From Armatimonadota bacterium (GTDB lineage: Bacteria; Sysuimicrobiota; Sysuimicrobiia; Sysuimicrobiales; Humicultoraceae): a stretch of DNA of 64,000 nt. The stretch spans positions 2,687,906 to 2,751,905 of the forward strand of contig JAVKHP010000001.1 of NCBI GenBank assembly GCA_031459855.1. Reading direction: 5' to 3'. This document shows positions 1 to 64,000 of this stretch, in pieces. The first letter of the stretch is position 1. Every line of letters starts with the position of its first letter. The notes under the pieces are model-generated. The model ran no database searches. It saw only the letters and a program-made list of their open reading frames with translations, and was not told where the DNA came from. The position numbers were made by a program, and so were the translations under genes.

Positions 1-184
1 CGGCCCCTTGATGCTACCGAAGCGATGGTACCACAGGGACCCCCGCGGGGCAAGCGGTCGCGCTCGGGCCCGCATCGGGCTCGGGCCCGCACACGCGGCG
101 CAAGAGCCAACCACCGGGCGCTCACCCGTATCGCGCGCCCGGGGTGCGACCCGGGCGAGACCGGCTGCATGGCCGACGTGCCGG
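1..184. other. Intergenic, no gene seen
   Basis: No coding frame with a credible start or family match is visible downstream of the asnS stop. The stretch holds GC-rich imperfect repeats (two copies of ctcgggcccgcat/c around 64-92) and a palindromic ggtacc core near 28-33 that faintly resembles a T-box core. No leader structure or downstream gene supports that reading. Confidence 0.5.
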
Positions 185-1492
185 CTACGGGTACAGCCGG
201 TTGAGCAGCCGGGGAAACGGCACGGCCTCGCGCACGTGGTCCAGCCGGCACAGCCAGGCGACCGTCCGCTCGATGCCGATGCCGAAGCCCGAATGCGGGA
301 CGGAGCCGTAGCGGCGCAGGTCGAGGTACCACCGGTACGTCTCCTCGGGCAACCCGTGCTCGGCCAGCCGCTGCCGCAGGAGCGCCAGGTCGTGAATGCG
401 CTGCCCGCCACCGATGATCTCCCCGTACCCTTCCGGCGCCAGCAGATCGGCGCCCAGCACCACCTCGGGCCGCGCAGGGTCGGGCTGCATGTAGAACGCC
501 TTGCACTGCACGGGGAAGCGGTGCACGAATACCGGTCGGTCGAACGCCTGGCTGATGACGGTCTCCTCGTCGCCCCCGAGGTCCTCGCCCCAGGCCACCG
601 GCTTGCCGTGGGCCGCCAGCAGGGCCAGCGCCTCGTCGTAGGAGATCCGCGGGAACGGCGGCACCACGCGCTCCAGCGGCGCCGGATCGCGTTCCAGCAC
701 CCCCAGCTCGCGGCGGCACCGCTCGAGCACCCGCGCGACGACGAACGCCACGAACTCCTCGGCCAGCGCCAGGTACTCGTCGAACTCCATGAACGCCGCT
801 TCCGGCTCCAGCATCCAGAACTCGACCAGATGGCGGCGGGTCTTGCTCTTCTCGGCCCGGAACGTCGGGCCGAAGCAGTAGACGCGGCCGAACGCCATGG
901 CCGCCGCCTCGTTGTAGAGCTGGCCCGACTGCGTGAGGTACGCTGTGCCCAGGTCGAAGTACTGCGTGGCAAACAGGGTGGTGGTGCCCTCGACCGCCGC
1001 GGGCGTGAGGATCGGGGCGTCCACCCGGAGAAACCCATGGTCGTCCAGGTAGTCGGTCATGGCCCGGATCACCGTGGCGCGCACCCGCTGGATGGCGTGC
1101 TGGCGGCGGCTGCGCAGCCAGAGGTGCCGGTGGTCCATGAGGAACTCGATGCCGTGCGCCTTGGGCGTGATCGGGTAGTCCTCGGCTTCGTGCACCACGT
1201 GCAGGTCGGTGGCGGCCAGCTCCACACCGCCCGGCGCGCGGCGGTCGGCGCGCACGCGCCCGGTGACGACGAGACTGCTCTCCAGCGGCAGCCGGTCGGC
1301 GGCGGCGAACACCGCGTCGGGGACGTCCTGTTTGCTCATCACGACCTGGACGATGCCCGTCCCGTCGCGGACCAGCAGGAAGTGGATCTTGCCGCTGCTG
1401 CGCCGGTTGGCCAGCCACCCGCGCACCGTCACCTCGTGGTCCAGGTGGCGCGGCAGGGCCTCCACGACGACCGCGGGCGCCCGGGTCACCAC
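185..1492 (-). CDS. asnS: Asparaginyl-tRNA synthetase
   Basis: Charges tRNA-Asn with asparagine in the cytoplasm. The 435-residue protein has an N-terminal OB-fold anticodon-binding domain (about 1-105) and a class II catalytic core. Motif 2 is visible at about 211 ([11 protein letters not shown]), in the Asn-type form with EKS rather than the DED of AspRS. Motif 3 is near 402 ([13 protein letters not shown]). Length fits the family. The start is GTG at 1492 with GGAGG six bases upstream; a second GTG follows directly. It is divergent from the HAD gene. A separate aspS lies in the same window, so Asn-tRNA is probably made directly. Confidence 0.95.
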
Positions 1493-1582
1493 GGACCGCC
1501 TCCAGGAACCGGCGGCTTATCCGCGAGACGTCGCACGGACGAGACCGCCCCGCGCCCCGACCAGCCCGAGGAGGCCTGTACC

Positions 1583-2263
1583 GTGAGCGGTGTGCGCACC
1601 CGGTCGTCCTCTCCTGGTGCGATGGCCCGCGCGGTGCTCGTCATCTTCGACCTCGACAACACCCTGGTGGACTCCCGCATCGACTTCACCGGGCTCCGCC
1701 GGGCCCTGCTGGCCTTGTGGGAGACCGTCGGGCCGCTGCCGGCGCCGGCGGAGCAGCTGGCGCGTCTGGCGATCCCGGACCTCGTCGCGCGGCTTGCCGC
1801 GGCTGCGCCCGCGCTGGCCGAGGCGGCCTGGGCGCTCGTGGCCCGCTTTGAGGCGGAGGGGTTGCACGATGCCCGTCCGGCACCCGGTGCCGCCCGGGTG
1901 CTCGCCACCCTGGCGCGCCGCGGCGTCCGGCTCGCCGTGCTGACCAACAACAGCCGCGCTGCCGCCCTCGCGGCCCTGGCAGCCGGGGACCTCATGCAGT
2001 ACGTCACGGTGCTGGTAGGCCGCGAGGACACCCCCGCCCTCAAGCCGGACCCGGCCGGGGTCCGCCAGATCGTGGCGCGCCTGGGACCGGCCACCGCGTA
2101 CCTGGTGGGCGATTCGTGGATCGATGCCGCCGCCGCTGCGGCCGCCGGCGTTCGGTTCGTGGGCGTCGGGCCGCGCCGGGCGGACGTCGAGGCGCGCGGC
2201 TTTCGCCCGTGGGCGTGGGTATCCCGCCTGGAGGACCTGCTCACCGTGGATCTCTCCGCCTGA
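1583..2263 (+). CDS. HAD-superfamily hydrolase, phosphoglycolate phosphatase-like
   Basis: A cytoplasmic phosphatase of the haloacid dehalogenase family; the substrate cannot be told. The four HAD motifs are visible: FDLDNTLVDS near the N terminus (nucleophile Asp), LTNN (motif II), the Lys in ALKPDP (motif III) and GDSWIDAAAAAAAGV (motif IV). The start is GTG at 1583 because GAGGAGG lies eight bases upstream, giving 226 residues. An ATG at 1622 is the alternative and loses only a short tail. The frame stays open far upstream, but that part is the antisense of asnS. A GC hairpin follows the stop and is shared with the convergent neighbour. Confidence 0.85.
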   Translation: MSGVRTRSSSPGAMARAVLVIFDLDNTLVDSRIDFTGLRRALLALWETVGPLPAPAEQLARLAIPDLVARLAAAAPALAEAAWALVARFEAEGLHDARPAPGAARVLATLARRGVRLAVLTNNSRAAALAALAAGDLMQYVTVLVGREDTPALKPDPAGVRQIVARLGPATAYLVGDSWIDAAAAAAAGVRFVGVGPRRADVEARGFRPWAWVSRLEDLLTVDLSA

Positions 2264-2269
2264 CCGGGT

Positions 2270-2295
2270 CCGGCGGCGCCGTACGCCGTCGCCGG
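2270..2295. terminator. Bidirectional terminator-like hairpin
   Basis: Inverted arms ccggcggcg (2270-2278) and cgtcgccgg (2287-2295) sit in the 34-base gap between two convergent genes. There is no clear T run, as often in very GC-rich genomes. Confidence 0.5.
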
Positions 2296-2297
2296 GG

Positions 2298-2738
2298 CTA
2301 CCAGAGGTGGGCGAACTTGCGCGCGAAGCGGTGCTCCAGCTCGTCCCGGTTCAGGTGGTAGACCGGACAGTCGCGCAGCATGCAGACGTGCAGCGCGGTG
2401 TTGCAGTAGGCGTCGGCCACCTCCCAGCACCGCCGGTTGACGTAGTACGCGGCGCAGACCCCCTTGCGCGCCAAGAGCGCCTCGCCCCCCATCCCGGGCG
2501 GCGCGCCCGCTGGCTCCGGCGTGGAGGCCTCGGGCGCCGGCTCCCGGACCAGGCGCAGGATCGGCCGCGCGTCGCCCGCCGGCGACTCGCCGGGCCCACG
2601 GCGCGCAGCGCCCGCAGGCGCCGGCCGCTCCTCCAGCACCGGCGGGGCCGGCGGCGCGGCCAGTGCCTCCAGTTCCCGCGAGGCCGTTTCGATCAGGTGC
2701 CTAACGCCGCGCCGGAGCTCCTCGCGCCCGCTGGGCAT
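2298..2738 (-). CDS. Cys-rich hypothetical protein beside parA
   Basis: I do not recognise this 146-residue protein with certainty. The first 90 residues are Pro/Ala/Glu-rich and probably flexible. The last 50 carry five cysteines in the order C-x8-C-x7-C-x6-C-x4-C, with RRCWEVADAYC and RDCPVYHL. This resembles small CWE...CPVY zinc or Fe-S clusters found in many bacterial regulators. The ATG start has GAGGTGAT seven bases upstream and overlaps the parA end by 38 bases, so the pair is probably co-translated. Inference: a metal-binding partner of the neighbouring ParA ATPase. Confidence 0.65.
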   Translation of the reverse strand: MPSGREELRRGVRHLIETASRELEALAAPPAPPVLEERPAPAGAARRGPGESPAGDARPILRLVREPAPEASTPEPAGAPPGMGGEALLARKGVCAAYYVNRRCWEVADAYCNTALHVCMLRDCPVYHLNRDELEHRFARKFAHLW

Positions 2739-3516
2739 GGGCGATCACCTCGTGAGCCAGGCTCATGTACTCCTTGGCGCCCCGCGACTCCGGATTGGTC
2801 AGGAACAGCGGTACGCCGCTCATCGACGACTCCACCAGCTTGATGTTGAAGTGGATCGTTGTGTGGAACACCTGATTCGGGAAGTACTCGTGGATTCCCT
2901 GGAGGATCTCCTTGCTGATCGTCGTGCGGGCGTCGTACATCGTGGGGAGCACGCCGACGATCTCCACCTGGTGCCCGAGCTCGTCGCGCACCATCTTCAG
3001 GGTGCGCAGCAGCTGGCGCATCCCCAGCAGCGCGTAGTAGTGGGTCTGGATCGGGATGATGATCCCGTCACACGCCACCAGGGCGTTGAGGGTCAGCAAC
3101 CCCAGCGACGGCGGCGTGTCGATCAGGATGAAGGCGTAGCGCTCCCGCAGCGGCTGCAGCCGCCGGCGCAGGGCCTGTTCGCGCCCGATCCGGGACACGA
3201 GCTCCATCTCGGCTGCCGCCAGGTCGATGGAGGAGGGCGCCACCTCGAGGCCCGCCACCGACGTTGGGCGGATCACGGCGGCCAGCGGCAGCCCGTCGTC
3301 GGTACCCATGTCCACGATGACATGGTAGACGGTGCGGTCCAGGGTGGCCGGGTCGATCCCGAGGCTGACGGTGGCGTTCGCCTGCGGGTCCAGGTCGATC
3401 AGCAGCGTGGGGTAGCCTGCTGCCGCCAGCGAGGCGCTGAGGTTGACGGCCGTGGTGGTCTTGCCGCACCCGCCCTTCTGGTTGACCAGCCCGATGACCT
3501 GCGCCTCGGCACTCAC
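2701..3516 (-). CDS. ParA/Soj-family ATPase (orphan)
   Basis: A 271-residue MinD/ParA-type ATPase. The deviant Walker A KGGCGKTTTAVNLS lies near residue 13, the Walker A' region reads LLIDLDPQANAT, and the Walker B-like IDTPPSLGLLTLNAL follows. Family members position DNA or protein cargo by ATP-driven dimerisation. The start is GTG at 3516, with GGGGAG eight bases upstream; the frame is open further 5' but that extension is basic and unlike the family. No parB, parS site or rRNA-methyltransferase/gid neighbour is seen. The only partner is the overlapping Cys-rich gene, so a role in something other than chromosome partition is possible. Confidence 0.85.
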   Translation of the reverse strand: MSAEAQVIGLVNQKGGCGKTTTAVNLSASLAAAGYPTLLIDLDPQANATVSLGIDPATLDRTVYHVIVDMGTDDGLPLAAVIRPTSVAGLEVAPSSIDLAAAEMELVSRIGREQALRRRLQPLRERYAFILIDTPPSLGLLTLNALVACDGIIIPIQTHYYALLGMRQLLRTLKMVRDELGHQVEIVGVLPTMYDARTTISKEILQGIHEYFPNQVFHTTIHFNIKLVESSMSGVPLFLTNPESRGAKEYMSLAHEVIAHAQRARGAPARR

Positions 3517-3677
3517 CCGGGTCGCTCCCCGCACGCCGTCGTCACGGCGTGGTGTTTGCACCGCTGTTCGACCCCGCGCGAACCTTCTCCTCCGTAGGCC
3601 CGGGCCCGCGGCAGGACTGCCCACGGGTGGGGCAAAAGTACACGGTGAGGGGCGGGAGGCGGCAGGAGGTGGAGCGC

Positions 3678-4832
3678 ATGCGGATCACGGTCAGTGTCAT
3701 CAAGGCCGATGTGGGTGCCATCGGCGGTCACACGGTACCCAGTGCGGAGCTGCTGGCCATTGCGCGGAGGGGCGTGGAGCAGGCCAGGGGCACGTTGCTC
3801 ATCGACGGGTACGTCTGCCACTGCGGCGACGACCTGGGGCTGATCATGACCCACACCCGCGGGCCGAGCGACCCCGAGATCCACCGGCTGGCCTGGGACA
3901 TCTTCATGGAGGCCACCGAGAAGGCGAAGGCCCAGGGCCTCTACGGCGCCGGGCAGGACATGCTCAAGGATGCGTTCTCCGGGAACGTGCGGGGCCTGGG
4001 CCCCGGCAGCGCGGAGATGGAGTTCGAGGAGCGTCCCAACGAAGCGTTCATGGTGTTGCTGGCCGACAAGTGCGGGCCGGGGGCGCTCAACCTGCCCCTG
4101 TACCTGGCGTTCGCCGACCCCATGTACTCGCCCGGTCTCATGCTCTCGGAAGGCCTCCACGACGGGTTCACCTTCCACATCATGGACATGGACCACACGG
4201 AGGGCGACCGCATCATCGTGCTGGATGCGCCCGAGCGCCTCTACGACATCGCGACGCTGCTGCGCGACACCAACCGGTACGCCATCGAGTCCATCTGGTC
4301 GCGCAAGTACCCCACCGAGCAGGCGGCGGCGGTGGGGACGACGCGGCTGCGCAACATCGCGGGCCGGTACGTGGGCAAGGACGACCCGCCGGCCGTGGTG
4401 CGGGTCCAGAAGATCTTCCCGGCCACCGAAGAGTTCGGCCCGCCGTTCGCCGTAGGGGCGTTCGTGGGCGGTGACACCCGCGGCAGCCACAACCTGCCGC
4501 TGATGCCGGTGCCGATGAACACGCCGGCGTCCACGTTCTTCTGTGTGCCAATGGTGTGCGCGCTGGGCTTCTCGGTCCACGAGGGCCGGCTGACTGGGCC
4601 CGCCGACCTGTTCGCGGACCCCGTGTGGCACCACGTGCGGGCCCAGATCACCGCCAAGGCCATGGAGATGCGCCGGCAGGGGTTCTTCGAGCCAGCGACG
4701 CTGCCCTACTCGGAGCTGGAGTACGGCGGCATCGTGGCACGGCTGCGCCGCCTGGATCGGGAGTTCCGGATTCGCGACGGTCAACCGGCAGCGCCGGCGG
4801 GTGTCCGGGCCGACGCCGGCGACCCCGACTGA
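3678..4832 (+). CDS. Bifunctional fructose-1,6-bisphosphate aldolase/phosphatase
   Basis: Makes fructose-6-phosphate from triose phosphates in one active site, the committed gluconeogenic step (class V FBPase, FBPA/P). The 384-residue protein begins VSVIKADVGAIGGH, the family's N-terminal metal and substrate motif. It continues through DGYVCHCGDDLGLIMTH, GAGQDML and GGDTRGSHN, matching the conserved order. ATG at 3678 follows AGGAGGTGG by about six bases. The family is found mainly in archaea and in thermophilic or deep-branching bacteria. A strong hairpin terminator follows the stop. Confidence 0.93.
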   Translation: MRITVSVIKADVGAIGGHTVPSAELLAIARRGVEQARGTLLIDGYVCHCGDDLGLIMTHTRGPSDPEIHRLAWDIFMEATEKAKAQGLYGAGQDMLKDAFSGNVRGLGPGSAEMEFEERPNEAFMVLLADKCGPGALNLPLYLAFADPMYSPGLMLSEGLHDGFTFHIMDMDHTEGDRIIVLDAPERLYDIATLLRDTNRYAIESIWSRKYPTEQAAAVGTTRLRNIAGRYVGKDDPPAVVRVQKIFPATEEFGPPFAVGAFVGGDTRGSHNLPLMPVPMNTPASTFFCVPMVCALGFSVHEGRLTGPADLFADPVWHHVRAQITAKAMEMRRQGFFEPATLPYSELEYGGIVARLRRLDREFRIRDGQPAAPAGVRADAGDPD

Positions 4833-4848
4833 CGCGGCCGACGCCACA

Positions 4849-4880
4849 CGGGGGCAGGCGCGAGCAGCGCCCTGCCCCCG
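4849..4880 (+). terminator. Hairpin terminator after FBP aldolase/phosphatase
   Basis: Thirteen-pair stem with one bulged base: cgggggcaggcgc (4849-4861), loop gagca, then the complementary arm 4867-4880. It lies 16 bases past the stop. No T run. Confidence 0.6.
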
Positions 4881-4924
4881 CGTCCGTTGTCGGCATCGCG
4901 GTGCGCCCCCGCCGAGGTCGCGGT

Positions 4925-4953
4925 GGAGGGCGACGTCCTGGACGTCGTCCTCC
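4925..4953 (-). terminator. Hairpin terminator of the cca operon
   Basis: Twelve-pair stem (4925-4936 with 4942-4953, one G-U pair) and a five-base loop. It lies 12 bases beyond the stop of the last minus-strand gene (4966). It faces the terminator of the convergent plus-strand gene. Confidence 0.55.
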
Positions 4954-4965
4954 GGGAGGGCAGCC

Positions 4966-5118
4966 TCAGTGGTGCGCCTCGGGCGGGTGCTCCTGCTGCG
5001 CGGCCAGACGGTCGACCCACCGGATCAGCCCGGGCCAGACCACGGGGAGCATGCCGCCCACCGCGACCATGAACGCCAGGAACCACAGGGTGAAGCCGAG
5101 GTAGTCACGCTCCGTCAC
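4966..5118 (-). CDS. Small single-span membrane protein (50 aa)
   Basis: A short reading frame not matched to a known family. Translation gives VTERDYLGFTLW..., one hydrophobic segment at about residues 7-32 rich in Phe, Leu, Val and Trp, then the amphipathic RWVDRLAAQQ and a His/Pro/Glu tail. GTG at 5118 has GGAGG six bases upstream inside the 3' end of cca and overlaps that gene by 14 bases, so translational coupling is likely. A hairpin terminator follows. A good ribosome site, one clean membrane span and operon position support it as real; its function is unknown. Confidence 0.6.
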   Translation of the reverse strand: MTERDYLGFTLWFLAFMVAVGGMLPVVWPGLIRWVDRLAAQQEHPPEAHH

Positions 5119-6487
5119 GGTCGCCTCCGGATGCACCGCCCTGGGATATCCGGCCGGCGGCTTCGGCGTCGGCGCTGGCGCCTCCTGCCGGGAACTGCGC
5201 CCGCACCAGCGCCCGGGCCTCCTCGGCGGTCGCGATGCGCCCCTCCGCGCGGGCGTCTTCCACTGCCTCGAGGATCCTGGCGAACTGCGGACCGGGTCGG
5301 TACCCCATGGCGATGAGATCGTGGCCGGTGAGCAGCCGCGGCCGGGACGCCTCGGCGCGCACCTCCCGCAGCATGGCCATCACGCGGTCGTAGACCGCCA
5401 GGTCGCCATGGCTCGCCAGGCAGTCGGCACGGTAGAGTTCGAGCAGGTCGTCGATGTCCTCGCGGCGTAGGAACCGGCGGGCCCGGCCCGGCCGCATCTT
5501 CGGCACGTCCTCCACCCGCTGGTGGTCGCGGACGAGGGCGACGACGGCGCGCAGTTCCGCCGCCGACAGGCGCAGACGACGGCAGACCTGTTCGGCGATT
5601 CCCGCGCCCGCTTCCGCATGCCCGTGGAAGCGAATGCGGTCGCTCACGGTCATGGTCACCGGTTTGCCCACGTCGTGCAGCAGGGTGGCCAGCGCCAGCA
5701 CCGGCGTCGGCGCCCGCAGCGCCTGCAGCGCCAGACAGGTGTGGGTGAAGACGTCGCCCTCGGGGTGAAACGCCGGCGGCTGCGGGACGCCCACGGTGGC
5801 CTCGACCTCGGGCAGCACCACGGCCAGCAGGCCGACCTCGTGCAGCAGGCGCAGCCCGCTGGCCCGTGCCGGCGCCGTCAGCAGCCGCACCAGCTCGTCG
5901 CGGATGCGCTCGGCGCTGACCCCGGCGATCGCCGGTGCCAGGGTGCGGATCGCCGCGAGCGTGGCGGGCTCGATGGCGAACTCCAGCTCCGCGGCCAGGC
6001 GGACGGCCCGTAGCAGCCGCAGGTGGTCCTCCGCAAACCGCGCGGCGGGCTCGCCGACCGTGCGCACCAGGCGGGCGGCCAGATCCGCCCGCCCCCCCAC
6101 GAAGTCGAGGACGGCGCCGGTACGGGGATCGTACAGCAGGGCGTTGACGGTGAAGTCACGCCGCTGCACGTCGTCGCGCACGTCGGCGTACTCCACCCAC
6201 GACGGCCGCCGTCCGTCGTGGTAGGGTCCTTCGCGGCGAAACGTCGCCACCTGAAAGACGCGCTCGCCCGCCACGACGCCCACGACGCCAAAGGCCGCCC
6301 CCAGGGGGACCGTTCTGGGGAACAGGTGGGTCACCGCCTCGGGCGGGGCCGCGGTGACGATATCCAGATCGTGGGGCGTCCGGCCCAGGAGCACGTCGCG
6401 CACCACGCCGCCGACGAGATACGTCTCCCAACCAGCGGCCCACAGGCGCAACGCCACGTCGAGCCCGGGACGCAGCGCCGGCGGCAA
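5105..6487 (-). CDS. cca: CCA tRNA nucleotidyltransferase with HD domain
   Basis: Adds or repairs the 3' CCA of tRNA. Residues about 20-165 form the class II poly(A)-polymerase-like head with YLVGGVVRDVLLGR and the catalytic DLD. The RRDFTVNAL motif and the RFAEDHLRLLRAVR neck helix follow. A metal-dependent HD domain sits near 260 (LLHDVGKP), so phosphatase or phosphodiesterase activity is possible. The only usual in-frame start is TTG at 6487, without a strong ribosome site. The frame is open back into the preceding ytxH-like gene, so initiation by coupling is plausible. Length of 460 fits HD-containing forms. Confidence 0.9.
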   Translation of the reverse strand: MPPALRPGLDVALRLWAAGWETYLVGGVVRDVLLGRTPHDLDIVTAAPPEAVTHLFPRTVPLGAAFGVVGVVAGERVFQVATFRREGPYHDGRRPSWVEYADVRDDVQRRDFTVNALLYDPRTGAVLDFVGGRADLAARLVRTVGEPAARFAEDHLRLLRAVRLAAELEFAIEPATLAAIRTLAPAIAGVSAERIRDELVRLLTAPARASGLRLLHEVGLLAVVLPEVEATVGVPQPPAFHPEGDVFTHTCLALQALRAPTPVLALATLLHDVGKPVTMTVSDRIRFHGHAEAGAGIAEQVCRRLRLSAAELRAVVALVRDHQRVEDVPKMRPGRARRFLRREDIDDLLELYRADCLASHGDLAVYDRVMAMLREVRAEASRPRLLTGHDLIAMGYRPGPQFARILEAVEDARAEGRIATAEEARALVRAQFPAGGASADAEAAGRISQGGASGGDRDGA

Positions 6488-6554
6488 CTGCGCCCGCAGC
6501 GCCGCAGGCGCGATCGTCTCCGGGAGCGCGCCGGACGGCCTCAGCTGGTCGGCG

Positions 6555-6878
6555 TCACGCGTCGGGCTGCTCCTCGGCGCGAGCCCCGTGGGTACGCTCC
6601 TCCAGCAGCTCGCGGCCGCGTTCCACGACTTCCCGCAGGCGCGCCGTGCTCTCCTCGACCTTGGCCCGACCGCGCTGGGTCAGCTCGTCGGCGGTCGTCC
6701 GCACCCGGCGGACGACGTGGTCGGCGCGCTCCCGCGCGCGGTCGCGCAACTCCTCGGCCGACTCGAGCAGCCGGGTCCGCGTCTCCTCGCCGGACCGCGG
6801 CGCGAGCAGCAGCGCGAACGCGGCTCCCATGAGCCCGCCCAGGATGAACCCTGCGACGAAGTCAGTGCGGCTGCTCAT
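6555..6878 (-). CDS. YtxH-domain membrane-anchored coiled-coil protein
   Basis: About 107 residues. One N-terminal membrane helix with a glycine-rich core (FVAGFILGGLMGAAFALLLAPRSG) carries the typical YtxH LLAPxSG end. A long charged helix of Arg/Glu heptads follows. The family is general-stress associated in Bacillus but has no defined activity. ATG at 6878 follows GGAGG within GAGGAGGAGATGG. It overlaps the end of mnmA by 17 bases and lies ahead of cca. Confidence 0.8.
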   Translation of the reverse strand: MSSRTDFVAGFILGGLMGAAFALLLAPRSGEETRTRLLESAEELRDRARERADHVVRRVRTTADELTQRGRAKVEESTARLREVVERGRELLEERTHGARAEEQPDA

Positions 6879-7974
6879 GATCCATCTCCTCCTCATCGTG
6901 CAGCGCTACTTCTATGATACCGCCGCCGAGCACCCGCACCCCGTCGTAGAAGACCGCGACCTGCCCGGGGGCCACCGCCCGCTGCGGCGTCGCAAATCGC
7001 ACGTCCACCCGCCCGTCCTCCCGCACGTGCAGCGTCGCCGGCACCTCGGCCGCGGCATGGCGCACGCGGACCGTGACCGCTGCGGGCGGCGGTGGGGGCA
7101 CGATCCAGTTGACCGTCCCCACACGTATGCCCGCCGCTGCCAGCGCGTTACCCGGGCCCACGACGAGCCGGTTGGCAGGCGCGTCCACGGCCAGCACGTA
7201 GAGGGGCTCCCCGGTCGCCACGCCCACGCCCCGGCGCTGGCCGACCGTGTACCGGCCGATGCCGCGGTGCATCCCGACCTGCCGGCCGGTCCGATCCACG
7301 ATGGGACCCGGGCGTCCCGCTTCAGGCCGCCGGGCGGCCACCAGCTCGCCGTAGTGCCCTGCGGGCACGAAGCAGATCTCCTGACTGTCGGGCTTGTCGG
7401 CGACCGGCAGCCCGAGCTGGCGCGCCAGCGCCCGGACCTGGGGCTTGGTGTAGTCGCCCACGGGAAACCGCACGCGGGCAAGCTGCGCTTGCGTGAGGCC
7501 GTAGAGCACATACGACTGGTCCTTGGCGGGATCGACCGCCCGCAGCAACAGGTAACGTCCGGTGTCCGGGTCCACCGCCACCCGCGCGTAGTGGCCGGTG
7601 GCCAGGGCCTCGCACCCCAGCGCCACGACCCTGTCGAGCAGGACGCGAAACTTGATCTCCTGGTTGCAGGCGACGCACGGGTTGGGGGTGCGACCCCGCG
7701 CGTACTCGTCGCAGAAGTAGTCGACGACCGCACGCTCGAACGCCTGCCGCAGGTCGAGCACGTAGTGCCGAATGCCAAGGACCCTGGCCGCCGCCCGGGC
7801 GTCCTCCACCGCCGTGACCCCGCAGCACGTCCGGCTGCCGGCGTCCGGCGCGCCCACCCATGCTGGCCAGAGGTCCATCGTCAGGCCGACGACCTCGTAC
7901 CCGGCCTGGACCAGGAGCGCGGCGGCGACGGCGCTGTCCACGCCCCCGCTCATCGCCACGGCGATGCGCGTCAT
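6862..7974 (-). CDS. mnmA: tRNA-specific 2-thiouridylase
   Basis: Thiolates U34 of tRNA-Lys, -Glu and -Gln. The 370-residue protein begins MTRIAVAMSGGVDS, the PP-loop for ATP adenylation. The catalytic cysteine pair is visible in NPCVACNQEIKF and in DSQEICFVP. The C-terminal beta-barrel ends near GGGIIEVALHDEE. ATG at 7974 has GGGAGG about six bases upstream; the frame is open further 5' but that part is antisense to rarA. The position after hisS-aspS and rarA matches the Bacillus gene order, without the cymR and iscS genes found there. Confidence 0.95.
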   Translation of the reverse strand: MTRIAVAMSGGVDSAVAAALLVQAGYEVVGLTMDLWPAWVGAPDAGSRTCCGVTAVEDARAAARVLGIRHYVLDLRQAFERAVVDYFCDEYARGRTPNPCVACNQEIKFRVLLDRVVALGCEALATGHYARVAVDPDTGRYLLLRAVDPAKDQSYVLYGLTQAQLARVRFPVGDYTKPQVRALARQLGLPVADKPDSQEICFVPAGHYGELVAARRPEAGRPGPIVDRTGRQVGMHRGIGRYTVGQRRGVGVATGEPLYVLAVDAPANRLVVGPGNALAAAGIRVGTVNWIVPPPPPAAVTVRVRHAAAEVPATLHVREDGRVDVRFATPQRAVAPGQVAVFYDGVRVLGGGIIEVALHDEEEMDHEQPH

Positions 7975-8029
7975 CGTGTCCTCCCGTGCGTCGACGTCTT
8001 CCCGATGGTCGCCGCCACCTGGCAGGGTG

Positions 8030-9388
8030 TCAACGCCCACCGTCCGCGGCGTCGTCCGCCCGTCCCGCCGCTGGCCCTTCCTCGCCCCACCACTGCGCCA
8101 GCCGCCGTCGGATCTCGGCTTCGAACCCATGGGGCGTGGGCTCGTAGTACCGGCGTCCCTGTAGGGCGGCGGGCCGGTAGGCCTGTCGCACGAACCCGTC
8201 CGGGGAGTCGTGCGGGTACCGGTAGTCGCGTCCGTAGCCCAGCCGCGCGGCCGCCAGCGGATGACTCGTGTCCCGGAGGTGCACGGGCACGGGGTCGGCG
8301 CGGTGCTCCTCGACATCCGCCGCCGCCGCGCCCACGGCGCGCACCACCGCATTGCTCTTGGGCGCGGTGGCGATGTAGACCGCCGCTTCGGCCATGGGCA
8401 AGCGGGCCTCGGGCAGGCCGACGTACTCGACGGCGTGCGCGGCGGCCACCGCCACCACCAGTGCCATCGGGTCGGCCAGGCCCACGTCCTCGGCGGCGTG
8501 CACGATCATCCGGCGGGCGATGACGCGGGGGTCTTCGCCCGCCGCCAGCATCCGGGCCAGCCAGTACACGGCGGCGTCGGGATCCGAGCCCCGGAGGCTC
8601 TTGATGAACGCCGAGAGCGTGTCGTAGTGCGCGTCCCCCGCGCGGTCGTACACCAGGACCGGGCCCCGGGCCGCGTCGAGCGCCGCCGGCAGCGTCACGC
8701 GGCGGCGGCCGTCGACCACCGGGGCGGCGGCCGCCGCCAGCTCCAGCGCGTTCAGCGCCACCCGCGCATCACCGTTGCTCGTCCGGACCAGGTGCGCCAG
8801 GGCCTCCGGCTCGACCTCGACGCCCAGCGGTGCCAGACCGCGCTCGTCGGTCAGCGCCCGCTCGAGGATGGTCCGGATCTCGTCGTCGGACAGCGGTTCG
8901 AGGCGCGCGACCTGCGACCGCGACACCAGGGTGGCGGTAACGTCGTGGAACGGGTTCTCGGTGGTGGCACCGATCAGGATGAGGGTCCCGTCCTCGACGT
9001 GCGGGAGCAGGACGTCCTGCTGGGCCTTGTTGAAGCGGTGGATCTCGTCGATGACGACCAGCGTCCGCTGCTGGTGAAACGCCAGGCGGTCTCGAGCCTC
9101 GCTGATGACGCGCCGGAGGTCGGCCACACCGGCGGTCACCGCGTTCACCTGCTCCACGTGCGCCCGGCTGGCGGATGCGATGAGCAGCGCGAGCGACGTC
9201 TTGCCGACCCCGGGCGGTCCCCACAGGATCAGGCTGCGGAGCTGCCCGGTCTCGATGGCCACGCGCAATGCCCGCCCCGGGCCCACCAGGTGCGTCTGGC
9301 CTACGAACTCGTCCAGCGAGCGCGGCCGCATGCGTGCGGCCAGGGGCGGCTGCGGCTGACCAGGGCGATGCGCGGCGAACACCGTCAT
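8030..9388 (-). CDS. rarA: Replication-associated recombination ATPase RarA
   Basis: AAA+ ATPase of the RarA/MgsA/WRNIP1 family, acting at stalled replication forks. The 452-residue protein has Walker A GPPGVGKT near 57, Walker B VIDEIHRFNKAQQD, sensor 1 GATTENPFHDV, and the conserved C-terminal tetramerisation region from about 240 (DTLSAFIKSLRGSDPDAAVYW). ATG at 9388 follows AGGATGG. It is transcribed in the hisS-aspS direction, downstream of the 6S-like RNA. Confidence 0.95.
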   Translation of the reverse strand: MTVFAAHRPGQPQPPLAARMRPRSLDEFVGQTHLVGPGRALRVAIETGQLRSLILWGPPGVGKTSLALLIASASRAHVEQVNAVTAGVADLRRVISEARDRLAFHQQRTLVVIDEIHRFNKAQQDVLLPHVEDGTLILIGATTENPFHDVTATLVSRSQVARLEPLSDDEIRTILERALTDERGLAPLGVEVEPEALAHLVRTSNGDARVALNALELAAAAAPVVDGRRRVTLPAALDAARGPVLVYDRAGDAHYDTLSAFIKSLRGSDPDAAVYWLARMLAAGEDPRVIARRMIVHAAEDVGLADPMALVVAVAAAHAVEYVGLPEARLPMAEAAVYIATAPKSNAVVRAVGAAAADVEEHRADPVPVHLRDTSHPLAAARLGYGRDYRYPHDSPDGFVRQAYRPAALQGRRYYEPTPHGFEAEIRRRLAQWWGEEGPAAGRADDAADGGR

Positions 9389-9420
9389 GCCAGATCCATC
9401 CTACCACGGACACCAGGAAT

Positions 9421-9450
9421 ACAGCGGGCGGCCGGACGGCCGCCCGCTGT
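9421..9450 (-). terminator. Perfect GC hairpin after the 6S-like RNA
   Basis: A perfect 13-base inverted repeat (acagcgggcggcc, loop ggac) starts just past the closing stem of the RNA at 9455-9640. It would form on either strand. There is no T run. It probably ends the small RNA or shields rarA from read-through. Confidence 0.6.
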
Positions 9451-9454
9451 CGCT

Positions 9455-9646
9455 GTTCTCCGCCGTGCCGTACGGGACGAAGCTCCCGAACCCTGCCCTC
9501 GCAGGTGGGTGCCTCCCGACCGCCTGGGCTTCAACCGGCATCACCAATGCCGCGGGCGCCACCAACGGCCGGAGTCCGGCTCCCTGTCGTTCGGTGTTGG
9601 ATCGGAGCTTATCCGACCCGCCTCGCACACGGCAGAGAACCCTGCC
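9455..9646 (-). ncRNA. ssrS: 6S RNA (SsrS-like), candidate
   Basis: The gap between aspS and rarA can fold as one long rod. The ends pair as GTTCTCTGCCGTG (9640-9628) with CACGGCGGAGAAC (9467-9455), 13 pairs with one G-U. The predicted length of about 190 bases is typical of 6S RNA. The apical part carries TTGGTGATGCC and GAAGCC, close to the TTGGTGAGCATGC...GAAGCC of enteric 6S RNA. It has its own promoter (TTGCGA-N17-TACGAT). In Bacillus the 6S-1 gene sits in the same aspS-rarA neighbourhood. The family binds and inhibits housekeeping RNA polymerase holoenzyme. Not confirmed by a covariance search. Confidence 0.72.
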
Positions 9647-9652
9647 ACGGGT

Positions 9653-9681
9653 ATCGTAGCACGGAGGCCGCGCTCTCGCAA
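9653..9681 (-). promoter_or_regulatory. Promoter of the 6S-like RNA
   Basis: On the minus strand TTGCGA (9681-9676), a 17-base spacer and TACGAT (9658-9653). The expected start lies near 9646, a few bases before the closing stem of the RNA. Confidence 0.6.
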
Positions 9682-9838
9682 CGACCGCGGCTGTGCAGCC
9701 ATGCAGCGGCGGTGGCACCCGGGCGGCGATCGCCGGCCGGGTGGATGGAAACCCGCGCGCCCGCGTCGTGCGGTCGTCGTCTCGGCCGGGCCGCCGGTGC
9801 CCGCCCGGCGGGAGCGCCCATGGCCCGAACGCAGCCGG
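9682..9838. other. aspS 3' flank, no gene seen
   Basis: GC-rich sequence between the aspS stop and the 6S promoter. Several small inverted repeats of GGC/GCC could act in termination, but none is convincing, and no coding frame is supported. Confidence 0.4.
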
Positions 9839-11614
9839 TCAGCCGCCGTCTACCACCCGCAGGTGGAGCTCCTCCAGCAGCGCGGCGTCGACCGGGCTGG
9901 GCGCGCCCGTCAGCAGGTCCACAGCGCTTGCGGTCTTGGGGAAGGCGATCACCTCCCTGATGCTGGACTCACCGGCCAGCACCATGACGAACCGGTCCAG
10001 CCCGAACGCGATCCCGCCGTGGGGCGGCGCCCCGTACTGGAGGGCGTCCAGCAGGAACCCGAACCGGGCCCGCGCCTGCTCCGCGGAGATCCCGAGCAGG
10101 GCGAAGAGCTGCTCCTGGAGCGCCCGCTCATGGATGCGGATGCTCCCGCCCGCGATCTCGAACCCGTTGAGCACCAGGTCGTGGGCCTTGGCCCGGGCAC
10201 GCTCCGGCGCGCTCTCCAAAAGCGGCCGATCCTCGTCCAGGGGCGCCGTGAAGGGATGGTGGACCGCGACGTAGCGGCGTTCCTCGGGGCTGTACTCAAG
10301 GAGCGGAAACTCGACGATCCAGACGAACCGGAAGTCCGTGGGAGCCGGCCTCCAACCGCCGCGTTCGGCCGCCAGCAGGCGCAGTTTGCCCAGCGCCGCG
10401 GCGACGGCCGGCTCCGGGCCCGCAGCCAGGACCACGAGGTCCCCGTCCCCTGCACCCAGGCGCGCCCGGAGCGCGTCGAGTTCGCCAGGGGTCAACTGGC
10501 GCGCCAGCGGGCCTCTGGGTCCTGCAGGGCCCAGGGCGATCGTCGCCAGCCCGCTCAGGCCGGCGGCGGTGGCCACCTGCGCCCAGGCCTCCGCCTCGCG
10601 CCGCCCCAGCCCCGCAAGCCCCGGTGCTCGCAGGCCCCGCAGCACGCCCCCGGCGGCGACCGCCGCTCGGAACCGCTCCACGCTGCCGGCGGCTGCCAGA
10701 TCGGTCAGCTCGGTGATCTCCAGCGCCACGCGCAGATCGGGCTTGTCGGTCCCGTAGCGGCGGATCGCGTCGGCGTAGGACAGGCGTGGGAAGGGCCGCG
10801 GCACCCGAACGCCGGTCGCGTCCTCGACGACCGCCGCCACCATCTCCTCGGTGACGGTCAGCACGTCGTCCTGGGAGACGAAGCTCATCTCGAGGTCGAT
10901 CTGGGTGAACTCGGGCTGCCGGTCGGCCCGCAGGTCCTCGTCGCGGAAACACCGGACGATCTGGAAGTAACGGTCGACGCCCGCGACCATCAGCAGCTGC
11001 TTGAACAGTTGCGGCGACTGTGGCAGGGCGTAGAAACAGCCCCGGTGCAGCCTGCTGGGCACGAGGAAGTCCCGTGCGCCCTCGGGCGTGCTGCGGATCA
11101 GCATCGGCGTCTCGACCTCCAAAAACCCGAGGCGGTCCAGCACCCGCCGCGTGGCCAGGGCCACCCGATGGCGCAGCACGAGGTTCCGGTACATGCGCGG
11201 CCGGCGCAGGTCCAGGAACCGGTAGCGCAGCCGCAGCGCCTCGTCCACGGCCCCGTCCTCGCCGGGCGCGAACGGCGGGACGAGCGAGGGTGCCAGGATC
11301 TGCAGCCGCCGGGCACGCACCTCCACCTCGCCCGTGGCCAGTCGGGGATTCTCGGTGCCCGCGGGACGACGCACGACAGCGCCCTCGACGCCGACGACGT
11401 ACTCGGCGCGCACGGCGTCGGCGACGGCGCCCGCCTCGGGCGCGGCCTGCGGGTCCACCACGACCTGCACGATCCCCTCCCGATCCCGCAGGTCCAGAAA
11501 GACCAGCCCGCCCAGATCGCGGCGCCGGTGCACCCATCCGGCCAGCCGCACCTGCTGCCCGGCATGGGCCGGCCGGAGCTCGCCGCACATGTGCGACCGC
11601 AGCGCTGTCCTCAC
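9839..11614 (-). CDS. aspS: Aspartyl-tRNA synthetase, bacterial type
   Basis: A 591-residue class IIb synthetase with N-terminal OB domain (GWVHRRRDLGGLVFLDLRD near 28). Motif 2 reads RCFRDEDLRADRQPEFTQID and the GAD insertion spans about 285-420. Motif 3 is GGIAFGLDRFVMVLAG. Size and insertion fit the bacterial form. GTG at 11614 overlaps the hisS stop as GTGA, with GGAGGT six to seven bases upstream; the ATG at 11590 is a weaker choice. It is co-transcribed with hisS under the T-box. With a dedicated asnS present, it need not charge tRNA-Asn. Confidence 0.95.
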   Translation of the reverse strand: MRTALRSHMCGELRPAHAGQQVRLAGWVHRRRDLGGLVFLDLRDREGIVQVVVDPQAAPEAGAVADAVRAEYVVGVEGAVVRRPAGTENPRLATGEVEVRARRLQILAPSLVPPFAPGEDGAVDEALRLRYRFLDLRRPRMYRNLVLRHRVALATRRVLDRLGFLEVETPMLIRSTPEGARDFLVPSRLHRGCFYALPQSPQLFKQLLMVAGVDRYFQIVRCFRDEDLRADRQPEFTQIDLEMSFVSQDDVLTVTEEMVAAVVEDATGVRVPRPFPRLSYADAIRRYGTDKPDLRVALEITELTDLAAAGSVERFRAAVAAGGVLRGLRAPGLAGLGRREAEAWAQVATAAGLSGLATIALGPAGPRGPLARQLTPGELDALRARLGAGDGDLVVLAAGPEPAVAAALGKLRLLAAERGGWRPAPTDFRFVWIVEFPLLEYSPEERRYVAVHHPFTAPLDEDRPLLESAPERARAKAHDLVLNGFEIAGGSIRIHERALQEQLFALLGISAEQARARFGFLLDALQYGAPPHGGIAFGLDRFVMVLAGESSIREVIAFPKTASAVDLLTGAPSPVDAALLEELHLRVVDGG

Positions 11615-12891
11615 CGCGTGACCTCCTCGTCGAGCCGGGCGTGCAGCAACGCTGGCAGCGCGTCGCGCGCCACGGTCTCCTGCTGTCCTGTGGCCATGGT
11701 GCGCACCGTTACGGTCCCGGCGGCCAGCTCGGCGTCGCCCAGGATCACGGCGACGCGGGCGCCCAGGCGGTGGGCGTGGCGCATCTGGGCCCGGACGTCG
11801 CGCCCCAGGAGGTCGACCTCGACCCGCCGCCCTGCCGCCCGGAGCTCGTCGGCCAGCCGGAGCCCCGCCGGCCGCGCCGTCTCCCCGATCGTGACCACCA
11901 TGATCTCGACGCCAGGAGCCGGCGCCGGGAGGAGCTCCTCCTGCTCCAGGACCAGCAGCAGCCGATCGAGGCCCAGGCCGAAGCCCACGCCGGGCGTGGG
12001 CGTCCCGCCGAGCTGCTCGGCCAGCCCGTCGTAGCGGCCGCCCCCGAACACCGCGTTCTGCGCTCCCAACCGCCCCGAGTACACCTCGAAGGCGGTACGG
12101 GTGTAGTAGTCCATGCCCCGGACGATGAACCGGTCGAGCACGTAGGGAATGCCCAGGGTCTCCAGGTAGGTGCGGACCGCCGCGAAGTGCGCGGCGCACG
12201 GCGCGCAGAGCAGGTCGAAGATGGCCGGTGCGCCGGCGGCGACCCGCCGACACCGGTCCTGCTTGCACTCCAACAGCCGCAACGGCTGGTGGGCGAAACG
12301 CCGCTGACAGTCTGCGCACAGCGCGTCCAGGTGCGGCCGGAAGTACGCCCGCAGCGCCTCCAGGTAGCGTGGCCGGCAGGCGGCATCGCCCACGCTGTTG
12401 AGCCGTACCTCCACGTGCGCCAGCCCCAGCGCCTGCAGGAACCGCACGGGCAGGGTGAGGACCTCGGCGTCCGCCGCGGGGTCGGGGCTGCCGATGATCT
12501 CGGCACCGAACTGCGTGTGCTGGCGGTAGCGTCCCTTCTGCGGCCGGTCGTACCGGAACATGCTGGCCACGTAGTACAGCTTCAGCGGCTGCGGCCACTG
12601 CCGCAGGCCATGCTCGAGGACGGCGCGCACGACGGCCGCGGTGCCTTCGGGCCGCAGGCTGAGCGACCGCCCGCTGCGGTCGGCGAAGGTGTACATCTCC
12701 TTCTCGACGATATCGGTGGCCTCGCCCACGGTGCGCTGGAAGACTTCGGTGTGTTCTACCACCGGCGTGCGGATCTCCCGGAACCCGTAGCGGGCGGCGA
12801 ACTCGTGCACGCGCGCCTCCAGGACCTGCCACCGCTCGACCTCGCCCGGCAGGACGTCCCGCATGCCACGCGGCGCCTGCATCTCCGCCAC
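11611..12891 (-). CDS. hisS: Histidyl-tRNA synthetase
   Basis: A 426-residue class II synthetase. It begins MQAPRGMRDVLP after a short VAE lead, then EGTAAVVRAVLE (motif 1 region), FRYDRPQKGRYRQHTQFGAE (motif 2), the His-specific RGMDYYTRTAFEVY, and motif 3 GFGLGLDRLLL. A C-terminal anticodon-binding domain follows (about 320-426). GTG at 12891 has GGGGAGG seven bases upstream. It is the first gene after the T-box and is linked to aspS by a 4-base overlap. Confidence 0.95.
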   Translation of the reverse strand: MAEMQAPRGMRDVLPGEVERWQVLEARVHEFAARYGFREIRTPVVEHTEVFQRTVGEATDIVEKEMYTFADRSGRSLSLRPEGTAAVVRAVLEHGLRQWPQPLKLYYVASMFRYDRPQKGRYRQHTQFGAEIIGSPDPAADAEVLTLPVRFLQALGLAHVEVRLNSVGDAACRPRYLEALRAYFRPHLDALCADCQRRFAHQPLRLLECKQDRCRRVAAGAPAIFDLLCAPCAAHFAAVRTYLETLGIPYVLDRFIVRGMDYYTRTAFEVYSGRLGAQNAVFGGGRYDGLAEQLGGTPTPGVGFGLGLDRLLLVLEQEELLPAPAPGVEIMVVTIGETARPAGLRLADELRAAGRRVEVDLLGRDVRAQMRHAHRLGARVAVILGDAELAAGTVTVRTMATGQQETVARDALPALLHARLDEEVTR

Positions 12892-12926
12892 GGTGCTGCC
12901 TCCCCTCGTCTCGCGTCCAAACACGA

Positions 12927-12959
12927 GCGCGCTCCCGCCCCACAGGGGCGAGAGCGCGC
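12927..12959 (-). terminator. T-box terminator hairpin
   Basis: Arms 12959-12945 and 12941-12927 give a 15-base stem with one mismatch and a three-base loop. The minus-strand sequence beyond it is TCGTGTTTGG, a weak U tract. It would be mutually exclusive with the T-box antiterminator at 12979-12966. Confidence 0.75.
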
Positions 12960-13198
12960 GGCTCCCGCGGTGCCACCCTGCTTGCCAGCCCGGGCCCGTC
13001 CGGGCCCGGGCTGGCCCCTCGCTCGCGATCACGGGCGAACCCGGACGCGCACCCGGTCAGGCGGCGTCGGCTCCGGAGCCGTCGTTCGATCCCGGGAGAC
13101 CTGGAGGCGCTTCCAGCCCGCGGCACGGGCGCCTCCTCTCTGCAGGGCGCCGGGACCTACTCCGCTCCCTCGTCGCCGGTGCGACGAAACCGGCTCCT
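12927..13198 (-). promoter_or_regulatory. T-box leader of hisS-aspS
   Basis: A tRNA-sensing transcription attenuator. Reading the minus strand, AGTAGGT (from 13161, box I/loop E) is followed by AGAGAGG, a distal stem I region with GGCTGGAAG, and GAA at 13087-13085. The near-invariant T-box AGGGTGGCACCGCG lies at 12979-12966. A terminator hairpin follows at 12959-12927, ending in TCGTGTTT. A candidate specifier after the GAA is GAC at 13083-13081, an Asp codon, which would suit the second gene of the operon. The specifier is an inference; the T-box and terminator are seen directly. Confidence 0.85.
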
Positions 13199-13229
13199 AT
13201 TGTAGCAGTGCGGGCCCGCTGCCGGTCAA
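13199..13229 (-). promoter_or_regulatory. Promoter of the hisS-aspS operon
   Basis: TTGACC (13229-13224), a 19-base spacer and TACAAT (13204-13199) on the minus strand. It starts transcription at the 5' edge of the T-box leader. Confidence 0.6.
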
Positions 13230-13304
13230 CGGCATCAGCGGCTCCCGCGCGCGGTTGTCCACCGAGTTTGACTGTTCCGGACGGCTGGGTCTTGACTCAG
13301 GCCA

Positions 13305-15932
13305 CTAGGCGCCGCTCTGGTGCGCGGATGATGGCACGATCAACCCTCTGCGCGCCGCCTCCCGGACGGCCTCGGCTCGCGTCCGCGCCCCCAATTTCGA
13401 CAGCACGGCCGAGACGTGGTGCTCGACGGTCTTGGGCGACAGGTGGAGCCGGTCAGCGATTTTGGCGTAGGGCAGCCCCTCGGCCAGCAGGTCCAGGACT
13501 TCCGCTTCGCGCGCGGTCAGCCCGGCGGGGTGTGCGCGTGTCGTGGGCCGCGGCCCGCGTGGAATGCTGCCTGCACCTATCTCCCGCAGCCTGCGCGCCG
13601 TCACCGCCGCCATCGGTCGCGCGCCCAACCGCTCGTACGTCAGGAGTGCCTGCCGCAGGGCATCCTCGTCGTCCCCCTCCGCCAGCGCCCGCGCCGTCTC
13701 GTACGGGCATCCCAGGCGCTCCCACTCGGCCGCGGCCTCGCGCCAGCGCCCGGCGATCTGCAGCGCGAACGGGGCCGCGAGCCACTCGGGGGCCTCGAAT
13801 CGGTCGCCGGCCCGCCAGCGCCAGTATGCGAGCTCGCCGGTGAACCACGGGTGCGCGCGGCTCATGGCCAGGTCGTAGGCGGCGCGCGCCTCCTCTGCGG
13901 CCCTGCCTAAATCCCCTGCCAGCCACGCCGCTTCGGCCCGGGCCGCCCGCGCCGGCGCAACCCGCTGCAGCGTCCCGGTCCGGGAGGCCAGCGCCAGGGC
14001 TTCATCCAGCGCGTCGCGGGCAGCATCGCCACGGCGCGCGTGGAGCCGGCCGAGCGCCACCAGCGCCATGATCCGGCTCGTCGTCGCGGTGCCCGGCCGG
14101 GTCAGCACCGCCGCGGCCTCCGCCGCCGCAGGCTCCCACCGCCCGCGGTAGAGATCGACCAGCGACTTCCACGCCATCATGTACGAGCGCGAGGTGTCGA
14201 GGTCGCGCTCCGCGCAGTACGCGATCCCCGCCGTGAGGTAGTGGTCCGCGTTGCGGACGTCGTAGACCTCGCCCAGCGCACTGCCCAGGTTCCAGTACGC
14301 CCACGCGACCAGGTGGTCGAAGCCACGGTCCCGCGCAAGGGTGAGACTGCGTTCGAGGAATGCCCGCCCCTCCTCCAGACGTCCCAGCAGGATCACCGCC
14401 GCGCCGAGAAAGTTGTAGGCCATCGCCAGCGACTCCACGTCGTCGAACTGCTGCGCCAGCTCGACCGCCCGCTCGCTGAACGCGATCGCTTCGGGATTCC
14501 GGCGGTCCATCATGAGGAGCATCGCCCGCGTTCGGTAGGCGGCGGCGAGGTGCGCCGACGGCGGCCCCGCCTCGAGGATCTCGAGGGCCACCAGGCTCGC
14601 CTGCTCCGCCTCGGCGTTGCGTCCGTCCCGCACGTAGGTCCGCGCCAGCCGGAGCAGAGCCACGGCCTCTCGACCGCAGTCGCCCTCTTCGCGCCAGATG
14701 CGGACCGCCTCGGTGTCGGCGGCGATCGACTCCGAGAGCCGTTCCGTGATCCAGCACTGTTCCGCATAGGCTTCGAGAAGCTCAGCATGACGCTGCGGCG
14801 AGAGCGCCGCCGAAAACCGTAGGGCGCGCTCGAACTGCGCGGCGGCCTCCCGGTGCGCACCGAGCGACGCAGCACGGCGCCCGGCCTCCGGTGCGAACGC
14901 CAGGACCGCGTCCGCGTCGCCCGCGGCCTCCGCGTGGTGTGCCAGCCTGACCGGGTCCTGGGCCGCCAGCGACGACGCTCGCAGCGCCGCCAGCACCGCG
15001 CGGTGCAGGGTCAGTGCCCGCTGCGGGGAGAGCGCCGTCAAGAATGCGTCTCGCGCCAGCTCGTGCCGGAAGGTCAGCGACCCCTCCTCGGAGCGCAGCA
15101 TCCCCCGCGACAGGCACTCGTCTACGGCCTCGGGAGGGTGATGCCCGATCGCCTCGAGCAGCCACGGTTCGATCCGGGGTCCTGCCACCGCGCACACGTC
15201 CAGCACCGCGCGGGCATCCGGCGACAGCCGCGCCGCGCGCGCGAGCACCGCGTCTCGAACCGTCACAGGAATCTCCGTGCCGCCGCTGTCCAGGATTTCC
15301 GTCAGGAAGAACGGGTTGCCCCCAGTACGCCGGTGGAGGGCCGCCGCGTCCAGCCCGCTGCCTTCCGCCAGCACCCGCACCGCCGCTTCCGTCAGCGGCG
15401 GCAGCGTCATCCGGTGCACGCCTTCGGCGGTCGCGAGGTCGCCCAAAAGGATTCGCAGGGGGTGGTCGGGGCCCACCTCGTCGTCACGGTACGTGGCGAT
15501 GGCCAGCGCGCGGGTGCTGGCGATGCGCCGGCCGGCGAAGCGGACGAAGTCGAGCGTGGCCTCGTCCGCCCAGTGCAGGTCCTCCAGTACCAGAAGCGCG
15601 GGCTTCGGGCGGGCGCTCAACCCGTCGAGCAGCAGCCGGAATGTCTGCACCCGACGCTCTCCGGTCTCCAGCAGCTGCGCCGCACCCCCGTCGAGGGCCT
15701 GGGCGATCTCGAGGACGGGGCCCAGCGCACTGGGGGTGGACAGCGGCTCGCACCGGCCCCACGCGATCCGCGCCCTCTCCCGCATGATGTCGCAGAACAG
15801 GCGGGCCAGCGAGGTCTTCCCCACTCCGGCCTCGCCGCCGACGAACACCAGCGCGCCCCGGCCGCGCTGCGCCTCGTCCAGCCGCGCCGTGAGCCCCTGC
15901 AGGTAGGTGCCGCGTTCGAGCAGCCTGGCCAT
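13305..15932 (-). CDS. LAL-type LuxR-family ATPase regulator
   Basis: An 875-residue large ATP-binding LuxR regulator. Walker A GGEAGVGKTS lies near 32, the Walker B region reads ALLVLEDLHWADEATL (about 115), followed by a winged-helix region and a long run of TPR-like helices (about 330-720). The C-terminal LuxR helix-turn-helix is LTAREAEVLDLLAEGLPYAKIADRLHL-type at about 808-868. Family members (MalT-like) bind an inducer and ATP, then activate nearby promoters. ATG at 15932 has a modest GGGTGAG. It is divergent from a DUF4242/secreted-protein pair across a 199-base gap with palindromes, its likely target. Confidence 0.88.
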   Translation of the reverse strand: MARLLERGTYLQGLTARLDEAQRGRGALVFVGGEAGVGKTSLARLFCDIMRERARIAWGRCEPLSTPSALGPVLEIAQALDGGAAQLLETGERRVQTFRLLLDGLSARPKPALLVLEDLHWADEATLDFVRFAGRRIASTRALAIATYRDDEVGPDHPLRILLGDLATAEGVHRMTLPPLTEAAVRVLAEGSGLDAAALHRRTGGNPFFLTEILDSGGTEIPVTVRDAVLARAARLSPDARAVLDVCAVAGPRIEPWLLEAIGHHPPEAVDECLSRGMLRSEEGSLTFRHELARDAFLTALSPQRALTLHRAVLAALRASSLAAQDPVRLAHHAEAAGDADAVLAFAPEAGRRAASLGAHREAAAQFERALRFSAALSPQRHAELLEAYAEQCWITERLSESIAADTEAVRIWREEGDCGREAVALLRLARTYVRDGRNAEAEQASLVALEILEAGPPSAHLAAAYRTRAMLLMMDRRNPEAIAFSERAVELAQQFDDVESLAMAYNFLGAAVILLGRLEEGRAFLERSLTLARDRGFDHLVAWAYWNLGSALGEVYDVRNADHYLTAGIAYCAERDLDTSRSYMMAWKSLVDLYRGRWEPAAAEAAAVLTRPGTATTSRIMALVALGRLHARRGDAARDALDEALALASRTGTLQRVAPARAARAEAAWLAGDLGRAAEEARAAYDLAMSRAHPWFTGELAYWRWRAGDRFEAPEWLAAPFALQIAGRWREAAAEWERLGCPYETARALAEGDDEDALRQALLTYERLGARPMAAVTARRLREIGAGSIPRGPRPTTRAHPAGLTAREAEVLDLLAEGLPYAKIADRLHLSPKTVEHHVSAVLSKLGARTRAEAVREAARRGLIVPSSAHQSGA

Positions 15933-16024
15933 TGACTCACCCTACGCCCGGCGCGTGACTTCTGTAGTGCGGCGGGAGGCTCCTCCACCCTACAGGGACG
16001 TGGGGCCCCCCGAGCCGTCCGCAA

Positions 16025-16062
16025 GATGGGGATCCCATCCTCCCAAGATAGGGGATCTCCCC
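16025..16062. promoter_or_regulatory. Paired GGGGATC palindromes in the divergent gap
   Basis: Two related dyads: gatgggGATcccatc (16025-16039, perfect arms) and ggggatctcccc (16051-16062, near perfect). Both hold GGGGATCYC and are centred 24-25 bases apart, about two helical turns. They are candidate operators for the divergent LuxR-type regulator; that link is inference. Confidence 0.4.
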
Positions 16063-16131
16063 GATGAGCCGGTGCCGCGGCCCGTGCCATCATCCACTCG
16101 ACCGGCCGGGACACTGCCAGGAGGTGAGCCA

Positions 16132-16404
16132 ATGCCCCGATACCTCGTCGAGAGAACCTTCGGTGACGGCCTCCGGATCCCGGTGACCGAAGAAGGCACC
16201 GCGGCCTGCCTGCACGTGGTGGACCGCAACGCCGACCTCGGCGTCACCTGGATCCACTCCTACGTCACCGACGACAAGAGCAAGACTTTCTGCATCTATG
16301 ACGGCCCCCATCCGGAGGCGATCCGCCGCGCCGCCGAGCGCAACGGGCTGCCGGTGGACCGCATCACGCGGGTGACCGTCCTCGACCCCTACTTCTATCG
16401 ATAG
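16132..16404 (+). CDS. DUF4242 / SCO4226-like nickel-binding family protein
   Basis: A 90-residue ferredoxin-like small protein. It begins MPRYLVERTF and holds the family pattern VTWIHSYVTDDKSKTFCIYDGPHPEAI-type core (about 43-68), then NGLPVDRITRV. Relatives such as SCO4226 bind nickel in a dimer; the physiological role is unclear. ATG at 16132 follows AGGAGGTGA by about six bases. It is the first gene of a two-gene plus-strand unit opposite the LAL regulator. Confidence 0.85.
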   Translation: MPRYLVERTFGDGLRIPVTEEGTAACLHVVDRNADLGVTWIHSYVTDDKSKTFCIYDGPHPEAIRRAAERNGLPVDRITRVTVLDPYFYR

Positions 16405-16414
16405 GAGGAGAGCC

Positions 16415-17008
16415 ATGCGTACCGTTGCCCTGACCTTGCTGGTCCTTGCCCTCGCCCTCCCCGCCTGGGGACTCGGGCCGCACGTCACAGCCCTGCCGGC
16501 CGCCGCACCCGCGGCAGTGCCTGCGGACGTCGGGTCCAAGGTTGCGGCCGCGCGAGCGGCCACGGCCAGGTACGCCACCGACCTGGAACGCGCCAAGGCC
16601 GACGGTTACGAGATCATCACGCCCATGATCCCGAACATGGGTTATCACTTCTTGAATCCCAAGATCGAGGGGTTTGACGTGACGAAGCCGCCGATCCTGG
16701 TCTACGTACGGGGCGGCGACGCCTGGCAGCTCGTCGCGGTGGAGTGGGTGTGGACGACGAGGCCCGCCACCCCGCCCATCCAGGGAGCACGCTACGGCTC
16801 ATTCGGCGCGGCCTGCCACTATAAGGACGGCTCGTTCGTCATGGCGAATGTCCAGGCGAAGTGCGGCCACGCCAACGCCAAGACTGGCGCCGCGTTCAAC
16901 TTCTGGCATCCCCCGCTCGTCACACTGCACTTTTGGATCTGGTATCCCAACCCGGACGGCCTGTTCGCGGAGTTCAACCCGCTGCTAACCCCGTTCAATA
17001 AGGATTGA
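16415..17008 (+). CDS. Secreted hypothetical protein
   Basis: 197 residues. A signal peptide is clear: MRT, then a hydrophobic stretch ending LALPAWG, with cleavage probably between 19 and 30. An Ala-rich linker leads into a compact domain with NMGYHFLNP (about 74), LVAVEWVW, FGAACHYKDGS and the closing FWHPPLVTLHFWIWYPNPDG-type aromatic segment. I know similar uncharacterised secreted proteins but no function. ATG at 16415 follows AGGAGGAG and lies ten bases after the DUF4242 gene. A strong terminator follows, so the two form a small operon. Confidence 0.75.
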   Translation: MRTVALTLLVLALALPAWGLGPHVTALPAAAPAAVPADVGSKVAAARAATARYATDLERAKADGYEIITPMIPNMGYHFLNPKIEGFDVTKPPILVYVRGGDAWQLVAVEWVWTTRPATPPIQGARYGSFGAACHYKDGSFVMANVQAKCGHANAKTGAAFNFWHPPLVTLHFWIWYPNPDGLFAEFNPLLTPFNKD

Positions 17009-17014
17009 TGCGAA

Positions 17015-17046
17015 CGATGGGGAGGGCCAAATGGCCCTCCCCATCG
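17015..17046 (+). terminator. Perfect hairpin terminator
   Basis: Fourteen-base perfect stem (cgatggggagggcc with its complement) and the loop aaat, six bases after the stop. A short tccc rather than a T run follows. Confidence 0.7.
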
Positions 17047-17244
17047 TCCCGCCATGCGTCGCCTCGCGCTTGCGATGCAAGAGCAGAGGCACGCTCCCGG
17101 GCGACCGGGGGCGCAGCGGTAGAGGCAGAGTTGCTCAAGTCGCGTGCGGGCCTGCGGGCACGGGCAGACACCGGCGCTCAGGCGCTGCTCGATGTAGGGC
17201 TTGCAGGGGTCGAGCCTAGTGGGTGGAACCGCGACCAGGCGCCC
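17047..17244. other. Intergenic, mostly featureless
   Basis: No gene is supported. Near its end, gggtggaaccgcg at 17221-17233 matches the T-box core almost perfectly, yet no stem I, specifier or terminator could be recognised around it. Confidence 0.4.
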
Positions 17245-17273
17245 TTGCGCGGGCCGCAGCGCTCGCCTATCCT
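17245..17273 (+). promoter_or_regulatory. Promoter placing the start codon at about +1
   Basis: TTGCGC (17245-17250), a 17-base spacer and TATCCT (17268-17273). The GTG start of the next gene begins at 17281, seven bases past the -10, so the transcript would be leaderless or nearly so. Confidence 0.5.
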
Positions 17274-17280
17274 AGGGACC

Positions 17281-17988
17281 GTGCACGCGCTCATCCTTGC
17301 CGGCGGCCGCGGGGAGCGCCTGCGGCCGTTCACCGAAGACCGTCCCAAGCCCATGGTGGAGATCATGGGCGTCCCGATCCTCGCCTACCAGCTGCACTGG
17401 CTGCAGACCCAGGGGGTCGACGAGGTGGTCATCGCCTGCGGCTACCGGCACGAGGTGATCACCGACTACTTCGGCGACGGCGCCAAGTGGGGCATGCGCA
17501 TCCACTACGCGGTCGAAGACGAGCCGCTGGGTCGCGGCGGCGCCATCAAGCACGCCTACCGCCAGCTGCCCGGCGCCCCCGACCTCGTGGTCGCCACCAA
17601 CGGCGACGTGATCACCAACCTGCCGCTGCTGCCCGTGGTGGAGCACCACCGGGCGCAAGGCGTCCTGGCCACCGTGGTCCTGACCCCCTACGTGAGCACC
17701 TACGGCCTCGTCGAGGTCGACGAGCGCAACCGCGTCGTGGCGTTTCACGAAAAGCCGACCCTGCCCTACTGGGTGAACGCCGGCATCTACGTGCTCTCCC
17801 GGCAGGCCATCGAGCAGTTCCCGGACGCCGGCGACCACGAGACCACGACGTTCCCTGCGCTGGCGGCAGCCGGCCAGCTCGGCGCATACAAGTCCACGGC
17901 TTACTGGCGGGCCGTCGACACCGTGAAGGACCTCTCGGAGGTCCGGAAGGAGCTCGAGCGCCGCCTCCTCACCGCGTTCCTGGCGTAG
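17281..17988 (+). CDS. NDP-sugar nucleotidyltransferase
   Basis: A 235-residue sugar-1-phosphate nucleotidyltransferase (RfbA/GMP-PP/GlmU-head fold). It begins VHALILAGGRGERLRPFTEDRPKPM, with the G-rich nucleotide loop and the PKP motif. NGDVITN supplies the metal Asp and VNAGIYVLS the late conserved motif. The nucleotide and sugar are not certain; sequences of this type often handle mannose- or glucose-1-phosphate. GTG at 17281 is chosen because the family begins exactly here. No ribosome site is seen, which fits the leaderless promoter. It has no visible operon partner. Confidence 0.87.
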   Translation: MHALILAGGRGERLRPFTEDRPKPMVEIMGVPILAYQLHWLQTQGVDEVVIACGYRHEVITDYFGDGAKWGMRIHYAVEDEPLGRGGAIKHAYRQLPGAPDLVVATNGDVITNLPLLPVVEHHRAQGVLATVVLTPYVSTYGLVEVDERNRVVAFHEKPTLPYWVNAGIYVLSRQAIEQFPDAGDHETTTFPALAAAGQLGAYKSTAYWRAVDTVKDLSEVRKELERRLLTAFLA

Positions 17989-18095
17989 GGCGGGCCCACG
18001 CGGGACCGGGCGAACCTGCCGCGGACGGCGTAGCCTCACCGCGCGCGGGACCGCCGAGCGTCGAGGGCCTGCCTGGGGGCGTTCGTCTCGCATCC

Positions 18096-18566
18096 TCACC
18101 GTGTGCGCGGGACCGCCGGCTGTTCCTCGCCGACCTCCAGCAACAGGGTCACCGGCCCGTCGTTGGCGATCTCCACCAGCATGCGGGCGCCGAACCGGCC
18201 GGTAGCGACCCGCAGGCCGCGCGCCCGCAGGCCCGCGGCCACGCGCTCGCACAGGGGCGCGGCGCGCGCCGACGGGGCCGCTCGCGTGAACGACGGCCGG
18301 CGCCCGCGACTGGTATCGCCGTAGAGGGTGAATTGCGGCACCAGCAGCACCTCGCCCCCAACCTCGAGCAGCGAGCGGTTGAGCTTGCCGGCCTCGTCGT
18401 CGAACAGCCGCAGGTGCGCCAGCTTGTCGGCCATGGCGTCGGCGTCGGCCACCGTATCCCCCTCGCCCACACCGAGGAGGACCACGACACCGCGGCCGAT
18501 GCTCCCGACGACCTCGTCGCCGACCCGCACCGCACCGCGGGCGACCCGCTGGACCACCGCGCGCAC
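18096..18566 (-). CDS. dtd: D-aminoacyl-tRNA deacylase
   Basis: Removes D-amino acids and glycine mischarged onto tRNA. The 156-residue protein begins VRAVVQRVARGAV, as in the family, and keeps the Gly-cisPro region NDGPVT near the C terminus. The usual SQFTL appears as PQFTLYGDTSRGRRPSF: the Ser is Pro, so the motif should be checked. GTG at 18566 has GAGGT five bases upstream. It lies downstream of two minus-strand PLP-enzyme genes; rel, a common dtd neighbour, is 2.5 kb upstream. Confidence 0.9.
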   Translation of the reverse strand: MRAVVQRVARGAVRVGDEVVGSIGRGVVVLLGVGEGDTVADADAMADKLAHLRLFDDEAGKLNRSLLEVGGEVLLVPQFTLYGDTSRGRRPSFTRAAPSARAAPLCERVAAGLRARGLRVATGRFGARMLVEIANDGPVTLLLEVGEEQPAVPRTR

Positions 18567-18639
18567 GGCTACCTCGCGTACCGGCGGCACGCCAGAGGAC
18601 GGACGGGGCACCACGGACAGCCCATCGCTCCCGACAGGG

Positions 18640-19848
18640 CTACGCCGGTGCGCCCGCGGCCAGCACGTCGGCGAGGGCTGCCACCACCTGCGCGTTGTCC
18701 TCGGGCGTGTTGTAGAAGTACGGCGAGAGACGCACGATGCCCGGCCGGGCGTCCACGATGATACCGCGCGCCCGCAGCGCGGCCACCACGCCGGGCGGAT
18801 CCGGCACCGGCACCGTCACGATGCCGGCGTGCCCGTCCAGGTGGGCCGGCACCCGCGGGGCGAGCCCAACCGTCCGCAGCCGGTCCACCAGGTCGGCCAC
18901 GAGCTCCAGCTGGCGGTGCCGCAGGCGCGCCGTCCCCACCTCGAGCACGATCTCCAGCCCCGCGTCGGCGGCGTACGCCGCGGCCACCGCCGGCGTGCCG
19001 CCCTCGAAGCGCCGCGCGTCCGCCGCGGGCTCGAAGCGGTCGGTGCGGAACGCGAACTGGTCGCGGTGGGCGAACCATCCCACCGCCGACGGGTGGAGGC
19101 GCTCATGCAGCTCGCGGCGCACGTAGAGGAACGCGAACCCCGGGCCCCCGAGCAGCCACTTCAGCCCGCCGGTCACCAGGAAGTCCACCCCCAGCGCGCG
19201 CACGTCGGTGGGGAGCTGACCCGTGGCCTGGTAGGCGTCGATCAGGCACAGGGCACCGTGCCGGTGCGCCAGGTCGGCCAGCGCGGCCACGTCCTGCACG
19301 TAGCCGCTGGTGTAGTACACCTGCGAGGCGACGACCAGCGCCGTGCGGGCGTCCACGGCGGCAGCGTATGCGTCGACGGGCGTCGTGGGCGCCTCCGGGT
19401 CGCCCACCACGACCGGCTCCACGCCGGCCGGCTGTCTGGCCAGCCACTGGTAGACGGCGGTGGGGAAGTCCAGCCGGCTGGTCACGACACGGGGCCGCCG
19501 TGGGTCCCAGACCGCGCTGGCCACCGCCGTCAGCGCCGCGGTGATCGAGGGGAAGAGCGCGATCTCTTCGGGTGCTGCGCCGACGACGCGCGCGCACTTT
19601 GCGCGCAGGGCGCTCAAGCGCTCCCACCAGGGCCCGTACCAGGCCGCGGCGCCGTGCTCGTGCCAGAGCGCGAGGAACTGGCGCACCGCAGCCTCCACCC
19701 GCACGGACAGCGCGCCCAGCGAGCAGGTGTTGAAGTACAGTGCGCGCTCGAAGATCGGAAACTCCTGGCGCCAGCGCCGCCAGGCCGGCGCGCCGTCGTC
19801 CGTCGCGGGTGGCCGTGCTGCGCTCACCACCGCGGCCACCCACCGCAC
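18640..19848 (-). CDS. Class V aminotransferase-fold PLP enzyme
   Basis: About 402 residues of the cysteine desulfurase/kynureninase/isopenicillin-epimerase superfamily. The PLP Lys is in VTGGLKWLLGGPG, and the cofactor Asp in LIDAYQATGQLP. YFNTCSLGALS gives the N-terminal phosphate-loop region. No catalytic Cys loop typical of IscS is clear, so a desulfurase role is not supported. Four GTG codons lie close together at the 5' end (19848, 19839, 19830, 19827); the true start is uncertain. It probably forms a unit with the aminotransferase upstream. Confidence 0.75.
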   Translation of the reverse strand: MRWVAAVVSAARPPATDDGAPAWRRWRQEFPIFERALYFNTCSLGALSVRVEAAVRQFLALWHEHGAAAWYGPWWERLSALRAKCARVVGAAPEEIALFPSITAALTAVASAVWDPRRPRVVTSRLDFPTAVYQWLARQPAGVEPVVVGDPEAPTTPVDAYAAAVDARTALVVASQVYYTSGYVQDVAALADLAHRHGALCLIDAYQATGQLPTDVRALGVDFLVTGGLKWLLGGPGFAFLYVRRELHERLHPSAVGWFAHRDQFAFRTDRFEPAADARRFEGGTPAVAAAYAADAGLEIVLEVGTARLRHRQLELVADLVDRLRTVGLAPRVPAHLDGHAGIVTVPVPDPPGVVAALRARGIIVDARPGIVRLSPYFYNTPEDNAQVVAALADVLAAGAPA

Positions 19849-19882
19849 GCGTTGGTGTACCTGCTCGGCACGGCGCGGTCTG

Positions 19883-21064
19883 CTACGCCTGTCGCGCGGG
19901 CTCCAGCGCCCGCAGACGGCGGCGTACCTCCTCGAGGGTCTCGCGGCGCTTGGGGTAGGCGAACCGCACGTACCGCCGGCCCGCGGCGGGCTCGTGGTAG
20001 AAGCTGCTGCCCGGCACGACCCCGACCCCGCAGCGCTCGACCAGCATGCGGGCGAAGGCGACGTCGTCGAGGCTCCCGAACCGGCTGGTGTCGGCCATGA
20101 TGTAGTAGGCGCCGCGGGGAGCCAGACACCGGAACCCGGCGTCGGTCAGGATCGCCAGCAGCAGGTCGCGCTTCTCCTGGTAGCTGGCGGCCAGCTGGGT
20201 GTAGTACTCCCGCGGGAACCGCAACGCGACGGCGCCAGCCTCCTGGAGCGCCGCGGCCGCGCCCACCGTCAGGAAGTCGTGCGCCTTCCGGATGCCGTCG
20301 GCGATGGCGGGGTCCCCGGCGATGGCCCAGCCCACCCGCCAGCCGGTGACGCTGTAGGTCTTGGACATGCTGTTGATGGTGACGGTGCGCTCGAACATGC
20401 CGGGCAGCGCCGCCAGGCTGACGTGCACGGCACCGTCGTAGACGATGTGCTCGTACACCTCGTCGGTGATGGCCAGGGCGTCCCACTGCTGGCACAGCGC
20501 CGCGATCTGCTCCAGCTCGCCCCGACTGAACACCTTGCCCGTGGGGTTGTGGGGGGTGTTCACGATGATCGCCCGTGTGCGCGGGCCAAACGCGGCTTGC
20601 AGATCGTCAGGGTCGAACGGCACGCCGGGGGCATCGAGGTCGAGGCGGACGTAGCGCAGGGTCGCCCCCGACAGCAGCGCGTCGGGCCCGTAGTTCTCGT
20701 AGAAGGGCTCGAACACCACCACCTCGTCGCCCGGGTCCAGTACGGCCAGCAGCGTGGCCATCATGGCCTCGGTGGCGCCGCAGGTCACCGTGATGTGCCG
20801 GTCGGGATCCACCGCCAGCCCGTTGTACCACGCGACCTTCTCGGCCAGCGCTGCCCGGAAGCGCGGCGACCCCCAGGTGACGGCGTACTGGTTCCACCCG
20901 TCGCGCAGCGCCTGGACGGCCGCCTCCACCAGCTCGGCCGGCGCGTCGAAGTCGGGGAACCCTTGGGCCAGGTTGATGCCCTGGTGCTGCTCCGTGATGC
21001 GGGTCATCTCCCGGATGACCGACTCCGTGAACAGGTTCACCCGTGCCGCTGTCGTCCGCCTCAC
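19883..21064 (-). CDS. Class I/II pyridoxal-phosphate aminotransferase
   Basis: A 393-residue fold-type I aminotransferase. NLAQGFPDFDAP begins the core and VTCGATEAMMAT binds PLP phosphate. NTPHNPTGKVFS holds the conserved Asn, and NSMSKTYSVTGWRVGW carries the PLP Lys. The closest recognisable group is the kynurenine/methionine aminotransferase branch (YbdL-like), judged by NLAQGFPDF. The substrate is inference. GTG at 21064 has AAGGAGGT six bases upstream. It follows rel on the same strand. Confidence 0.87.
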   Translation of the reverse strand: MRRTTAARVNLFTESVIREMTRITEQHQGINLAQGFPDFDAPAELVEAAVQALRDGWNQYAVTWGSPRFRAALAEKVAWYNGLAVDPDRHITVTCGATEAMMATLLAVLDPGDEVVVFEPFYENYGPDALLSGATLRYVRLDLDAPGVPFDPDDLQAAFGPRTRAIIVNTPHNPTGKVFSRGELEQIAALCQQWDALAITDEVYEHIVYDGAVHVSLAALPGMFERTVTINSMSKTYSVTGWRVGWAIAGDPAIADGIRKAHDFLTVGAAAALQEAGAVALRFPREYYTQLAASYQEKRDLLLAILTDAGFRCLAPRGAYYIMADTSRFGSLDDVAFARMLVERCGVGVVPGSSFYHEPAAGRRYVRFAYPKRRETLEEVRRRLRALEPARQA

Positions 21065-21104
21065 CCTCGACCTCCTTGCACGCTTCCGGGGAATGGCCGG
21101 CCGC

Positions 21105-23321
21105 TCAGGTGGGCACCACCCGGGCGACGCTGAAGACCTCGGGCACCTTCTCGATCTTCTGCATCACCCCATGGAGCTGGCCGACGTTGCGAATGTCCAG
21201 CACGATGTTGGTCACCGCCACCTTGTCCTTGCGAATGCGGGCGTTCACCGAGACCACGTTGGTCTTGGTCTCCGCGATGGCGGCCAGGATGTCCTTGAGC
21301 AGCCCCACCCGGTCGAACGCCTCCACCTCCACCTCCACCTGGTAGGGGCCCTCGTGGGTGCGCTCCCACTCCACCTCCATGACGCGCTCGGGGTGCGCGC
21401 GCAGGAAGGCGATGTTGGGACAGTCGCTCCGGTGGATCGTCACGCCTCGCCCCCGGGTGACGTAGCCGACGATCCGGTCCCCGGGCAGCGGCGTGCAGCA
21501 GCGGGCGAAGTGCATCAGGACGTTGTCGACCCCGCGCACGCGCACGCCGCGCGACGCCTGGGCCGGCGGCGCGGCCGAGGGTACGGGCGCCGCGGGGGCC
21601 TCCGCGGCCGGCGCCTCGCCCCGCAGCGCAGCGACCACCTGCAGCAGCGAGACGTCGCCGTTGCCGATGGCGGCCAGCAGCTCCTCCTCGGACCGCAGCC
21701 GGAACTGCTCGGCGACCTCGCGCAGGCGCTCGGCCTTCATGGCCGCGGCCACGGCGCCGGTGCGGCGCAGCTCGCGCTCCAGCAGCTCCCGGCCCCGGGC
21801 CACGTTCTCCTGGTGGCGCTCGCGCTTGAACCACTGCTTGATCTTCGAGCGGGCGTTGCTGGTGACCACGAACGTCAGCCAGTCGCGGCTCGGCCCCGGG
21901 CTCGACTTGTTGGTCACGATCTCCACGATGTCGCCGGTGTGGAGCTTGTGCGACAGGGGCACCAGCCGCCCGTTCACCCGGGCGCCCACGGTGTGGTGGC
22001 CGACGTCGGTGTGGATGCGGTAGGCGAAGTCGACCGGTGTGGCACCCGCCGGGAGGTCGATGACGTCGCCCTTGGGGGTGAACACGAACACCTCGTTCTG
22101 GAACAGGTCCAGCCGCACCGACTCCACGAACTCCCGGGCGTCGGCGAGGTCCTGCTGCCACTCCAGCAGCTGCCGCAGCCACGCCAGCTTGCGCTCGACC
22201 TCGCGTTCGGCGGCCGAGCCCTGCTTGTACTTCCAGTGGGCCGCGATCCCGTACTCCGCCTCGTGGTGCATCTGGTGGGTGCGGATCTGGATCTCCAGCG
22301 GCTCGCCCTCGTAGAGCACGGCGGTGTGCAGCGACTGGTAGCCGCTGGTCTTGGGGGTGGCGATGTAGTCGTCGAACTCGCCGGGAATGGGCTTCCACAG
22401 CGAGTGCACCACGCCCAGCGCCGCGTAGCAGTCCTTCACGTCGTCCACCAGGACGCGGATGCCCAGCCGGTCGTAGATCCGGGCGATGCTCTGGCCAGCG
22501 TACTTGGGCCGCTGCAACTTCTTCCAGATGCTGTAGAGGTGCTTGGGGCGCCCGGTGATGTGCCGGCGGTCGACCTTGATGCCCGCCTTCTGCAGCTCGC
22601 GATGCAGCACGGCGCACACCCGGTCCACCAGCGCCTGGCGGGCCTCTTCGGCCTGCGCCAGCTCCCGGGCGAGCTCGGCGTAGGTCTCGGGGTGCAGCTC
22701 GCGGAACGCCAGGTCCTCCAGCTCCTTCTGGAGGCTCCCGATCCCCAGGCGTTCGGCCAGCGGGGCGTAGATGTCCAGGGTCTCCTGGGCCGTGCGCTTG
22801 CGCTTCCACTCGGGCAGGGGCGCGATCGTCCGCATGTTGTGGAGCCGGTCGGCGAGCTTGATGAGCACGATGCGGACGTCGTTGGCCATGGCCAGGAACA
22901 TCTTGCGCAGGCTCTCGGCCTGGCGTTCTTCGCGGCTCTGCCACTCGATCTTGCCCAGCTTGGTCACCCCGTCGACCAGGCCGGCGATCTCGGCGCCAAA
23001 TCGCTCCCGCAGCTCGGCCGCCTCCACGCCGGTGTCCTCCAGGACGTCGTGGAGCAGGGCCGCCGCCACGGTCGTGGGGTCGAGGTGCAGGTCCGCCAGG
23101 ATCGTGGCCACGGCCACGCAGTGCGAGATGTAGGGATCCCCCGATGCCCGCATCTGGCCCTCGTGGGCCTGGGCAGCGGCCAGGTACGCGTCACGCACCA
23201 CGTCCAGGTCGGCCTTGGGGAACCGCTGGCGCAGCGTCGCCACCAGGCTCTGCACCTCGGGTGGCAGCGCCTGGAAGCTGCGGGGTTGTCGGAACAGGTC
23301 CAGCCACTTCACCGGCGTCAC
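21105..23321 (-). CDS. rel: Bifunctional (p)ppGpp synthetase/hydrolase
   Basis: Long-form Rel/SpoT homologue of about 738 residues. The HD hydrolase domain has SHCVAVATILADL and LLHDVLEDT (about residues 65-100), so hydrolysis is probably active. The synthetase domain is seen in GRPKHLYSIWKKLQ and TSGYQSLHTAVLYEG. TGS follows (VFVFTPKGDVIDLPAGATPVDFAY), then the zinc-finger-like HFARCCTPLPGD and a C-terminal ACT domain (VEVEAFDRVGLLKDILAAI). GTG at 23321 and GTG at 23312 are both possible starts; neither has a strong ribosome site. Confidence 0.94.
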   Translation of the reverse strand: MTPVKWLDLFRQPRSFQALPPEVQSLVATLRQRFPKADLDVVRDAYLAAAQAHEGQMRASGDPYISHCVAVATILADLHLDPTTVAAALLHDVLEDTGVEAAELRERFGAEIAGLVDGVTKLGKIEWQSREERQAESLRKMFLAMANDVRIVLIKLADRLHNMRTIAPLPEWKRKRTAQETLDIYAPLAERLGIGSLQKELEDLAFRELHPETYAELARELAQAEEARQALVDRVCAVLHRELQKAGIKVDRRHITGRPKHLYSIWKKLQRPKYAGQSIARIYDRLGIRVLVDDVKDCYAALGVVHSLWKPIPGEFDDYIATPKTSGYQSLHTAVLYEGEPLEIQIRTHQMHHEAEYGIAAHWKYKQGSAAEREVERKLAWLRQLLEWQQDLADAREFVESVRLDLFQNEVFVFTPKGDVIDLPAGATPVDFAYRIHTDVGHHTVGARVNGRLVPLSHKLHTGDIVEIVTNKSSPGPSRDWLTFVVTSNARSKIKQWFKRERHQENVARGRELLERELRRTGAVAAAMKAERLREVAEQFRLRSEEELLAAIGNGDVSLLQVVAALRGEAPAAEAPAAPVPSAAPPAQASRGVRVRGVDNVLMHFARCCTPLPGDRIVGYVTRGRGVTIHRSDCPNIAFLRAHPERVMEVEWERTHEGPYQVEVEVEAFDRVGLLKDILAAIAETKTNVVSVNARIRKDKVAVTNIVLDIRNVGQLHGVMQKIEKVPEVFSVARVVPT

Positions 23322-23409
23322 CCGCGCCGGGCCGCATGTCGCCCGACGCCGCGACAATATCGTAGCAAATTCGCGGTGGACGACCGGCTCCCTGCGCCCT
23401 GCGCCCCGC

Positions 23410-26400
23410 CTACCCGGCGGCCAGGTCGGCCAGCAGCGTGGCGGCGGGCCCGCCTGCCCAGGCGCGCAGGGCGGCCAGGGCCGCTCGCGCGCGCTCACCC
23501 TCGACGTACCGCAAAGATCGATGCAGCGGCACGCGCCCGGCCACGTCGGCCAGCGTGTAGCGCACCGTCCCCAGATCCTCGCGGGTGAGCACGCCGGCCT
23601 CGGTCAGGATCGCCAGCGCGGCCTCGAGCTGGAGCGGACTGCAGCCACTCCCCTCCAGCACGGGCGACTGGTCCGGTGCGCCCGCGACAGTCCCTCCGGC
23701 CGCGCGGATGGCGCGGTAGCAGCGTACGAGCACGTCCCGCGGGGGAAACGTCTCCGCCAGCGCACCCTCGGCCGCCGCCAGGTGGTCGGGGCCGTACGCC
23801 AGGATCACCGTCGCGCGCCGCCCGTCCGCCCCGGCCAGGGCCAGCTCCTCGACGGCCAGCAGGGGATCGGGACGGAGGCCCAGCGCGACGACGCGGCGCA
23901 CATCGGGGCAGATCGCGGGCGCGGTCGCGTGCGTCCCCAGCACCAGGCAGTCGAGCCGGCCGGCCCCGAACAGGTCCTCGAGCACCCGGCGCAGGGTCGC
24001 GGGCAGCCCGGCGTGGTAGTACGCGATACGGTCGTCCCGTCCGTCCTGGCGCATCCCTGCGGCGACCGTCACGCTGGTGGCGGGGTCGGCGACGATCACG
24101 ACGGTCTTCCCGTCCTTGCCGTTCGCCCTCGGGCCTGCCCAGACGTCGGCCCCGCCGCCACGGCGGTCGACCAGCCTCAGGGTCTCGCGTGCTCCGCCGC
24201 CGACCGCCACCATCGACAGACCGCGGGCCGCACACCGACGCACCAGAGCGTCCGGCAGCGGGCCCACCACGAGTCGCACGACCTCGCCGGCACGGTCCAG
24301 CAGGCGCTCGAGATCCTCTGCCGCCAGCGCGTCGGCCACGACGATGGCCGCAGCCACGGCGTCGGGGTGACGTTCCACCCACGGCAGCGATGCGATGAGC
24401 ACGTCGAGCCGGTCCCCGGCCAGCGCTTCGGCCACCCGGCCGGCGACGGTCGGCGAGGCCGCGCCGTGGATGGCGGCCGCGCGCACGCCAAGAGCTCGCA
24501 ACCACGGCGCGGCGAGCTCCCACCACGCGTCGGCCACCGCTGCGCGCGGCACGGCCAGCACCGTGGGGCGTCGTCCGCGTGCCAGCACCGCAAGGGCAGC
24601 GATGATCGCGGAGGACACCAGCCCGCGTCCGGGGCCCAGGGGCACCACCAGGCGCTCGCCACGGCGCAGACGCCCCCACGCGTCACGCTGCGCACAGGTG
24701 GGCGCACGGCCGCGCAGCAGACCGGCCACGAGCGCGTCCGGGACGTCGGTCTCCTCCGGCCAGTGCACCCGGCTGATGGTGTCGTCTGCCTCCGGATCGG
24801 CCACCCCGGTGCGCTCGACCAGGATGTTGAGGCCCCAGGACCGCGCACCGCCGCCGGTCACCGCGGTGGCCGTGGCGACGTACCGTGCGCCGGCGTCCAT
24901 GGCAGGGGCGAGGTGCGCGGCGAGGCGCGCCCGCAGAAACCCCAGGTGCGTGCCATCCAGCCGGCAGACCGCGATGGCATACGGGTCGCGCGGGTTGGAC
25001 GGCTCGCGTACCAGACGCAGCCGCTCCCCGGGCTGCACCCTGGGCACCACGGCCTGTCGTCCGGCGTAGGTCACCCCCACGACCTTGGTGTGGAATGCGC
25101 CGGCGTGCTCCAGCGGGCGTCGGCCGCTCTCGAGCGCATCGAGGTAGTCGGACGCCCGGGCGAACAACCGCTCGAGCACCTGGCGCGTATCGGTCGCCAC
25201 CGCGTCCAGGTCGACCCCCGGTGTGACCATGTCCACGGCGACCAGCCGGAGCGCAGGGGCATCGCCCCAGGTGTCCAGCGCGAGGGTGTACGCAAGGTCC
25301 ACCGAGGCCTGGGTGAAGGCCAGGAGTTCGGCCTTCTCGCCTTCCCGGAAGGCGATCACTTCTGCCGTACGGTGGCCGTCGCCGACCACCAGGCGCAAGT
25401 GCGTCCCGTCGCCGACGAGGCGTGTCGCCACCGCCCGCAGCCCGCGGGTAGCGAACACCGGCTCGGGGTTGCCCGGGCCGTGAGGGGCCAGGAGGCCCAG
25501 GGCGTCGACGAGGTCCTGGGAGAGAGCCTCCAAACCCACCTCCGCGTCGATCGCCACGATCGGGCGCAGGTCGTCGGCCGTGACCCTGGCTGCCACGGCG
25601 TCCTCGAACGCGCGGGCGAAGGCGTCGACGGCATCGGCGGCGATGGACAGGCCGGCGGCCATGGCGTGGCCCCCGTAGGCCAGCAGGTGGCTGTCCGCCG
25701 CGCGCAGCGCCTCGACCAGATGAACCGCGGGGACGCTGCGCGCCGAGCCCCGGCCGCTGCTACCCTCCAGGGCGATCAGCACCACCGGGCGGTACAGGCG
25801 CTCTGCCAGCTGGGAGGCCACGATCCCGACCACGCCCGGATGCCATCCTTCCTGCGCCAGGACCACCGCCAGGCGCACCCCCAGCCCATCCCGCTGCACG
25901 CGCTCGAGCGCCTCGGCGAACACGGCGTCACACAGCTGGCGCCGCTGCCCGTTCAACCGATCGAGGGTCTGCGCCAGCGCGCGTGCCTCCTGCGGGTCCT
26001 CGGTGAGTAGCAGGCGCACGGCGTCCCGGGCGTCGGCCAGCCGACCGGCGGCGTTGAGCCGCGGCGCCAGGCCATGCGAGACGTCCCGCACCACAAACGG
26101 CGACCGCAGCCCGGCGACGTCGGCGAGCGCGGCCAGGCCCGGCAACGTTCGGCGGGCGAGGTGCGCCAGTCCGACGGCGACCAGCACGCGGTTGTCGTCG
26201 AGCAACGTCACCGCATCGGCGATCGTGCCCACGGCGGCCAGCGCGACCAGGTCCGCGGGCACCATATGGCCCCGGCGGGCGAACAGCGCGCGGGCGAGCT
26301 GGAGGGCCAGTCCCGCAGCGCAGTAGTCCCCTGGGCGGGGCGACTGCCGTTTGGGGTTGACGAGGGCGGCAACGGCGGGGAGCTGCTCCGGGGGCTCGTG

Positions 26401-26913
26401 GTGGTCCAGGATCACGACGTCCACCCCATGCGCACGGGCCACGTCGGCAGCGGCATGGGCCGTGGTCCCGCAATCCACGGCGAGCAGCAGCCCGGCCCCG
26501 CGCGTTGCCAGCGTCGCGACCGCCTCCGGGTGGAGCCCGTACCCGTCGCGGCGTCGGTCGGGCACGTAGAAGTCGACGTTGCCACCCAGCGTCCGCAGTG
26601 CGCGCACGAGGATGGCCGTGGCCGTGACACCGTCGGCGTCGTAGTCGCCGTAGACCACGATGGGCCGGCGCGCTTCCAGCGCGCCGGCCACGCAGGCCAC
26701 CGCCCGGGCCATGTCCGCCAGCTGCAAGGGATCCTGAAGCCGGTCCAGGTGGGGAGCGAGGAACGCCTGGGCGGCCTGCGGGTCGCGCAGCCCGCGGTTG
26801 ACCAGCACCCGCGCCACCAGCGGATGCACGCCCAGGGCTGTGGTCAGGGTGGCTGCCGCCGGATCTGCCGGCGCAATCCGCCACCGGGTCCCCTGCCCCT
26901 GCGTGTGCGTCAC
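23410..26913 (-). CDS. recJ: RecJ exonuclease fused to HIRAN and RecQ-like helicase-fold region
   Basis: A 1167-residue protein, about twice the usual RecJ. Residues about 30-565 are RecJ: YGDYDADGVTATA (90), LDHHEPP (170), DHHA1 with GGHAMAAG (about 414), then the OB domain. About 607-695 is a HIRAN domain (VGVTYAGRQ... EPSNPRDPYAIAV... LGFLRA). About 750-1050 looks like a superfamily 2 helicase: YYHAGLPATLRR and LVLGTHATAPAICPDVRRVV echo RecQ motifs. The Walker A position reads GPGRGLVSS and the DExH position VVADALA, so ATPase activity is doubtful. The end resembles a winged helix. GTG at 26913 is chosen for the RecJ-like N terminus; the ribosome site is weak. Confidence 0.88.
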   Translation of the reverse strand: MTHTQGQGTRWRIAPADPAAATLTTALGVHPLVARVLVNRGLRDPQAAQAFLAPHLDRLQDPLQLADMARAVACVAGALEARRPIVVYGDYDADGVTATAILVRALRTLGGNVDFYVPDRRRDGYGLHPEAVATLATRGAGLLLAVDCGTTAHAAADVARAHGVDVVILDHHEPPEQLPAVAALVNPKRQSPRPGDYCAAGLALQLARALFARRGHMVPADLVALAAVGTIADAVTLLDDNRVLVAVGLAHLARRTLPGLAALADVAGLRSPFVVRDVSHGLAPRLNAAGRLADARDAVRLLLTEDPQEARALAQTLDRLNGQRRQLCDAVFAEALERVQRDGLGVRLAVVLAQEGWHPGVVGIVASQLAERLYRPVVLIALEGSSGRGSARSVPAVHLVEALRAADSHLLAYGGHAMAAGLSIAADAVDAFARAFEDAVAARVTADDLRPIVAIDAEVGLEALSQDLVDALGLLAPHGPGNPEPVFATRGLRAVATRLVGDGTHLRLVVGDGHRTAEVIAFREGEKAELLAFTQASVDLAYTLALDTWGDAPALRLVAVDMVTPGVDLDAVATDTRQVLERLFARASDYLDALESGRRPLEHAGAFHTKVVGVTYAGRQAVVPRVQPGERLRLVREPSNPRDPYAIAVCRLDGTHLGFLRARLAAHLAPAMDAGARYVATATAVTGGGARSWGLNILVERTGVADPEADDTISRVHWPEETDVPDALVAGLLRGRAPTCAQRDAWGRLRRGERLVVPLGPGRGLVSSAIIAALAVLARGRRPTVLAVPRAAVADAWWELAAPWLRALGVRAAAIHGAASPTVAGRVAEALAGDRLDVLIASLPWVERHPDAVAAAIVVADALAAEDLERLLDRAGEVVRLVVGPLPDALVRRCAARGLSMVAVGGGARETLRLVDRRGGGADVWAGPRANGKDGKTVVIVADPATSVTVAAGMRQDGRDDRIAYYHAGLPATLRRVLEDLFGAGRLDCLVLGTHATAPAICPDVRRVVALGLRPDPLLAVEELALAGADGRRATVILAYGPDHLAAAEGALAETFPPRDVLVRCYRAIRAAGGTVAGAPDQSPVLEGSGCSPLQLEAALAILTEAGVLTREDLGTVRYTLADVAGRVPLHRSLRYVEGERARAALAALRAWAGGPAATLLADLAAG

Positions 26914-27021
26914 CTCGCCACCATCACTGCAGGTCTGAGGCGACGTCGCCCCGCCTCCGTCCTCGTCCGGCGCGTCAGGCGGGACCTGGAACACCACAGC
27001 GGGCCGGGGACGCGCTGCACG

Positions 27022-27049
27022 TCGGTTCCCGCCCATCGCGCGCTGGCAC
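27022..27049. repeat. Direct repeat copy 1
   Basis: The 19-base block tcggttcccgcccatcgcg recurs exactly 80 bases further on, and similarity extends through ggcacc. It lies upstream of recJ on the minus strand. Confidence 0.6.
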
Positions 27050-27101
27050 CAAGACGTCGACGACTTCGTGCGTGGGAACGCCGATGGGAACGATGTGCAC
27101 C

Positions 27102-27128
27102 TCGGTTCCCGCCCATCGCGCCGGCACC
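27102..27128. repeat. Direct repeat copy 2
   Basis: Second copy of the block at 27022. Between the copies, cgatggg at 27082-27088 is the inverse of cccatcg at 27112-27118, so a hairpin with gggaac/gttccc arms is also possible. Confidence 0.6.
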
Positions 27129-27145
27129 GGCGGCCGGCGGCGCCT

Positions 27146-27430
27146 TCAGGCGCCGGGTTCCGGCCGGTCGCCCGGCACGCCCCGCGCCGCTTCCAGTTCG
27201 CGCACCCGGGCTTGCAGCTCGCGGACGCGCGCGCGCAGGTGCTGCTGGCCCAGCAGGCTGCTGACGAAGACCAAGAGGCCGCCGATCACGGCGCCGCCGA
27301 CGACGGCCAGGGCCACCGTGGTCTGCACCTGCCAGACGAGGAACCGGAGCACGACCGGGTCGGGGTTGTACAGGGCGAACACGGTCACCCCGACCAGCAA
27401 CAGCAGCGCGAACAGCGTGAACGCCGACAC
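27146..27430 (-). CDS. LapA/DUF1049-family membrane protein
   Basis: 94 residues with two membrane helices (about 4-22 and 40-62) separated by NPDPVVLRFLVWQVQ, the typical LapA-domain (DUF1049) linker. A basic coiled-coil tail follows (LRARVRELQARVRELEA). Relatives are called lipopolysaccharide assembly protein A, but the name says little in a possibly monoderm organism. GTG at 27430 has GGAGG six bases upstream. It lies 66 bases downstream of secF. Confidence 0.8.
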   Translation of the reverse strand: MSAFTLFALLLLVGVTVFALYNPDPVVLRFLVWQVQTTVALAVVGGAVIGGLLVFVSSLLGQQHLRARVRELQARVRELEAARGVPGDRPEPGA

Positions 27431-27496
27431 GTCGCCCTCCTCACCTGCTGCCGGTCGCACGGCACGTCACAGACGCCACCCCTGGCAGGTACCGGG

Positions 27497-28507
27497 TCAG
27501 CGCCGGCGACTCCGCCGGCGTCCCGGTGCGGACGGCGCGGCCGCACTGACCGCAGCCTCCGGTGCGGGACCCTGCGCGGCCAGCGCCGCACGCCCGCGCC
27601 CGGCCCGCCGTTCGGCCCAGAGGTGCCAGTCGACGAGCAGCGCGCTGGCGTTGAACACGGACGAGTACGCCCCGGTGAGAATCCCCACGATCAGCCCAAA
27701 CGCGAAGTCCCGGGTGGTGGAGCCCCCGAAGAGGTAGAGCGCCCCAAGCGCCAGCAGGGTCGTCAGCACCGTGTTGATGGAGCGCACCAGCGCTTCCAGC
27801 AGGCTGCGGTTGACCAAACGGTCGAAGGGCTCGCGCGTCCGCAGGGCCAGGTTCTCCCGGATCCGGTCGAAGACCACGATCGTGTCGTTGATCGAGTAGC
27901 CGACCACCGTGAGGAGCACGGCCACGAAGCTGCTGTTGACCTCCTTGCGGGTCAGGGCGAAGACCCCCACGACGACCAGCAGGTCGTGCAGCAGGGCGGC
28001 GTCGGCCGTGAGCGCGTAGCGCACGGACCGGAACCGATAGGAGATGTACAGCACCTGCAGGGCCAGGCCCAGGACGACCGCCACGATGGCCACGTTGCGC
28101 AGCTCTCTGCCGATCTTCGGCGAGACCTGCTCGTGCTGCAGCACCGTGACGCGGCCAAACTGCGCGCGTAGTGCCGCCAGCATCCCCTCACGGGCCTCCG
28201 CCGCCATCGGCCGGGTGCGGATGAACAGCAGGCCGTCGCGCTCCTCCTGGCCGCCGCGCTGGATGATGCTCTGCCCCACCGCGTAGCGGTCCACCACAGC
28301 ACGCACTTGGTCGAGGGTGAAGGGCCGTTCGACCCGCAGCTGGAAGAAGTCGCCGCCGGTGAAGTCGACCCCCCAGTTGAGGGCACCGCGGCCCTGGGCC
28401 GCGTGCCAGACCAGGGCCACCACCCCGGGCACGATGACCAGCAGCGACAGCAGGTAGCCCCATCGGCGGCGGCCGATGATGTCCCACAGGCGAGGCGCGT
28501 CGGTCAT
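27497..28507 (-). CDS. secF: Protein translocase subunit SecF
   Basis: 336 residues, six predicted membrane helices. An N-terminal helix precedes GVDFTGGDFFQLRV, the SecF signature. A periplasmic-side domain follows, then a helix bundle with VVGYSINDTIVVFDRIREN, the conserved proton-path region. The C-terminal tail is Ala/Pro/Arg-rich. ATG overlaps the secD stop as ATGA. With SecD it uses the proton gradient to help export through SecYEG. Confidence 0.95.
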   Translation of the reverse strand: MTDAPRLWDIIGRRRWGYLLSLLVIVPGVVALVWHAAQGRGALNWGVDFTGGDFFQLRVERPFTLDQVRAVVDRYAVGQSIIQRGGQEERDGLLFIRTRPMAAEAREGMLAALRAQFGRVTVLQHEQVSPKIGRELRNVAIVAVVLGLALQVLYISYRFRSVRYALTADAALLHDLLVVVGVFALTRKEVNSSFVAVLLTVVGYSINDTIVVFDRIRENLALRTREPFDRLVNRSLLEALVRSINTVLTTLLALGALYLFGGSTTRDFAFGLIVGILTGAYSSVFNASALLVDWHLWAERRAGRGRAALAAQGPAPEAAVSAAAPSAPGRRRSRRR

Positions 28508-29865
28508 CGTCGCGCCCCTCCCGCCATGCGCTCCAGCGCGCCGCCCAGGCCCAGGGCGTCGAGGCCGTCGGCGAGCGCCCGGGTGACCACGATGGCCGTG
28601 AACATGCTGACGACGACGCCGACGCTGAGCGTGACGGCGAACCCGCGGATGGGCCCGCTACCCAGCAGGAAGAGCACCAGCGCCGCCAGCAACGTGGTGA
28701 CGTTCGAGTCCAGGATGGTGGTCATGGCGCGCCGCCATCCGGCCGTCATCGCCGCCCGCACGCCCTTCCCGCCCCGCAGCTCCTCTTTCATCTTCTCGAA
28801 GATGATCACGTTGGCGTCGTCCGCCATGCCCACCGACAGCACGATGCCGGCCACGCCCGGGAGCGTCAGCGTAGCGCCCAGACCGGTCAGGACCGCGACG
28901 AGGAACACCAGGTAGGCCGCCAGCGCCAGGACGGCGAGCACGCCGGCGGCCCCGTAGTAGAGGGCCATGAACCCCGCCACGGCCACGGAGGCGATGCCAG
29001 CGGCTTTCAGGCTGGCCTGAATCGAGTCACGGCCCAGCTGGGGGCCCACGGTGCGGTTCTCCACCACCTCGACGGGGATGGGGAGCGCACCGCCCCGCAG
29101 CAGCACGGCCAGGTCCCGGGCCTCCTCGATGGACCGAAACCCGCCGCTGATGACCCCCCGCCCGCCGGTGATGCGGTCGCGGATCACCGGCGACGAGATC
29201 ACCTCGTTGTCGAGCACGATGGTGAGGTAGCGGCCGATGTTCTTGCCGGTGAACTCCTCGAAGATCCGGCTGCCGCGGCCGTGGAACTCGAACTGCACGA
29301 TGGGCTCGGCGGTGGTCTGGTCGAACGCGGCACGGGCATCCCGCAGGTCCGCGCCGGTGAGCACCACCTTCTTCTCCAGCGCCAGCGGCGCCGGCGGGGC
29401 CTGCCCGGCCGGCGCGGGCAGGGTGACGGTCTTGCCATCAGCGCTCCACCGCGCGCCCTCGGGCAGCTGCTGGGTCCCGGTGTCGACGAACTCCAGCAGC
29501 GCGGTCGTGCCGATGAGCCGGATGGCCCGGTCGGGATCCTCGATGCCGGGCAGCTCGACGATGATCCGCGTCGCGCCCTGGCGCTGGATGGTCGGCTCCA
29601 CGACCCCCAGCTGGTCGATGCGCCGCTCGATCACCCGCATGGCGGCGTCCACCGCTTCGGGTGTGGCCTTCGTGGTGGGCGAGTCGCGGCCTTCGAGCAC
29701 CAGCAGGCTGCCACCCTGGAGATCGAGGCCGAGGTTCATGCGCAGGGCGGCGCCCTGCCACGCCGGACGCCATCCGTGGAGACGAACCGGCTGGAAGGCG
29801 ATCTGCACGGCGACCAGCACCAGGACGAGGATCAGGAGTAGCCGAAGACCGACGCGCGATCCCAC
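28504..29865 (-). CDS. secD: Protein translocase subunit SecD
   Basis: 453 residues. An N-terminal membrane helix is followed by LGLDLQGGSLLVLEG, the P1 domain, and a helix bundle holding GMADDANVIIFEKMKEE. The family motif is usually GMAVDANVLIFERIKEE; here Val is Asp, putting two acids side by side. GTG at 29865 follows AAGGGGAT by seven bases. A consensus promoter lies upstream, with an unusual hairpin-plus-T-run in the first bases of the transcript. Confidence 0.94.
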   Translation of the reverse strand: MGSRVGLRLLLILVLVLVAVQIAFQPVRLHGWRPAWQGAALRMNLGLDLQGGSLLVLEGRDSPTTKATPEAVDAAMRVIERRIDQLGVVEPTIQRQGATRIIVELPGIEDPDRAIRLIGTTALLEFVDTGTQQLPEGARWSADGKTVTLPAPAGQAPPAPLALEKKVVLTGADLRDARAAFDQTTAEPIVQFEFHGRGSRIFEEFTGKNIGRYLTIVLDNEVISSPVIRDRITGGRGVISGGFRSIEEARDLAVLLRGGALPIPVEVVENRTVGPQLGRDSIQASLKAAGIASVAVAGFMALYYGAAGVLAVLALAAYLVFLVAVLTGLGATLTLPGVAGIVLSVGMADDANVIIFEKMKEELRGGKGVRAAMTAGWRRAMTTILDSNVTTLLAALVLFLLGSGPIRGFAVTLSVGVVVSMFTAIVVTRALADGLDALGLGGALERMAGGARR

Positions 29866-29908
29866 CGGGCAATCCCCTTTCGATCACGGGCGCAGCGCGC
29901 GAGGGCGC

Positions 29909-29929
29909 AAAAAAAGAGGGCCACGGCCC
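29909..29929 (-). terminator. Hairpin and U tract at the start of the secDF leader
   Basis: The minus strand reads GGGCCGTGGCCC then TC and seven T. The short stem begins at or next to the expected transcription start, so it would form in the first 25 bases of the RNA. It looks like an intrinsic terminator but is very short (4-5 pairs). It could be an attenuator or a 5' cap hairpin. Confidence 0.45.
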
Positions 29930-29934
29930 GGCTC

Positions 29935-29964
29935 ATTATAGGCGTCTGAGGAATGCAGTGTCAA
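29935..29964 (-). promoter_or_regulatory. Consensus promoter of secDF
   Basis: Perfect TTGACA (29964-29959) and perfect TATAAT (29940-29935) with an 18-base spacer on the minus strand. The bases TTGACACTGCA and CTATAATG recur in the yceD operon promoter at 42656-42685. Confidence 0.8.
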
Positions 29965-30008
29965 ACCACGGGCCCACCGGCCCACCGACGCCGCATGCGG
30001 GCAGGGGG

Positions 30009-31019
30009 ATGGCCGTAGCGCCCACGAACACTGCGTCCGTGAGCCTGTGGCCCGCTGGCGCCGAGGCGACGCCGCGTCCCCTCCGTGTGGACGGCTGCGA
30101 GGTCTTCGTGGGCACCTGTTCGTGGGCCGACCGGGGCCTTCTGGCCAGCGACTTCTATCCGCGCGGCGCCCGCACCGACCCGCAGGCGCGCCTGCAGCAC
30201 TACGCATCCGTCTTCCCCACCGTCGAAGTGGACGCGTCGTACCACGCGCTCCAGCCCGCCGAGCGCGCGCGCCAGTGGCTGGCGTGGACGCCACCGTCGT
30301 TTCGGTTCAACGTGAAGGCCTTCGCCTGGCTGACCGGACACGAGAGCGACCCGCGGCGGCTGCCGCCGGGCATCGCGGCGCTGCTCCCGGCTGCGCTGCG
30401 GGAGGGCGGGCCGGTGGCGGGCACGCACGTGCCCGAGGAGGCGCTCGCGGCCGCCTGGGACGCCTTCGCGGCCTTCGTCGACGTCTTCGCGCGCGCAGGC
30501 CGGCTCGGCTACGTCCTGTTCCAGTTTCCCAAGGGCCGGGGCTTCTCGCCCGACCTGCTGGCCTCGCTTGAGGCCTGGATGCCGTACCTGCGCGCCTGGC
30601 CGGTGGCCGTCGAGATCCGCCACCGGGACTGGCTGTTCCGCCGCCACCGCGAGACCTTCCTGGGCTACCTGCGCGCGCGCGGCTTCGCCTACGTCGTCCC
30701 CGACCTGGTCCAGGCGCAGTACCTCCCTCCGCCGGAGCTCGTCGTCACCGCCGACTGGTCCGTGGTGCGGTTTCACGGCCGCAACCCTGCGCTGCTGGAG
30801 CGGCGGGCGCCTACCGAGCGGGCCTACGACTACCTGTACTCGCCAGACGAGCTCTGCGCCTGGGCCCGCGACGCCCGCACGCTCGCGGGCCAGGTGCGGA
30901 CACTGTACTTGATGTTCAACAACCACGCGCGGGGTCACGCAGCGCGCAACGCCCGCCAGATGGTCGACCTGTTGGCCGGCGGCTTCGACGATCCCGCAGG
31001 CGCAGCGCGGGCACAGTGA
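30009..31019 (+). CDS. DUF72 TIM-barrel protein
   Basis: 336 residues of the DUF72 (YecE-like) family. The signatures are VGTCSWADRGLLASDFYP (about 31), a VEVDASYHALQP region, FRFNVKAFAWLTGH, then VAVEIRHRDWL and VVRFHGRN. Function is unknown; an endonuclease-like TIM barrel has been proposed. An insertion of about 40 residues at 110-150 makes it longer than most. ATG at 30009 directly follows a G run, so the start is not certain. It is divergent from secDF. Confidence 0.85.
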   Translation: MAVAPTNTASVSLWPAGAEATPRPLRVDGCEVFVGTCSWADRGLLASDFYPRGARTDPQARLQHYASVFPTVEVDASYHALQPAERARQWLAWTPPSFRFNVKAFAWLTGHESDPRRLPPGIAALLPAALREGGPVAGTHVPEEALAAAWDAFAAFVDVFARAGRLGYVLFQFPKGRGFSPDLLASLEAWMPYLRAWPVAVEIRHRDWLFRRHRETFLGYLRARGFAYVVPDLVQAQYLPPPELVVTADWSVVRFHGRNPALLERRAPTERAYDYLYSPDELCAWARDARTLAGQVRTLYLMFNNHARGHAARNARQMVDLLAGGFDDPAGAARAQ

Positions 31020-31084
31020 CGCGTCCGAGACGGCCACGCCCGAGATGCCGGTGTGCTGGTGCCGGAAGGCTGCAACCGGCGCGC

Positions 31085-31933
31085 TCAGCGCGGGACCACC
31101 CGGAACCGCAGGTACCACTCGCGGACGTCGGGCGCGCGATACTGGTACTCGCTGACGAGGACGAGCTGCGCCCGCGCGCCGCCCAGCAGACCCGCCAGCA
31201 CCCGCGGGTCGGGGACGCCGGCGATCTGCGCGGTGACGGTCACGAACAGCTCGTCGACCAGGCCGGCGTCGGCCAGCCGACGGTTGAACGCGGGGCCGCC
31301 CTCCGCCAGCAGGCGGCGCCATCCGCGCGCCGCGAGCAGCCCCAGGGCAGCAGCGAGATCGACCTCGCCGCCGGGACCGACCGGCGTGACGAGCACCTCC
31401 GCACCGGCTGCTTCCAGCTGGCGCCGGTCGGCTGCGCGCGCGAGTTCGGTGGTCAGGACCACGGGCCGCACCTCGCCGTGGGTGAAGAACCGCTTGGCCA
31501 GCACCTCCGGGGCGAACTCCGCCCGCCGCGTAACGACGACGGCTGCGGGGTTCGCCGGGCGGCCGCTGGCGCGGCGGGCGGCCTGCAGCACCGGATGGGT
31601 GACCGCCACCACGTCGTTGCGACGCAGGGTGCCTGCGCCGCTGAGTACCGCATCGGCCCAGCCCCGCAGGGTGTGGAACAGGTAGTGATCGACCGCGGAG
31701 CCGAGCGTCCACGCCCTGCCGTCGACCGCCACGGCGCCGTCGAGGGTCTGCACCATGTTGACGATCACCGCCGGCCGGTCGGCCGGGACGCGTACGTCCA
31801 GGTCGCGGTAGACCTCGGCCAGCGGCTCGGTCGCCGGAAAGGGTCGGGAGGCGTGGTACACCAGGTGGAGCACGTCGGGCAGAGCGTCCGGCCCGTCGTG
31901 GCGGCGCGGTGCGTCAGAACTCAATGACCGCAC
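31085..31933 (-). CDS. RibD C-terminal-like (DHFR-fold) reductase
   Basis: About 282 residues. The DHFR-fold RibD_C core is visible: PAVIVNMVQTLDGAVAVDGR, DHYLFHTLRGWADAVLSGAGTLR and LLAEGGPAFNRRLADAGLVDELF. It lacks the N-terminal deaminase, and no rib genes are near, so the natural substrate is not certain; stand-alone members reduce pyrimidines or other dinucleotide-linked substrates. GTG at 31933 overlaps the preceding FAD gene by 20 bases and has no strong ribosome site. It is the last gene of the paa-side minus-strand run. Confidence 0.8.
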   Translation of the reverse strand: MRSLSSDAPRRHDGPDALPDVLHLVYHASRPFPATEPLAEVYRDLDVRVPADRPAVIVNMVQTLDGAVAVDGRAWTLGSAVDHYLFHTLRGWADAVLSGAGTLRRNDVVAVTHPVLQAARRASGRPANPAAVVVTRRAEFAPEVLAKRFFTHGEVRPVVLTTELARAADRRQLEAAGAEVLVTPVGPGGEVDLAAALGLLAARGWRRLLAEGGPAFNRRLADAGLVDELFVTVTAQIAGVPDPRVLAGLLGGARAQLVLVSEYQYRAPDVREWYLRFRVVPR

Positions 31934-33308
31934 CGGCGTGCACGAGCCGCCGCTGTACCTCGCGCACCAGGTCGGGCTCTGCAGCCAGCTGGTGCGGGGT
32001 CACCCCGTGCTCGACCGCCACCGCCGCCGCCACGCCCACGGCCTGCCCCATGGCCATGGTGGTGGGCACGACCCGGGCGGAGCCCGCCGCCTGGTAGGTG
32101 GCCGAGAACGCCCGGCTGGCGACGAACAGCCCGTCCACGCCGGCGGTGACCAGCGCCCGCAACGGGATGGTGTACATCCGCCGTACGGGCTTGAACGGGT
32201 AGCGCTCGCCTTTCCGGTACTGGTGCAGGTCGATCGGGTACGAGCCGACCGCCACGCGATCCCAGAACACCCGGCTCGCGGCGATGTCGTCGGCGGTGAG
32301 CGTGTAGAGACCGGCCAGGTGACGGGTCTCGCGGACGTAGAGCTCCGGCGCGAGTTCCACCAGCCGCGCACGCTCGAATCCCGGCACGTGCGCTCGCAGG
32401 TACGCCAGCAGCCGCGGGATCTCGGCGCGCGCGCGCTCGTACCCCTCGCGCACCGAGGCGGGATCGGTCCCGTCGACGTCGTGCACCTGCAGGGCGTTGA
32501 TCCAGATGGTCCCGTCGGGCAGCCGTCCCAGGTTGAGGTCATGGGCCGAGGTCCGCTCGTCGGCCGCCTGGTAGTTGAACATCAGGTCACGGAACCCCCA
32601 CGCGTAGCCGCCCAGCGCGCCGCTGGGCTGGCGGCCGCGCCGGTGCGACCAGGCGTAGTGGACGGCCGCGCGCCAGTCGACGCCGGCCACGCGGAACAGG
32701 AGCGTGGCGGGCATCGCCCGGCGGTCCAGACCCGAGGTCTCCCGCCCGTAGGTGAACCGCACACCGGCCGCCGCCGCGAGGTCGCCGTCGTCGGTGGCGT
32801 CGATCACCACCGCTGCCCTGGCCGGCCGGACCTCGCCGTCGGGGAACCGCAGGAGGGCGCCCTTGACCCGCGCGCCGTCGCGCAGCGGTCGGACGACCTC
32901 GGTCTGGAGGAGGAGCTGGATCCCCGGCTCGGCCTCGACGAGCTCGCGCAGGACCCGGCGCGCGTGCCGTGGGTCGAACGTGACCCCCCCGAGCCGCCCG
33001 TAGACCTCGAGGAAGATGCCGCGGACGAGGTGCTCGCCGTTGGGCTTGCGGCTGAGGTCCACCATGTTGAGCATCGCGCCCGTCCACACGGTGCCCAGGT
33101 AGGGCCGGCGCTCGACCAGCAGCACCGTGCGCCCCTGGCGGGCCGCCGCCACCGCGGCGGCCACCCCCGCCGGGCTGCCGCCGACCACGAGGACGTCGGC
33201 AGCGAGCACCGGGGGCCGCAGGTCCCGCCGCAACATCTGGGGACGCGCCAGGACCAGCACCACGCCGCCCAGGCAGGCGAGCAGGGCGGCCAGCGCCCGG
33301 GCCCGCAC
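31914..33308 (-). CDS. FAD-dependent oxidoreductase with N-terminal membrane or export segment
   Basis: 464 residues. A hydrophobic N terminus (LAALLACLGGVVLVLA) is followed by a dinucleotide-binding motif VLVVGGSPAGVAAAVAAARQG and VLLVERRPYLGTVWTG. ATDDGDLAAAAG and the late GLFVASRAFSATYQAAGSARV place it in the FAD_oxidored (PF12831-like) group, often found with secreted or sugar-related enzymes. The substrate is unknown. GTG at 33308 lies ten bases after paaD. Its membership of the paa operon suggests an accessory oxidation, which is inference. Confidence 0.8.
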   Translation of the reverse strand: MRARALAALLACLGGVVLVLARPQMLRRDLRPPVLAADVLVVGGSPAGVAAAVAAARQGRTVLLVERRPYLGTVWTGAMLNMVDLSRKPNGEHLVRGIFLEVYGRLGGVTFDPRHARRVLRELVEAEPGIQLLLQTEVVRPLRDGARVKGALLRFPDGEVRPARAAVVIDATDDGDLAAAAGVRFTYGRETSGLDRRAMPATLLFRVAGVDWRAAVHYAWSHRRGRQPSGALGGYAWGFRDLMFNYQAADERTSAHDLNLGRLPDGTIWINALQVHDVDGTDPASVREGYERARAEIPRLLAYLRAHVPGFERARLVELAPELYVRETRHLAGLYTLTADDIAASRVFWDRVAVGSYPIDLHQYRKGERYPFKPVRRMYTIPLRALVTAGVDGLFVASRAFSATYQAAGSARVVPTTMAMGQAVGVAAAVAVEHGVTPHQLAAEPDLVREVQRRLVHAGAVIEF

Positions 33309-33318
33309 GGCCGCGCGC

Positions 33319-33828
33319 CTAGTCCGCGGGCTGCCGCGCTGCCGGTGCTGCTAGCGGGACGGGGTCGCCGGGCGGCTTGAAGCGCTCGATGGGATTGCGG
33401 CAGTCGCGGCAGTAGTAGACTGCCCGGCACAGCGTGGGGCCAAACGCGTTCTCCAGGACGGTGTTCGTCGAGCCGCAGTAGGGGCAGGCCGCGGGCTCGG
33501 CCAGGGTCCGGTGCGGGACGCTGAGCCCGTGAGCCGACAGCCGCGCGCGCGCCGCGGGCGTCAGGCGGTCCAGGGTCCAGGGCACGTCGTACCGGAACTC
33601 GACGTCGGCGCCGCGCACCCCCGGCAGCTCCAAGACCCGGGCGCGCACCCGCGCGCGGATCACCTCGAGCGCCGGACAGCCCATGAACGTGGGCACCAGG
33701 AGCACCCGCACCCTGTCGTCGCAGACCTCGACCGTCTCCACGAGGCCCAGGTCCGTGATGGCCACGGGCAGTTCCGGGTCCTCGATGGTCCCCAACGCCC
33801 GCCAGACCTCGTCACGGGTCACTGCCAT
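33319..33828 (-). CDS. paaD: PaaD, maturation factor of 1,2-phenylacetyl-CoA epoxidase
   Basis: 169 residues. N-terminal MIP18/DUF59 domain with TIEDPELPVAITDLGLVE and VPTFMGCPALEVI, then a C-terminal zinc-ribbon CPYCGSTNT...CRDC. Both features are typical of PaaD (older name PaaJ), needed for Fe-S or diiron assembly of the epoxidase. ATG at 33828 follows GGTGAG. It is just downstream of paaC, six bases apart. Confidence 0.9.
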   Translation of the reverse strand: MAVTRDEVWRALGTIEDPELPVAITDLGLVETVEVCDDRVRVLLVPTFMGCPALEVIRARVRARVLELPGVRGADVEFRYDVPWTLDRLTPAARARLSAHGLSVPHRTLAEPAACPYCGSTNTVLENAFGPTLCRAVYYCRDCRNPIERFKPPGDPVPLAAPAARQPAD

Positions 33829-33834
33829 GGATAC

Positions 33835-34635
33835 TCACCAGCGCGCGGTGGGATCGGTACGCCACACCGACGTCATCTCCTCCAGGAGCGCCTGCAGCGC
33901 GGCCGTGTGGTGGCCGCGCCGGCCGCCGGTGGCCGCGGCCACCGATGGGGGACGCAGGCCCAGCGTCTCCAGACGCGGTCGCACGGCGGCCTCGAACCGG
34001 CCGCGCTGTGCCACCGGCCCGGCGGGCAGCAGCCCGTCGCCGACCAGGCGCGCGTGATCGTCGGTCTCCTCGAACAGCCCGAGGGCGTCGGGCCAGATGG
34101 CGTCCAGCGCCGCCTGGAGCCGGGCGGTCGCCTCGTCGCCGGCGCGGGCCAGGCGCACCAGCCACGCATCGCTGAACAGGAGGTGGTACTTCTCCTCGCG
34201 CTGCAGCGCTCTGGCCAGCGCCGCGAACGGGCCCAGGGGCGCGTCGGCCAGGTCGGCCAGCCGGACGGCATCGGCGTGATCGTACAACCATGCGCGCACG
34301 ATGGTGAAACCCCAGTCGCCGTTGGGGTGCTCGACCAGCACCGCGTTGCCAAACGCTGGCGCGTCCCGCCCGAAGGCGAGCCCGTCGGGTGTCGCCCCGG
34401 TCGCCGCCGCGACCTGCTCGTAGAGCACGCGGGCGTGCCCGAGCTCCTCCTGGGCGATCGACGACAGCGCGACGTCGGACTCGATGTCCGGCGCGAACCC
34501 CGTCCACTCCGCGTGGCGGTGGCCCAGGATCAGCTCGTCGTCGGCCCAGGCCCGCAGCACACCGCACAGCGCGGCCTGGACGGCGTCGTCCCGCAGGGCG
34601 ACGGGCGCATCGGCCGCCGTCCACAGCCCGGTCAT
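33835..34635 (-). CDS. paaC: PaaC, structural subunit of phenylacetyl-CoA epoxidase
   Basis: 266 residues of ferritin-like four-helix fold. ADDELILGHRHAEWTGFAPDIESDVA, the QEELGHARVLYEQ helix and REEKYHLLFSDAWL match PaaC, which pairs with PaaA but lacks the active diiron site. ATG at 34635 overlaps the paaB stop as ATGA. The frame is open further 5' but that part is antisense-like. Confidence 0.9.
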   Translation of the reverse strand: MTGLWTAADAPVALRDDAVQAALCGVLRAWADDELILGHRHAEWTGFAPDIESDVALSSIAQEELGHARVLYEQVAAATGATPDGLAFGRDAPAFGNAVLVEHPNGDWGFTIVRAWLYDHADAVRLADLADAPLGPFAALARALQREEKYHLLFSDAWLVRLARAGDEATARLQAALDAIWPDALGLFEETDDHARLVGDGLLPAGPVAQRGRFEAAVRPRLETLGLRPPSVAAATGGRRGHHTAALQALLEEMTSVWRTDPTARW

Positions 34636-34961
34636 CGCCGGCGGTAGACCCGTTGCTGCTCCCGGTACGAGCCGCCGAACCGGTAGCTCTTGTCGGTGGC
34701 GGGCGCGAAGAGGTCGGCGTCCTCGTAGCGGGTCGCCGTGATGTCGGTGTAGCGCACGACCCAGAGGTTCACGCACGGGTCGCGCCGGGCGAACTGTTCC
34801 TTGGCCAGCACCAGCGCCATCTCCGGATCGGGCGCGTGCACATCACCCACGTGCACGTGGGGCTCGGCCTTGGAGTCCTGCCGGAAGACGGCGAAGACGG
34901 ACGCGGCCTCGGGGACCACGTCGCCCAGGTTCACGGCCGCGGCCCGCTGCCGGGAGTCCAC
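34632..34961 (-). CDS. paaB: PaaB, small subunit of phenylacetyl-CoA epoxidase
   Basis: About 109 residues; the family core runs from VFAVFRQDSKAEPHVHVGDVHA to YEDADLF. Two GTG starts are possible: 34961 (GAGG ten bases upstream) and 34934 (no site). PaaB bridges PaaAC heterodimers. It sits between paaA and paaC as in other paa operons, 79 bases after paaA. Confidence 0.85.
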   Translation of the reverse strand: MDSRQRAAAVNLGDVVPEAASVFAVFRQDSKAEPHVHVGDVHAPDPEMALVLAKEQFARRDPCVNLWVVRYTDITATRYEDADLFAPATDKSYRFGGSYREQQRVYRRR

Positions 34962-35040
34962 CGCCTGGTCGCCTCGCGTCGTGCCGCGCCGCGGCCTGCG
35001 GATCCGCGGCGTCTGGAGCAGGCCGCCCTCCCCCGGCGCC

Positions 35041-35988
35041 CTACGCGGCCGCCGCCCATCGCCCCAGCGCCTCGCGCACCCACTGGTGCTGCGCGTGGTA
35101 GCGGTTGCGCAGCTCCAACCGGGCCCGCGTCCTGGGGCCCTCGCCACGCAGGATGCGCCGGAACTCGTCCCAGTCGGGCTCGGTGTAGACGTACTGGCCC
35201 GTGGCCTCGTCCCACCGCAGGCCCGGATCCGGAACCCGCAGCCCGTACTCCTGGATGAGCGGCACGAACTGGCGCAAGAACTGCTGGCGCAGCTCGTCGT
35301 TGGTCTTGACCTTGATGCGCCAGCGCATCATCTGCTCGAGGTGGGGCGACGCCTGGTCGCGGGGGCCGAAGAAGTGCATCAACGGCGTCCACCAGCGGTC
35401 CAGCGCGTCCTGCAGCATCGCCCGCTGCGCCGGCGTGCCCTCGGCCAGCGCCTTGAACCCGTCGATCCCCAGCCGGATGTGGAAGTCTTCTTCGTAGCAG
35501 ATCCGGCGCAGCACCCGGGCGTAGGGGGCGTACGAGCAGGCGCGCAGCGCCCCCTGGGTCTGCATCGCCGCGCCGTCGACGAACACCTGGATGACCACCA
35601 CGTCGGCCCACGTCTCGGCGGGGTAGTGGAAGACGTTGTGGAACTTGGCCCGGCCCGCCAGCAGGTCGTCGATCATGGCCGCACGGGGCCGGCCCAGGTC
35701 CTCGGCGACGCGGTAGAGCAGCTGGGCGTGCCCGATCTCGTCCTGCACCTTGGCGATCAGCGCCATCTTGCGCGCCAGCGTCGGTGCCCGGGGAATCCAC
35801 TCGCGCTCGGGCAGCGCGCCCATCAGCTCGGAGTTGGCGTGCATCTGGATCAGCCGGAGGCACTCGGCGCGGTAACGCGCGGGCATCCACTCGCCCGCCT
35901 CCACCCGTTCGCCGGCGGCGATCCGCGCCTCGAACGCCGCCAGCTGTTCGGGATCGTCCTCGGGCGCTGCCGGCTGGTGATGCATCAT
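35041..35988 (-). CDS. paaA: PaaA, catalytic subunit of phenylacetyl-CoA epoxidase
   Basis: 315 residues. It carries the diiron-binding helices: KMALIAKVQDEIGHAQLLYR (ExxH) and RRICYEEDFHIRLG (EExxH), plus the long C-terminal KVKTNDELRQQFLRQFVP. PaaA epoxidises the ring of phenylacetyl-CoA using oxygen. ATG at 35988 follows GGGGAG by eight bases. A TTGAAG/TACAAT promoter precedes it. The paaE reductase, paaK and downstream paa genes are absent here, so electron supply is unclear. Confidence 0.92.
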   Translation of the reverse strand: MMHHQPAAPEDDPEQLAAFEARIAAGERVEAGEWMPARYRAECLRLIQMHANSELMGALPEREWIPRAPTLARKMALIAKVQDEIGHAQLLYRVAEDLGRPRAAMIDDLLAGRAKFHNVFHYPAETWADVVVIQVFVDGAAMQTQGALRACSYAPYARVLRRICYEEDFHIRLGIDGFKALAEGTPAQRAMLQDALDRWWTPLMHFFGPRDQASPHLEQMMRWRIKVKTNDELRQQFLRQFVPLIQEYGLRVPDPGLRWDEATGQYVYTEPDWDEFRRILRGEGPRTRARLELRNRYHAQHQWVREALGRWAAAA

Positions 35989-36019
35989 CCGGTCACTCCC
36001 CGCCCCACGATCGTGTCCC

Positions 36020-36048
36020 ATTGTACGCACCCGGCGCGTGCGCTTCAA
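36020..36048 (-). promoter_or_regulatory. Promoter of the paa operon
   Basis: TTGAAG (36048-36043), a 17-base spacer and TACAAT (36025-36020) on the minus strand. The -35 overlaps the last bases of the preceding HIT gene. Confidence 0.6.
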
Positions 36049-36575
36049 CACCCTCGGTCAGGGTGTTTCGGATCGAGCTGCACCTGGGCACGCGACGTGG
36101 TCACCAGCGCAGCCTGCAGCCGATCGTAGGTCTCCGTCAGGTGCTGGGGTAGCACCTTGGTCGCCGCCAGCACCGGCATGAAGTTCGTGTCACCCACCCA
36201 TCGGGGGACCACGTGCACGTGCAGGTGGTCCTCCACCCCTGCCCCCGCCGCCCGCCCCAGGTTCAGGCCGATGTTGAACCCCTGGGGGGCCAGCGCGGCC
36301 TCGAGCGCGCGCACCGCCAGCGCGGTGACGGTCACCAGCGCGCCGGCCTCGTCGCCGGTCAGCGCGTCCAGCCGGGCGGCGTGGCGGTAGGGGACGACCA
36401 TCACGTGTCCGCTGTTGTACGGAAACTGGTTGAGCATGATGAACGCGTGGGCCGCGCGGTGGACGATGAGCCGGCCCCGGTCGTCGCCGGCGGCGAGCGC
36501 GTCGCAGAAGATGCAGCCGTCGGGCTTGGGCGCCATGACGTAGACGCCGCGCCACGGGGCCCACAGCACGTTCAT
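36045..36575 (-). CDS. HIT-family nucleotide hydrolase/phosphorylase
   Basis: 176 residues with [12 protein letters not shown] near the N terminus, [18 protein letters not shown] and the histidine triad [10 protein letters not shown]. The [20 protein letters not shown] stretch matches the AP4A-phosphorylase-like bacterial branch. ATG at 36575 overlaps the rnc stop as ATGA. It closes the yceD-rpmF-fab-rnc run. Confidence 0.9.
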
Positions 36576-37333
36576 GGCCCGCCCCGGTCCAGGCGCGCCA
36601 GCGCCTGCGCGGCCGCGGCCTGCTCCGCTTCCTTCTTGCTGCGGCCGCGCCCCTCGCCCAGGAGCTTGCCGCCCGCCTCCACCACCGCCACGAAGACGCG
36701 GGCATGGTTGGGGCCTTCTTCCTGCGTGATGCGGTAGCGCGGCATCTGCCCCCGCCGCTGCAGGCGCTCCTGGAGCTGGCTCTTGAAGTCCTGGCCGGCG
36801 CGCTGCATCTCCTCGGCCAGGTCGGCGATCCACCGGGACACCACCGCGTGCGCCACGCCGTAGCCGGAGTCCATGTAGATGGCGCCGATCACCGCCTCCA
36901 CCGCGTCGGCCAGCAGTGCCGGCCGCTGGCGACCGCCGCCCTTCTCCTCCCCCTTCCCGAGCAGGATGTACCGCGCCAGCCCCAGCCGGCGCGCGATGGA
37001 GGCCAGGGCCGCCTCGTTGACCAGGCGCGCCCGCTGCTTGGCGAGCCCGCCCTCGTCCACGTCGGGATACCGGCGGTAGAGGTCGTCGCTGACCACCAGG
37101 CTCAGCACCGCGTCGCCCAGGAACTCCAGCCGCTCGTAGCTCTTCAGCGGGGCGCCGCGCTCGTGACTGAACGACCCGTGGCGCAGCGCCAGGTCCAGCA
37201 GCGAGCGGTCGCGAAAGCGCACGCCCAGGCGCTCCTCCAGCTGCGCCAGCTGCGCCAGCCGCTCCTGCGAGAGCACCTCGCCGACGGCGCCGGTCTCGTC
37301 CGGCGGGCTCGGGCCGCGCAGGGGTCTCACCAT
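36572..37333 (-). CDS. rnc: Ribonuclease III
   Basis: 253 residues. The catalytic signature [19 protein letters not shown] lies near 62, the second acidic site in [18 protein letters not shown], and a C-terminal double-stranded RNA-binding domain (about 178-247) with KSQLQERLQ and [19 protein letters not shown] at 37333 and the next codon GTG (GTGA overlap with the fabF stop) are both possible. It processes rRNA and other duplex RNA. Confidence 0.95.
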
Positions 37334-38574
37334 ACGGCCCGGAGCACCAGGGTGGCGTTGTGGCCCCCGAAGCCAAAGGCGTTGGACATGACGGTGCGGA
37401 GCCGCGCCGGGCGCGCGGTGTTGGGGACGTAGTCCAGGTCGCACTCGGGGTCGGCCACCCGGTAGTTGATGGTCGGGGGGATCACCTGATGGCGCAGCGC
37501 CAGACAACAGGCGATCGCCTCGACGCCGCCGGCGGCGCCCAGCAGGTGGCCGGTCATCGACTTGGTGGAGCTGACGGCGAGCCGGCGGGCGTGGGGCCCG
37601 AAGGCGCGCTTGATGGCCAGCGTCTCCAGGCGGTCGTTGTAGGACGTGCCGGTCCCGTGGGCGTTGATGTAGTCCACCGCCTCGGGGGGGAGCCCGGCAT
37701 CGCGCAACGCCGCCGCCATGGCACGGGACGCGCCGTCGCCCTCGGGGTCGGGCTGGGTGATGTGGTGGGCGTCGGTGCTGGTGCCGTACCCGACGAGTTC
37801 GGCGTAGATGGGCGCGCCACGCCGCTCGGCCACCTCCAGGGCCTCCAGGAGCACCACCCCGGCGCCCTCGCCCATGACGAACCCGTCCCGGGTGGCGTCG
37901 AACGGCCGTGATGCGCCCGCCGGGTCGTCGTTGCGGGTCGTCATCGCCTTCATCGCCGCAAACCCCGCCAGCGACAGCGGCGTGATGGCGGCCTCCGACC
38001 CGCCGGCCAGCATCGCGTCGGCCTCGCCGTACTGGATGAGGCGCGCCGCATCACCGATGGCGTTCCCGCCCGTGGCGCACGCGGTCACCACGCCCTGGCT
38101 GGGCCCCTTGGCCCCGATTAGGATGGCGGTCACGCCGCTGGCCATGTTCCCGATGACCATGGGCACGAAGAACGGCGAGACGCGGTCGGGGCCGCGCTCG
38201 ATGAGGGTACGGTGCTGGGCCTCCCAGGTGATGACCCCGCCCATGCCCGAGCCGATGACGACGCCCACCCGCGTGGCGTTGGCGGCCGTGATGGTAAACC
38301 CCGCGTCCTCCAGCGCCAAGCGGGCGGCCGCGTAGGCGAACTGCACGAACCGGTCGTTGCGCCGTGCTTCCTTACGGTCCATGAACGCCGTGGGGTCGAA
38401 GTCCGGCACCTCCGCGGCGATCTGCGTGGCGAACCCCGAGGGGTCGAACGCCGTGATGCGCCGGACGCCGGACCGTCCGGCCACCAGCCCGGCCCAGAAG
38501 GCCTGATGGCCGATGCCCAGGGGGGTGACGACCCCCAGCCCGGTCACGACGACCCGCCGCCGCGTGGGTGCCAC
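37327..38574 (-). CDS. fabF: 3-oxoacyl-ACP synthase II
   Basis: 415 residues. It begins [16 protein letters not shown]. The catalytic Cys is in [15 protein letters not shown], and the two His are in [11 protein letters not shown] and [13 protein letters not shown]. These mark FabF/KAS II, the elongating condensing enzyme. GTG at 38574 has AGGTGG six bases upstream and lies 11 bases past the acpP stop, the usual fabF position. Confidence 0.95.
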
Positions 38575-38585
38575 CGCATCGCCAC

Positions 38586-38834
38586 CTACTGGGCCTGGTC
38601 CTTCATGTGGGCCTCGATGAACTTCACTGCGTCCCCGACCGTCACGATCTTCTCGGCCTGTTCGTCGGGGATTTCGATCTCGAACTCCTCCTCGAGCGCC
38701 ATCACCAGCTCCACCACGTCCAGCGAGTCGGCGCCCAGGTCCTCGACGAAGGACGACTCCCGGGTGATCGTCTCCTCCTCCACGCCGAGCTGGTGCGCCA
38801 CCCGCGCGCGCACACGTTCGAACACCGACGCCAT
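38586..38834 (-). CDS. acpP: Acyl carrier protein
   Basis: 82 acidic residues with the phosphopantetheine Ser in [21 protein letters not shown] at 38834 is preceded by GGAGG 11 bases upstream; an ATG nine bases earlier lies too close to that site. It carries acyl chains for the surrounding fab enzymes. Confidence 0.96.
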
Positions 38835-38882
38835 CGTCCACATCACCTCCGCACCGGCCGGGCTGGACGCGCCCGGCCCGGG

Positions 38883-39632
38883 TCAATGCATGATCATACC
38901 ACCGTCGACGTTCAAGACCTGCCCCGTGATGTACGCCGCCGCGTCGGAGGCCAGGAACACCACGGCCGCCGCCACCTCCTCCGGCGTCCCTGCCCGGCCC
39001 AGGGGGATCTGCTGAAGGTAGCGCGCCCTCACCTCGGGCGGCAGGCGCTCCGTCATGCCGGCTGCGATGTACCCGGGCGCCACGGCGTTCACGGTGATGC
39101 CCCGGGAGCCGACCTCGCGCGCCACGGCCCGGGTCAGGCCGATGAGCCCGGCTTTGGCGGCCACGTAGTTGGCCTGCCCGGCGTTGCCCGCCTGGCCGGC
39201 CGCCGAGGCGACGTTGATGATACGCCCGCTGCGCTGCCGGAGGAACTCGCGCAACGCCGCCCGGATGCAGTAGAACGCTCCCGAGAGGTTCGTGGCCAGC
39301 ACCTGCTGCCAGTCCGCGTCCGTCATCCGGAGCACCAGCCCGTCGCGGGTCGTGCCGGCGTTGTTCACCAGGATGTCGAGCCGGCCGAACGTGTCGGTGG
39401 CGGCCGCCACCACGGCTGCGGCCTGCTCGGGCGACGTCAGGTCGGCGGCGACGGCGCGCGCGCGGCCACCCAGCGCGGCGATCTCCGCCACCACCGCCTC
39501 GGCGGCCTCCTGGCGGTGCGCGTAGTGCACGATCACGGCCGCGCCCTCCCGGGCGAGCGCCACGGCGATCCGGCTGCCGATGCCGCCCGAGGCGCCGGTG
39601 ACCACGGCCACACGGCCGTCCAGCACCCCCAT
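38883..39632 (-). CDS. fabG: 3-oxoacyl-ACP reductase
   Basis: 249-residue short-chain dehydrogenase. NADP motif TGASGGIGSRIA, NNAG at about 88-91, the catalytic Ser in INVASAAGQ and the YxxxK of NYVAAKAGLIGLTRA are visible. The end GQVLNVDGGMIMH is typical. ATG at 39632 lies five bases after the fabD stop. It reduces the keto group in fatty acid elongation. Confidence 0.94.
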   Translation of the reverse strand: MGVLDGRVAVVTGASGGIGSRIAVALAREGAAVIVHYAHRQEAAEAVVAEIAALGGRARAVAADLTSPEQAAAVVAAATDTFGRLDILVNNAGTTRDGLVLRMTDADWQQVLATNLSGAFYCIRAALREFLRQRSGRIINVASAAGQAGNAGQANYVAAKAGLIGLTRAVAREVGSRGITVNAVAPGYIAAGMTERLPPEVRARYLQQIPLGRAGTPEEVAAAVVFLASDAAAYITGQVLNVDGGMIMH

Positions 39633-39637
39633 GGCGC

Positions 39638-40594
39638 TTACCCGCGCGCGTCGCCCGCGTCGGCGCCCACAGCGTCGGCCAGGACCGCGCGGGCCGCATC
39701 CAGGTCGGCGGGGGTCGCCACCGAGAGCACACGCGCCTGCGGGAGCGTCCGGCGGACGAGACCGGCCAGGGTCGTTCCGGGTCCGGCTTCGACGAACGTC
39801 GTGGCGCCAAGCCCATGCAGCCGACGCACTGACTGCTCCCAGCGCACCGGGCGCGCGACCTGGGCGATCAGGAGCTGGCGGATGGTCTGCGCGTCCTGCA
39901 CCGGCTCGCCCGTGACGTTGGCGACGACCGGGATCGCAGCATCCCGCAGCGGCACCGCGGCGAGGACTGGCGCGAGCCGCGCGGCTGCCGCCTCCATGAG
40001 CGACGTGTGGAACGGCGCGCTGACCGCCAGGGGCACCGCACGCCGGGCACCCAGGGCCCGCAGACGTGCACAGGCAGCGTCGACGGCCGCCCGGTCGCCC
40101 GCAATGACCACCTGGCCGGGCGCGTTGATGTTGGCGACCTCCACCACGCCGGTCACCTCGCGGCAGACGCCGTCCACGGTGTCGACGTCCAGCCCCAGCA
40201 CCGCCGCCATGGCGGTGGCGCGCCCGGCCACGGCCTCCTGCATGTAGCGTCCGCGGAGCCGCACCACCCGCACGGCATCGGCCAGGTCCAGAGCACCCGC
40301 GGCCACCAGCGCCGTGTACTCGCCCAGACTGAGGCCGGCCGCGTACCGCGGGGCGATCCCGTGGGCGATCAGGACCGCCGCAATGGCCCAACTGCAGGCC
40401 AGCAACGCCGGCTGGGTGTTCTCGGTCTCGCGCAGCACCTCGTCGGGGCCGTCGCGGCACAGCGCCAGCAGGTCCAGGTCGATGGCAGCGCTGGCCTCGT
40501 CGAAGACCCGGCGCGCCTGCGGGAACCGGTCGGCCATGGCGACGCCCATGCCGACGTGCTGCGCGCCCTGGCCGGGAAACACGAACGCGATCAC
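39638..40594 (-). CDS. fabD: Malonyl-CoA:ACP transacylase
   Basis: 318 residues beginning VIAFVFPGQGAQHVGMG. The nucleophile Ser is in AAGLSLGEYTALV; the family usually has GHSLGE, so the His next to Ser is Leu, a known but less common form. The catalytic His is in SAPFHTSLM. GTG at 40594 overlaps the fabH stop as GTGA. Confidence 0.94.
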   Translation of the reverse strand: MIAFVFPGQGAQHVGMGVAMADRFPQARRVFDEASAAIDLDLLALCRDGPDEVLRETENTQPALLACSWAIAAVLIAHGIAPRYAAGLSLGEYTALVAAGALDLADAVRVVRLRGRYMQEAVAGRATAMAAVLGLDVDTVDGVCREVTGVVEVANINAPGQVVIAGDRAAVDAACARLRALGARRAVPLAVSAPFHTSLMEAAAARLAPVLAAVPLRDAAIPVVANVTGEPVQDAQTIRQLLIAQVARPVRWEQSVRRLHGLGATTFVEAGPGTTLAGLVRRTLPQARVLSVATPADLDAARAVLADAVGADAGDARG

Positions 40595-41661
40595 GGCGTC
40601 TGCGGCCGACCTCCCCTGGGCCCTGCCGTCCAGCGCATCGCCGCCGCGCCCCACGTCAATCCCCCGCCGAACGCCACGAACGCCACCAGGTCGCCCGGAC
40701 GCACCCGCCCTTGCTCTACGGCCTCGTAGAGCGCCACCGGGACCGACGCGGCGGAAGTGTTCCCGTACCGGTCCACGTTGATGAAGAACTTCTCCAGCGG
40801 CTGGCCGAGGCGGCGGGCCGCCGCCTCGATGATCCGCAGGTTGGCCTGGTGGGGGATGAAGCAGTCCACCTCGTCGACCGTGTACCCCGCCTGGGCCACC
40901 ACCTGCTCCAGCGCCCGCGGAATGGCCCGCACGGCGAACTTGTACACTTCCCGGCCGTTCATCTTGATGAAGTGCTCCCGCGCCGCCACCGTCTCCGGGC
41001 TGGCCGGCCGGCGCGAGCCGCCCGCGGGCAGGGAGATGAGCTGGGCCCCCCCACCGTCGGCGCCCAGGTGAAAGGCGAGAAATCCCTCGCCGGCCGCGCA
41101 GGGGCGCAGTACCACCGCGGCGGCCGCGTCGCCGAACAGCACGCACGTAGCGCGGTCGGTCCAGTCCGTGATGCGGGAGAGGGTCTCGGCACCGATCACC
41201 AGCACGGTGTCGGCCGTGCCGGCAGCGATGGCGGCGTGCCCCATCGCGACGGCGTACGCCCAGCTGCTGCACGCCGCCGAGACGTCGAAGGCGCCTGCCC
41301 GCACCGCCCCCAGCTGGTGTTGCACCAGGCAGGCGGTGGCGGGAAACAGCATGTCGGGCGACGCGGTGCCCACCAGGATGAGATCCACGTCACGGGCGTC
41401 CAGCCCCGCGTCCCGCAGCGCGTCCCGGGCGGCCTCGACGGCCAGGTCGGAGGTGGCGACCCCGTCGGGTGCGACGCGCCGCTCGCGAATGCCGGTGCGG
41501 GTGACGATCCACTCGTCGCTGGTGTCGACCAGCCGCTCGAGCTCGCGGTTGGTCACCACCCTGGCCGGGATGCTCCGACCCATGCCGGCGATGGTCGCGC
41601 CTCGCCGCGTGGCGGTCCGCGTTGCAGCCTGCACCCGCGGAACGGGATGGACCGTGCTCAT
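40591..41661 (-). CDS. fabH: 3-oxoacyl-ACP synthase III
   Basis: 356 residues. The catalytic Cys is in FDVSAACSSWAYA, His in FIPHQANLRI and Asn in GNTSAASVP. DTSDEWIVTRTGIRERR is the family N-terminal motif. A 20-residue lead precedes the core. ATG at 41661 has AGGAGGT six bases upstream. It starts the cycle by condensing acyl-CoA with malonyl-ACP. The plsX gene often found between rpmF and fabH is missing. Confidence 0.95.
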   Translation of the reverse strand: MSTVHPVPRVQAATRTATRRGATIAGMGRSIPARVVTNRELERLVDTSDEWIVTRTGIRERRVAPDGVATSDLAVEAARDALRDAGLDARDVDLILVGTASPDMLFPATACLVQHQLGAVRAGAFDVSAACSSWAYAVAMGHAAIAAGTADTVLVIGAETLSRITDWTDRATCVLFGDAAAAVVLRPCAAGEGFLAFHLGADGGGAQLISLPAGGSRRPASPETVAAREHFIKMNGREVYKFAVRAIPRALEQVVAQAGYTVDEVDCFIPHQANLRIIEAAARRLGQPLEKFFINVDRYGNTSAASVPVALYEAVEQGRVRPGDLVAFVAFGGGLTWGAAAMRWTAGPRGGRPQTP

Positions 41662-41825
41662 GGAAGACCTCCTGTGGCGAGGATCCAGATGGGTCGGCGA
41701 ACGCCGGCGGTCAGGTGCGTCGCGGCCACACCGGGCATGGGATCACAGTCCGCCGCATCCACCGTCCGGATGCGATGCGGATCGGCCACCCGCGAGGAGC
41801 ATGTCTGACACACGGTCACGCATAA

Positions 41826-41866
41826 GGGGACCGGGGTCCCCAAAAATCGCGTCACGACTTTTGGGG
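41826..41866 (-). promoter_or_regulatory. Alternative hairpins between rpmF and fabH
   Basis: Two inverted repeats share bases. ccccaaaa (41838-41845) pairs with ttttgggg (41859-41866), and ggggacc (41826-41832) pairs with ggtcccc (41835-41841). Only one can form at a time. The second, on the minus strand, is followed by TTATG. It may act as an attenuator or terminator between bL32 and the fab genes. Confidence 0.45.
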
Positions 41867-41870
41867 TGAT

Positions 41871-42080
41871 CTAGGCTTCCTTCCTCTTCTTCTTCGCGCC
41901 AGACCGCGCGGAGGGAGCGACGACCTCCCGCCCGGCGTAGGTACCGCACGAGGGGCAGACCCGGTGCGGGAGCACGCGAGCCTTGCACTGCGGGCACGTG
42001 ACGAGGGTGACGGGCGCAAGCGTCCAGCGGCTCCGCCGGTGTCCGGTCCACGAATGGGGATGTCGTCGTTTCTGCGCCAC
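41871..42080 (-). CDS. rpmF: Ribosomal protein bL32
   Basis: 69 residues: AQKRRHPHSWTGHRRSRW at the N terminus, then a zinc ribbon with CPQC and CPSC, and a lysine-rich tail. This is the zinc-binding (C+) form. GTG at 42080 has GGAGGAG about seven bases upstream. It follows the yceD-like gene, as in many bacteria. Confidence 0.95.
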   Translation of the reverse strand: MAQKRRHPHSWTGHRRSRWTLAPVTLVTCPQCKARVLPHRVCPSCGTYAGREVVAPSARSGAKKKRKEA

Positions 42081-42114
42081 GTGGTGTCTCCTCCGTCTGG
42101 CTGACGCCCGTCGT

Positions 42115-42627
42115 TCAGGTCGCGGTGCTCGCGTCGTCGCCCAGCAGGGCCCGCAGCGCCGCCAGGGGCTGCAGCTGCGTCGGCGCGGGCTCGTCGGGAC
42201 ACTGGCAGCGGCCGTCGCGCCGATCGGCGCCGCACCGCTCGCAGATGCCCTCGCACGCCTCACGGCAGTGCACGACCATGGGCAGGGCCAGCACCAGCTC
42301 CTCGCGGGCCAGCCCCGAGAGGTCCAGCCCGATGCTGCCGCCCGCCGTCACCAGCACCGGGTCGTCCTCGTCCCACGCCAGCTCCTCGTCCACCTCGGCC
42401 GCCAGGTGGTACGGAAACGGCCGCGCACACCGGTCGCACCGAAGCTCCACCTGGGTCCGCACCCACCCGGAAACCTTCAGGACCGCGCCCAGGTTGGTTA
42501 ACGTGAACTCGCCGTCGACCGGATCCGTGAACGGCACCTCGGCGATCTGGCTGGCGAGCGTCTCGTGGTAGCTGACCACGAGGACGGCGCCCCGCTCCGC
42601 GCGGAGCCGGTGCAGATCCACGATCAT
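42115..42627 (-). CDS. DUF177/YceD-family protein
   Basis: 170 residues. The pattern VELRCDRCARPFPYHL, then WDEDD, and a C-terminal Cys cluster (CREACEGICERCGADRRDGRCQC) define DUF177, which is linked to bL32 and 23S rRNA in other organisms. ATG at 42627 has GGAGG about ten bases upstream. It is the first gene after the 42656-42685 promoter. Confidence 0.9.
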   Translation of the reverse strand: MIVDLHRLRAERGAVLVVSYHETLASQIAEVPFTDPVDGEFTLTNLGAVLKVSGWVRTQVELRCDRCARPFPYHLAAEVDEELAWDEDDPVLVTAGGSIGLDLSGLAREELVLALPMVVHCREACEGICERCGADRRDGRCQCPDEPAPTQLQPLAALRALLGDDASTAT

Positions 42628-42655
42628 GGTGCCAGGCCCTCCGCCAGGCTGTCCC

Positions 42656-42685
42656 ATTATAGGGAGCGGGTTTTTGCAGTGTCAA
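42656..42685 (-). promoter_or_regulatory. Consensus promoter of the yceD-rpmF-fab operon
   Basis: TTGACA (42685-42680), an 18-base spacer and TATAAT (42661-42656) on the minus strand. The -35 box overlaps the stop of the preceding coiled-coil gene. It shares TTGACACTGCA and CTATAATG with the secDF promoter. Confidence 0.8.
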
Positions 42686-43125
42686 CGAACCCGCCGGGGC
42701 GCGCGCAGCACCTCCTGCCCCCGCCGGATCGTGGCCAGCACGCGCTCCACCTCGGCTTCCAGCCGCTGCAGCACGTCGGCCGCGTACTCGTCGGCACCAC
42801 GGCGAATGCGCTCGGCTTCGCGCCGGATCTCGTCCAGACTCGCGGCAGCCTCCGGCGACGGACCGCCCTCGGCCGCCGCCCGCGCCCGTGCCTGCGCGTC
42901 CAGCACCAGCCGGCGCGCCTCCTCGCGCGCCTGGGCCAGTGCCGCTTCCGCCTCGGCCTGCAGCGCTGCAGCCCGCCGCAGCTCCTGCGGCAGGGCCGCC
43001 CGCGCCATCCGCAGCAGGCCGATCACCTCCTGCTCGACGGCCTGGCGCACGTCGGCCGGCAGGCGCCCGAGGTGACGCCGCAGCACCCGTTCGGCGCGCT
43101 CCAGCATCTCCAGAGCCGACTCCAT
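42682..43125 (-). CDS. Coiled-coil protein, DivIVA- or ATPase-b-like
   Basis: 147 residues, almost entirely predicted coiled coil rich in Ala, Arg and Glu (ALQAEAEAALAQAREEARRLVLDAQARARAAAEGG as one long helix region). No enzyme motif. Similar short proteins sit beside coaD in several Gram-positive groups, with no set function. ATG at 43125 has GGGAGGGG upstream. Confidence 0.65.
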   Translation of the reverse strand: MESALEMLERAERVLRRHLGRLPADVRQAVEQEVIGLLRMARAALPQELRRAAALQAEAEAALAQAREEARRLVLDAQARARAAAEGGPSPEAAASLDEIRREAERIRRGADEYAADVLQRLEAEVERVLATIRRGQEVLRAPRRVR

Positions 43126-43226
43126 GCGCCCCTCCCTTGCTTCCGTCTACGCTCCGTCATCCGCCCTGCGGACCGGTGGCCCGCGATCCCCGCCGGCGCG
43201 CCACCTGCGGCGCGCCCACCGGCAGG

Positions 43227-43712
43227 TCACCGGCCCGGGAACTTGCTCCGCAGCCGGCGGGCGACGTTGGCGGGCACGATGCTCTCCACGTTGCCGCCGA
43301 GGCTGGCTACCTCGCGGATCAAGGACGAGGAGACGAACGCGTACTCCGGAGCCGCGATCAGCAGCAGCGTGTCCAGCGACGGTGCCAGCCGGCGGTTCAT
43401 GGCCGACTGCTTCAGCTCGTAGTCGAAGTCGCCGACAGCGCGCAGCCCCTTGATCAGGCACGTCGCCCCCCGGGCGAGCGCGAACTCGACGGTGAGGCCG
43501 CTGTAGGCGGCCACCTCCACCGACGAAAGGTCGGCGAGGCACTCACGCAACATCTCCACCCGCTCGCCGACGGTGAACACGCCGCGGCCCTTCTCGACGT
43601 TCTCCGCGACGGCCACGATCACCCGATCGAACAGCCGCGCAGCGCGCCGGATGACGTCGATGTGCCCGTTGTGCACGGGGTCGAAGCTCCCCGGATAGAC
43701 CGCGATGTGCAC
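43227..43712 (-). CDS. coaD: Phosphopantetheine adenylyltransferase
   Basis: 161 residues beginning HIAVYPGSFDPVHNGHIDVI, with the nucleotidyl HNGH motif. GLRAVGDFDYELKQSAMNRRL and VSSSLIREVASLGG complete the family signature. It makes dephospho-CoA from phosphopantetheine. Two GTG starts lie two codons apart (43718, 43712); the second has GGAGG six bases upstream and the usual family start. It follows rsmD, a common pairing. Confidence 0.95.
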   Translation of the reverse strand: MHIAVYPGSFDPVHNGHIDVIRRAARLFDRVIVAVAENVEKGRGVFTVGERVEMLRECLADLSSVEVAAYSGLTVEFALARGATCLIKGLRAVGDFDYELKQSAMNRRLAPSLDTLLLIAAPEYAFVSSSLIREVASLGGNVESIVPANVARRLRSKFPGR

Positions 43713-43910
43713 CCCCACCCCTCCCCCGGCGCCCCCGCCTCATGCCCGACGGCAGGGCGTCCGCGCCACGCGTCCCGCCGCATCCCGCCCGTCGCGCAGG
43801 GCTGTCCCGGATTCCGCCGGTGCCGATCCCACGCGTCCACGGCCAGGGATCGAACCCGACGGCACCCGGGCCCTGACCGACGCCGATTTCCTATTTCGTC
43901 GCACACAGGG
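43713..43910. other. rsmD-coaD gap, no gene seen
   Basis: No coding frame is supported. A tRNA-like T-arm (gggttcgatccct on the minus strand near 43847-43859) has no matching acceptor or anticodon arm. Confidence 0.4.
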
Positions 43911-44504
43911 CTAGGCGTCGCGTGCCCGCAGATACCACAGCGCCGTCTCCCCGTAGCGCGCCTCCCGCTCAAGGTGCCATCCGCCCGCCGCAGGTCGATC
44001 GCGCCAGTGCCCCTCGGCGACGACCAGGCCCCCGGGCGCCAGGATGCCGGCGACGCCGATCGCCTCGAGCGTCCGCGGGATCCATTCCTGCCCGTATGGC
44101 GGGTCCATCAGGATCACCGCGAAGCGCCGGCCGGCCGCCCCCAGTCGTCGGATGGCGGTCAGGACGTCCTCGGCGACGACCTCGGCCCGGTCGGCGACCC
44201 CCGCATCCCGCACGCGTGCGGCCAGTGCCCGCGCCAGGCGCGCATCACGTTCCACAAACACCACGGTCGCCGCGCCCCGGCGCAGCGCCTCGAGCCCCAG
44301 TGCCCCGGTCCCGGCGAACAGGTCCAGCACCGCCGCGCCCCGCACGCGCTCGCCCAGCGCGTTGAACAGCGCGTCCCGCACCCGCGCGGCCGTGGGGCGC
44401 ACCTGCCCGGCGGTGCGGCGGCGCTGGGGCGGACCCCGCCGTGCGCTACGCGCATGCGCGGGCCCGCGGGTCCGCCCCTGATCGCGGGCAGGTCCGGGCC
44501 TCAT
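43911..44504 (-). CDS. rsmD: 16S rRNA (guanine966-N2)-methyltransferase
   Basis: 197 residues. RPTAARVRDALFNAL, the SAM site LDLFAGTGALGLEALRRGA and the catalytic MDPPYG identify RsmD. The N-terminal 30 residues are Arg/Gly/Pro-rich and replace the usual MRIIAG start, so that segment is unusual. ATG at 44504 overlaps the recG stop as ATGA. Confidence 0.92.
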   Translation of the reverse strand: MRPGPARDQGRTRGPAHARSARRGPPQRRRTAGQVRPTAARVRDALFNALGERVRGAAVLDLFAGTGALGLEALRRGAATVVFVERDARLARALAARVRDAGVADRAEVVAEDVLTAIRRLGAAGRRFAVILMDPPYGQEWIPRTLEAIGVAGILAPGGLVVAEGHWRDRPAAGGWHLEREARYGETALWYLRARDA

Positions 44505-46627
44505 CCGACCGACGCGAGCCCCGCCCGCTCCCGGAGTCGCTGCCGCACGAGCCGGGCCAGTGGGGCCACCGCGGGGTCTGCGAGGTCCGGATCGTGTTCC
44601 AGCAGGGCCTCGGCCGCGGCGCTGGCCTCCTCCAGCACCCGGGCGTCGGCGACGAGGTCGGCCACCTGCAGTCCGGTCGCGCCGTGCTGGCGCGTGCCCA
44701 GCACCTCGCCGGGACCGCGGATCGCCAGGTCCTCCTGAGCGATGCGAAAGCCGTCGTGCACCGCCGCCATGACCTCCAGACGGCGTCGGCCCTCCTCGGT
44801 GGTGGGATCGGCAAGGAGCACGCAGATCCCGCGCTGCCTCCCGCGCCCGACACGCCCGCGCAGCTGGTGCAGCTGGGCCAGCCCGTACCGGTCGGCGTTC
44901 TCAATGACCATGATCGTGGCGTTGGGCACGTCGATGCCCACCTCGATCACCGTGGTGGCCACCAGCACGTCGATGGCCCCGGCGCGGAACGCCTCCATGC
45001 GCTCGGCACGTATCGCGGCAGGCAGCCGGCCGTGCAGGACCTCCAAACGCAGCCCGGCCAGGGGCCCCTCGCGCAGTTCCTGGGCGAGCCGCACCGCCGA
45101 GGCCGCGGCCACCACCTCCGACTCCTCGATGAGCGGGCAGACGACGTAGGCCTGCCGGCCGCCCGCCACCTGCTGCCGGAGCCACGCGTAGACCCGGGCA
45201 CGGGCCGCCGTCGGGCGCACGTGCGTCGCCACGGGCTGCCGGCCGGGTGGGAGTTCGTCCAGCACCGAGACGTCGAGATCGCCGTAGAGCGTCAGGGTCA
45301 GCGTCCGGGGAATCGGCGTCGCCGTCATCACCAGCACGTCGGGCGCCGTGCCCTTGGCGCGCAGCCGCGCGCGCTGCATCACGCCGAACCGGTGCTGCTC
45401 GTCGATGACCGCCAGCCCCAGGCGAGCGAATGTCACGCCCTCCTCGAGGAGGGCATGGGTACCGACGGCGACCAGCGGCTCCCCGGCGGCCAGCCGCGCC
45501 AGGGCCACCTGTCGGACCGCGGGGTCGGCACCACCGGTGAGCAGCACGACCGGTACGCCCAGCGGGGCCAGCAGCTGGCGCAACGTGAGGTAGTGCTGTT
45601 CCGCGAGGATCTCGGTGGGCGCCATCAGCGCGCCCTGCGCGCCACCCTCCACGCAGGCGACCAGCGCGGCGGCGGCCACGGCCGTCTTGCCCGAACCCAC
45701 GTCGCCCTGGAGCAACCGGTTCATCGGCACGGGCGCGCGCATGTCCCGCAGGATCTCGTCGATCACGCGCCGCTGCGCGGCCGTCAGGGGATAGGGAAGC
45801 GAGGCGACGAAGCGCTCCAGCAACGGTCCCGGCGTCGCGTAGGTCGTACTGCGGGGGATGGCCCGCAGCGCCCGCCGCTGCTCCAGCACGGCCAGCCGCA
45901 GGACGAGCAGTTCCTCGAACGCCAGGCGGCGGCGAGCGGCTGCGGCGTCGTCGGGATGCTCGGGGAAGTGCACCGCCCACAGCGCGTCGCGCAGGGGCAG
46001 CAGGTGGTGCCGTGTCCGCAGGTCTGCGGGCAGCACGTCGGGCAGGGCGTCGGCGCACGCCACCAGCGCGTCGCGCACCAGCACGCGGAGCGTGCGTTGG
46101 GGCAGGCCCTCGGTCGTGGGGTAGATCGGCACGAGCCGACCGACGTGCAGCGGATCGCTGTGCGGATCCAGGATCTCGAACTCGGGGGCCACGAACTGCA
46201 GGCTGCGACCGGCGCGCTCCACACGCCCGTAGAGACTAACCTGCTGGCCACGGGCCAGCGTCGTCGCCAGGTAGGGCTGGTGGAACCAGATGGCCAGCGC
46301 AGCACCGGTGGCGTCCACCACGGTGGCGCGCACGATGGGGATCCCGCGGCGGGTCCGGAGCAGCTGTACCCGTTCGATGCGGGCAACGGCCGCCTGCTCG
46401 ACGCCCTCCCGCAGGAGCGCCAGCGGCGTGGGATGCCGCCGGTCCTCGTGCCGGCGCGGCAGGTGCAGCACCAGGTCACGGACCGTCCGGATCCCCAGCC
46501 GCGCCAGCAGCGCTGCCCGCGCGGGCCCGACGCCGCGCAGGTACTGCACGGCGTCGTCGGGTCCCAGCCGGCGGGGACGGCCGGCGACCGCGGGCGCGTC
46601 GAGAGGCACGGTGCGGCGCCTGGACAT
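44501..46627 (-). CDS. recG: ATP-dependent DNA helicase RecG
   Basis: 708 residues. The wedge/OB domain (about 60-200) is followed by the helicase motor: RLLQGDVGSGKTAVAAAAL (Walker A), VIDEQHRFGV (DEQH), TATPIPRTL, and TVIEVGIDVPNATIM with QLRGRVGRG. It drives fork regression and Holliday junction migration. ATG at 46627 is chosen for length; the ribosome site is weak. The frame is open upstream but that part is not RecG-like. Confidence 0.95.
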   Translation of the reverse strand: MSRRRTVPLDAPAVAGRPRRLGPDDAVQYLRGVGPARAALLARLGIRTVRDLVLHLPRRHEDRRHPTPLALLREGVEQAAVARIERVQLLRTRRGIPIVRATVVDATGAALAIWFHQPYLATTLARGQQVSLYGRVERAGRSLQFVAPEFEILDPHSDPLHVGRLVPIYPTTEGLPQRTLRVLVRDALVACADALPDVLPADLRTRHHLLPLRDALWAVHFPEHPDDAAAARRRLAFEELLVLRLAVLEQRRALRAIPRSTTYATPGPLLERFVASLPYPLTAAQRRVIDEILRDMRAPVPMNRLLQGDVGSGKTAVAAAALVACVEGGAQGALMAPTEILAEQHYLTLRQLLAPLGVPVVLLTGGADPAVRQVALARLAAGEPLVAVGTHALLEEGVTFARLGLAVIDEQHRFGVMQRARLRAKGTAPDVLVMTATPIPRTLTLTLYGDLDVSVLDELPPGRQPVATHVRPTAARARVYAWLRQQVAGGRQAYVVCPLIEESEVVAAASAVRLAQELREGPLAGLRLEVLHGRLPAAIRAERMEAFRAGAIDVLVATTVIEVGIDVPNATIMVIENADRYGLAQLHQLRGRVGRGRQRGICVLLADPTTEEGRRRLEVMAAVHDGFRIAQEDLAIRGPGEVLGTRQHGATGLQVADLVADARVLEEASAAAEALLEHDPDLADPAVAPLARLVRQRLRERAGLASVG

Positions 46628-46843
46628 ACGGAACCGACCCGCCGGGATCACGGGTCTGGCCTCTTGTTCGCCACCCTGCCGACCTCTCCTTGCCCGGGGG
46701 CCGGGCCCCGGCATGGCGGTCGCGTTCCGCTGGTGCCGCGGGCCTCCCGCTCCCGCAACGTCTGGCGTCGCCCCCGTGTCGCGTGGTACCCCAGCCGGCG
46801 GCGACGCACCCGCGCCGGCGGCGCCTGTCCGGTGCGCCCCGTG
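46628..46843. other. recG-rpmB divergent gap
   Basis: No gene is supported. It holds GC-rich short repeats and tggtgccgcggg, which resembles a T-box core but lacks a leader. The rpmB promoter begins at 46844. Confidence 0.4.
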
Positions 46844-46873
46844 TTGCCCGCCTGCACGGCCGCATGGTACAAT
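46844..46873 (+). promoter_or_regulatory. Promoter of rpmB
   Basis: TTGCCC (46844-46849), an 18-base spacer and TACAAT (46868-46873), leaving about 50 bases of leader before the ATG at 46931. Confidence 0.6.
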
Positions 46874-46930
46874 CCGCCGGGTTCCGAGAGGACCTATCGG
46901 TGCCAGTCGGACGGAAGGCGGTGTGAGGGC

Positions 46931-47122
46931 ATGGCGCGGCGGTGCGCGATCTGCGGGAAAGGACCGGCGGCTGGGTACAGCCTCAGCCACTCGCACGTGC
47001 GCTCGCACCGGCGCTTCCTGCCCAACCTGCAGCGCGTGCGGGTGGTCATCGGGACGACGACGCGCCGGGCGAGCGTCTGCACGGCGTGCCTGAAGGCCGG
47101 CCGCGTGCGGCGCGCCGTCTAG
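46931..47122 (+). CDS. rpmB: Ribosomal protein bL28
   Basis: 63 residues: ARRCAICGKGP, SHSHVRSHRRFLPNLQ and VCTACLKAGRV. The CxxC pairs mark the zinc-binding form. ATG at 46931 follows GAGGGC. It ends in CTAG, where its TAG overlaps the TAG of hslO on the other strand. Confidence 0.95.
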   Translation: MARRCAICGKGPAAGYSLSHSHVRSHRRFLPNLQRVRVVIGTTTRRASVCTACLKAGRVRRAV

Positions 47123-48012
47123 GCGCCGTCGTGGGTGGCCACGGCGTCAAACACCGCCGCGACCTCTGCGGTCCCCAGCACGTACCGCTCGCCGCAAAAG
47201 CGGCACTGCACCTCGATGCGCCCCTCCTCACGCAGCAGGCGGTCCGCTTCCGCGCGCCCCAGCGCCACGAGCACGTCTTCGACCTTGCGGGGGCTACAGC
47301 GACACGCGAACCGCACGGGGCGTTCCTCGCGCACGGCCAGCGGCAGCTCGCCCAGCGCCATGCGCAGCATGTCGTCGGGCGTGGCGCCGTCGCGCACCAT
47401 GTGGGTCACCGCCGGCAGCGCCCGGGCCCGCTCCTCCAGGTACGCCGGCATCCACGCTGGGGCCCCGGGCATGACCTGGAGCATCAACCCGCCGGACGCG
47501 AGCACGCGTTCGTCCGGGCTGACCAACACGCCCACCGCCACCACCGACGGAACCTGCTCGCTGCGCACCAGGTAGGCGGCGAGGTCTTCTCCGATCTCGC
47601 CGGAGACAAGGGGCACGCTGCCCTGGTACGGATCGCGCAGCCCGAGGTCCCTGGTCACGTGGAAGATGCCCCGGCGGCCGACCGCGCCGCCCACGTCCAG
47701 CTTCCGCGCGGGCGTGGGTGGCAGGTGCGTGTGCGGATGGGTCACGTATCCCCGTAGGGCGCCGTCGGCCGTACTCTCCGACACCACCGGGCCCAGCGGC
47801 CCGTCGCCCAGCACCCGGATCATCACCGTCTGCCGGCCCTTCAGGGTGGCCCCCAGCATCGCGGCCGCCACCAGCGCCCGTCCCAGCGCGGCAGTGGCGG
47901 TCGGCAGGGTGCCGTGGCGCCGCCGCGCCTCCTCGGTGCTCTGCGTGGCCACCACGGCGCAGGCGAGCACTGTGCCATCGGCGGCCGTCCCGCGGACCAG
48001 CGTATCGTCCAT
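47119..48012 (-). CDS. hslO: Redox-regulated chaperone Hsp33
   Basis: 297 residues. DDTLVRGTAADG begins the core; SGEIGEDLAAYLVRSEQVPS is the family centre. The C-terminal zinc switch reads CRCS and CRFC, which oxidises to activate holdase function. ATG at 48012 follows AGGAGCC. It is convergent with rpmB. Confidence 0.94.
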   Translation of the reverse strand: MDDTLVRGTAADGTVLACAVVATQSTEEARRRHGTLPTATAALGRALVAAAMLGATLKGRQTVMIRVLGDGPLGPVVSESTADGALRGYVTHPHTHLPPTPARKLDVGGAVGRRGIFHVTRDLGLRDPYQGSVPLVSGEIGEDLAAYLVRSEQVPSVVAVGVLVSPDERVLASGGLMLQVMPGAPAWMPAYLEERARALPAVTHMVRDGATPDDMLRMALGELPLAVREERPVRFACRCSPRKVEDVLVALGRAEADRLLREEGRIEVQCRFCGERYVLGTAEVAAVFDAVATHDGA

Positions 48013-48043
48013 CGCCCTCAGGCTCCTTCGACTGGTCTCGCCT

Positions 48044-48856
48044 CTAGGAAACGTCGAGGACGGCCTGAACCTGCCCGTGCATCGGATTGGCCGGCCCGTG
48101 CCCACGGCCCAGCGGTAGCGCCGCCCGAATCGCCGCCGTGACGAACGTCTTGGCCCTGCGGACCGCCTCCTCGACCTCCCGGCCCTTGGCGAGCTCGGCA
48201 GCGATCGCCGACGCGAAGACGCACCCCGTGCCGTGCGTGTGCGGCGTGGCGATCCGTTCCGCGCGCAGGTGGACCAGGCGCCTGCCGTCGTAGAACACGT
48301 CGACGGGCGCTTCGGCCAGGTGTCCGCCTTTCACCACCACGGCCCGCGGCCCCAGCGCGTGCAGGCGGCGGGCCGCGTCCTCCATCTCGCGCACGGTGCG
48401 GATCTCCTGGCCCGTCAGGGCCCGCGCCTCGTGCAGGTTGGGCGTGACGACCAGGGCCAGCGGCAGCAGCAGCGTCCGCAGCGCCTCCACCGCGTCGGGC
48501 CGCAGCAACGGCGCTCCCGACTTGGCGATCATCACCGGATCGACGACGAGCACCTCCAGCCGATGGGCCCGCAGGCGGTCGGCCACCGCCTCGATGATGC
48601 CGGCACTGGCGAGCATGCCCGTCTTGACCGCATCGACGCCGATGTCGGTCACGACCGTGTCGATCTGCTGCGCCACGAACGCCGGCGCTATCTCCACGAC
48701 GCCGAAGACGCCCGTGGTGTTCTGGGCCGTCAGGGCCGTGATGGCGGTCATGCCGAAGACCCCCAGGGCCGAGAAGGTCTTCAGGTCGGCCTGGATGCCC
48801 GCGCCGCCGCCCGAGTCGCTGCCGGCGATGGTCAGAGCTCGCGGAATGGTCGTCAT
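48044..48856 (-). CDS. thiD: Hydroxymethylpyrimidine (phosphate) kinase
   Basis: 270 residues of the ribokinase fold. ALTIAGSDSGGGAGIQADLKTF, the VVDPVMIAKSGAPLL segment and TPHTHGTGCVFASAIAAEL (anion hole and catalytic Asp-type loop) mark ThiD. ATG at 48856 has GGGAGG upstream and overlaps the thiL stop as ATGA. It is the last gene of the thiamine operon. Confidence 0.94.
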   Translation of the reverse strand: MTTIPRALTIAGSDSGGGAGIQADLKTFSALGVFGMTAITALTAQNTTGVFGVVEIAPAFVAQQIDTVVTDIGVDAVKTGMLASAGIIEAVADRLRAHRLEVLVVDPVMIAKSGAPLLRPDAVEALRTLLLPLALVVTPNLHEARALTGQEIRTVREMEDAARRLHALGPRAVVVKGGHLAEAPVDVFYDGRRLVHLRAERIATPHTHGTGCVFASAIAAELAKGREVEEAVRRAKTFVTAAIRAALPLGRGHGPANPMHGQVQAVLDVS

Positions 48857-49845
48857 CGCGCCTCCCGTCGCACGAAGTGGTCCCACCCTCCCGCCAGCGG
48901 GCGCTCCGCGCCGTCCGGCGTGCGCACCATGACGCCGTCGGCCGCCGGGCGGACGACACCGACGGCCGTCAGGGCCGTCCCGGTGGCCGCCAGGGCGTCG
49001 ACGAGCACCGCGAGGTCGGCAGGAGCCGCGGCGAGCAGCAACTCGTAGTCCTCGCCGCCGTACAGCGCCAGAGCGAGCGGGTCTTCCCCCAGGCGGGCGG
49101 CCGCGTCGCGCACGGCCCGGCTCACCGGCACCTGGGCCGCATCGATCAGGGCGCCCACTGCGCTCTCTTCCGCCAGGCGGTGCAGGTCGCTGCCCAGGCC
49201 GTCGCTCAGGTCCAGGGCGGCCCGCACCCGCCCGGTGGCCGCCAGCGCCTGCCCCTCGTGCACGCGCGGGGTCGGCGTGCAGTAGGCCTCGACGAGCGGA
49301 CCATCGGTCACCCCCGTACGCAGGAGCCGCAGGCCCGCCGCCGCCCGGCCCAGGTCGCCGGTCACCAGCAGCAGGTCGCCCGGACGCGCCCCCGACCGCC
49401 GCAGCGCCCGCGCTGGCTCGACGTCGCCCAGCACCGTCACGTCGATGACGAGCGGCCCCGGGGTGCTGCTGATGTTGCCGCCGACGACCACGAGCCCCCA
49501 GCGGTCTGCCTCCGCCAGCAGGCCGTCGTACATGCGCTCGAGCCAGGCCACCTCCAGCGCCGCCGGCAGCAGCAGCGAGACCAGGGCGTACGCCGGGCGG
49601 CCGCCCATGGCCGCGATGTCGCTCACGTTCACCGCCAGGGCGCGCCGGCCGACCTGTTCCGGGGTCATCAGGTCCCGGAGGAAGTGCACGCCGTCCACCT
49701 GGGCATCGACCGTCGCGAGCACGGCCCGGTCGCCCGGCGCTGGGAGCAGCGCGGCGTCGTCACCCAGGTACGCCGACCCGAGCTGGCGCCGTAGCCGCGC
49801 CAGCAGCGGGAACTCGCCCAGGTCACCGACGCGTTCGGGCGGCAT
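48853..49845 (-). CDS. thiL: Thiamine-monophosphate kinase
   Basis: 330 residues of the AIR-synthase/PurM fold. LGDDAALL, VDGVHF, ALAVNVSDIAAMGG and LDLSDGLGSDLHRLAEES are the ATP and metal-site motifs. It makes thiamine diphosphate from the monophosphate. ATG at 49845 overlaps the thiE end by 23 bases. Confidence 0.94.
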   Translation of the reverse strand: MPPERVGDLGEFPLLARLRRQLGSAYLGDDAALLPAPGDRAVLATVDAQVDGVHFLRDLMTPEQVGRRALAVNVSDIAAMGGRPAYALVSLLLPAALEVAWLERMYDGLLAEADRWGLVVVGGNISSTPGPLVIDVTVLGDVEPARALRRSGARPGDLLLVTGDLGRAAAGLRLLRTGVTDGPLVEAYCTPTPRVHEGQALAATGRVRAALDLSDGLGSDLHRLAEESAVGALIDAAQVPVSRAVRDAAARLGEDPLALALYGGEDYELLLAAAPADLAVLVDALAATGTALTAVGVVRPAADGVMVRTPDGAERPLAGGWDHFVRREAR

Positions 49846-50452
49846 CGACCTGAGCGCGCAGGGCGCGGGCGGCGGCTGCGATGTCGGGCTGCGCTACCAC
49901 GGCGGAGACCACCGCGACCCCTACGGCTCCGGTGCGTATGACCGCCGCGGCGTTCTCGACCGTGATCCCACCGATGCCGACCACGGGGATGCGCACCGCC
50001 CGGACGATGCGTGCCAACCCCTCCAGGCCGATCGCCTCCCCCGCGTCGGCCTTGGTGCCGGTGGGGAACACCGCGCCCACCCCGAGGTAGTCGGCACCCT
50101 CGGCCTCGGCGCGCCGGGCGGCCTCTACGGTTCCCGCAGACGCCCCCACGATCTTGCCCGGCCCGAGCAGCCGCCGGGCTGCCGCGACCGGCAGGTCGTC
50201 CTCGCCCACGTGCACGCCGTCGGCACCACAGGCCACCGCGACGTCGGCGCGGTCGTTGACGATGAACACCACGCCGCGCGCGCGGCACAGCGCCGCCAGG
50301 CGCTCGCCGACCTCCACCAGCACCCGGGCCGTCGCGGTCTTGTCACGCAGCTGGATGACCGTGGCGCCGCCGGCGATCGCCGCCTCGGCCTGGACCTCGT
50401 GGCTGCGGCCGGACAGCTCCCGGTCGGTGATCACGTACAGGCGAAGGTCCAC
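49823..50452 (-). CDS. thiE: Thiamine-phosphate synthase
   Basis: 209-residue TIM barrel. LYVITDRELSGR, IQLRDKTATARVLVE, FIVNDRADVAVACGADGVHVGEDDL and the phosphate-binding GIGGIT fit ThiE. It joins HMP-PP with the thiazole phosphate. GTG at 50452 is chosen because the family begins here. It lies 21 bases after the PhnD-like gene. Confidence 0.94.
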   Translation of the reverse strand: MDLRLYVITDRELSGRSHEVQAEAAIAGGATVIQLRDKTATARVLVEVGERLAALCRARGVVFIVNDRADVAVACGADGVHVGEDDLPVAAARRLLGPGKIVGASAGTVEAARRAEAEGADYLGVGAVFPTGTKADAGEAIGLEGLARIVRAVRIPVVGIGGITVENAAAVIRTGAVGVAVVSAVVAQPDIAAAARALRAQVDAARTRR

Positions 50453-50473
50453 GGGGCCCCGTCGGCCTCCTCG

Positions 50474-51433
50474 CTACTGGGCGCGCACCAGTTCCTCGAG
50501 ATCGACGCCCAGCAGCCGCGCCACCTCGCGGACGGGCGCGAAGAACTCGTCCAGCGTGCGCAGCTTCAAGCCGTGCGCGGTCCGCAGGATCTCCACGTCG
50601 GCGAAGCCGTGGATGCGGTACAGGCTGTCCAGCGTCTCGCGCCCCGGGGCGGTCTGGGCGATGCGCAGCAACGCCAGGGCCGTACGGGCCTTGACCTCCT
50701 CGGGCAGGTCGCGGCGGAACGACACGGTGTCGGCGGGAATGGGGTCGGTGTAGGCCAGCACCCGCACGCGCTCCTTCACGTCCGGGTACAGGCGGATCAC
50801 CCGGTCGCGGGCGTCGTTGCCGAACTCGTCGCCGAACGTCGCGCCGGCGTCGACCGAGCCCGTGTAGACGGCCAGCACCACCTTGTCGTGGCCGCCCGCG
50901 AACACCACCTGGCTGAAGTGCCGCGTCGGATCGATACCGTGGCGCTTCAGCAGCGCCGCGGGGAAAAGGTATCCCGACGCCGACGCCGGGTCGACGAACG
51001 CGAACCGCCGCCCGCGCAGGTCGGCCACCGTGCGAATGGGCAGTCCCGCCCGGTAGAGGATCTGGGACCGGTAGTAGGGCACGCCGAACCGCACGCTGAC
51101 CAGACGCACGTCGGCGCCGCAGCGCTGGCGGGCCAGCACGTAGGCGAAGGGGTGCAGGAACGCCACGTCGACGCGGCCCGCGCACATCGCCTCGATGGTG
51201 GCCGCGTAGCTGGTGGGCACCTCGGCTCGCACCGTATAGCCTGTGGCCACTTCCAGCATGCGCGCCAGCGTGCTGCCGGTGGCCAGCACGCGCTGGGCGT
51301 CGCTGGAAGGCGTGAACGCCAGCGTCAGGGCCGGGGACGGCGCCGCGTGTCCGGCGGGGATGCCCGCCGCCACCAGGGCCGCCGCCGCGCACAGCACCGC
51401 CAGGCGCAGTCGCCGTGCTCCACGTGGTATCAA
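50474..51433 (-). CDS. PhnD-like periplasmic/extracellular binding protein in the thiamine operon
   Basis: 319 residues. A signal peptide (basic RRLRL, then AVLCAAAALVAAGIPAGHAA) precedes a type 2 binding fold of the PhnD/SsuA-like group: LTLAFTPSSDAQR, AGRVDVAFLHPFAYVLA, GRRFAFVDPASASGYLFPA and GGHDKVVLAVYTGSVDAGATFGDEF. TTG at 51433 has AGGAGG nine bases upstream. It lies directly downstream of the TPP riboswitch and upstream of thiE. That suggests it binds a thiamine precursor or related compound, which is inference. No permease or ATPase gene is adjacent. Confidence 0.85.
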   Translation of the reverse strand: MIPRGARRLRLAVLCAAAALVAAGIPAGHAAPSPALTLAFTPSSDAQRVLATGSTLARMLEVATGYTVRAEVPTSYAATIEAMCAGRVDVAFLHPFAYVLARQRCGADVRLVSVRFGVPYYRSQILYRAGLPIRTVADLRGRRFAFVDPASASGYLFPAALLKRHGIDPTRHFSQVVFAGGHDKVVLAVYTGSVDAGATFGDEFGNDARDRVIRLYPDVKERVRVLAYTDPIPADTVSFRRDLPEEVKARTALALLRIAQTAPGRETLDSLYRIHGFADVEILRTAHGLKLRTLDEFFAPVREVARLLGVDLEELVRAQ

Positions 51434-51542
51434 GGACGTGAACCTCCTCGCGCGTGGTCGATCGGCCGACGCGCACCGCGACGCCGTCTGACAACACGAC
51501 AGCCGCCCCGTCCACGACGACTGGCGGCTGCGTCGGCCTGCA

Positions 51543-51652
51543 CTCCCCACGCCAGCATTACCTGGATCGGGTCCAACGGGTCGGCGAATATCCCGACCGT
51601 CGTGGCCGGGCGGTTCGCCCTCTCAGCCCGCCTGGTTTCGAGCTCCCCCACG
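51543..51652 (-). promoter_or_regulatory. TPP riboswitch
   Basis: Reading the minus strand, GGGGAGCTCG starts P1, GGCGGGCTGAGAGGG follows (CUGAGA core), and GACCCGTTGGACCCGATCC, then GGTAATGCTGGCGTGGGGAG, complete the THI element. These match the conserved TPP aptamer. The 110 bases before the TTG start contain GCAGCCGCC...GGCGGCTGT, a possible terminator stem, and GCGCG...CGCGC just before the GAGGAGG site. Confidence 0.93.
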
Positions 51653-51671
51653 CTGTAGAGTTGTCAAAATC

Positions 51672-51700
51672 ATGATACCCTGCGGATGCGTGCGACGCAA
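51672..51700 (-). promoter_or_regulatory. Promoter of the thiamine operon
   Basis: TTGCGT (51700-51695), a 17-base spacer and TATCAT (51677-51672) on the minus strand, placing the start near 51665, just before the riboswitch. Confidence 0.6.
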
Positions 51701-51735
51701 GCCGCCGAATCACACCGGAACCCGGTTGTTCCGGA

Positions 51736-52041
51736 TTACGCGGGCAGCGGGGAGAGCCAATACGTCTGGGCGGCGACCAGGAGCTCGGCCGGATCGGGCC
51801 GGAGGGCTTTGCGCTCCGGTGATGCGTAGTAGGCCGCGTCGGCCTCCTCGAACGAGCCGGGACCGCGGTACGAGAGGATCCAGACGAACCGGTGCTGGTC
51901 GGGGATGGTCCACGCGCCCTCGATGACGAACCCGTACCGTTCCCGAAGCGGCCGGACTCCCGCCCTCCACCGTGCGACGAACTCGCCGAGTGCGCCCTCG
52001 GCGACGGTGTAGATGCGGAGTTGCGCCGACCGCTCGCTCAT
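51736..52041 (-). CDS. NIPSNAP-family alpha/beta-barrel protein
   Basis: 101 residues: QLRIYTVAEGALGEFVARWRAGVRPLRERYGF and RFVWILSYRGPGSFEEADAAYYASPER match NIPSNAP dimeric barrel proteins. Function is unknown. ATG at 52041 has no clear ribosome site; GTG/ATG codons upstream would add a Cys-rich lead that seems unlikely. It lies upstream of the thiamine operon on the same strand. Confidence 0.75.
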   Translation of the reverse strand: MSERSAQLRIYTVAEGALGEFVARWRAGVRPLRERYGFVIEGAWTIPDQHRFVWILSYRGPGSFEEADAAYYASPERKALRPDPAELLVAAQTYWLSPLPA

Positions 52042-52098
52042 CGAGCCGTGCTGCACGCTGCACAGATTGCCCGCGAATCTGCAGGCGCCATCGCCCAT

Positions 52099-52323
52099 AC
52101 CCGCCGGTCACTGCCTGCGGCCGCAGCAGCCACACAGAGTGGCCGCGCCTCCACAGGCCCCATCGAGAACCCTGGCGCCCGTTGGCCCTCGACGCCCTGT
52201 ACGCGGCCCTCCCGGGCGAGTCCTGCTGCTGAGGACGCGTGACGGGGCTACGTGGAAGCCGTAGACGCCTGGCACAGCGGTGTCGACCGCGGCACGCCGC
52301 CCTGCAGTTGGTGGTGGTGCTGC
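52099..52323. other. Intergenic, no gene seen
   Basis: GC-rich sequence between the NIPSNAP gene and the AIR-synthase-like stop. No RNA or coding feature was recognised. Confidence 0.4.
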
Positions 52324-53304
52324 TTAGCCCTCCAGCACGCGCCACAACTCGTCCCGCTCAAGGGGCGCCAGTGCACTGGTCTGCCCCGCCCGCACGACCT
52401 CCCGGGGCCCCGCGGTGAGCTGACCGATGACGGCCGCCGGAATCCCTGCGTCGGCCAGCGCGGCCAGCAGCGGCCGGGGATCGGCAGTCGCCATGAGCAT
52501 GGCGCCGCTCCCGATCAGCCCCAGCGGGTCGATGCCCAGGACTCCACACACCGCGCGGGTCTCCTGCGCCACCGGCACGGCGTCGGCGTCCAGGCGGACA
52601 CCGCATCCGGACGCTTCGGCGAGCTCCCAGGTCCCCGTGAGGACGCCGCCCTCGGTGACGTCGTGCATCGCCGAAACGCCGGCCCGGGCGCCGATACGGC
52701 CCTCGGGCACGACGCTGATCCGGTCGATGAACCCGCGCGCCCGCGCCAGGGTCGCCTCGTCCACCTGCGCGCGCAGCTGCGCGCCCAGGTCTTCTGCGAG
52801 GATCGCCGTGCCCTCGATCCCCGCGCCTTTGGTGAGGACCAACCAGTCGCCCGGCCGCCCGCCCCCAGACGACACGAACCCGTCGCGTGGCGCCCGGCCG
52901 ATGGCCGCCGTGACCACCAGTGGTCGGTCGATGCCCGCCGTGACTTCCGTGTGCCCGCCCACGATCTCGACGCCCACGCTGCGGGCGGCCTGCCCGGCGT
53001 CGTGCATCAGGCGGTCCAGGTCGTCCTCGCTCGCTGCCTGCGGCAGCAGGAGCGTCAGCAGCACAGCCACGGGCTCGGCACCCGTCGCCGCCACGTCGTT
53101 GCACGCCACGTGGACCGCCAGCCGCCCCAGGTGCGCGGAGGCGCCCGTGATCGGATCGCAGGTGACCACGCAGGCCGCGGGACCGAAGTCCAGGACCGCG
53201 CAGTCCTCGCCGACGGCGGCGTGGACGAGCACGTCCGGCCGGCGTCCCAGGTGCGGGAACACGCACTGGCGCAGCGCCAGCGGCGAGAGCTTACCGACCC
53301 GCAT
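52324..53304 (-). CDS. AIR-synthase-related (HypE-like) protein
   Basis: 326 residues of the PurM/HypE/SelD ATP-binding fold. GEDCAVLDF, CDPITGASAHLGRLAVHVACNDVAATGAEPV and SAMHDVTEGGVLTGTWELAEAS are the metal/ATP motifs and helix interface. HypE ends with a catalytic Cys; this protein ends WRVLEG without one, and no SelD Cys/Sec loop is present. So it is an AIR-synthase family member of unknown reaction. ATG at 53304 follows AGGTGA. It is divergent from the RAM-domain gene. Confidence 0.82.
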   Translation of the reverse strand: MRVGKLSPLALRQCVFPHLGRRPDVLVHAAVGEDCAVLDFGPAACVVTCDPITGASAHLGRLAVHVACNDVAATGAEPVAVLLTLLLPQAASEDDLDRLMHDAGQAARSVGVEIVGGHTEVTAGIDRPLVVTAAIGRAPRDGFVSSGGGRPGDWLVLTKGAGIEGTAILAEDLGAQLRAQVDEATLARARGFIDRISVVPEGRIGARAGVSAMHDVTEGGVLTGTWELAEASGCGVRLDADAVPVAQETRAVCGVLGIDPLGLIGSGAMLMATADPRPLLAALADAGIPAAVIGQLTAGPREVVRAGQTSALAPLERDELWRVLEG

Positions 53305-53464
53305 GCGCGTCACCTGGCCGCTACCGGGTCGGGCGCTCCAGGGCAGCGTGCCCGTCCCGGGCGCATGCCGCAAGGCCTGGCCCGGGAGTGCGGTGCGGGG
53401 GGCCGGCCGACGCCAGGGCGGGCGAGAGGAACCTGCGCCGCGACACCGAAGCCCACCTCGGCGG

Positions 53465-53698
53465 ATGAGCGAGACGGCGTACATCCTGATCCGGCTCGAC
53501 CGCAGCACCCCCGCCGAAGTGGCCAGACGGGTCCGGCGCGTGCCGGGCGTGACCGAGGCCGCGGTGACCATGGGCGAGGTGGACGTGCTGGCGATCGCCC
53601 GCGGCGACACCACCAAGGGCCTGGCAGAGATCAGCCACCAGATCCAGGCCATCGAGGGCGTGAAGAGCGTCTCGGTCTGCGTCGTCGTCCGCCCGTAG
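53465..53698 (+). CDS. Stand-alone AsnC/Lrp RAM-domain protein
   Basis: 77 residues: TAYILIRLDRSTPAEVARRVRRVPGV, then EVDVLAIARGDTTKGLAEI and IEGVKSVSVCVVV. This is the ligand-binding RAM domain without a DNA-binding helix-turn-helix. Family members bind amino acids or metals and may act as stand-alone sensors. ATG at 53465 has only a weak site. Divergent from the AIR-synthase-like gene. Confidence 0.78.
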   Translation: MSETAYILIRLDRSTPAEVARRVRRVPGVTEAAVTMGEVDVLAIARGDTTKGLAEISHQIQAIEGVKSVSVCVVVRP

Positions 53699-53926
53699 CC
53701 AGACGCGGACGGGTCGTCGGGCGATCCGTGGCGCCACCGGCGTGGTCGTGGCGCGTCGGCGCGTGCCAGCGCCACCGCGACCTTCGGGGCACCGCACGTG
53801 GGCTTCGTGGTTCGACCCCTCGACACGCACGAGTCCTACTACCATCGCGCTCTTCGGAACGGCCGCGCGGTCTTCGCGCTCGCGTGCAGGGGATACGAGC
53901 ACCGGCTGCCGCGCACCGCCGTGGGC
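53699..53926. other. Intergenic, no gene seen
   Basis: No family match on either strand. A plus-strand open frame starting at GTG 53798 has no stop before running into the antisense of the next gene and is not supported. Confidence 0.4.
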
Positions 53927-54865
53927 CTAGACGGGCACGCGGGGGGTGATACCGACCATCGCGCGGAGCAGGCGGTGGCTGACCTCCAGCGCCCGCAGGC
54001 CGTCCTCGCCCGTGACCCGCGGGCGCTCCTCGCCCCGGACGCAGGCCACGAAGTGCGCCAGCTCGGCGCGCAGGGGCTCCTCGCCGTCCAGCGCCAGGCG
54101 CTGCTGCTCCCCGGAGAAGTGCCGAATGCTCAAGGTCTCGCGCAGGAAGTCCAGGTGCACCGCGCGGTCGGCGGTGGTGATCTCCATCTCCACGGCCTTC
54201 ACCGCCGAGACGCGGCTGGCGGTGAGCGTGATCCGGCAGCCGCTGGCCGTCACCAGGTGGGCGACGGCCAGGTCCTCGTGGCTGTTGTGGACGCACACGC
54301 CGACACCCGTCACGTCGACCACGCGGCCGGGCGCCAGCGCCAGCACGATGTCGATGTCGTGGATCATCAGGTCCAGCACCACGCCCACGTCCATGACACG
54401 ATGGGGATCGTAGGGCCGCACCCGTCGCGCCTGGATGAGCAGCGGCTCCCGCGCCAGCGCGGGCAGACGCTGGACGGCCGGCTTGAAGCGCTCCACGTGC
54501 CCGACCAGCATGACGACGCCCCGGCGCGCGGCCAGGTCGACCAGCTGCCTGGCCTCGTCGAGGGTCGCCGTCATGGGCTTCTCCACCAGCACGTGCACGC
54601 CGGCTTCGAGGAAGTCCCGGGTAATGGCGTAGTGCAGGCCCGTGGGCACCGCGACGCTCACGGCGTCCACCTGGCCGAGCAACGCCAGGTGATCGGTGTA
54701 CCCTGCTGTGCCATGGCGCACCGCGGCAGCTTGCGCCTCCCGCGCGTCGCGGTCGACGACGCCCACCAGGCGGACGCCGGGCAGCGAGGCGAACACCCGG
54801 GCGTGGTGCCGTCCCCACTGCCCCAGCCCCACCACGCCCACGCGCACGGGCGTCGGGGCGCTCAT
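53927..54865 (-). CDS. Gfo/Idh/MocA-family oxidoreductase
   Basis: 312 residues. VRVGVVGLGQWGRHHARVFA is the NAD-binding loop, VEKPMTATLDEARQLVDLA holds the EKP motif, and MIHDIDIVLAL the catalytic His region. With the overlapping DegT aminotransferase (ATGA) it resembles WbpB/WbpE-type pairs that make 3-amino sugar nucleotides. The sugar substrate is inference. Confidence 0.85.
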   Translation of the reverse strand: MSAPTPVRVGVVGLGQWGRHHARVFASLPGVRLVGVVDRDAREAQAAAVRHGTAGYTDHLALLGQVDAVSVAVPTGLHYAITRDFLEAGVHVLVEKPMTATLDEARQLVDLAARRGVVMLVGHVERFKPAVQRLPALAREPLLIQARRVRPYDPHRVMDVGVVLDLMIHDIDIVLALAPGRVVDVTGVGVCVHNSHEDLAVAHLVTASGCRITLTASRVSAVKAVEMEITTADRAVHLDFLRETLSIRHFSGEQQRLALDGEEPLRAELAHFVACVRGEERPRVTGEDGLRALEVSHRLLRAMVGITPRVPV

Positions 54866-55977
54866 CCCGCGCCCCCCGCAAACGCCCGCACGGCGGCCAC
54901 GATGGTGCCCAGGTCGTCTGCGGACAGGCCGGGATGGACGGGCAGCGACAGGACCTCCTGGGTCAGCCGGTGGGCATGCGGGAACGTGCCGCCGAATCCC
55001 CGCCGGCGGTAGGCGGGCGTGTCGGGGATGAGCCGGGGATAGTAGACCCGCGTCTCCACGCCGGCCGCGGCCAGGTGGTGCGCCAGCGCGTCACGCACCC
55101 CGGGCACCTGCACCGTGTACTGGTGGTAGACGTGATGAAAGCCGGCGGGCTCGACGGGCACCCGCAGCCAGCTCAGGTCGGCGAGCCCGTCGTGCAGGCG
55201 CCGCGCGTTGGCCCGCCGCACGGCGTTGCGCGCCTCGAGGTGGCGCAACTGCACGAGCCCGATCGCCGCCGCCATCTCGGTCATGCGGAAGTTGTACCCG
55301 ACCACCTCGTAGGTGTACTCCTGCTCGCCCCTCGGGTCGACCAGGAGGCGGGCCCGCCGGGCCACGTCCGCGTCGCGCACCAGCAGCATGCCGCCCTCAC
55401 CGGTCGTCATGTTCTTCGTGGGGTAGAAGCTGAAGATCGCGGCGTCCCCGAACGTGCCGACGCGGCGCCCGCCCACGGCCGCGCCGTGGGCCTGGGCGCA
55501 GTCCTCCACCAGGAACGCCCCGTAGCGCGCCGCGAGGTCGGCGAACGCCGGCGCGTCGGCCGGGAGCCCGTAGAGGTGCACGATCAGGATGGCCCGGATG
55601 CGGCCGCGGCGCAGCAGGGGCTCGACGGCATTGGGATCGAGGTTGCCCGTGGCAGGATCCACGTCGGCGAACACGGGCTCGGCCCCCACGTGGAGCACCG
55701 CGTGGCTGGTCGCGCCAAACGACAACGGCGTCGTCACCACCCGGTCGCCCGGCCCGACACCGAGCGCCGCCAGCGCGACGTGCAGCGCCGCGCTGCCCGA
55801 CGACGTCGCGACGGCGTAGGGCGCGCCCACGTACCGGGCAAACGCCTCCTCGAAGGCGGCCACACGCCGGCCCGCCACCAGTAGCCCCGACCGCAGCACC
55901 TCCAGGACCTGCTGCGCCTCGTCCTCACCGATCTGCGGTCGAGCGATGGGGATCGCCGCCGCGGCCCGCGCGGTCAT
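54862..55977 (-). CDS. DegT/DnrJ/EryC1-family aminotransferase
   Basis: 371-residue sugar aminotransferase. ATSSGSAALHVALAALGVGPGD, VEDCAQAHGA (PLP Asp) and FSFYPTKNMTTGEGGM (PLP Lys) are the family motifs. YNFRMTEMAAAIGL follows. ATG at 55977 has GAGGAG upstream. It forms a two-gene unit with the Gfo/Idh gene; further polysaccharide genes are not seen nearby. Confidence 0.88.
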   Translation of the reverse strand: MTARAAAAIPIARPQIGEDEAQQVLEVLRSGLLVAGRRVAAFEEAFARYVGAPYAVATSSGSAALHVALAALGVGPGDRVVTTPLSFGATSHAVLHVGAEPVFADVDPATGNLDPNAVEPLLRRGRIRAILIVHLYGLPADAPAFADLAARYGAFLVEDCAQAHGAAVGGRRVGTFGDAAIFSFYPTKNMTTGEGGMLLVRDADVARRARLLVDPRGEQEYTYEVVGYNFRMTEMAAAIGLVQLRHLEARNAVRRANARRLHDGLADLSWLRVPVEPAGFHHVYHQYTVQVPGVRDALAHHLAAAGVETRVYYPRLIPDTPAYRRRGFGGTFPHAHRLTQEVLSLPVHPGLSADDLGTIVAAVRAFAGGAG

Positions 55978-56115
55978 GGTCTGCTCCTCGCCGGGGTCGA
56001 TGGCGATACGCCCATCTCCTGTACTAGTGTCCGGGCGCACCGCACCGCGTTCTCCTCCCCGACGTCCCCGGAGCCTCGCCCCACCGGGCGCCACTCCGGG
56101 CGCGGCGCGTGGGTC

Positions 56116-56559
56116 CTACGCGCGGCCGGACTCGGCGGCGGCCTTCAATGCCGCCAGCATGCTCTCGCAGTTCTTGCGCATGAGGACCCGGACGAGCCCC
56201 GCGAGCAACGCGCCGGCCAGGGGGATCTCGATCTCGTAGTCCACCACCAGACGGGTCCGCGTGCCCTCCGGCGTGGCCTCGAACGTCCACGTGCCGGCGT
56301 AGTGCGCAAAGTCACCCGACCGCTGGCGGAACGTGCAGACGCCACGCGCGTCGTCCCACTCGTCCTCCTCGATCCACCGGATCTTGCGCCCCTGGACGCG
56401 GCCCACCCACTGGGTCACGGTGGCGCCCGGCCGGCGCTCGAGCACCGTGACGCTCTCGAGGTCGGGCATGAACTCGGGAAACCGTTCGACGTCCTGGGCC
56501 AGGGCGTAGACGCGGTCACGCGGGGCCCGGATCAGGACCGACGCCTCAACACGGGCCAC
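56116..56559 (-). CDS. SRPBCC/COQ10-like polyketide cyclase family protein
   Basis: 147 residues of the START/SRPBCC helix-grip fold. VEASVLIRAPRDRVYALAQDVERFPEFMPDLE is the N-terminal signature, and the long C-terminal helix (LLAGLVRVLMRKNCESMLAALKAAAE) closes the cavity. It probably binds a hydrophobic ligand. GTG at 56559 has GGAGGG upstream and a strong TTGACA/TATAGT promoter ahead. Confidence 0.85.
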   Translation of the reverse strand: MARVEASVLIRAPRDRVYALAQDVERFPEFMPDLESVTVLERRPGATVTQWVGRVQGRKIRWIEEDEWDDARGVCTFRQRSGDFAHYAGTWTFEATPEGTRTRLVVDYEIEIPLAGALLAGLVRVLMRKNCESMLAALKAAAESGRA

Positions 56560-56589
56560 ACGAGCCCTCCGGTGCGCACATCGTTCTTG

Positions 56590-56618
56590 ACTATACCGAC
56601 GCCCTCAGGGGGTGTCAA
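56590..56618 (-). promoter_or_regulatory. Promoter of the SRPBCC gene
   Basis: TTGACA (56618-56613), a 17-base spacer and TATAGT (56595-56590) on the minus strand. It overlaps the end of trmI. Confidence 0.75.
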
Positions 56619-57510
56619 CGCACGCGCACGCCGGGTGCATACTCGTCGGGTGCATACTCCTCGGGTTCGTAGTCGTCGGGTGCGTACTCCTCGGATCCGC
56701 ACCCGTCGGGTCGGCCTGCTTCGCCTCCGGCGCCGGCATGCCCGCTCCCGTGCCCAGGCGACGGCCGACCACGAGAAAGCCGGTGTGCGCCACCATGCGG
56801 TGCACCGGCCGGACCGCCGCCCCGTCCACGTGCCAGGGCCGGACGAGGGTCTCCTGCGCCTCGACGCGCACGAAGCCCCCGGCCCGCAGAGCTTCCACCG
56901 TCTGCTGGACCTGCACGGTGCTGGGGACGTATGCAAGGAAGATGCCCCCCGGCGGCAGCGCGTCGCGGGCAGCTGCGACGACCCGCCACGGCTCGGGCAG
57001 ATCCAGCAGCACCCGATCCACGGGCGCGTCGGGAATTCCCGTGGTGACGTCGTGGAGGCGCAGGGCGACCTGCGGCGCGTCGCCGAGGAACCGGCGGATG
57101 TTGCGCTCGGCCGTGCGCAGGAACTCAGGGCGCACCTCGTAGGAGAACACCCGCCCCGTGGGCCCCACGGCCCGCGCCAGCGTCATGGTCAACGCGCCCG
57201 AGCCGGTGCCGGCTTCGGCCACGCGCACGCCGGGGTACACGTCGGCCAGGAGCAGGATGAGCCCCAGGTCCTTCGGGTAGATGACCTGCGCGCCCCGCGG
57301 CATGGCCAAAATGTACTCGGCCAGGGTGGGACGCAGGGCCAGCAGCCGTTCCCCGCGCGAGGTGTGCACGACGCTGGCGTCCGGCTGCCCCAGGAGGTCG
57401 TCATGGCGCACCACGCCGCCGCGCAGGTCGTAGACGCCGCCGGGCTCCAGCCACACCAGGTAGACGCGCTGCTTGCGGTCGACCAGCAGCACGGGCTCGC
57501 CGGCGCCCAA
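56605..57510 (-). CDS. trmI: tRNA (adenine58-N1)-methyltransferase TrmI
   Basis: 301 residues. The N-terminal GEPVLLVDRKQRVYLV barrel is followed by the SAM site VAEAGTGSGALTMTLARAVG and LLDLPEPWRVV. It methylates A58 in the T loop, which helps thermal stability of tRNA. The C terminus has five tandem 15-base units encoding Pro/Thr/His/Met repeats. TTG at 57510 or GTG at 57492 may be the start. It lies after the B12 mutase genes. Confidence 0.88.
   Translation of the reverse strand: MGAGEPVLLVDRKQRVYLVWLEPGGVYDLRGGVVRHDDLLGQPDASVVHTSRGERLLALRPTLAEYILAMPRGAQVIYPKDLGLILLLADVYPGVRVAEAGTGSGALTMTLARAVGPTGRVFSYEVRPEFLRTAERNIRRFLGDAPQVALRLHDVTTGIPDAPVDRVLLDLPEPWRVVAAARDALPPGGIFLAYVPSTVQVQQTVEALRAGGFVRVEAQETLVRPWHVDGAAVRPVHRMVAHTGFLVVGRRLGTGAGMPAPEAKQADPTGADPRSTHPTTTNPRSMHPTSMHPACACVDTP
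56632..56706. repeat. 15-base tandem repeat at the trmI 3' end
   Basis: Five imperfect copies of a unit like cgggtgcatactcct. On the minus strand they encode degenerate pentapeptides (ADPRS, THPTT, TNPRS, MHPTS, MHPAC). The unit is a multiple of three, so copy-number changes would keep the frame. Confidence 0.75.
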
Positions 57511-57524
57511 CGGTCCGGTCCGGC

Positions 57525-57935
57525 TCAGACCGTCACCCCGCGCGGCCTGACGTTCTCCTGCACCCAGCGCACGATCTCGGCCAGGGAAGTGCCCGGGAGG
57601 AAGACCTTGCGGATCCCGGCGGCCTCCAGCCCGGGGATGTCGTCCTCGGGGATGATGCCGCCGCCGAACACCACGATGTCGTCGGCGCCGGCCTCGCGCA
57701 GCAGCTGGACAACCCGCGGGAAGAGCACGTTGTGGGCGCCGGAGAGGATCGACAGGCCCACGGCGTCCACGTCCTCCTGGATCGCCGCGCTGGCGATCAT
57801 CTCCGGCGTCTGGTGCAGCCCGGTGTAGATCACCTCGACGCCCGCGTCCCGCAGCGCCCGCGCGACCACCTTGATGCCGCGGTCGTGCCCGTCGAGCCCG
57901 GGTTTGGCCAGCAGGATGCGCAACGGCCGTGCCAT
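57525..57935 (-). CDS. B12-binding subunit of an acyl-CoA mutase
   Basis: 136 residues: [32 protein letters not shown], with [14 protein letters not shown] and VFGGGIIP forming the cobalamin DxHxxG, SxL and GG motifs. This is the small subunit of methylmalonyl-CoA mutase or isobutyryl-CoA mutase. ATG at 57935 (or the adjoining GTG at 57938) has no ribosome site; the promoter just upstream suggests a leaderless message. Confidence 0.92.
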
Positions 57936-57944
57936 CACCGAGTC

Positions 57945-57973
57945 ATGATACGCACGGGTGCCGGCGGGGTCAA
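57945..57973 (-). promoter_or_regulatory. Promoter placing the mutase small-subunit start at about +1
   Basis: TTGACC (57973-57968), a 17-base spacer and TATCAT (57950-57945). GTG/ATG at 57938/57935 lies six to nine bases past the -10. Confidence 0.55.
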
Positions 57974-58011
57974 ACGGGCGCCCTCGGGCCTGCGGCGACC
58001 CCGGGGATCCC

Positions 58012-59592
58012 TCAGATGACGACCGGCTCGCGGTACTCGCCGTAGACCTCGCGCAGCACGCCGCAGATCTCCCCGAGCGTCGCGTAGGCGCGCACGCACT
58101 CGAGGATGTGCTCCATGGTGTTGTCGTTCCCCGCGGCCGCCCGGCGGAGCGCCTCCAGCCGCCGCGCCACCTGGGTGTTGTCGCGCTCGGCGCGCACACG
58201 CCGGGTCCGCTCGATCTGCCGGCGTTCCACCTCCGGGGGAATGCGCAGGATGGGGATGGGACGCTCCTCGGGCACGACGAACTCGTTGACCCCGACGATG
58301 ATCCGTTCCTTGCGCTCCACCTGCTGCTGGAAGCGGAACGCCGCGTCGGCGATCTCCCGCTGCGGGTAGCCGGCCTCCACCGCCGCCACCATCCCGCCCA
58401 TGGCGTCGATGCGCTCGATGTACGCCCAGGCGGCCTCTTCCAGCTGGTTGGTGAGCGCCTCGACGAAGTAGGCCCCGCCCAGGGGATCGACCGTGCTGGC
58501 CACGCCGGTCTCGTAGGCGATGATCTGCTGGGTGCGCAGCGCCACCATCACCGCCTCCTCGGTGGGCAGCGCGTACGTCTCGTCCATGGAGTTGGTGTGC
58601 AGCGACTGGGTCCCGCCCAACACCGCGGCCAGGGCCTGCAGCGCCACCCGCGCCACGTTGTTGAGGGGCTGCTGGGCCGTGAGCGAGACGCCGGCGGTCT
58701 GGGCGTGGGTGCGCAACCACCACGACCGCGGGTTTTGGGCCCCGAAGCGCTCCCGCATGATCCTGGCCCACATGCGCCGCGCCGCACGGAACTTGGCGAT
58801 CTCCTCGAAGAAGTCGCTGTGGACGTCGAAGAAGAAGGACAGCCGCGGCGCGAAGGCGTCGACGTCCAGCCCCGCGGCCAGGCCCAGCTTCACGTACTCA
58901 ATGCCGTCGGCCAGCGTGAAGGCCAGCTCCTGCACGGCCGTGGCGCCGGCCTCGCGGATGTGGTAGCCGGAGACGCTCACCACGTTCCACTGGGGCAGGT
59001 GCCGCGTGCCGAAGACCAGCATGTCCGCCACCAGGCGCAGGGCCGGCCGGGGCGGGACGATCCACTCCTTCTGGGCGATGTACTCCTTGAGGATGTCGGT
59101 CTGGGTGGTGCCCCGCAGGCGGTCGGGCGGCACACCCTGACGCTCGGCCACGGCGACGTACATGGCGAGCAGCACGTTGGCCGGCGCGTTGATGGTCATG
59201 GAGGTGCTGACCCGGTCGAGCGGGATGCCCTGGAACAGGATCTCCATGTCGGCCAGCGAGTCGACGGCCACGCCCTCGCGGCCCACCTCGCCCTGGGCCC
59301 GCGGATGGTCGGAGTCGTACCCCATCAGCGTGGGCATGTCGAAGGCCACCGACAGCCCGGTCTGCCCCTGGGCCAGCAGGTAGTGGAAGCGCCGGTTGGT
59401 GTCCTCGGCGGTGCCGAACCCGGCGAACTGGCGCATCGTCCACAGCTTCCCGCGGTACATGGTGGCGTGGATGCCGCGGGTGAACGGATACGCTCCCGGA
59501 CGGCCCAGGTCGACCTCCGGCGACCACCCCGCCAGGTCCTCGGGACCGTAGACCTCCTTCACCGGAATGCCCGACAGCGTCTCGTAGCGCAT
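58012..59592 (-). CDS. Methylmalonyl-CoA mutase family, large subunit
   Basis: 526-residue substrate-binding TIM-barrel subunit. [45 protein letters not shown] and [23 protein letters not shown] are family motifs. Both methylmalonyl-CoA and isobutyryl-CoA mutases share this pattern, so substrate is open; sequence flavour is closer to the archaeal/IcmA branch. ATG at 59592 overlaps the Fe-S gene stop by one base. The B12 subunit is separate, 76 bases downstream. Confidence 0.9.
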
Positions 59593-61583
59593 CAGCGCTC
59601 GCCTCCGGGGCCTGCCGCGCTGCCCTCCGCGCGCAGGCTGGCGGCCAGGAGCTCGGCCACGTCGCGCGGCTGCCACCGCGCCTCGCGCGCCGCCCGGCCA
59701 TCCTCCAGCATCAGCATACAAAACGGGCAGGCGGTTGCCACCACGTCCGCCCCGGTGGCCGTGGCGTGGTCGCTGCGCACGTGGTTGACGCGCTGGCCCA
59801 CGCGGTCCTCGGTCCAGTACAACCCGCCGCCCGCCCCGCAGCAGAAGCCGCGCTCGCGGCACGCCGCCATCTCCACCACGTGCGCCCCGGGCAGGGCCCG
59901 CAGCACGCGGCGCGGCGCGTCGTACTCGCCGTTGTGCCGGCCCAGGTAGCAGGGATCGTGGAAGGTGATGCGCCCCGCAGGCGCCGTCTGCGGCCGCAGC
60001 CGTCCCGCGGCCACCAGCCGGTCCAGGAGCTGGGTGTGGTGCCAGACCTCGAACTGCCCGCCGACCTGGGGGTACTCGTGGCGCAGGGTGTTGTAGCAGT
60101 GGGGACAGACGGTGACGATCTTCTCGACGCCGTGGCGGCGCAGGGTGGCGATGTTCTGCTGGGCCAGGGTCTGGAACAGGTACTCGTTGCCCATCCGCCG
60201 CGCGGGATCGCCGGTGCACTGCTCGGCATCGCCCAGGATGGCCACGTCCAGCCCCGCCTGCGCCAGCAGGGCTACCAGCGCCCGCAGGGTCCCGTGGTTG
60301 CGCTCGTTGAGGGCCGAGGCGCACCCCACCCACAAGAGCCAGTCGGCCCGCTCCCCGTCGGCCAGGATGCGGATGCCGGTCCCCGCCGCCCAGACGGTCC
60401 GGGTGACGGCGGCGCCACGGAAGGGATGCGCGCGAGCCTCCAGGCTGCGCAGCGCATCGGCCATCGGCTCGGGCACGCGGGCCTGCTCCATCACCAGGTG
60501 GCGGCGCATGCCGACGATCTTGTCGATGTGGTCGTTGGTGGCCGGGCACTCCTCGACGCAGGCGCCGCAGGTGAGGCACTGCCAGAGGAACGCCTCGGAG
60601 AACACCTCGCCGACCAGTGCGGGCGGCGATCCCTGGCCGGTGGCGGCTGCTGCGACGCGGTGCAGCTGGCGGCGCAGGTCGGTGTGGAGGCGGCGCGGGT
60701 CGAGCTCCTTCCCGGTGCTGTGGGCCGGGCAGACCTCCACGCAGCGGCCGCACTCCATGCAGGCGAAGGCGTCCAGGTGGTCCTTCCAGGTCAGGTGCTC
60801 GACGGCCGAGACCCCCAGCACCTCCGCGCGCTCGACGTCCACGGGCTCCAGGGCACCGCGCGGGCGCGCCTTGCGCAGCAGGACGTTCGGCACCAGCGTA
60901 ATCAGGTGGAGGTGCTTGCCCTCGGGAATCCAGGTCAGGAAGACCAGGATCAGCGCCAGGTGCCCCCACCACGCGACCTCGAACACGCCGCGGACGACGC
61001 CCGGGCCGGCGCGCTGGAGGCCCTCGGCCAGCCGCGCCGAGAGCACCGCGCCGGTTGCCCACGCGGGCTGCTCGAGGGCGATCTGCCCGGCGCGGGAGGC
61101 CAGCAGGGTGACCATGATGCCGCTGATGAAGCCCAGGATCAGGTAGGCGCCCTTCTGGTCCTGTCCGGCGAGCCGCGCGGGGCGCACCACCACCCGCCAG
61201 TACAGGGCCAGCCCCACGCCGAGCAGCACCAGCACGATGAACAGGTCCTGCAGAAACGCCAGCCACGGCGACGCGCCGATCCCGGGCAGGGTCCACCCGG
61301 GACGCACCGACTCGCCCAGCGCCTGGACGATGGTGGTCAGCAGCACCAGGAAGCCCCAGAAGATGAACAGGTGCAGCACGCCCGCCAGTGGCCGGCGCAG
61401 CACCCTGCGATGGAGCAGCACGTGCACCACGAGGTCGCGCAGCCGCACCGACAGCGGCGCGAGCGGCACCGGGCCCCGGCCGAGCCGGATCAGCCGGTAG
61501 ATGCGCCACAGCTTGCGCGCGAACACGGCCCCGGCGGCCAGCGTCAGGGGCCCGACGAGGACCGCGCGCCACCACCAGGGCAT
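59592..61583 (-). CDS. Membrane Fe-S oxidoreductase (ETF-linked, HdrD/CCG type)
   Basis: 663 residues. Five or so N-terminal membrane helices (NarI-like) are followed by two 4Fe-4S motifs ([12 protein letters not shown] and [12 protein letters not shown]) and two CCG-type clusters ([11 protein letters not shown] and FCCGAGGG). Such proteins pass electrons from ETF to quinone in beta-oxidation operons. Its place between etfA and the mutase supports this. ATG at 61583 lies close behind etfA. Confidence 0.88.
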
Positions 61584-61587
61584 CGCG

Positions 61588-62568
61588 CTACTGTCCCTTC
61601 AGGGCCTTGACCTTGGCGATGAGCGGGGGGAGGACCTCGCGGTAGTCGCCCACGATGCCCAGGTGCGCCACGCCGAAGATCGGCGCCTCGGGATCCTTGT
61701 TGATGGCCACGATCGTGCGGGCGCCCGCCATGCCGGCGACGTGCTGGGTCGCACCGGAAATGCCCACGGCGAGGTAGAGCAGGGGCCGCACCGTCTTCCC
61801 GGTCTGCCCGATCTGCCAGGAGATGGGTACCCACCCGGCGTCGGCCGGCGGCCGCGACGAGCCCACGGCACCGCCCAGCACCTGCGCCAGTTCGGCCAGG
61901 AGCTTGAACCCTTCGGGGCCGCCGATGCCCCGGCCACCGCTCACGACGATCTGCGCGTCTTCCAGGCCGACCTCGGCCTGCTCGCGCACAATCTCGCGGA
62001 CCCGTGTCGGGAGGGCGTCGTCGGCCAGCTGCACCGGCAGGTCGCGCACCACGCCGGCCGTGGGCGCGGGCGCGGGCGCATCCAGGGCCCGAGGCTTCAC
62101 GGTGACCACCGCGGGCGTGCGCCGCACGGCCAGGGTGGCCACCGCCCGCCCGCCGTAGACCTGGCGGTGCACGACCACGGTGCCGTCGGCCACCTCGAGC
62201 CCCGTCGCCTCCGTGGCGAGCGCGGCACCCAGACGGTACGCGAGCCGGGGCCCGATCTCGCGGCCGACGGTGTCGGCGGCCACCAGCACGACCGCGGGCG
62301 ACGCCGCGCGAACGCACGCCTCGGCGGCAGCCAGGTAGGCGTCGGACTGGCCCGTCGCCAGCAGCGGATGCACCACGCGGTGCACCACGCCCACGCCGTG
62401 CTGGTGGAGGGCCTCCACCGCGCCATCGGCGGCCTCGGCCGCCAGCAACGCCGCGTCGATGCCGCCGCCGACGGCAGGCGCGATGGTCCGTGCACCGGCC
62501 ACCAGCTCCAGGCTCGACCGGCTCAGCGCGCCGTCGGCAACGGTGGCGATCACCAGGACGTTGGCCAT
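61588..62568 (-). CDS. etfA: Electron transfer flavoprotein alpha subunit
   Basis: 326 residues. The C-terminal FAD domain shows [33 protein letters not shown] and [15 protein letters not shown] at 62568 has GGGAGGG upstream, 23 bases after etfB. It accepts electrons from acyl-CoA dehydrogenase. Confidence 0.95.
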
Positions 62569-62591
62569 GCGTCCCTCCCTCAGAGCAACCC

Positions 62592-63377
62592 TCAGAGCAA
62601 CTTGAGGTCGCGCAGGCGCAGCGCCAGGGCCTCGGCCTGCTGCGCGGGCTCCCCCTCGAGGAACTCGCAGCGGGTCGTCCGCTCCGGCACCCGCACGTCG
62701 AGCACGTCGACGCCGGCGTCGCCCACCGCGACGCCCAGGGCATCCACCGGCCAGGTCTGCACGGGCTTGCGCTTGGCCCCCACGATGTCCTTCACCTTGG
62801 GCAGGCGCGGTCGGTTCGCTTCGTCGCTCGTGACCGAGAGCACGGCGGGCAGGCGGGCCTCGACCACGTGATATCCCTCGTCGGCCTGTCGGTGCGCCAC
62901 GACGCGCCCGTCCTCGACCGTCACGCGGGCGACGAAGGTCACGCAGGCGGCGCCGAGCTCCTCGGCCAGGAGCGGTGGCACCGCGCGCTCCACCCAGTCC
63001 GCCGACTCGCAGCCGGTGAGCACGAGGTCGACGGCACCGAGCCGCCGGATCGCTGCGGCGAGCACTGGTGTCTTGGCAGCGCCCAGCAGGTCGGGCCCGC
63101 GCGGGTCGTCCACCACCACGGCGTCGTCGGCACCCATGGCCAGCGCCAGGCGGATCTGGTCGCCCACGGTCGCCTGGGGCGCGAGCGCCAGCGCCGTCAC
63201 CCGGGCGCCCGTGCGGTCCTTGACCTGCAGGGCGACCTCCAGGGCGTTCTCGTCGTAGGTCGACAGGACCAGGGGCCGCCCCTCGCGGACCTGGCGCCGG
63301 GTCTGGGGATCGATGGCGAAGTCCCGGAGCGGGAGCTCCGGGTCGACGACCTGTTTGAGGCACACCACGATGTGCAT
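62592..63377 (-). CDS. etfB: Electron transfer flavoprotein beta subunit
   Basis: 261 residues: VVCLKQVVDPE, STYDENALEVALQVKD, MGADDAV and VTSDEANRPRLPKVKDIVGAKRKP, the AMP/recognition-loop region. ATG at 63377 has GGAGG upstream, 18 bases after the dehydrogenase gene. It partners EtfA. Confidence 0.95.
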   Translation of the reverse strand: MHIVVCLKQVVDPELPLRDFAIDPQTRRQVREGRPLVLSTYDENALEVALQVKDRTGARVTALALAPQATVGDQIRLALAMGADDAVVVDDPRGPDLLGAAKTPVLAAAIRRLGAVDLVLTGCESADWVERAVPPLLAEELGAACVTFVARVTVEDGRVVAHRQADEGYHVVEARLPAVLSVTSDEANRPRLPKVKDIVGAKRKPVQTWPVDALGVAVGDAGVDVLDVRVPERTTRCEFLEGEPAQQAEALALRLRDLKLL

Positions 63378-63395
63378 AGGTCCTCCGCCAGGACG

Positions 63396-64000
<605 letters not shown>

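Follow-up and report, generated by a model that had tools for sequence, protein, structure and literature searches.

The window analysed here, a 64,000-nucleotide stretch of a Sysuimicrobiota genome (contig JAVKHP010000001.1), encodes a 1167-aa RecJ – by its sequence a predicted 5′-3′ single-strand exonuclease whose catalytic core is intact – that is joined in one chain to a HIRAN domain, to a two-lobed RecQ-like helicase fold recognised from profiles and a structure model, and to a C-terminal tail. The ATPase activity of the fused motor has very likely been lost throughout the phylum, and purifying selection acts on the dead half, most of all on its HIRAN domain. RecJ and RecQ, the textbook pair of RecF-pathway resection, are known as two separate proteins; a published account of a RecJ-HIRAN-RecQ fusion was not found in the open-access literature searched. 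An earlier note on this DNA had described a nuclease joined to HIRAN and to a probably dead RecQ-type motor, a description now borne out by profile, structure model and phylum-wide conservation.

The gene (Table 1) is the only RecJ copy in the 3.19-Mb genome and lies in the order secD-secF-small ORF-recJ-relA, as given by NCBIfam matches; the same kind of search returned no match for the 104-aa small ORF. An in-frame ATG is present upstream of the GTG start of recJ, at 27036. NCBIfam assigns the protein to RecJ (TIGR00644, 469 bits against a curated cut-off of 396.9), the Pfam matches to DHH, DHHA1, RecJ_OB and HIRAN each exceed the gathering score, and the DHH/DHHA1 catalytic residues D90/D92/D94, D147, D170-H171-H172, D233 and GGH414-416 are invariant among 17 full-length sequences. 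The first half is thus the ordinary RecJ that the earlier note had taken it for, and it does continue into HIRAN, which Pfam detects in all 32 aligned relatives.

Table 1. Features of the recJ locus and of the RecJ protein, in coordinates of the window
Feature	Residues	Position	Strand	Basis or remark
recJ gene	1-1167	23410..26913	(-)	Open frame, 1167 aa, GTG start at 26913
RecJ core	1-560	25234..26913	(-)	Pfam and NCBIfam matches, catalytic motifs
DHH domain	85-230	26224..26661	(-)	PF01368, E 3e-22
DHHA1 domain	349-441	25591..25869	(-)	PF02272, E 6e-15
RecJ_OB domain	455-559	25237..25551	(-)	PF17768, E 4e-22
HIRAN	605-683	24865..25101	(-)	PF08797, E 5e-14, 52.4 bits (gathering cut-off 24.7)
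RecA-like lobe 1 (degenerate)	735-905	24199..24711	(-)	RecQ profile match, AlphaFold model, structure alignment
Walker A remnant GPGRGLVSS	760-768	24610..24636	(-)	Motif-complete relatives GTGRGKS
Motif II remnant VVADALA	858-864	24322..24342	(-)	Motif-complete relatives VVDESHH
RecA-like lobe 2 (degenerate)	908-1050	23764..24192	(-)	Pfam, RecQ profile, structure matches
Motif IVa YYHAGLPATLR, retained	965-975	23989..24021	(-)	Alignment to relatives
Motif VI remnant EELALAGADGRR	1022-1033	23815..23850	(-)	Motif-complete relatives QQSGRAGRDG
C-terminal tail	1055-1167	23413..23751	(-)	Homologous to Bacilli RecJ tail (PF10141 region)
relA/spoT, adjoins recJ downstream		21105..23498	(-)	TIGR00691, 794 bits; ORF as listed, true start further inside
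Small ORF, 104 aa, upstream of recJ		27146..27460	(-)	LapA/DUF1049-like by eye (putative)
secF		27497..28507	(-)	TIGR00966, 282 bits
secD		28504..29865	(-)	TIGR01129, 432 bits
Candidate sigma-70 promoter ahead of secD-secF-ORF-recJ-relA		29935..29964	(-)	Perfect consensus TTGACA-18-TATAAT; consensus match only

Taken as a single sequence, the back half gives a faint RecQ signal (12 bits; PDB phmmer E 0.0065), and the protein scores 9.7 bits against RecQ TIGR00614, below the curated cut-off of 219.8. With a profile built from 32 relatives both lobes match RecQ crystal structures (4tmu, E 9e-24), and Pfam Helicase_C (PF00271) and DEAD (PF00270) match 25 and 15, respectively, of the 32 family members. 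The AlphaFold2 model of residues 598-1167 has a mean pLDDT of 84.8 and a pTM of 0.77; its best PDB matches are WRN, RECQL5 and RecQ, and its alignment to WRN in the ATP-gamma-S-bound form covers 344 residues (Z 26.2, 5.0 Å). What had been noticed earlier as an echo of RecQ is therefore, in profile and structure prediction alike, a helicase fold. The full-length AlphaFold model has a pLDDT of 82.9 and a pTM of 0.63, the latter making the relative placement of the halves and the orientation of the lobes unreliable. Pfam gives no match to RQC or HRDC in the protein at E up to 10; RecQ proteins exist that do not require them.

The catalytic motifs of this fold are gone. In the alignment to motif-intact relatives GPGRGLV falls on GTGRGKS and VADALA on VDESHH, motifs I, II, III and VI are lost phylum-wide, and all 32 aligned relatives lack the Lys of Walker A, the acidic residues of DExH and the arginines of motif VI. 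Among residues conserved in motif-complete relatives, the Walker Lys is retained in 0% of Sysuimicrobiota, the motif II Glu and His in 3% each, and of the motif VI arginines one in 0% and the other in 10%; it is these losses that make the loss of ATPase activity very likely. A loss common to all aligned relatives is not due to chance, and sequencing error or a frameshift is out as its cause. The earlier note was right about the Walker A Lys and the DExH acids, and differs from the present analysis in two details: YYHAGLPATLR is motif IVa and is kept, its H-x-G-L...R pattern being nearly invariant in the phylum, and ICPDVRRVV lies after motif V, a motif that is mostly lost. Homologues with intact Walker motifs elsewhere in the chain were not found in Sysuimicrobiota; in other phyla the motifs are intact at the same positions, so that by alignment the dead motor derives from a fused motor whose motifs were complete.

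Pooled over close pairs and estimated by a simple counting method, dN/dS is 0.20 for RecJ (the RecJ value of the pair L026-L021 being spoiled by a truncated frame), 0.15 for HIRAN, 0.30 for RecA1, 0.24 for RecA2 and 0.25 for the tail. Values of 0.15-0.30 across the back half mean that the dead half is selected, with HIRAN the lowest and RecA1 the highest of the protein parts. The lengths of the lobes are near-constant across Sysuimicrobiota. HIRAN and the tail are the best-kept parts of the back half: of their residues conserved in motif-complete relatives, Sysuimicrobiota keep 89-97% and 93-96%, respectively.

The tail links the family to a Pfam domain of Bacilli RecJ. In a collinear profile-profile match (hhalign Prob 96.6, E 6.5e-10) the window family is joined to the tails of Bacilli-type RecJ, and PF10141 (ssDNA-exonuc_C) scores 27.2 bits in one scan and 24.0 in another, around a gathering cut-off of 26.4, on the tail of an intact-motif fusion (G117); on the window protein Pfam reports no PF10141 match at E up to 10. 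Together the tail homology and the match in the G117 fusion make PF10141 look like the last remnant of a fused motor, which is its best reading. Foldseek, in which the tail was searched only within a larger query, returned no known fold for it beyond RecQ/SF2.

The RecJ-HIRAN-RecQ-tail architecture is present in 41 of the 43 genomes of Sysuimicrobiota (CSP1-3/ANGP1), the phylum to which CSP1-3 has been assigned (PMC11604079); the two genomes lacking a strong match are 69-72% complete. A separate RecQ above the cut-off is absent in 42/43, and a genome search for a second RecJ or a separate RecQ that might compensate in the same genome found neither. RecJ frames in 119 sampled Bacillota genomes range from ~580 to >1200 codons. 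In ten of these genomes HIRAN, both lobes and the tail are all present and match the profile of the window family (E 1e-108 to 1e-143), with intact GTGRGKS or ATGRGKS, DESHH or DEAHH, TAT and QxxGRxGRDG, from which we infer that these fusions are active enzymes; Pfam finds DHH, DHHA1, RecJ_OB, HIRAN, DEAD and Helicase_C in all three that were checked. Five of the ten also encode a separate RecQ above the cut-off, so that strict replacement of RecQ by the intact fused motor is not seen. Other Bacillota RecJ proteins have degenerate lobes, retain the tail with just a part of lobe 2, or have nothing but the tail, and in Bacilli a piece of lobe 2 and the tail (PF10141) are all that remains. All intermediates of loss are present in Bacillota, with the tail going last, and HIRAN is nearly always absent once the motor is gone, being retained in one of four degenerate long forms.

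In the helicase-core tree all fused motors fall together, separate from the five stand-alone RecQ proteins included (100/100), and the Sysuimicrobiota copies likewise form a clade (100/100). The RecJ-core tree also groups Sysuimicrobiota in one clade (99, SH-aLRT), and the motif-complete Bacillota forms are scattered in it. Only two of ~340 other bacterial genomes (G290 and G426, of one family in a third phylum) gave a full-length match, to a gene directly after secF that encodes HIRAN, an intact motor and the tail without RecJ; TIGR00644 finds no RecJ in either genome, and in other families of that phylum RecJ is present with a tail homologous to the one described here. These sequences are most simply read as repeated loss from an ancestral fusion, and the fusion may have spread horizontally among phyla.

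We give about an even chance to an account in which this sole RecJ derives from a single-chain RecJ-HIRAN-RecQ ‘resectase’ whose motor lost ATP binding and hydrolysis, leaving the back half as a non-catalytic unit for end recognition and docking. In the ancestral chain the RecQ-type motor and HIRAN would have fed DNA ends to the RecJ nuclease. In Sysuimicrobiota, where the motor would neither bind nor hydrolyse ATP, HIRAN would hold the 3′-terminated strand where DNA is broken or gapped, the pair of dead RecA lobes would serve as a rigid bridge that positions HIRAN and the tail with respect to the RecJ gateway, and the tail would dock a partner. By analogy with human HLTF we infer that this HIRAN binds a 3′-end single strand; the stacking tyrosine Y93 of HLTF, one of the two described there, appears aligned with an Arg here, which counts against this step. 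Precedents for docking come from Deinococcus, where the RecJ C-terminal domain binds SSB-Ct (PMC4846377) as well as HerA (PMC4663267), and from B. subtilis, whose RecJ is a main SSB partner (PMC3000357); by analogy, our guess is that the tail docks SSB. At blunt or 3′-overhang ends E. coli RecJ depends on RecQ to begin, and Deinococcus RecJ is stimulated on 3′ overhangs by RecQ and SSB (PMC4846377). With the fused motor dead and RecQ so generally missing from the phylum, unwinding would have to come from elsewhere, for example in trans from a UvrD-PDDEXK protein, of which the window genome has one; alternatively it may be unnecessary, because RecJ could act on gaps and 5′ overhangs.

As the earlier note had suggested, the helicase fold could persist as a DNA clamp or as a protein scaffold. 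Its persistence agrees with the dN/dS of the lobes (0.24-0.30), and a dead helicase closing its RecA cleft on single-stranded DNA, as an ATP-independent processivity clamp or brake for RecJ, would be consistent with the fold preserved in the model, with the near-invariant motif IVa, and with D. radiodurans PriA, a pseudohelicase that still binds DNA (PMC4504706). The signature of such a clamp, DNA motifs outlasting ATP motifs, is absent: motifs Ia, Ic, IV and V are eroded as strongly as the ATP motifs, with 39% of the motif-complete-conserved residues retained in the helicase DNA-contact motifs vs 33% in the ATP motifs (permutation p 0.26). A clamp acting via the helicase cleft is therefore left without specific support, and we consider it unlikely. 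The same figures, taken with the retention of HIRAN, motif IVa and the tail, fit end-binding plus a scaffold better, and thus favour the account of an end-binding HIRAN, rigid-bridge lobes and a docking tail.

Alternatively, the motor could have become jobless early and be decaying, only HIRAN and the tail still mattering and the lobes staying because their deletion would misplace the tail. The high dN/dS of RecA1 would suit such a passenger, as would the Bacillota series in which the tail is lost last, but both lobes are near-constant in length phylum-wide and under purifying selection, and HIRAN is kept in every aligned relative here though usually lost with the motor in Bacillota; we regard decay as quite unlikely. 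Selection without catalysis would also be expected of a dead motor that scans passing DNA for sequence or structure and switches the nuclease, following the logic of RecC/AddB, in which a dead helicase fold is tied to a resection nuclease; with no retained set of DNA-contact motifs, this seems highly improbable. The partly retained GxGRG loop (Arg 78%, Gly 88% in Sysuimicrobiota) could be taken to point to an ATPase with a rewritten active site, which the near-complete loss of the Lys, the motif II Glu and the motif VI arginines makes extremely unlikely.

New here are the motif-complete fusions in Bacillota, which share one clade with the dead Sysuimicrobiota motors. They complete a natural series – complete in certain Bacillota, dead throughout Sysuimicrobiota, nearly erased in Bacilli, and, in a third phylum, present at the same locus with RecJ missing – that lets one ask how the motor contributes to the nuclease and why a dead motor is kept. 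Fused-motor ancestry would also give an origin for the unexplained Pfam domain of Bacillus RecJ. A bolder proposal, and something of a long shot, is that a single-chain RecQ-RecJ resection machine with complete motifs goes back to an ancestor shared by several phyla, or passed between these phyla, and was made motorless at least three times; PF10141 of Bacillus RecJ would then be its fossil, and the dead Sysuimicrobiota motor would have been recast as a DNA-end reader or gate, a RecC/AddB-like pseudo-helicase evolved independently from RecQ.

The window protein shares the DHH, DHHA1 and OB core and the catalytic residues with RecJ of E. coli and Deinococcus radiodurans, whereas E. coli RecJ lacks the back half. 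With RecQ, WRN and RECQL5 the back half has the two-lobe RecA fold in common, and differs in having lost motifs I, II, III and VI, in lacking RQC and HRDC by Pfam, and in being joined to RecJ and HIRAN. The HIRAN of HLTF has the same conserved N-P-x-D-x-x-A-I segment and is joined to a SWI/SNF motor, rather than to RecJ and a RecQ-type core. RecC/AddB resemble the window protein as a dead helicase fold serving a resection nuclease, here read from sequence, but have an SF1 fold, form a separate subunit and read Chi, in contrast to a RecQ-type fold in the same chain. Bacillus-type RecJ with PF10141 is homologous in the tail and the end of lobe 2, and has neither the HIRAN nor the lobe 1 of the window protein and little of its lobe 2. 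The extra C-terminal domain of Deinococcus RecJ has been reported as lacking a defined homologue (PMC4846377, PMC4663267). D. radiodurans PriA is a repair motor whose helicase motifs are similarly lost across a phylum, although it is unfused to a nuclease and derives from a different helicase (PMC4504706), and the S. aureus DinG exonuclease-helicase fusion likewise unites a nuclease and an SF2 helicase in one chain, its parts being a 3′-5′ exonuclease and an active 5′-3′ XPD-type helicase, unlike those of the window protein (PMC12345164).

Genes that join HIRAN, RecQ-like and C-terminal tail parts without RecJ adjoin secF in two genera of one family (L267 and L268; table), and in this family RecJ was not found by the RecJ family model TIGR00644. 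A RecQ match above the cut-off is present in just one of the 43 genomes of the window's phylum (G025, at locus L235), where it lies in a frame of 1800 codons. The window's genome has a single PDDEXK_1 match, that in the UvrD fusion at L299.

Coordinates, strands and settings of the features discussed
Feature	Position	Strand	Remarks
HIRAN-RecQ-tail gene	L267:5082-7433	-	intact motor motifs; no RecJ part; downstream of secF
HIRAN-RecQ-tail gene	L268:5343-7472	+	intact motor motifs; no RecJ part; downstream of secF
Candidate sigma-70 promoter	window 29935-29964	-	perfect consensus (12/12); upstream of secD-secF-ORF-recJ-relA
UvrD helicase-PDDEXK_1 nuclease fusion	L299:4968-8015	-	neighbour RNase Y
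RecJ of genome G059	L139:1471-3762	-	RNase_T insertion

The RecJ of G059 has a DEDD-type RNase_T exonuclease domain inserted within the DHH domain (235-394, Pfam E 3e-32), and Bacillota RecJ proteins at L211, L212 and L213 have a short tail and approximately 190 additional residues, without a Pfam match, ahead of DHH. Loci L081-L101 belong to MAGs of one phylum deposited under four names (Armatimonadetes, Bacillota, Candidatus Nitrosymbiomonas and Terrabacteria ANGP1), and database labels are therefore misleading for the RecJ-HIRAN-RecQ gene.
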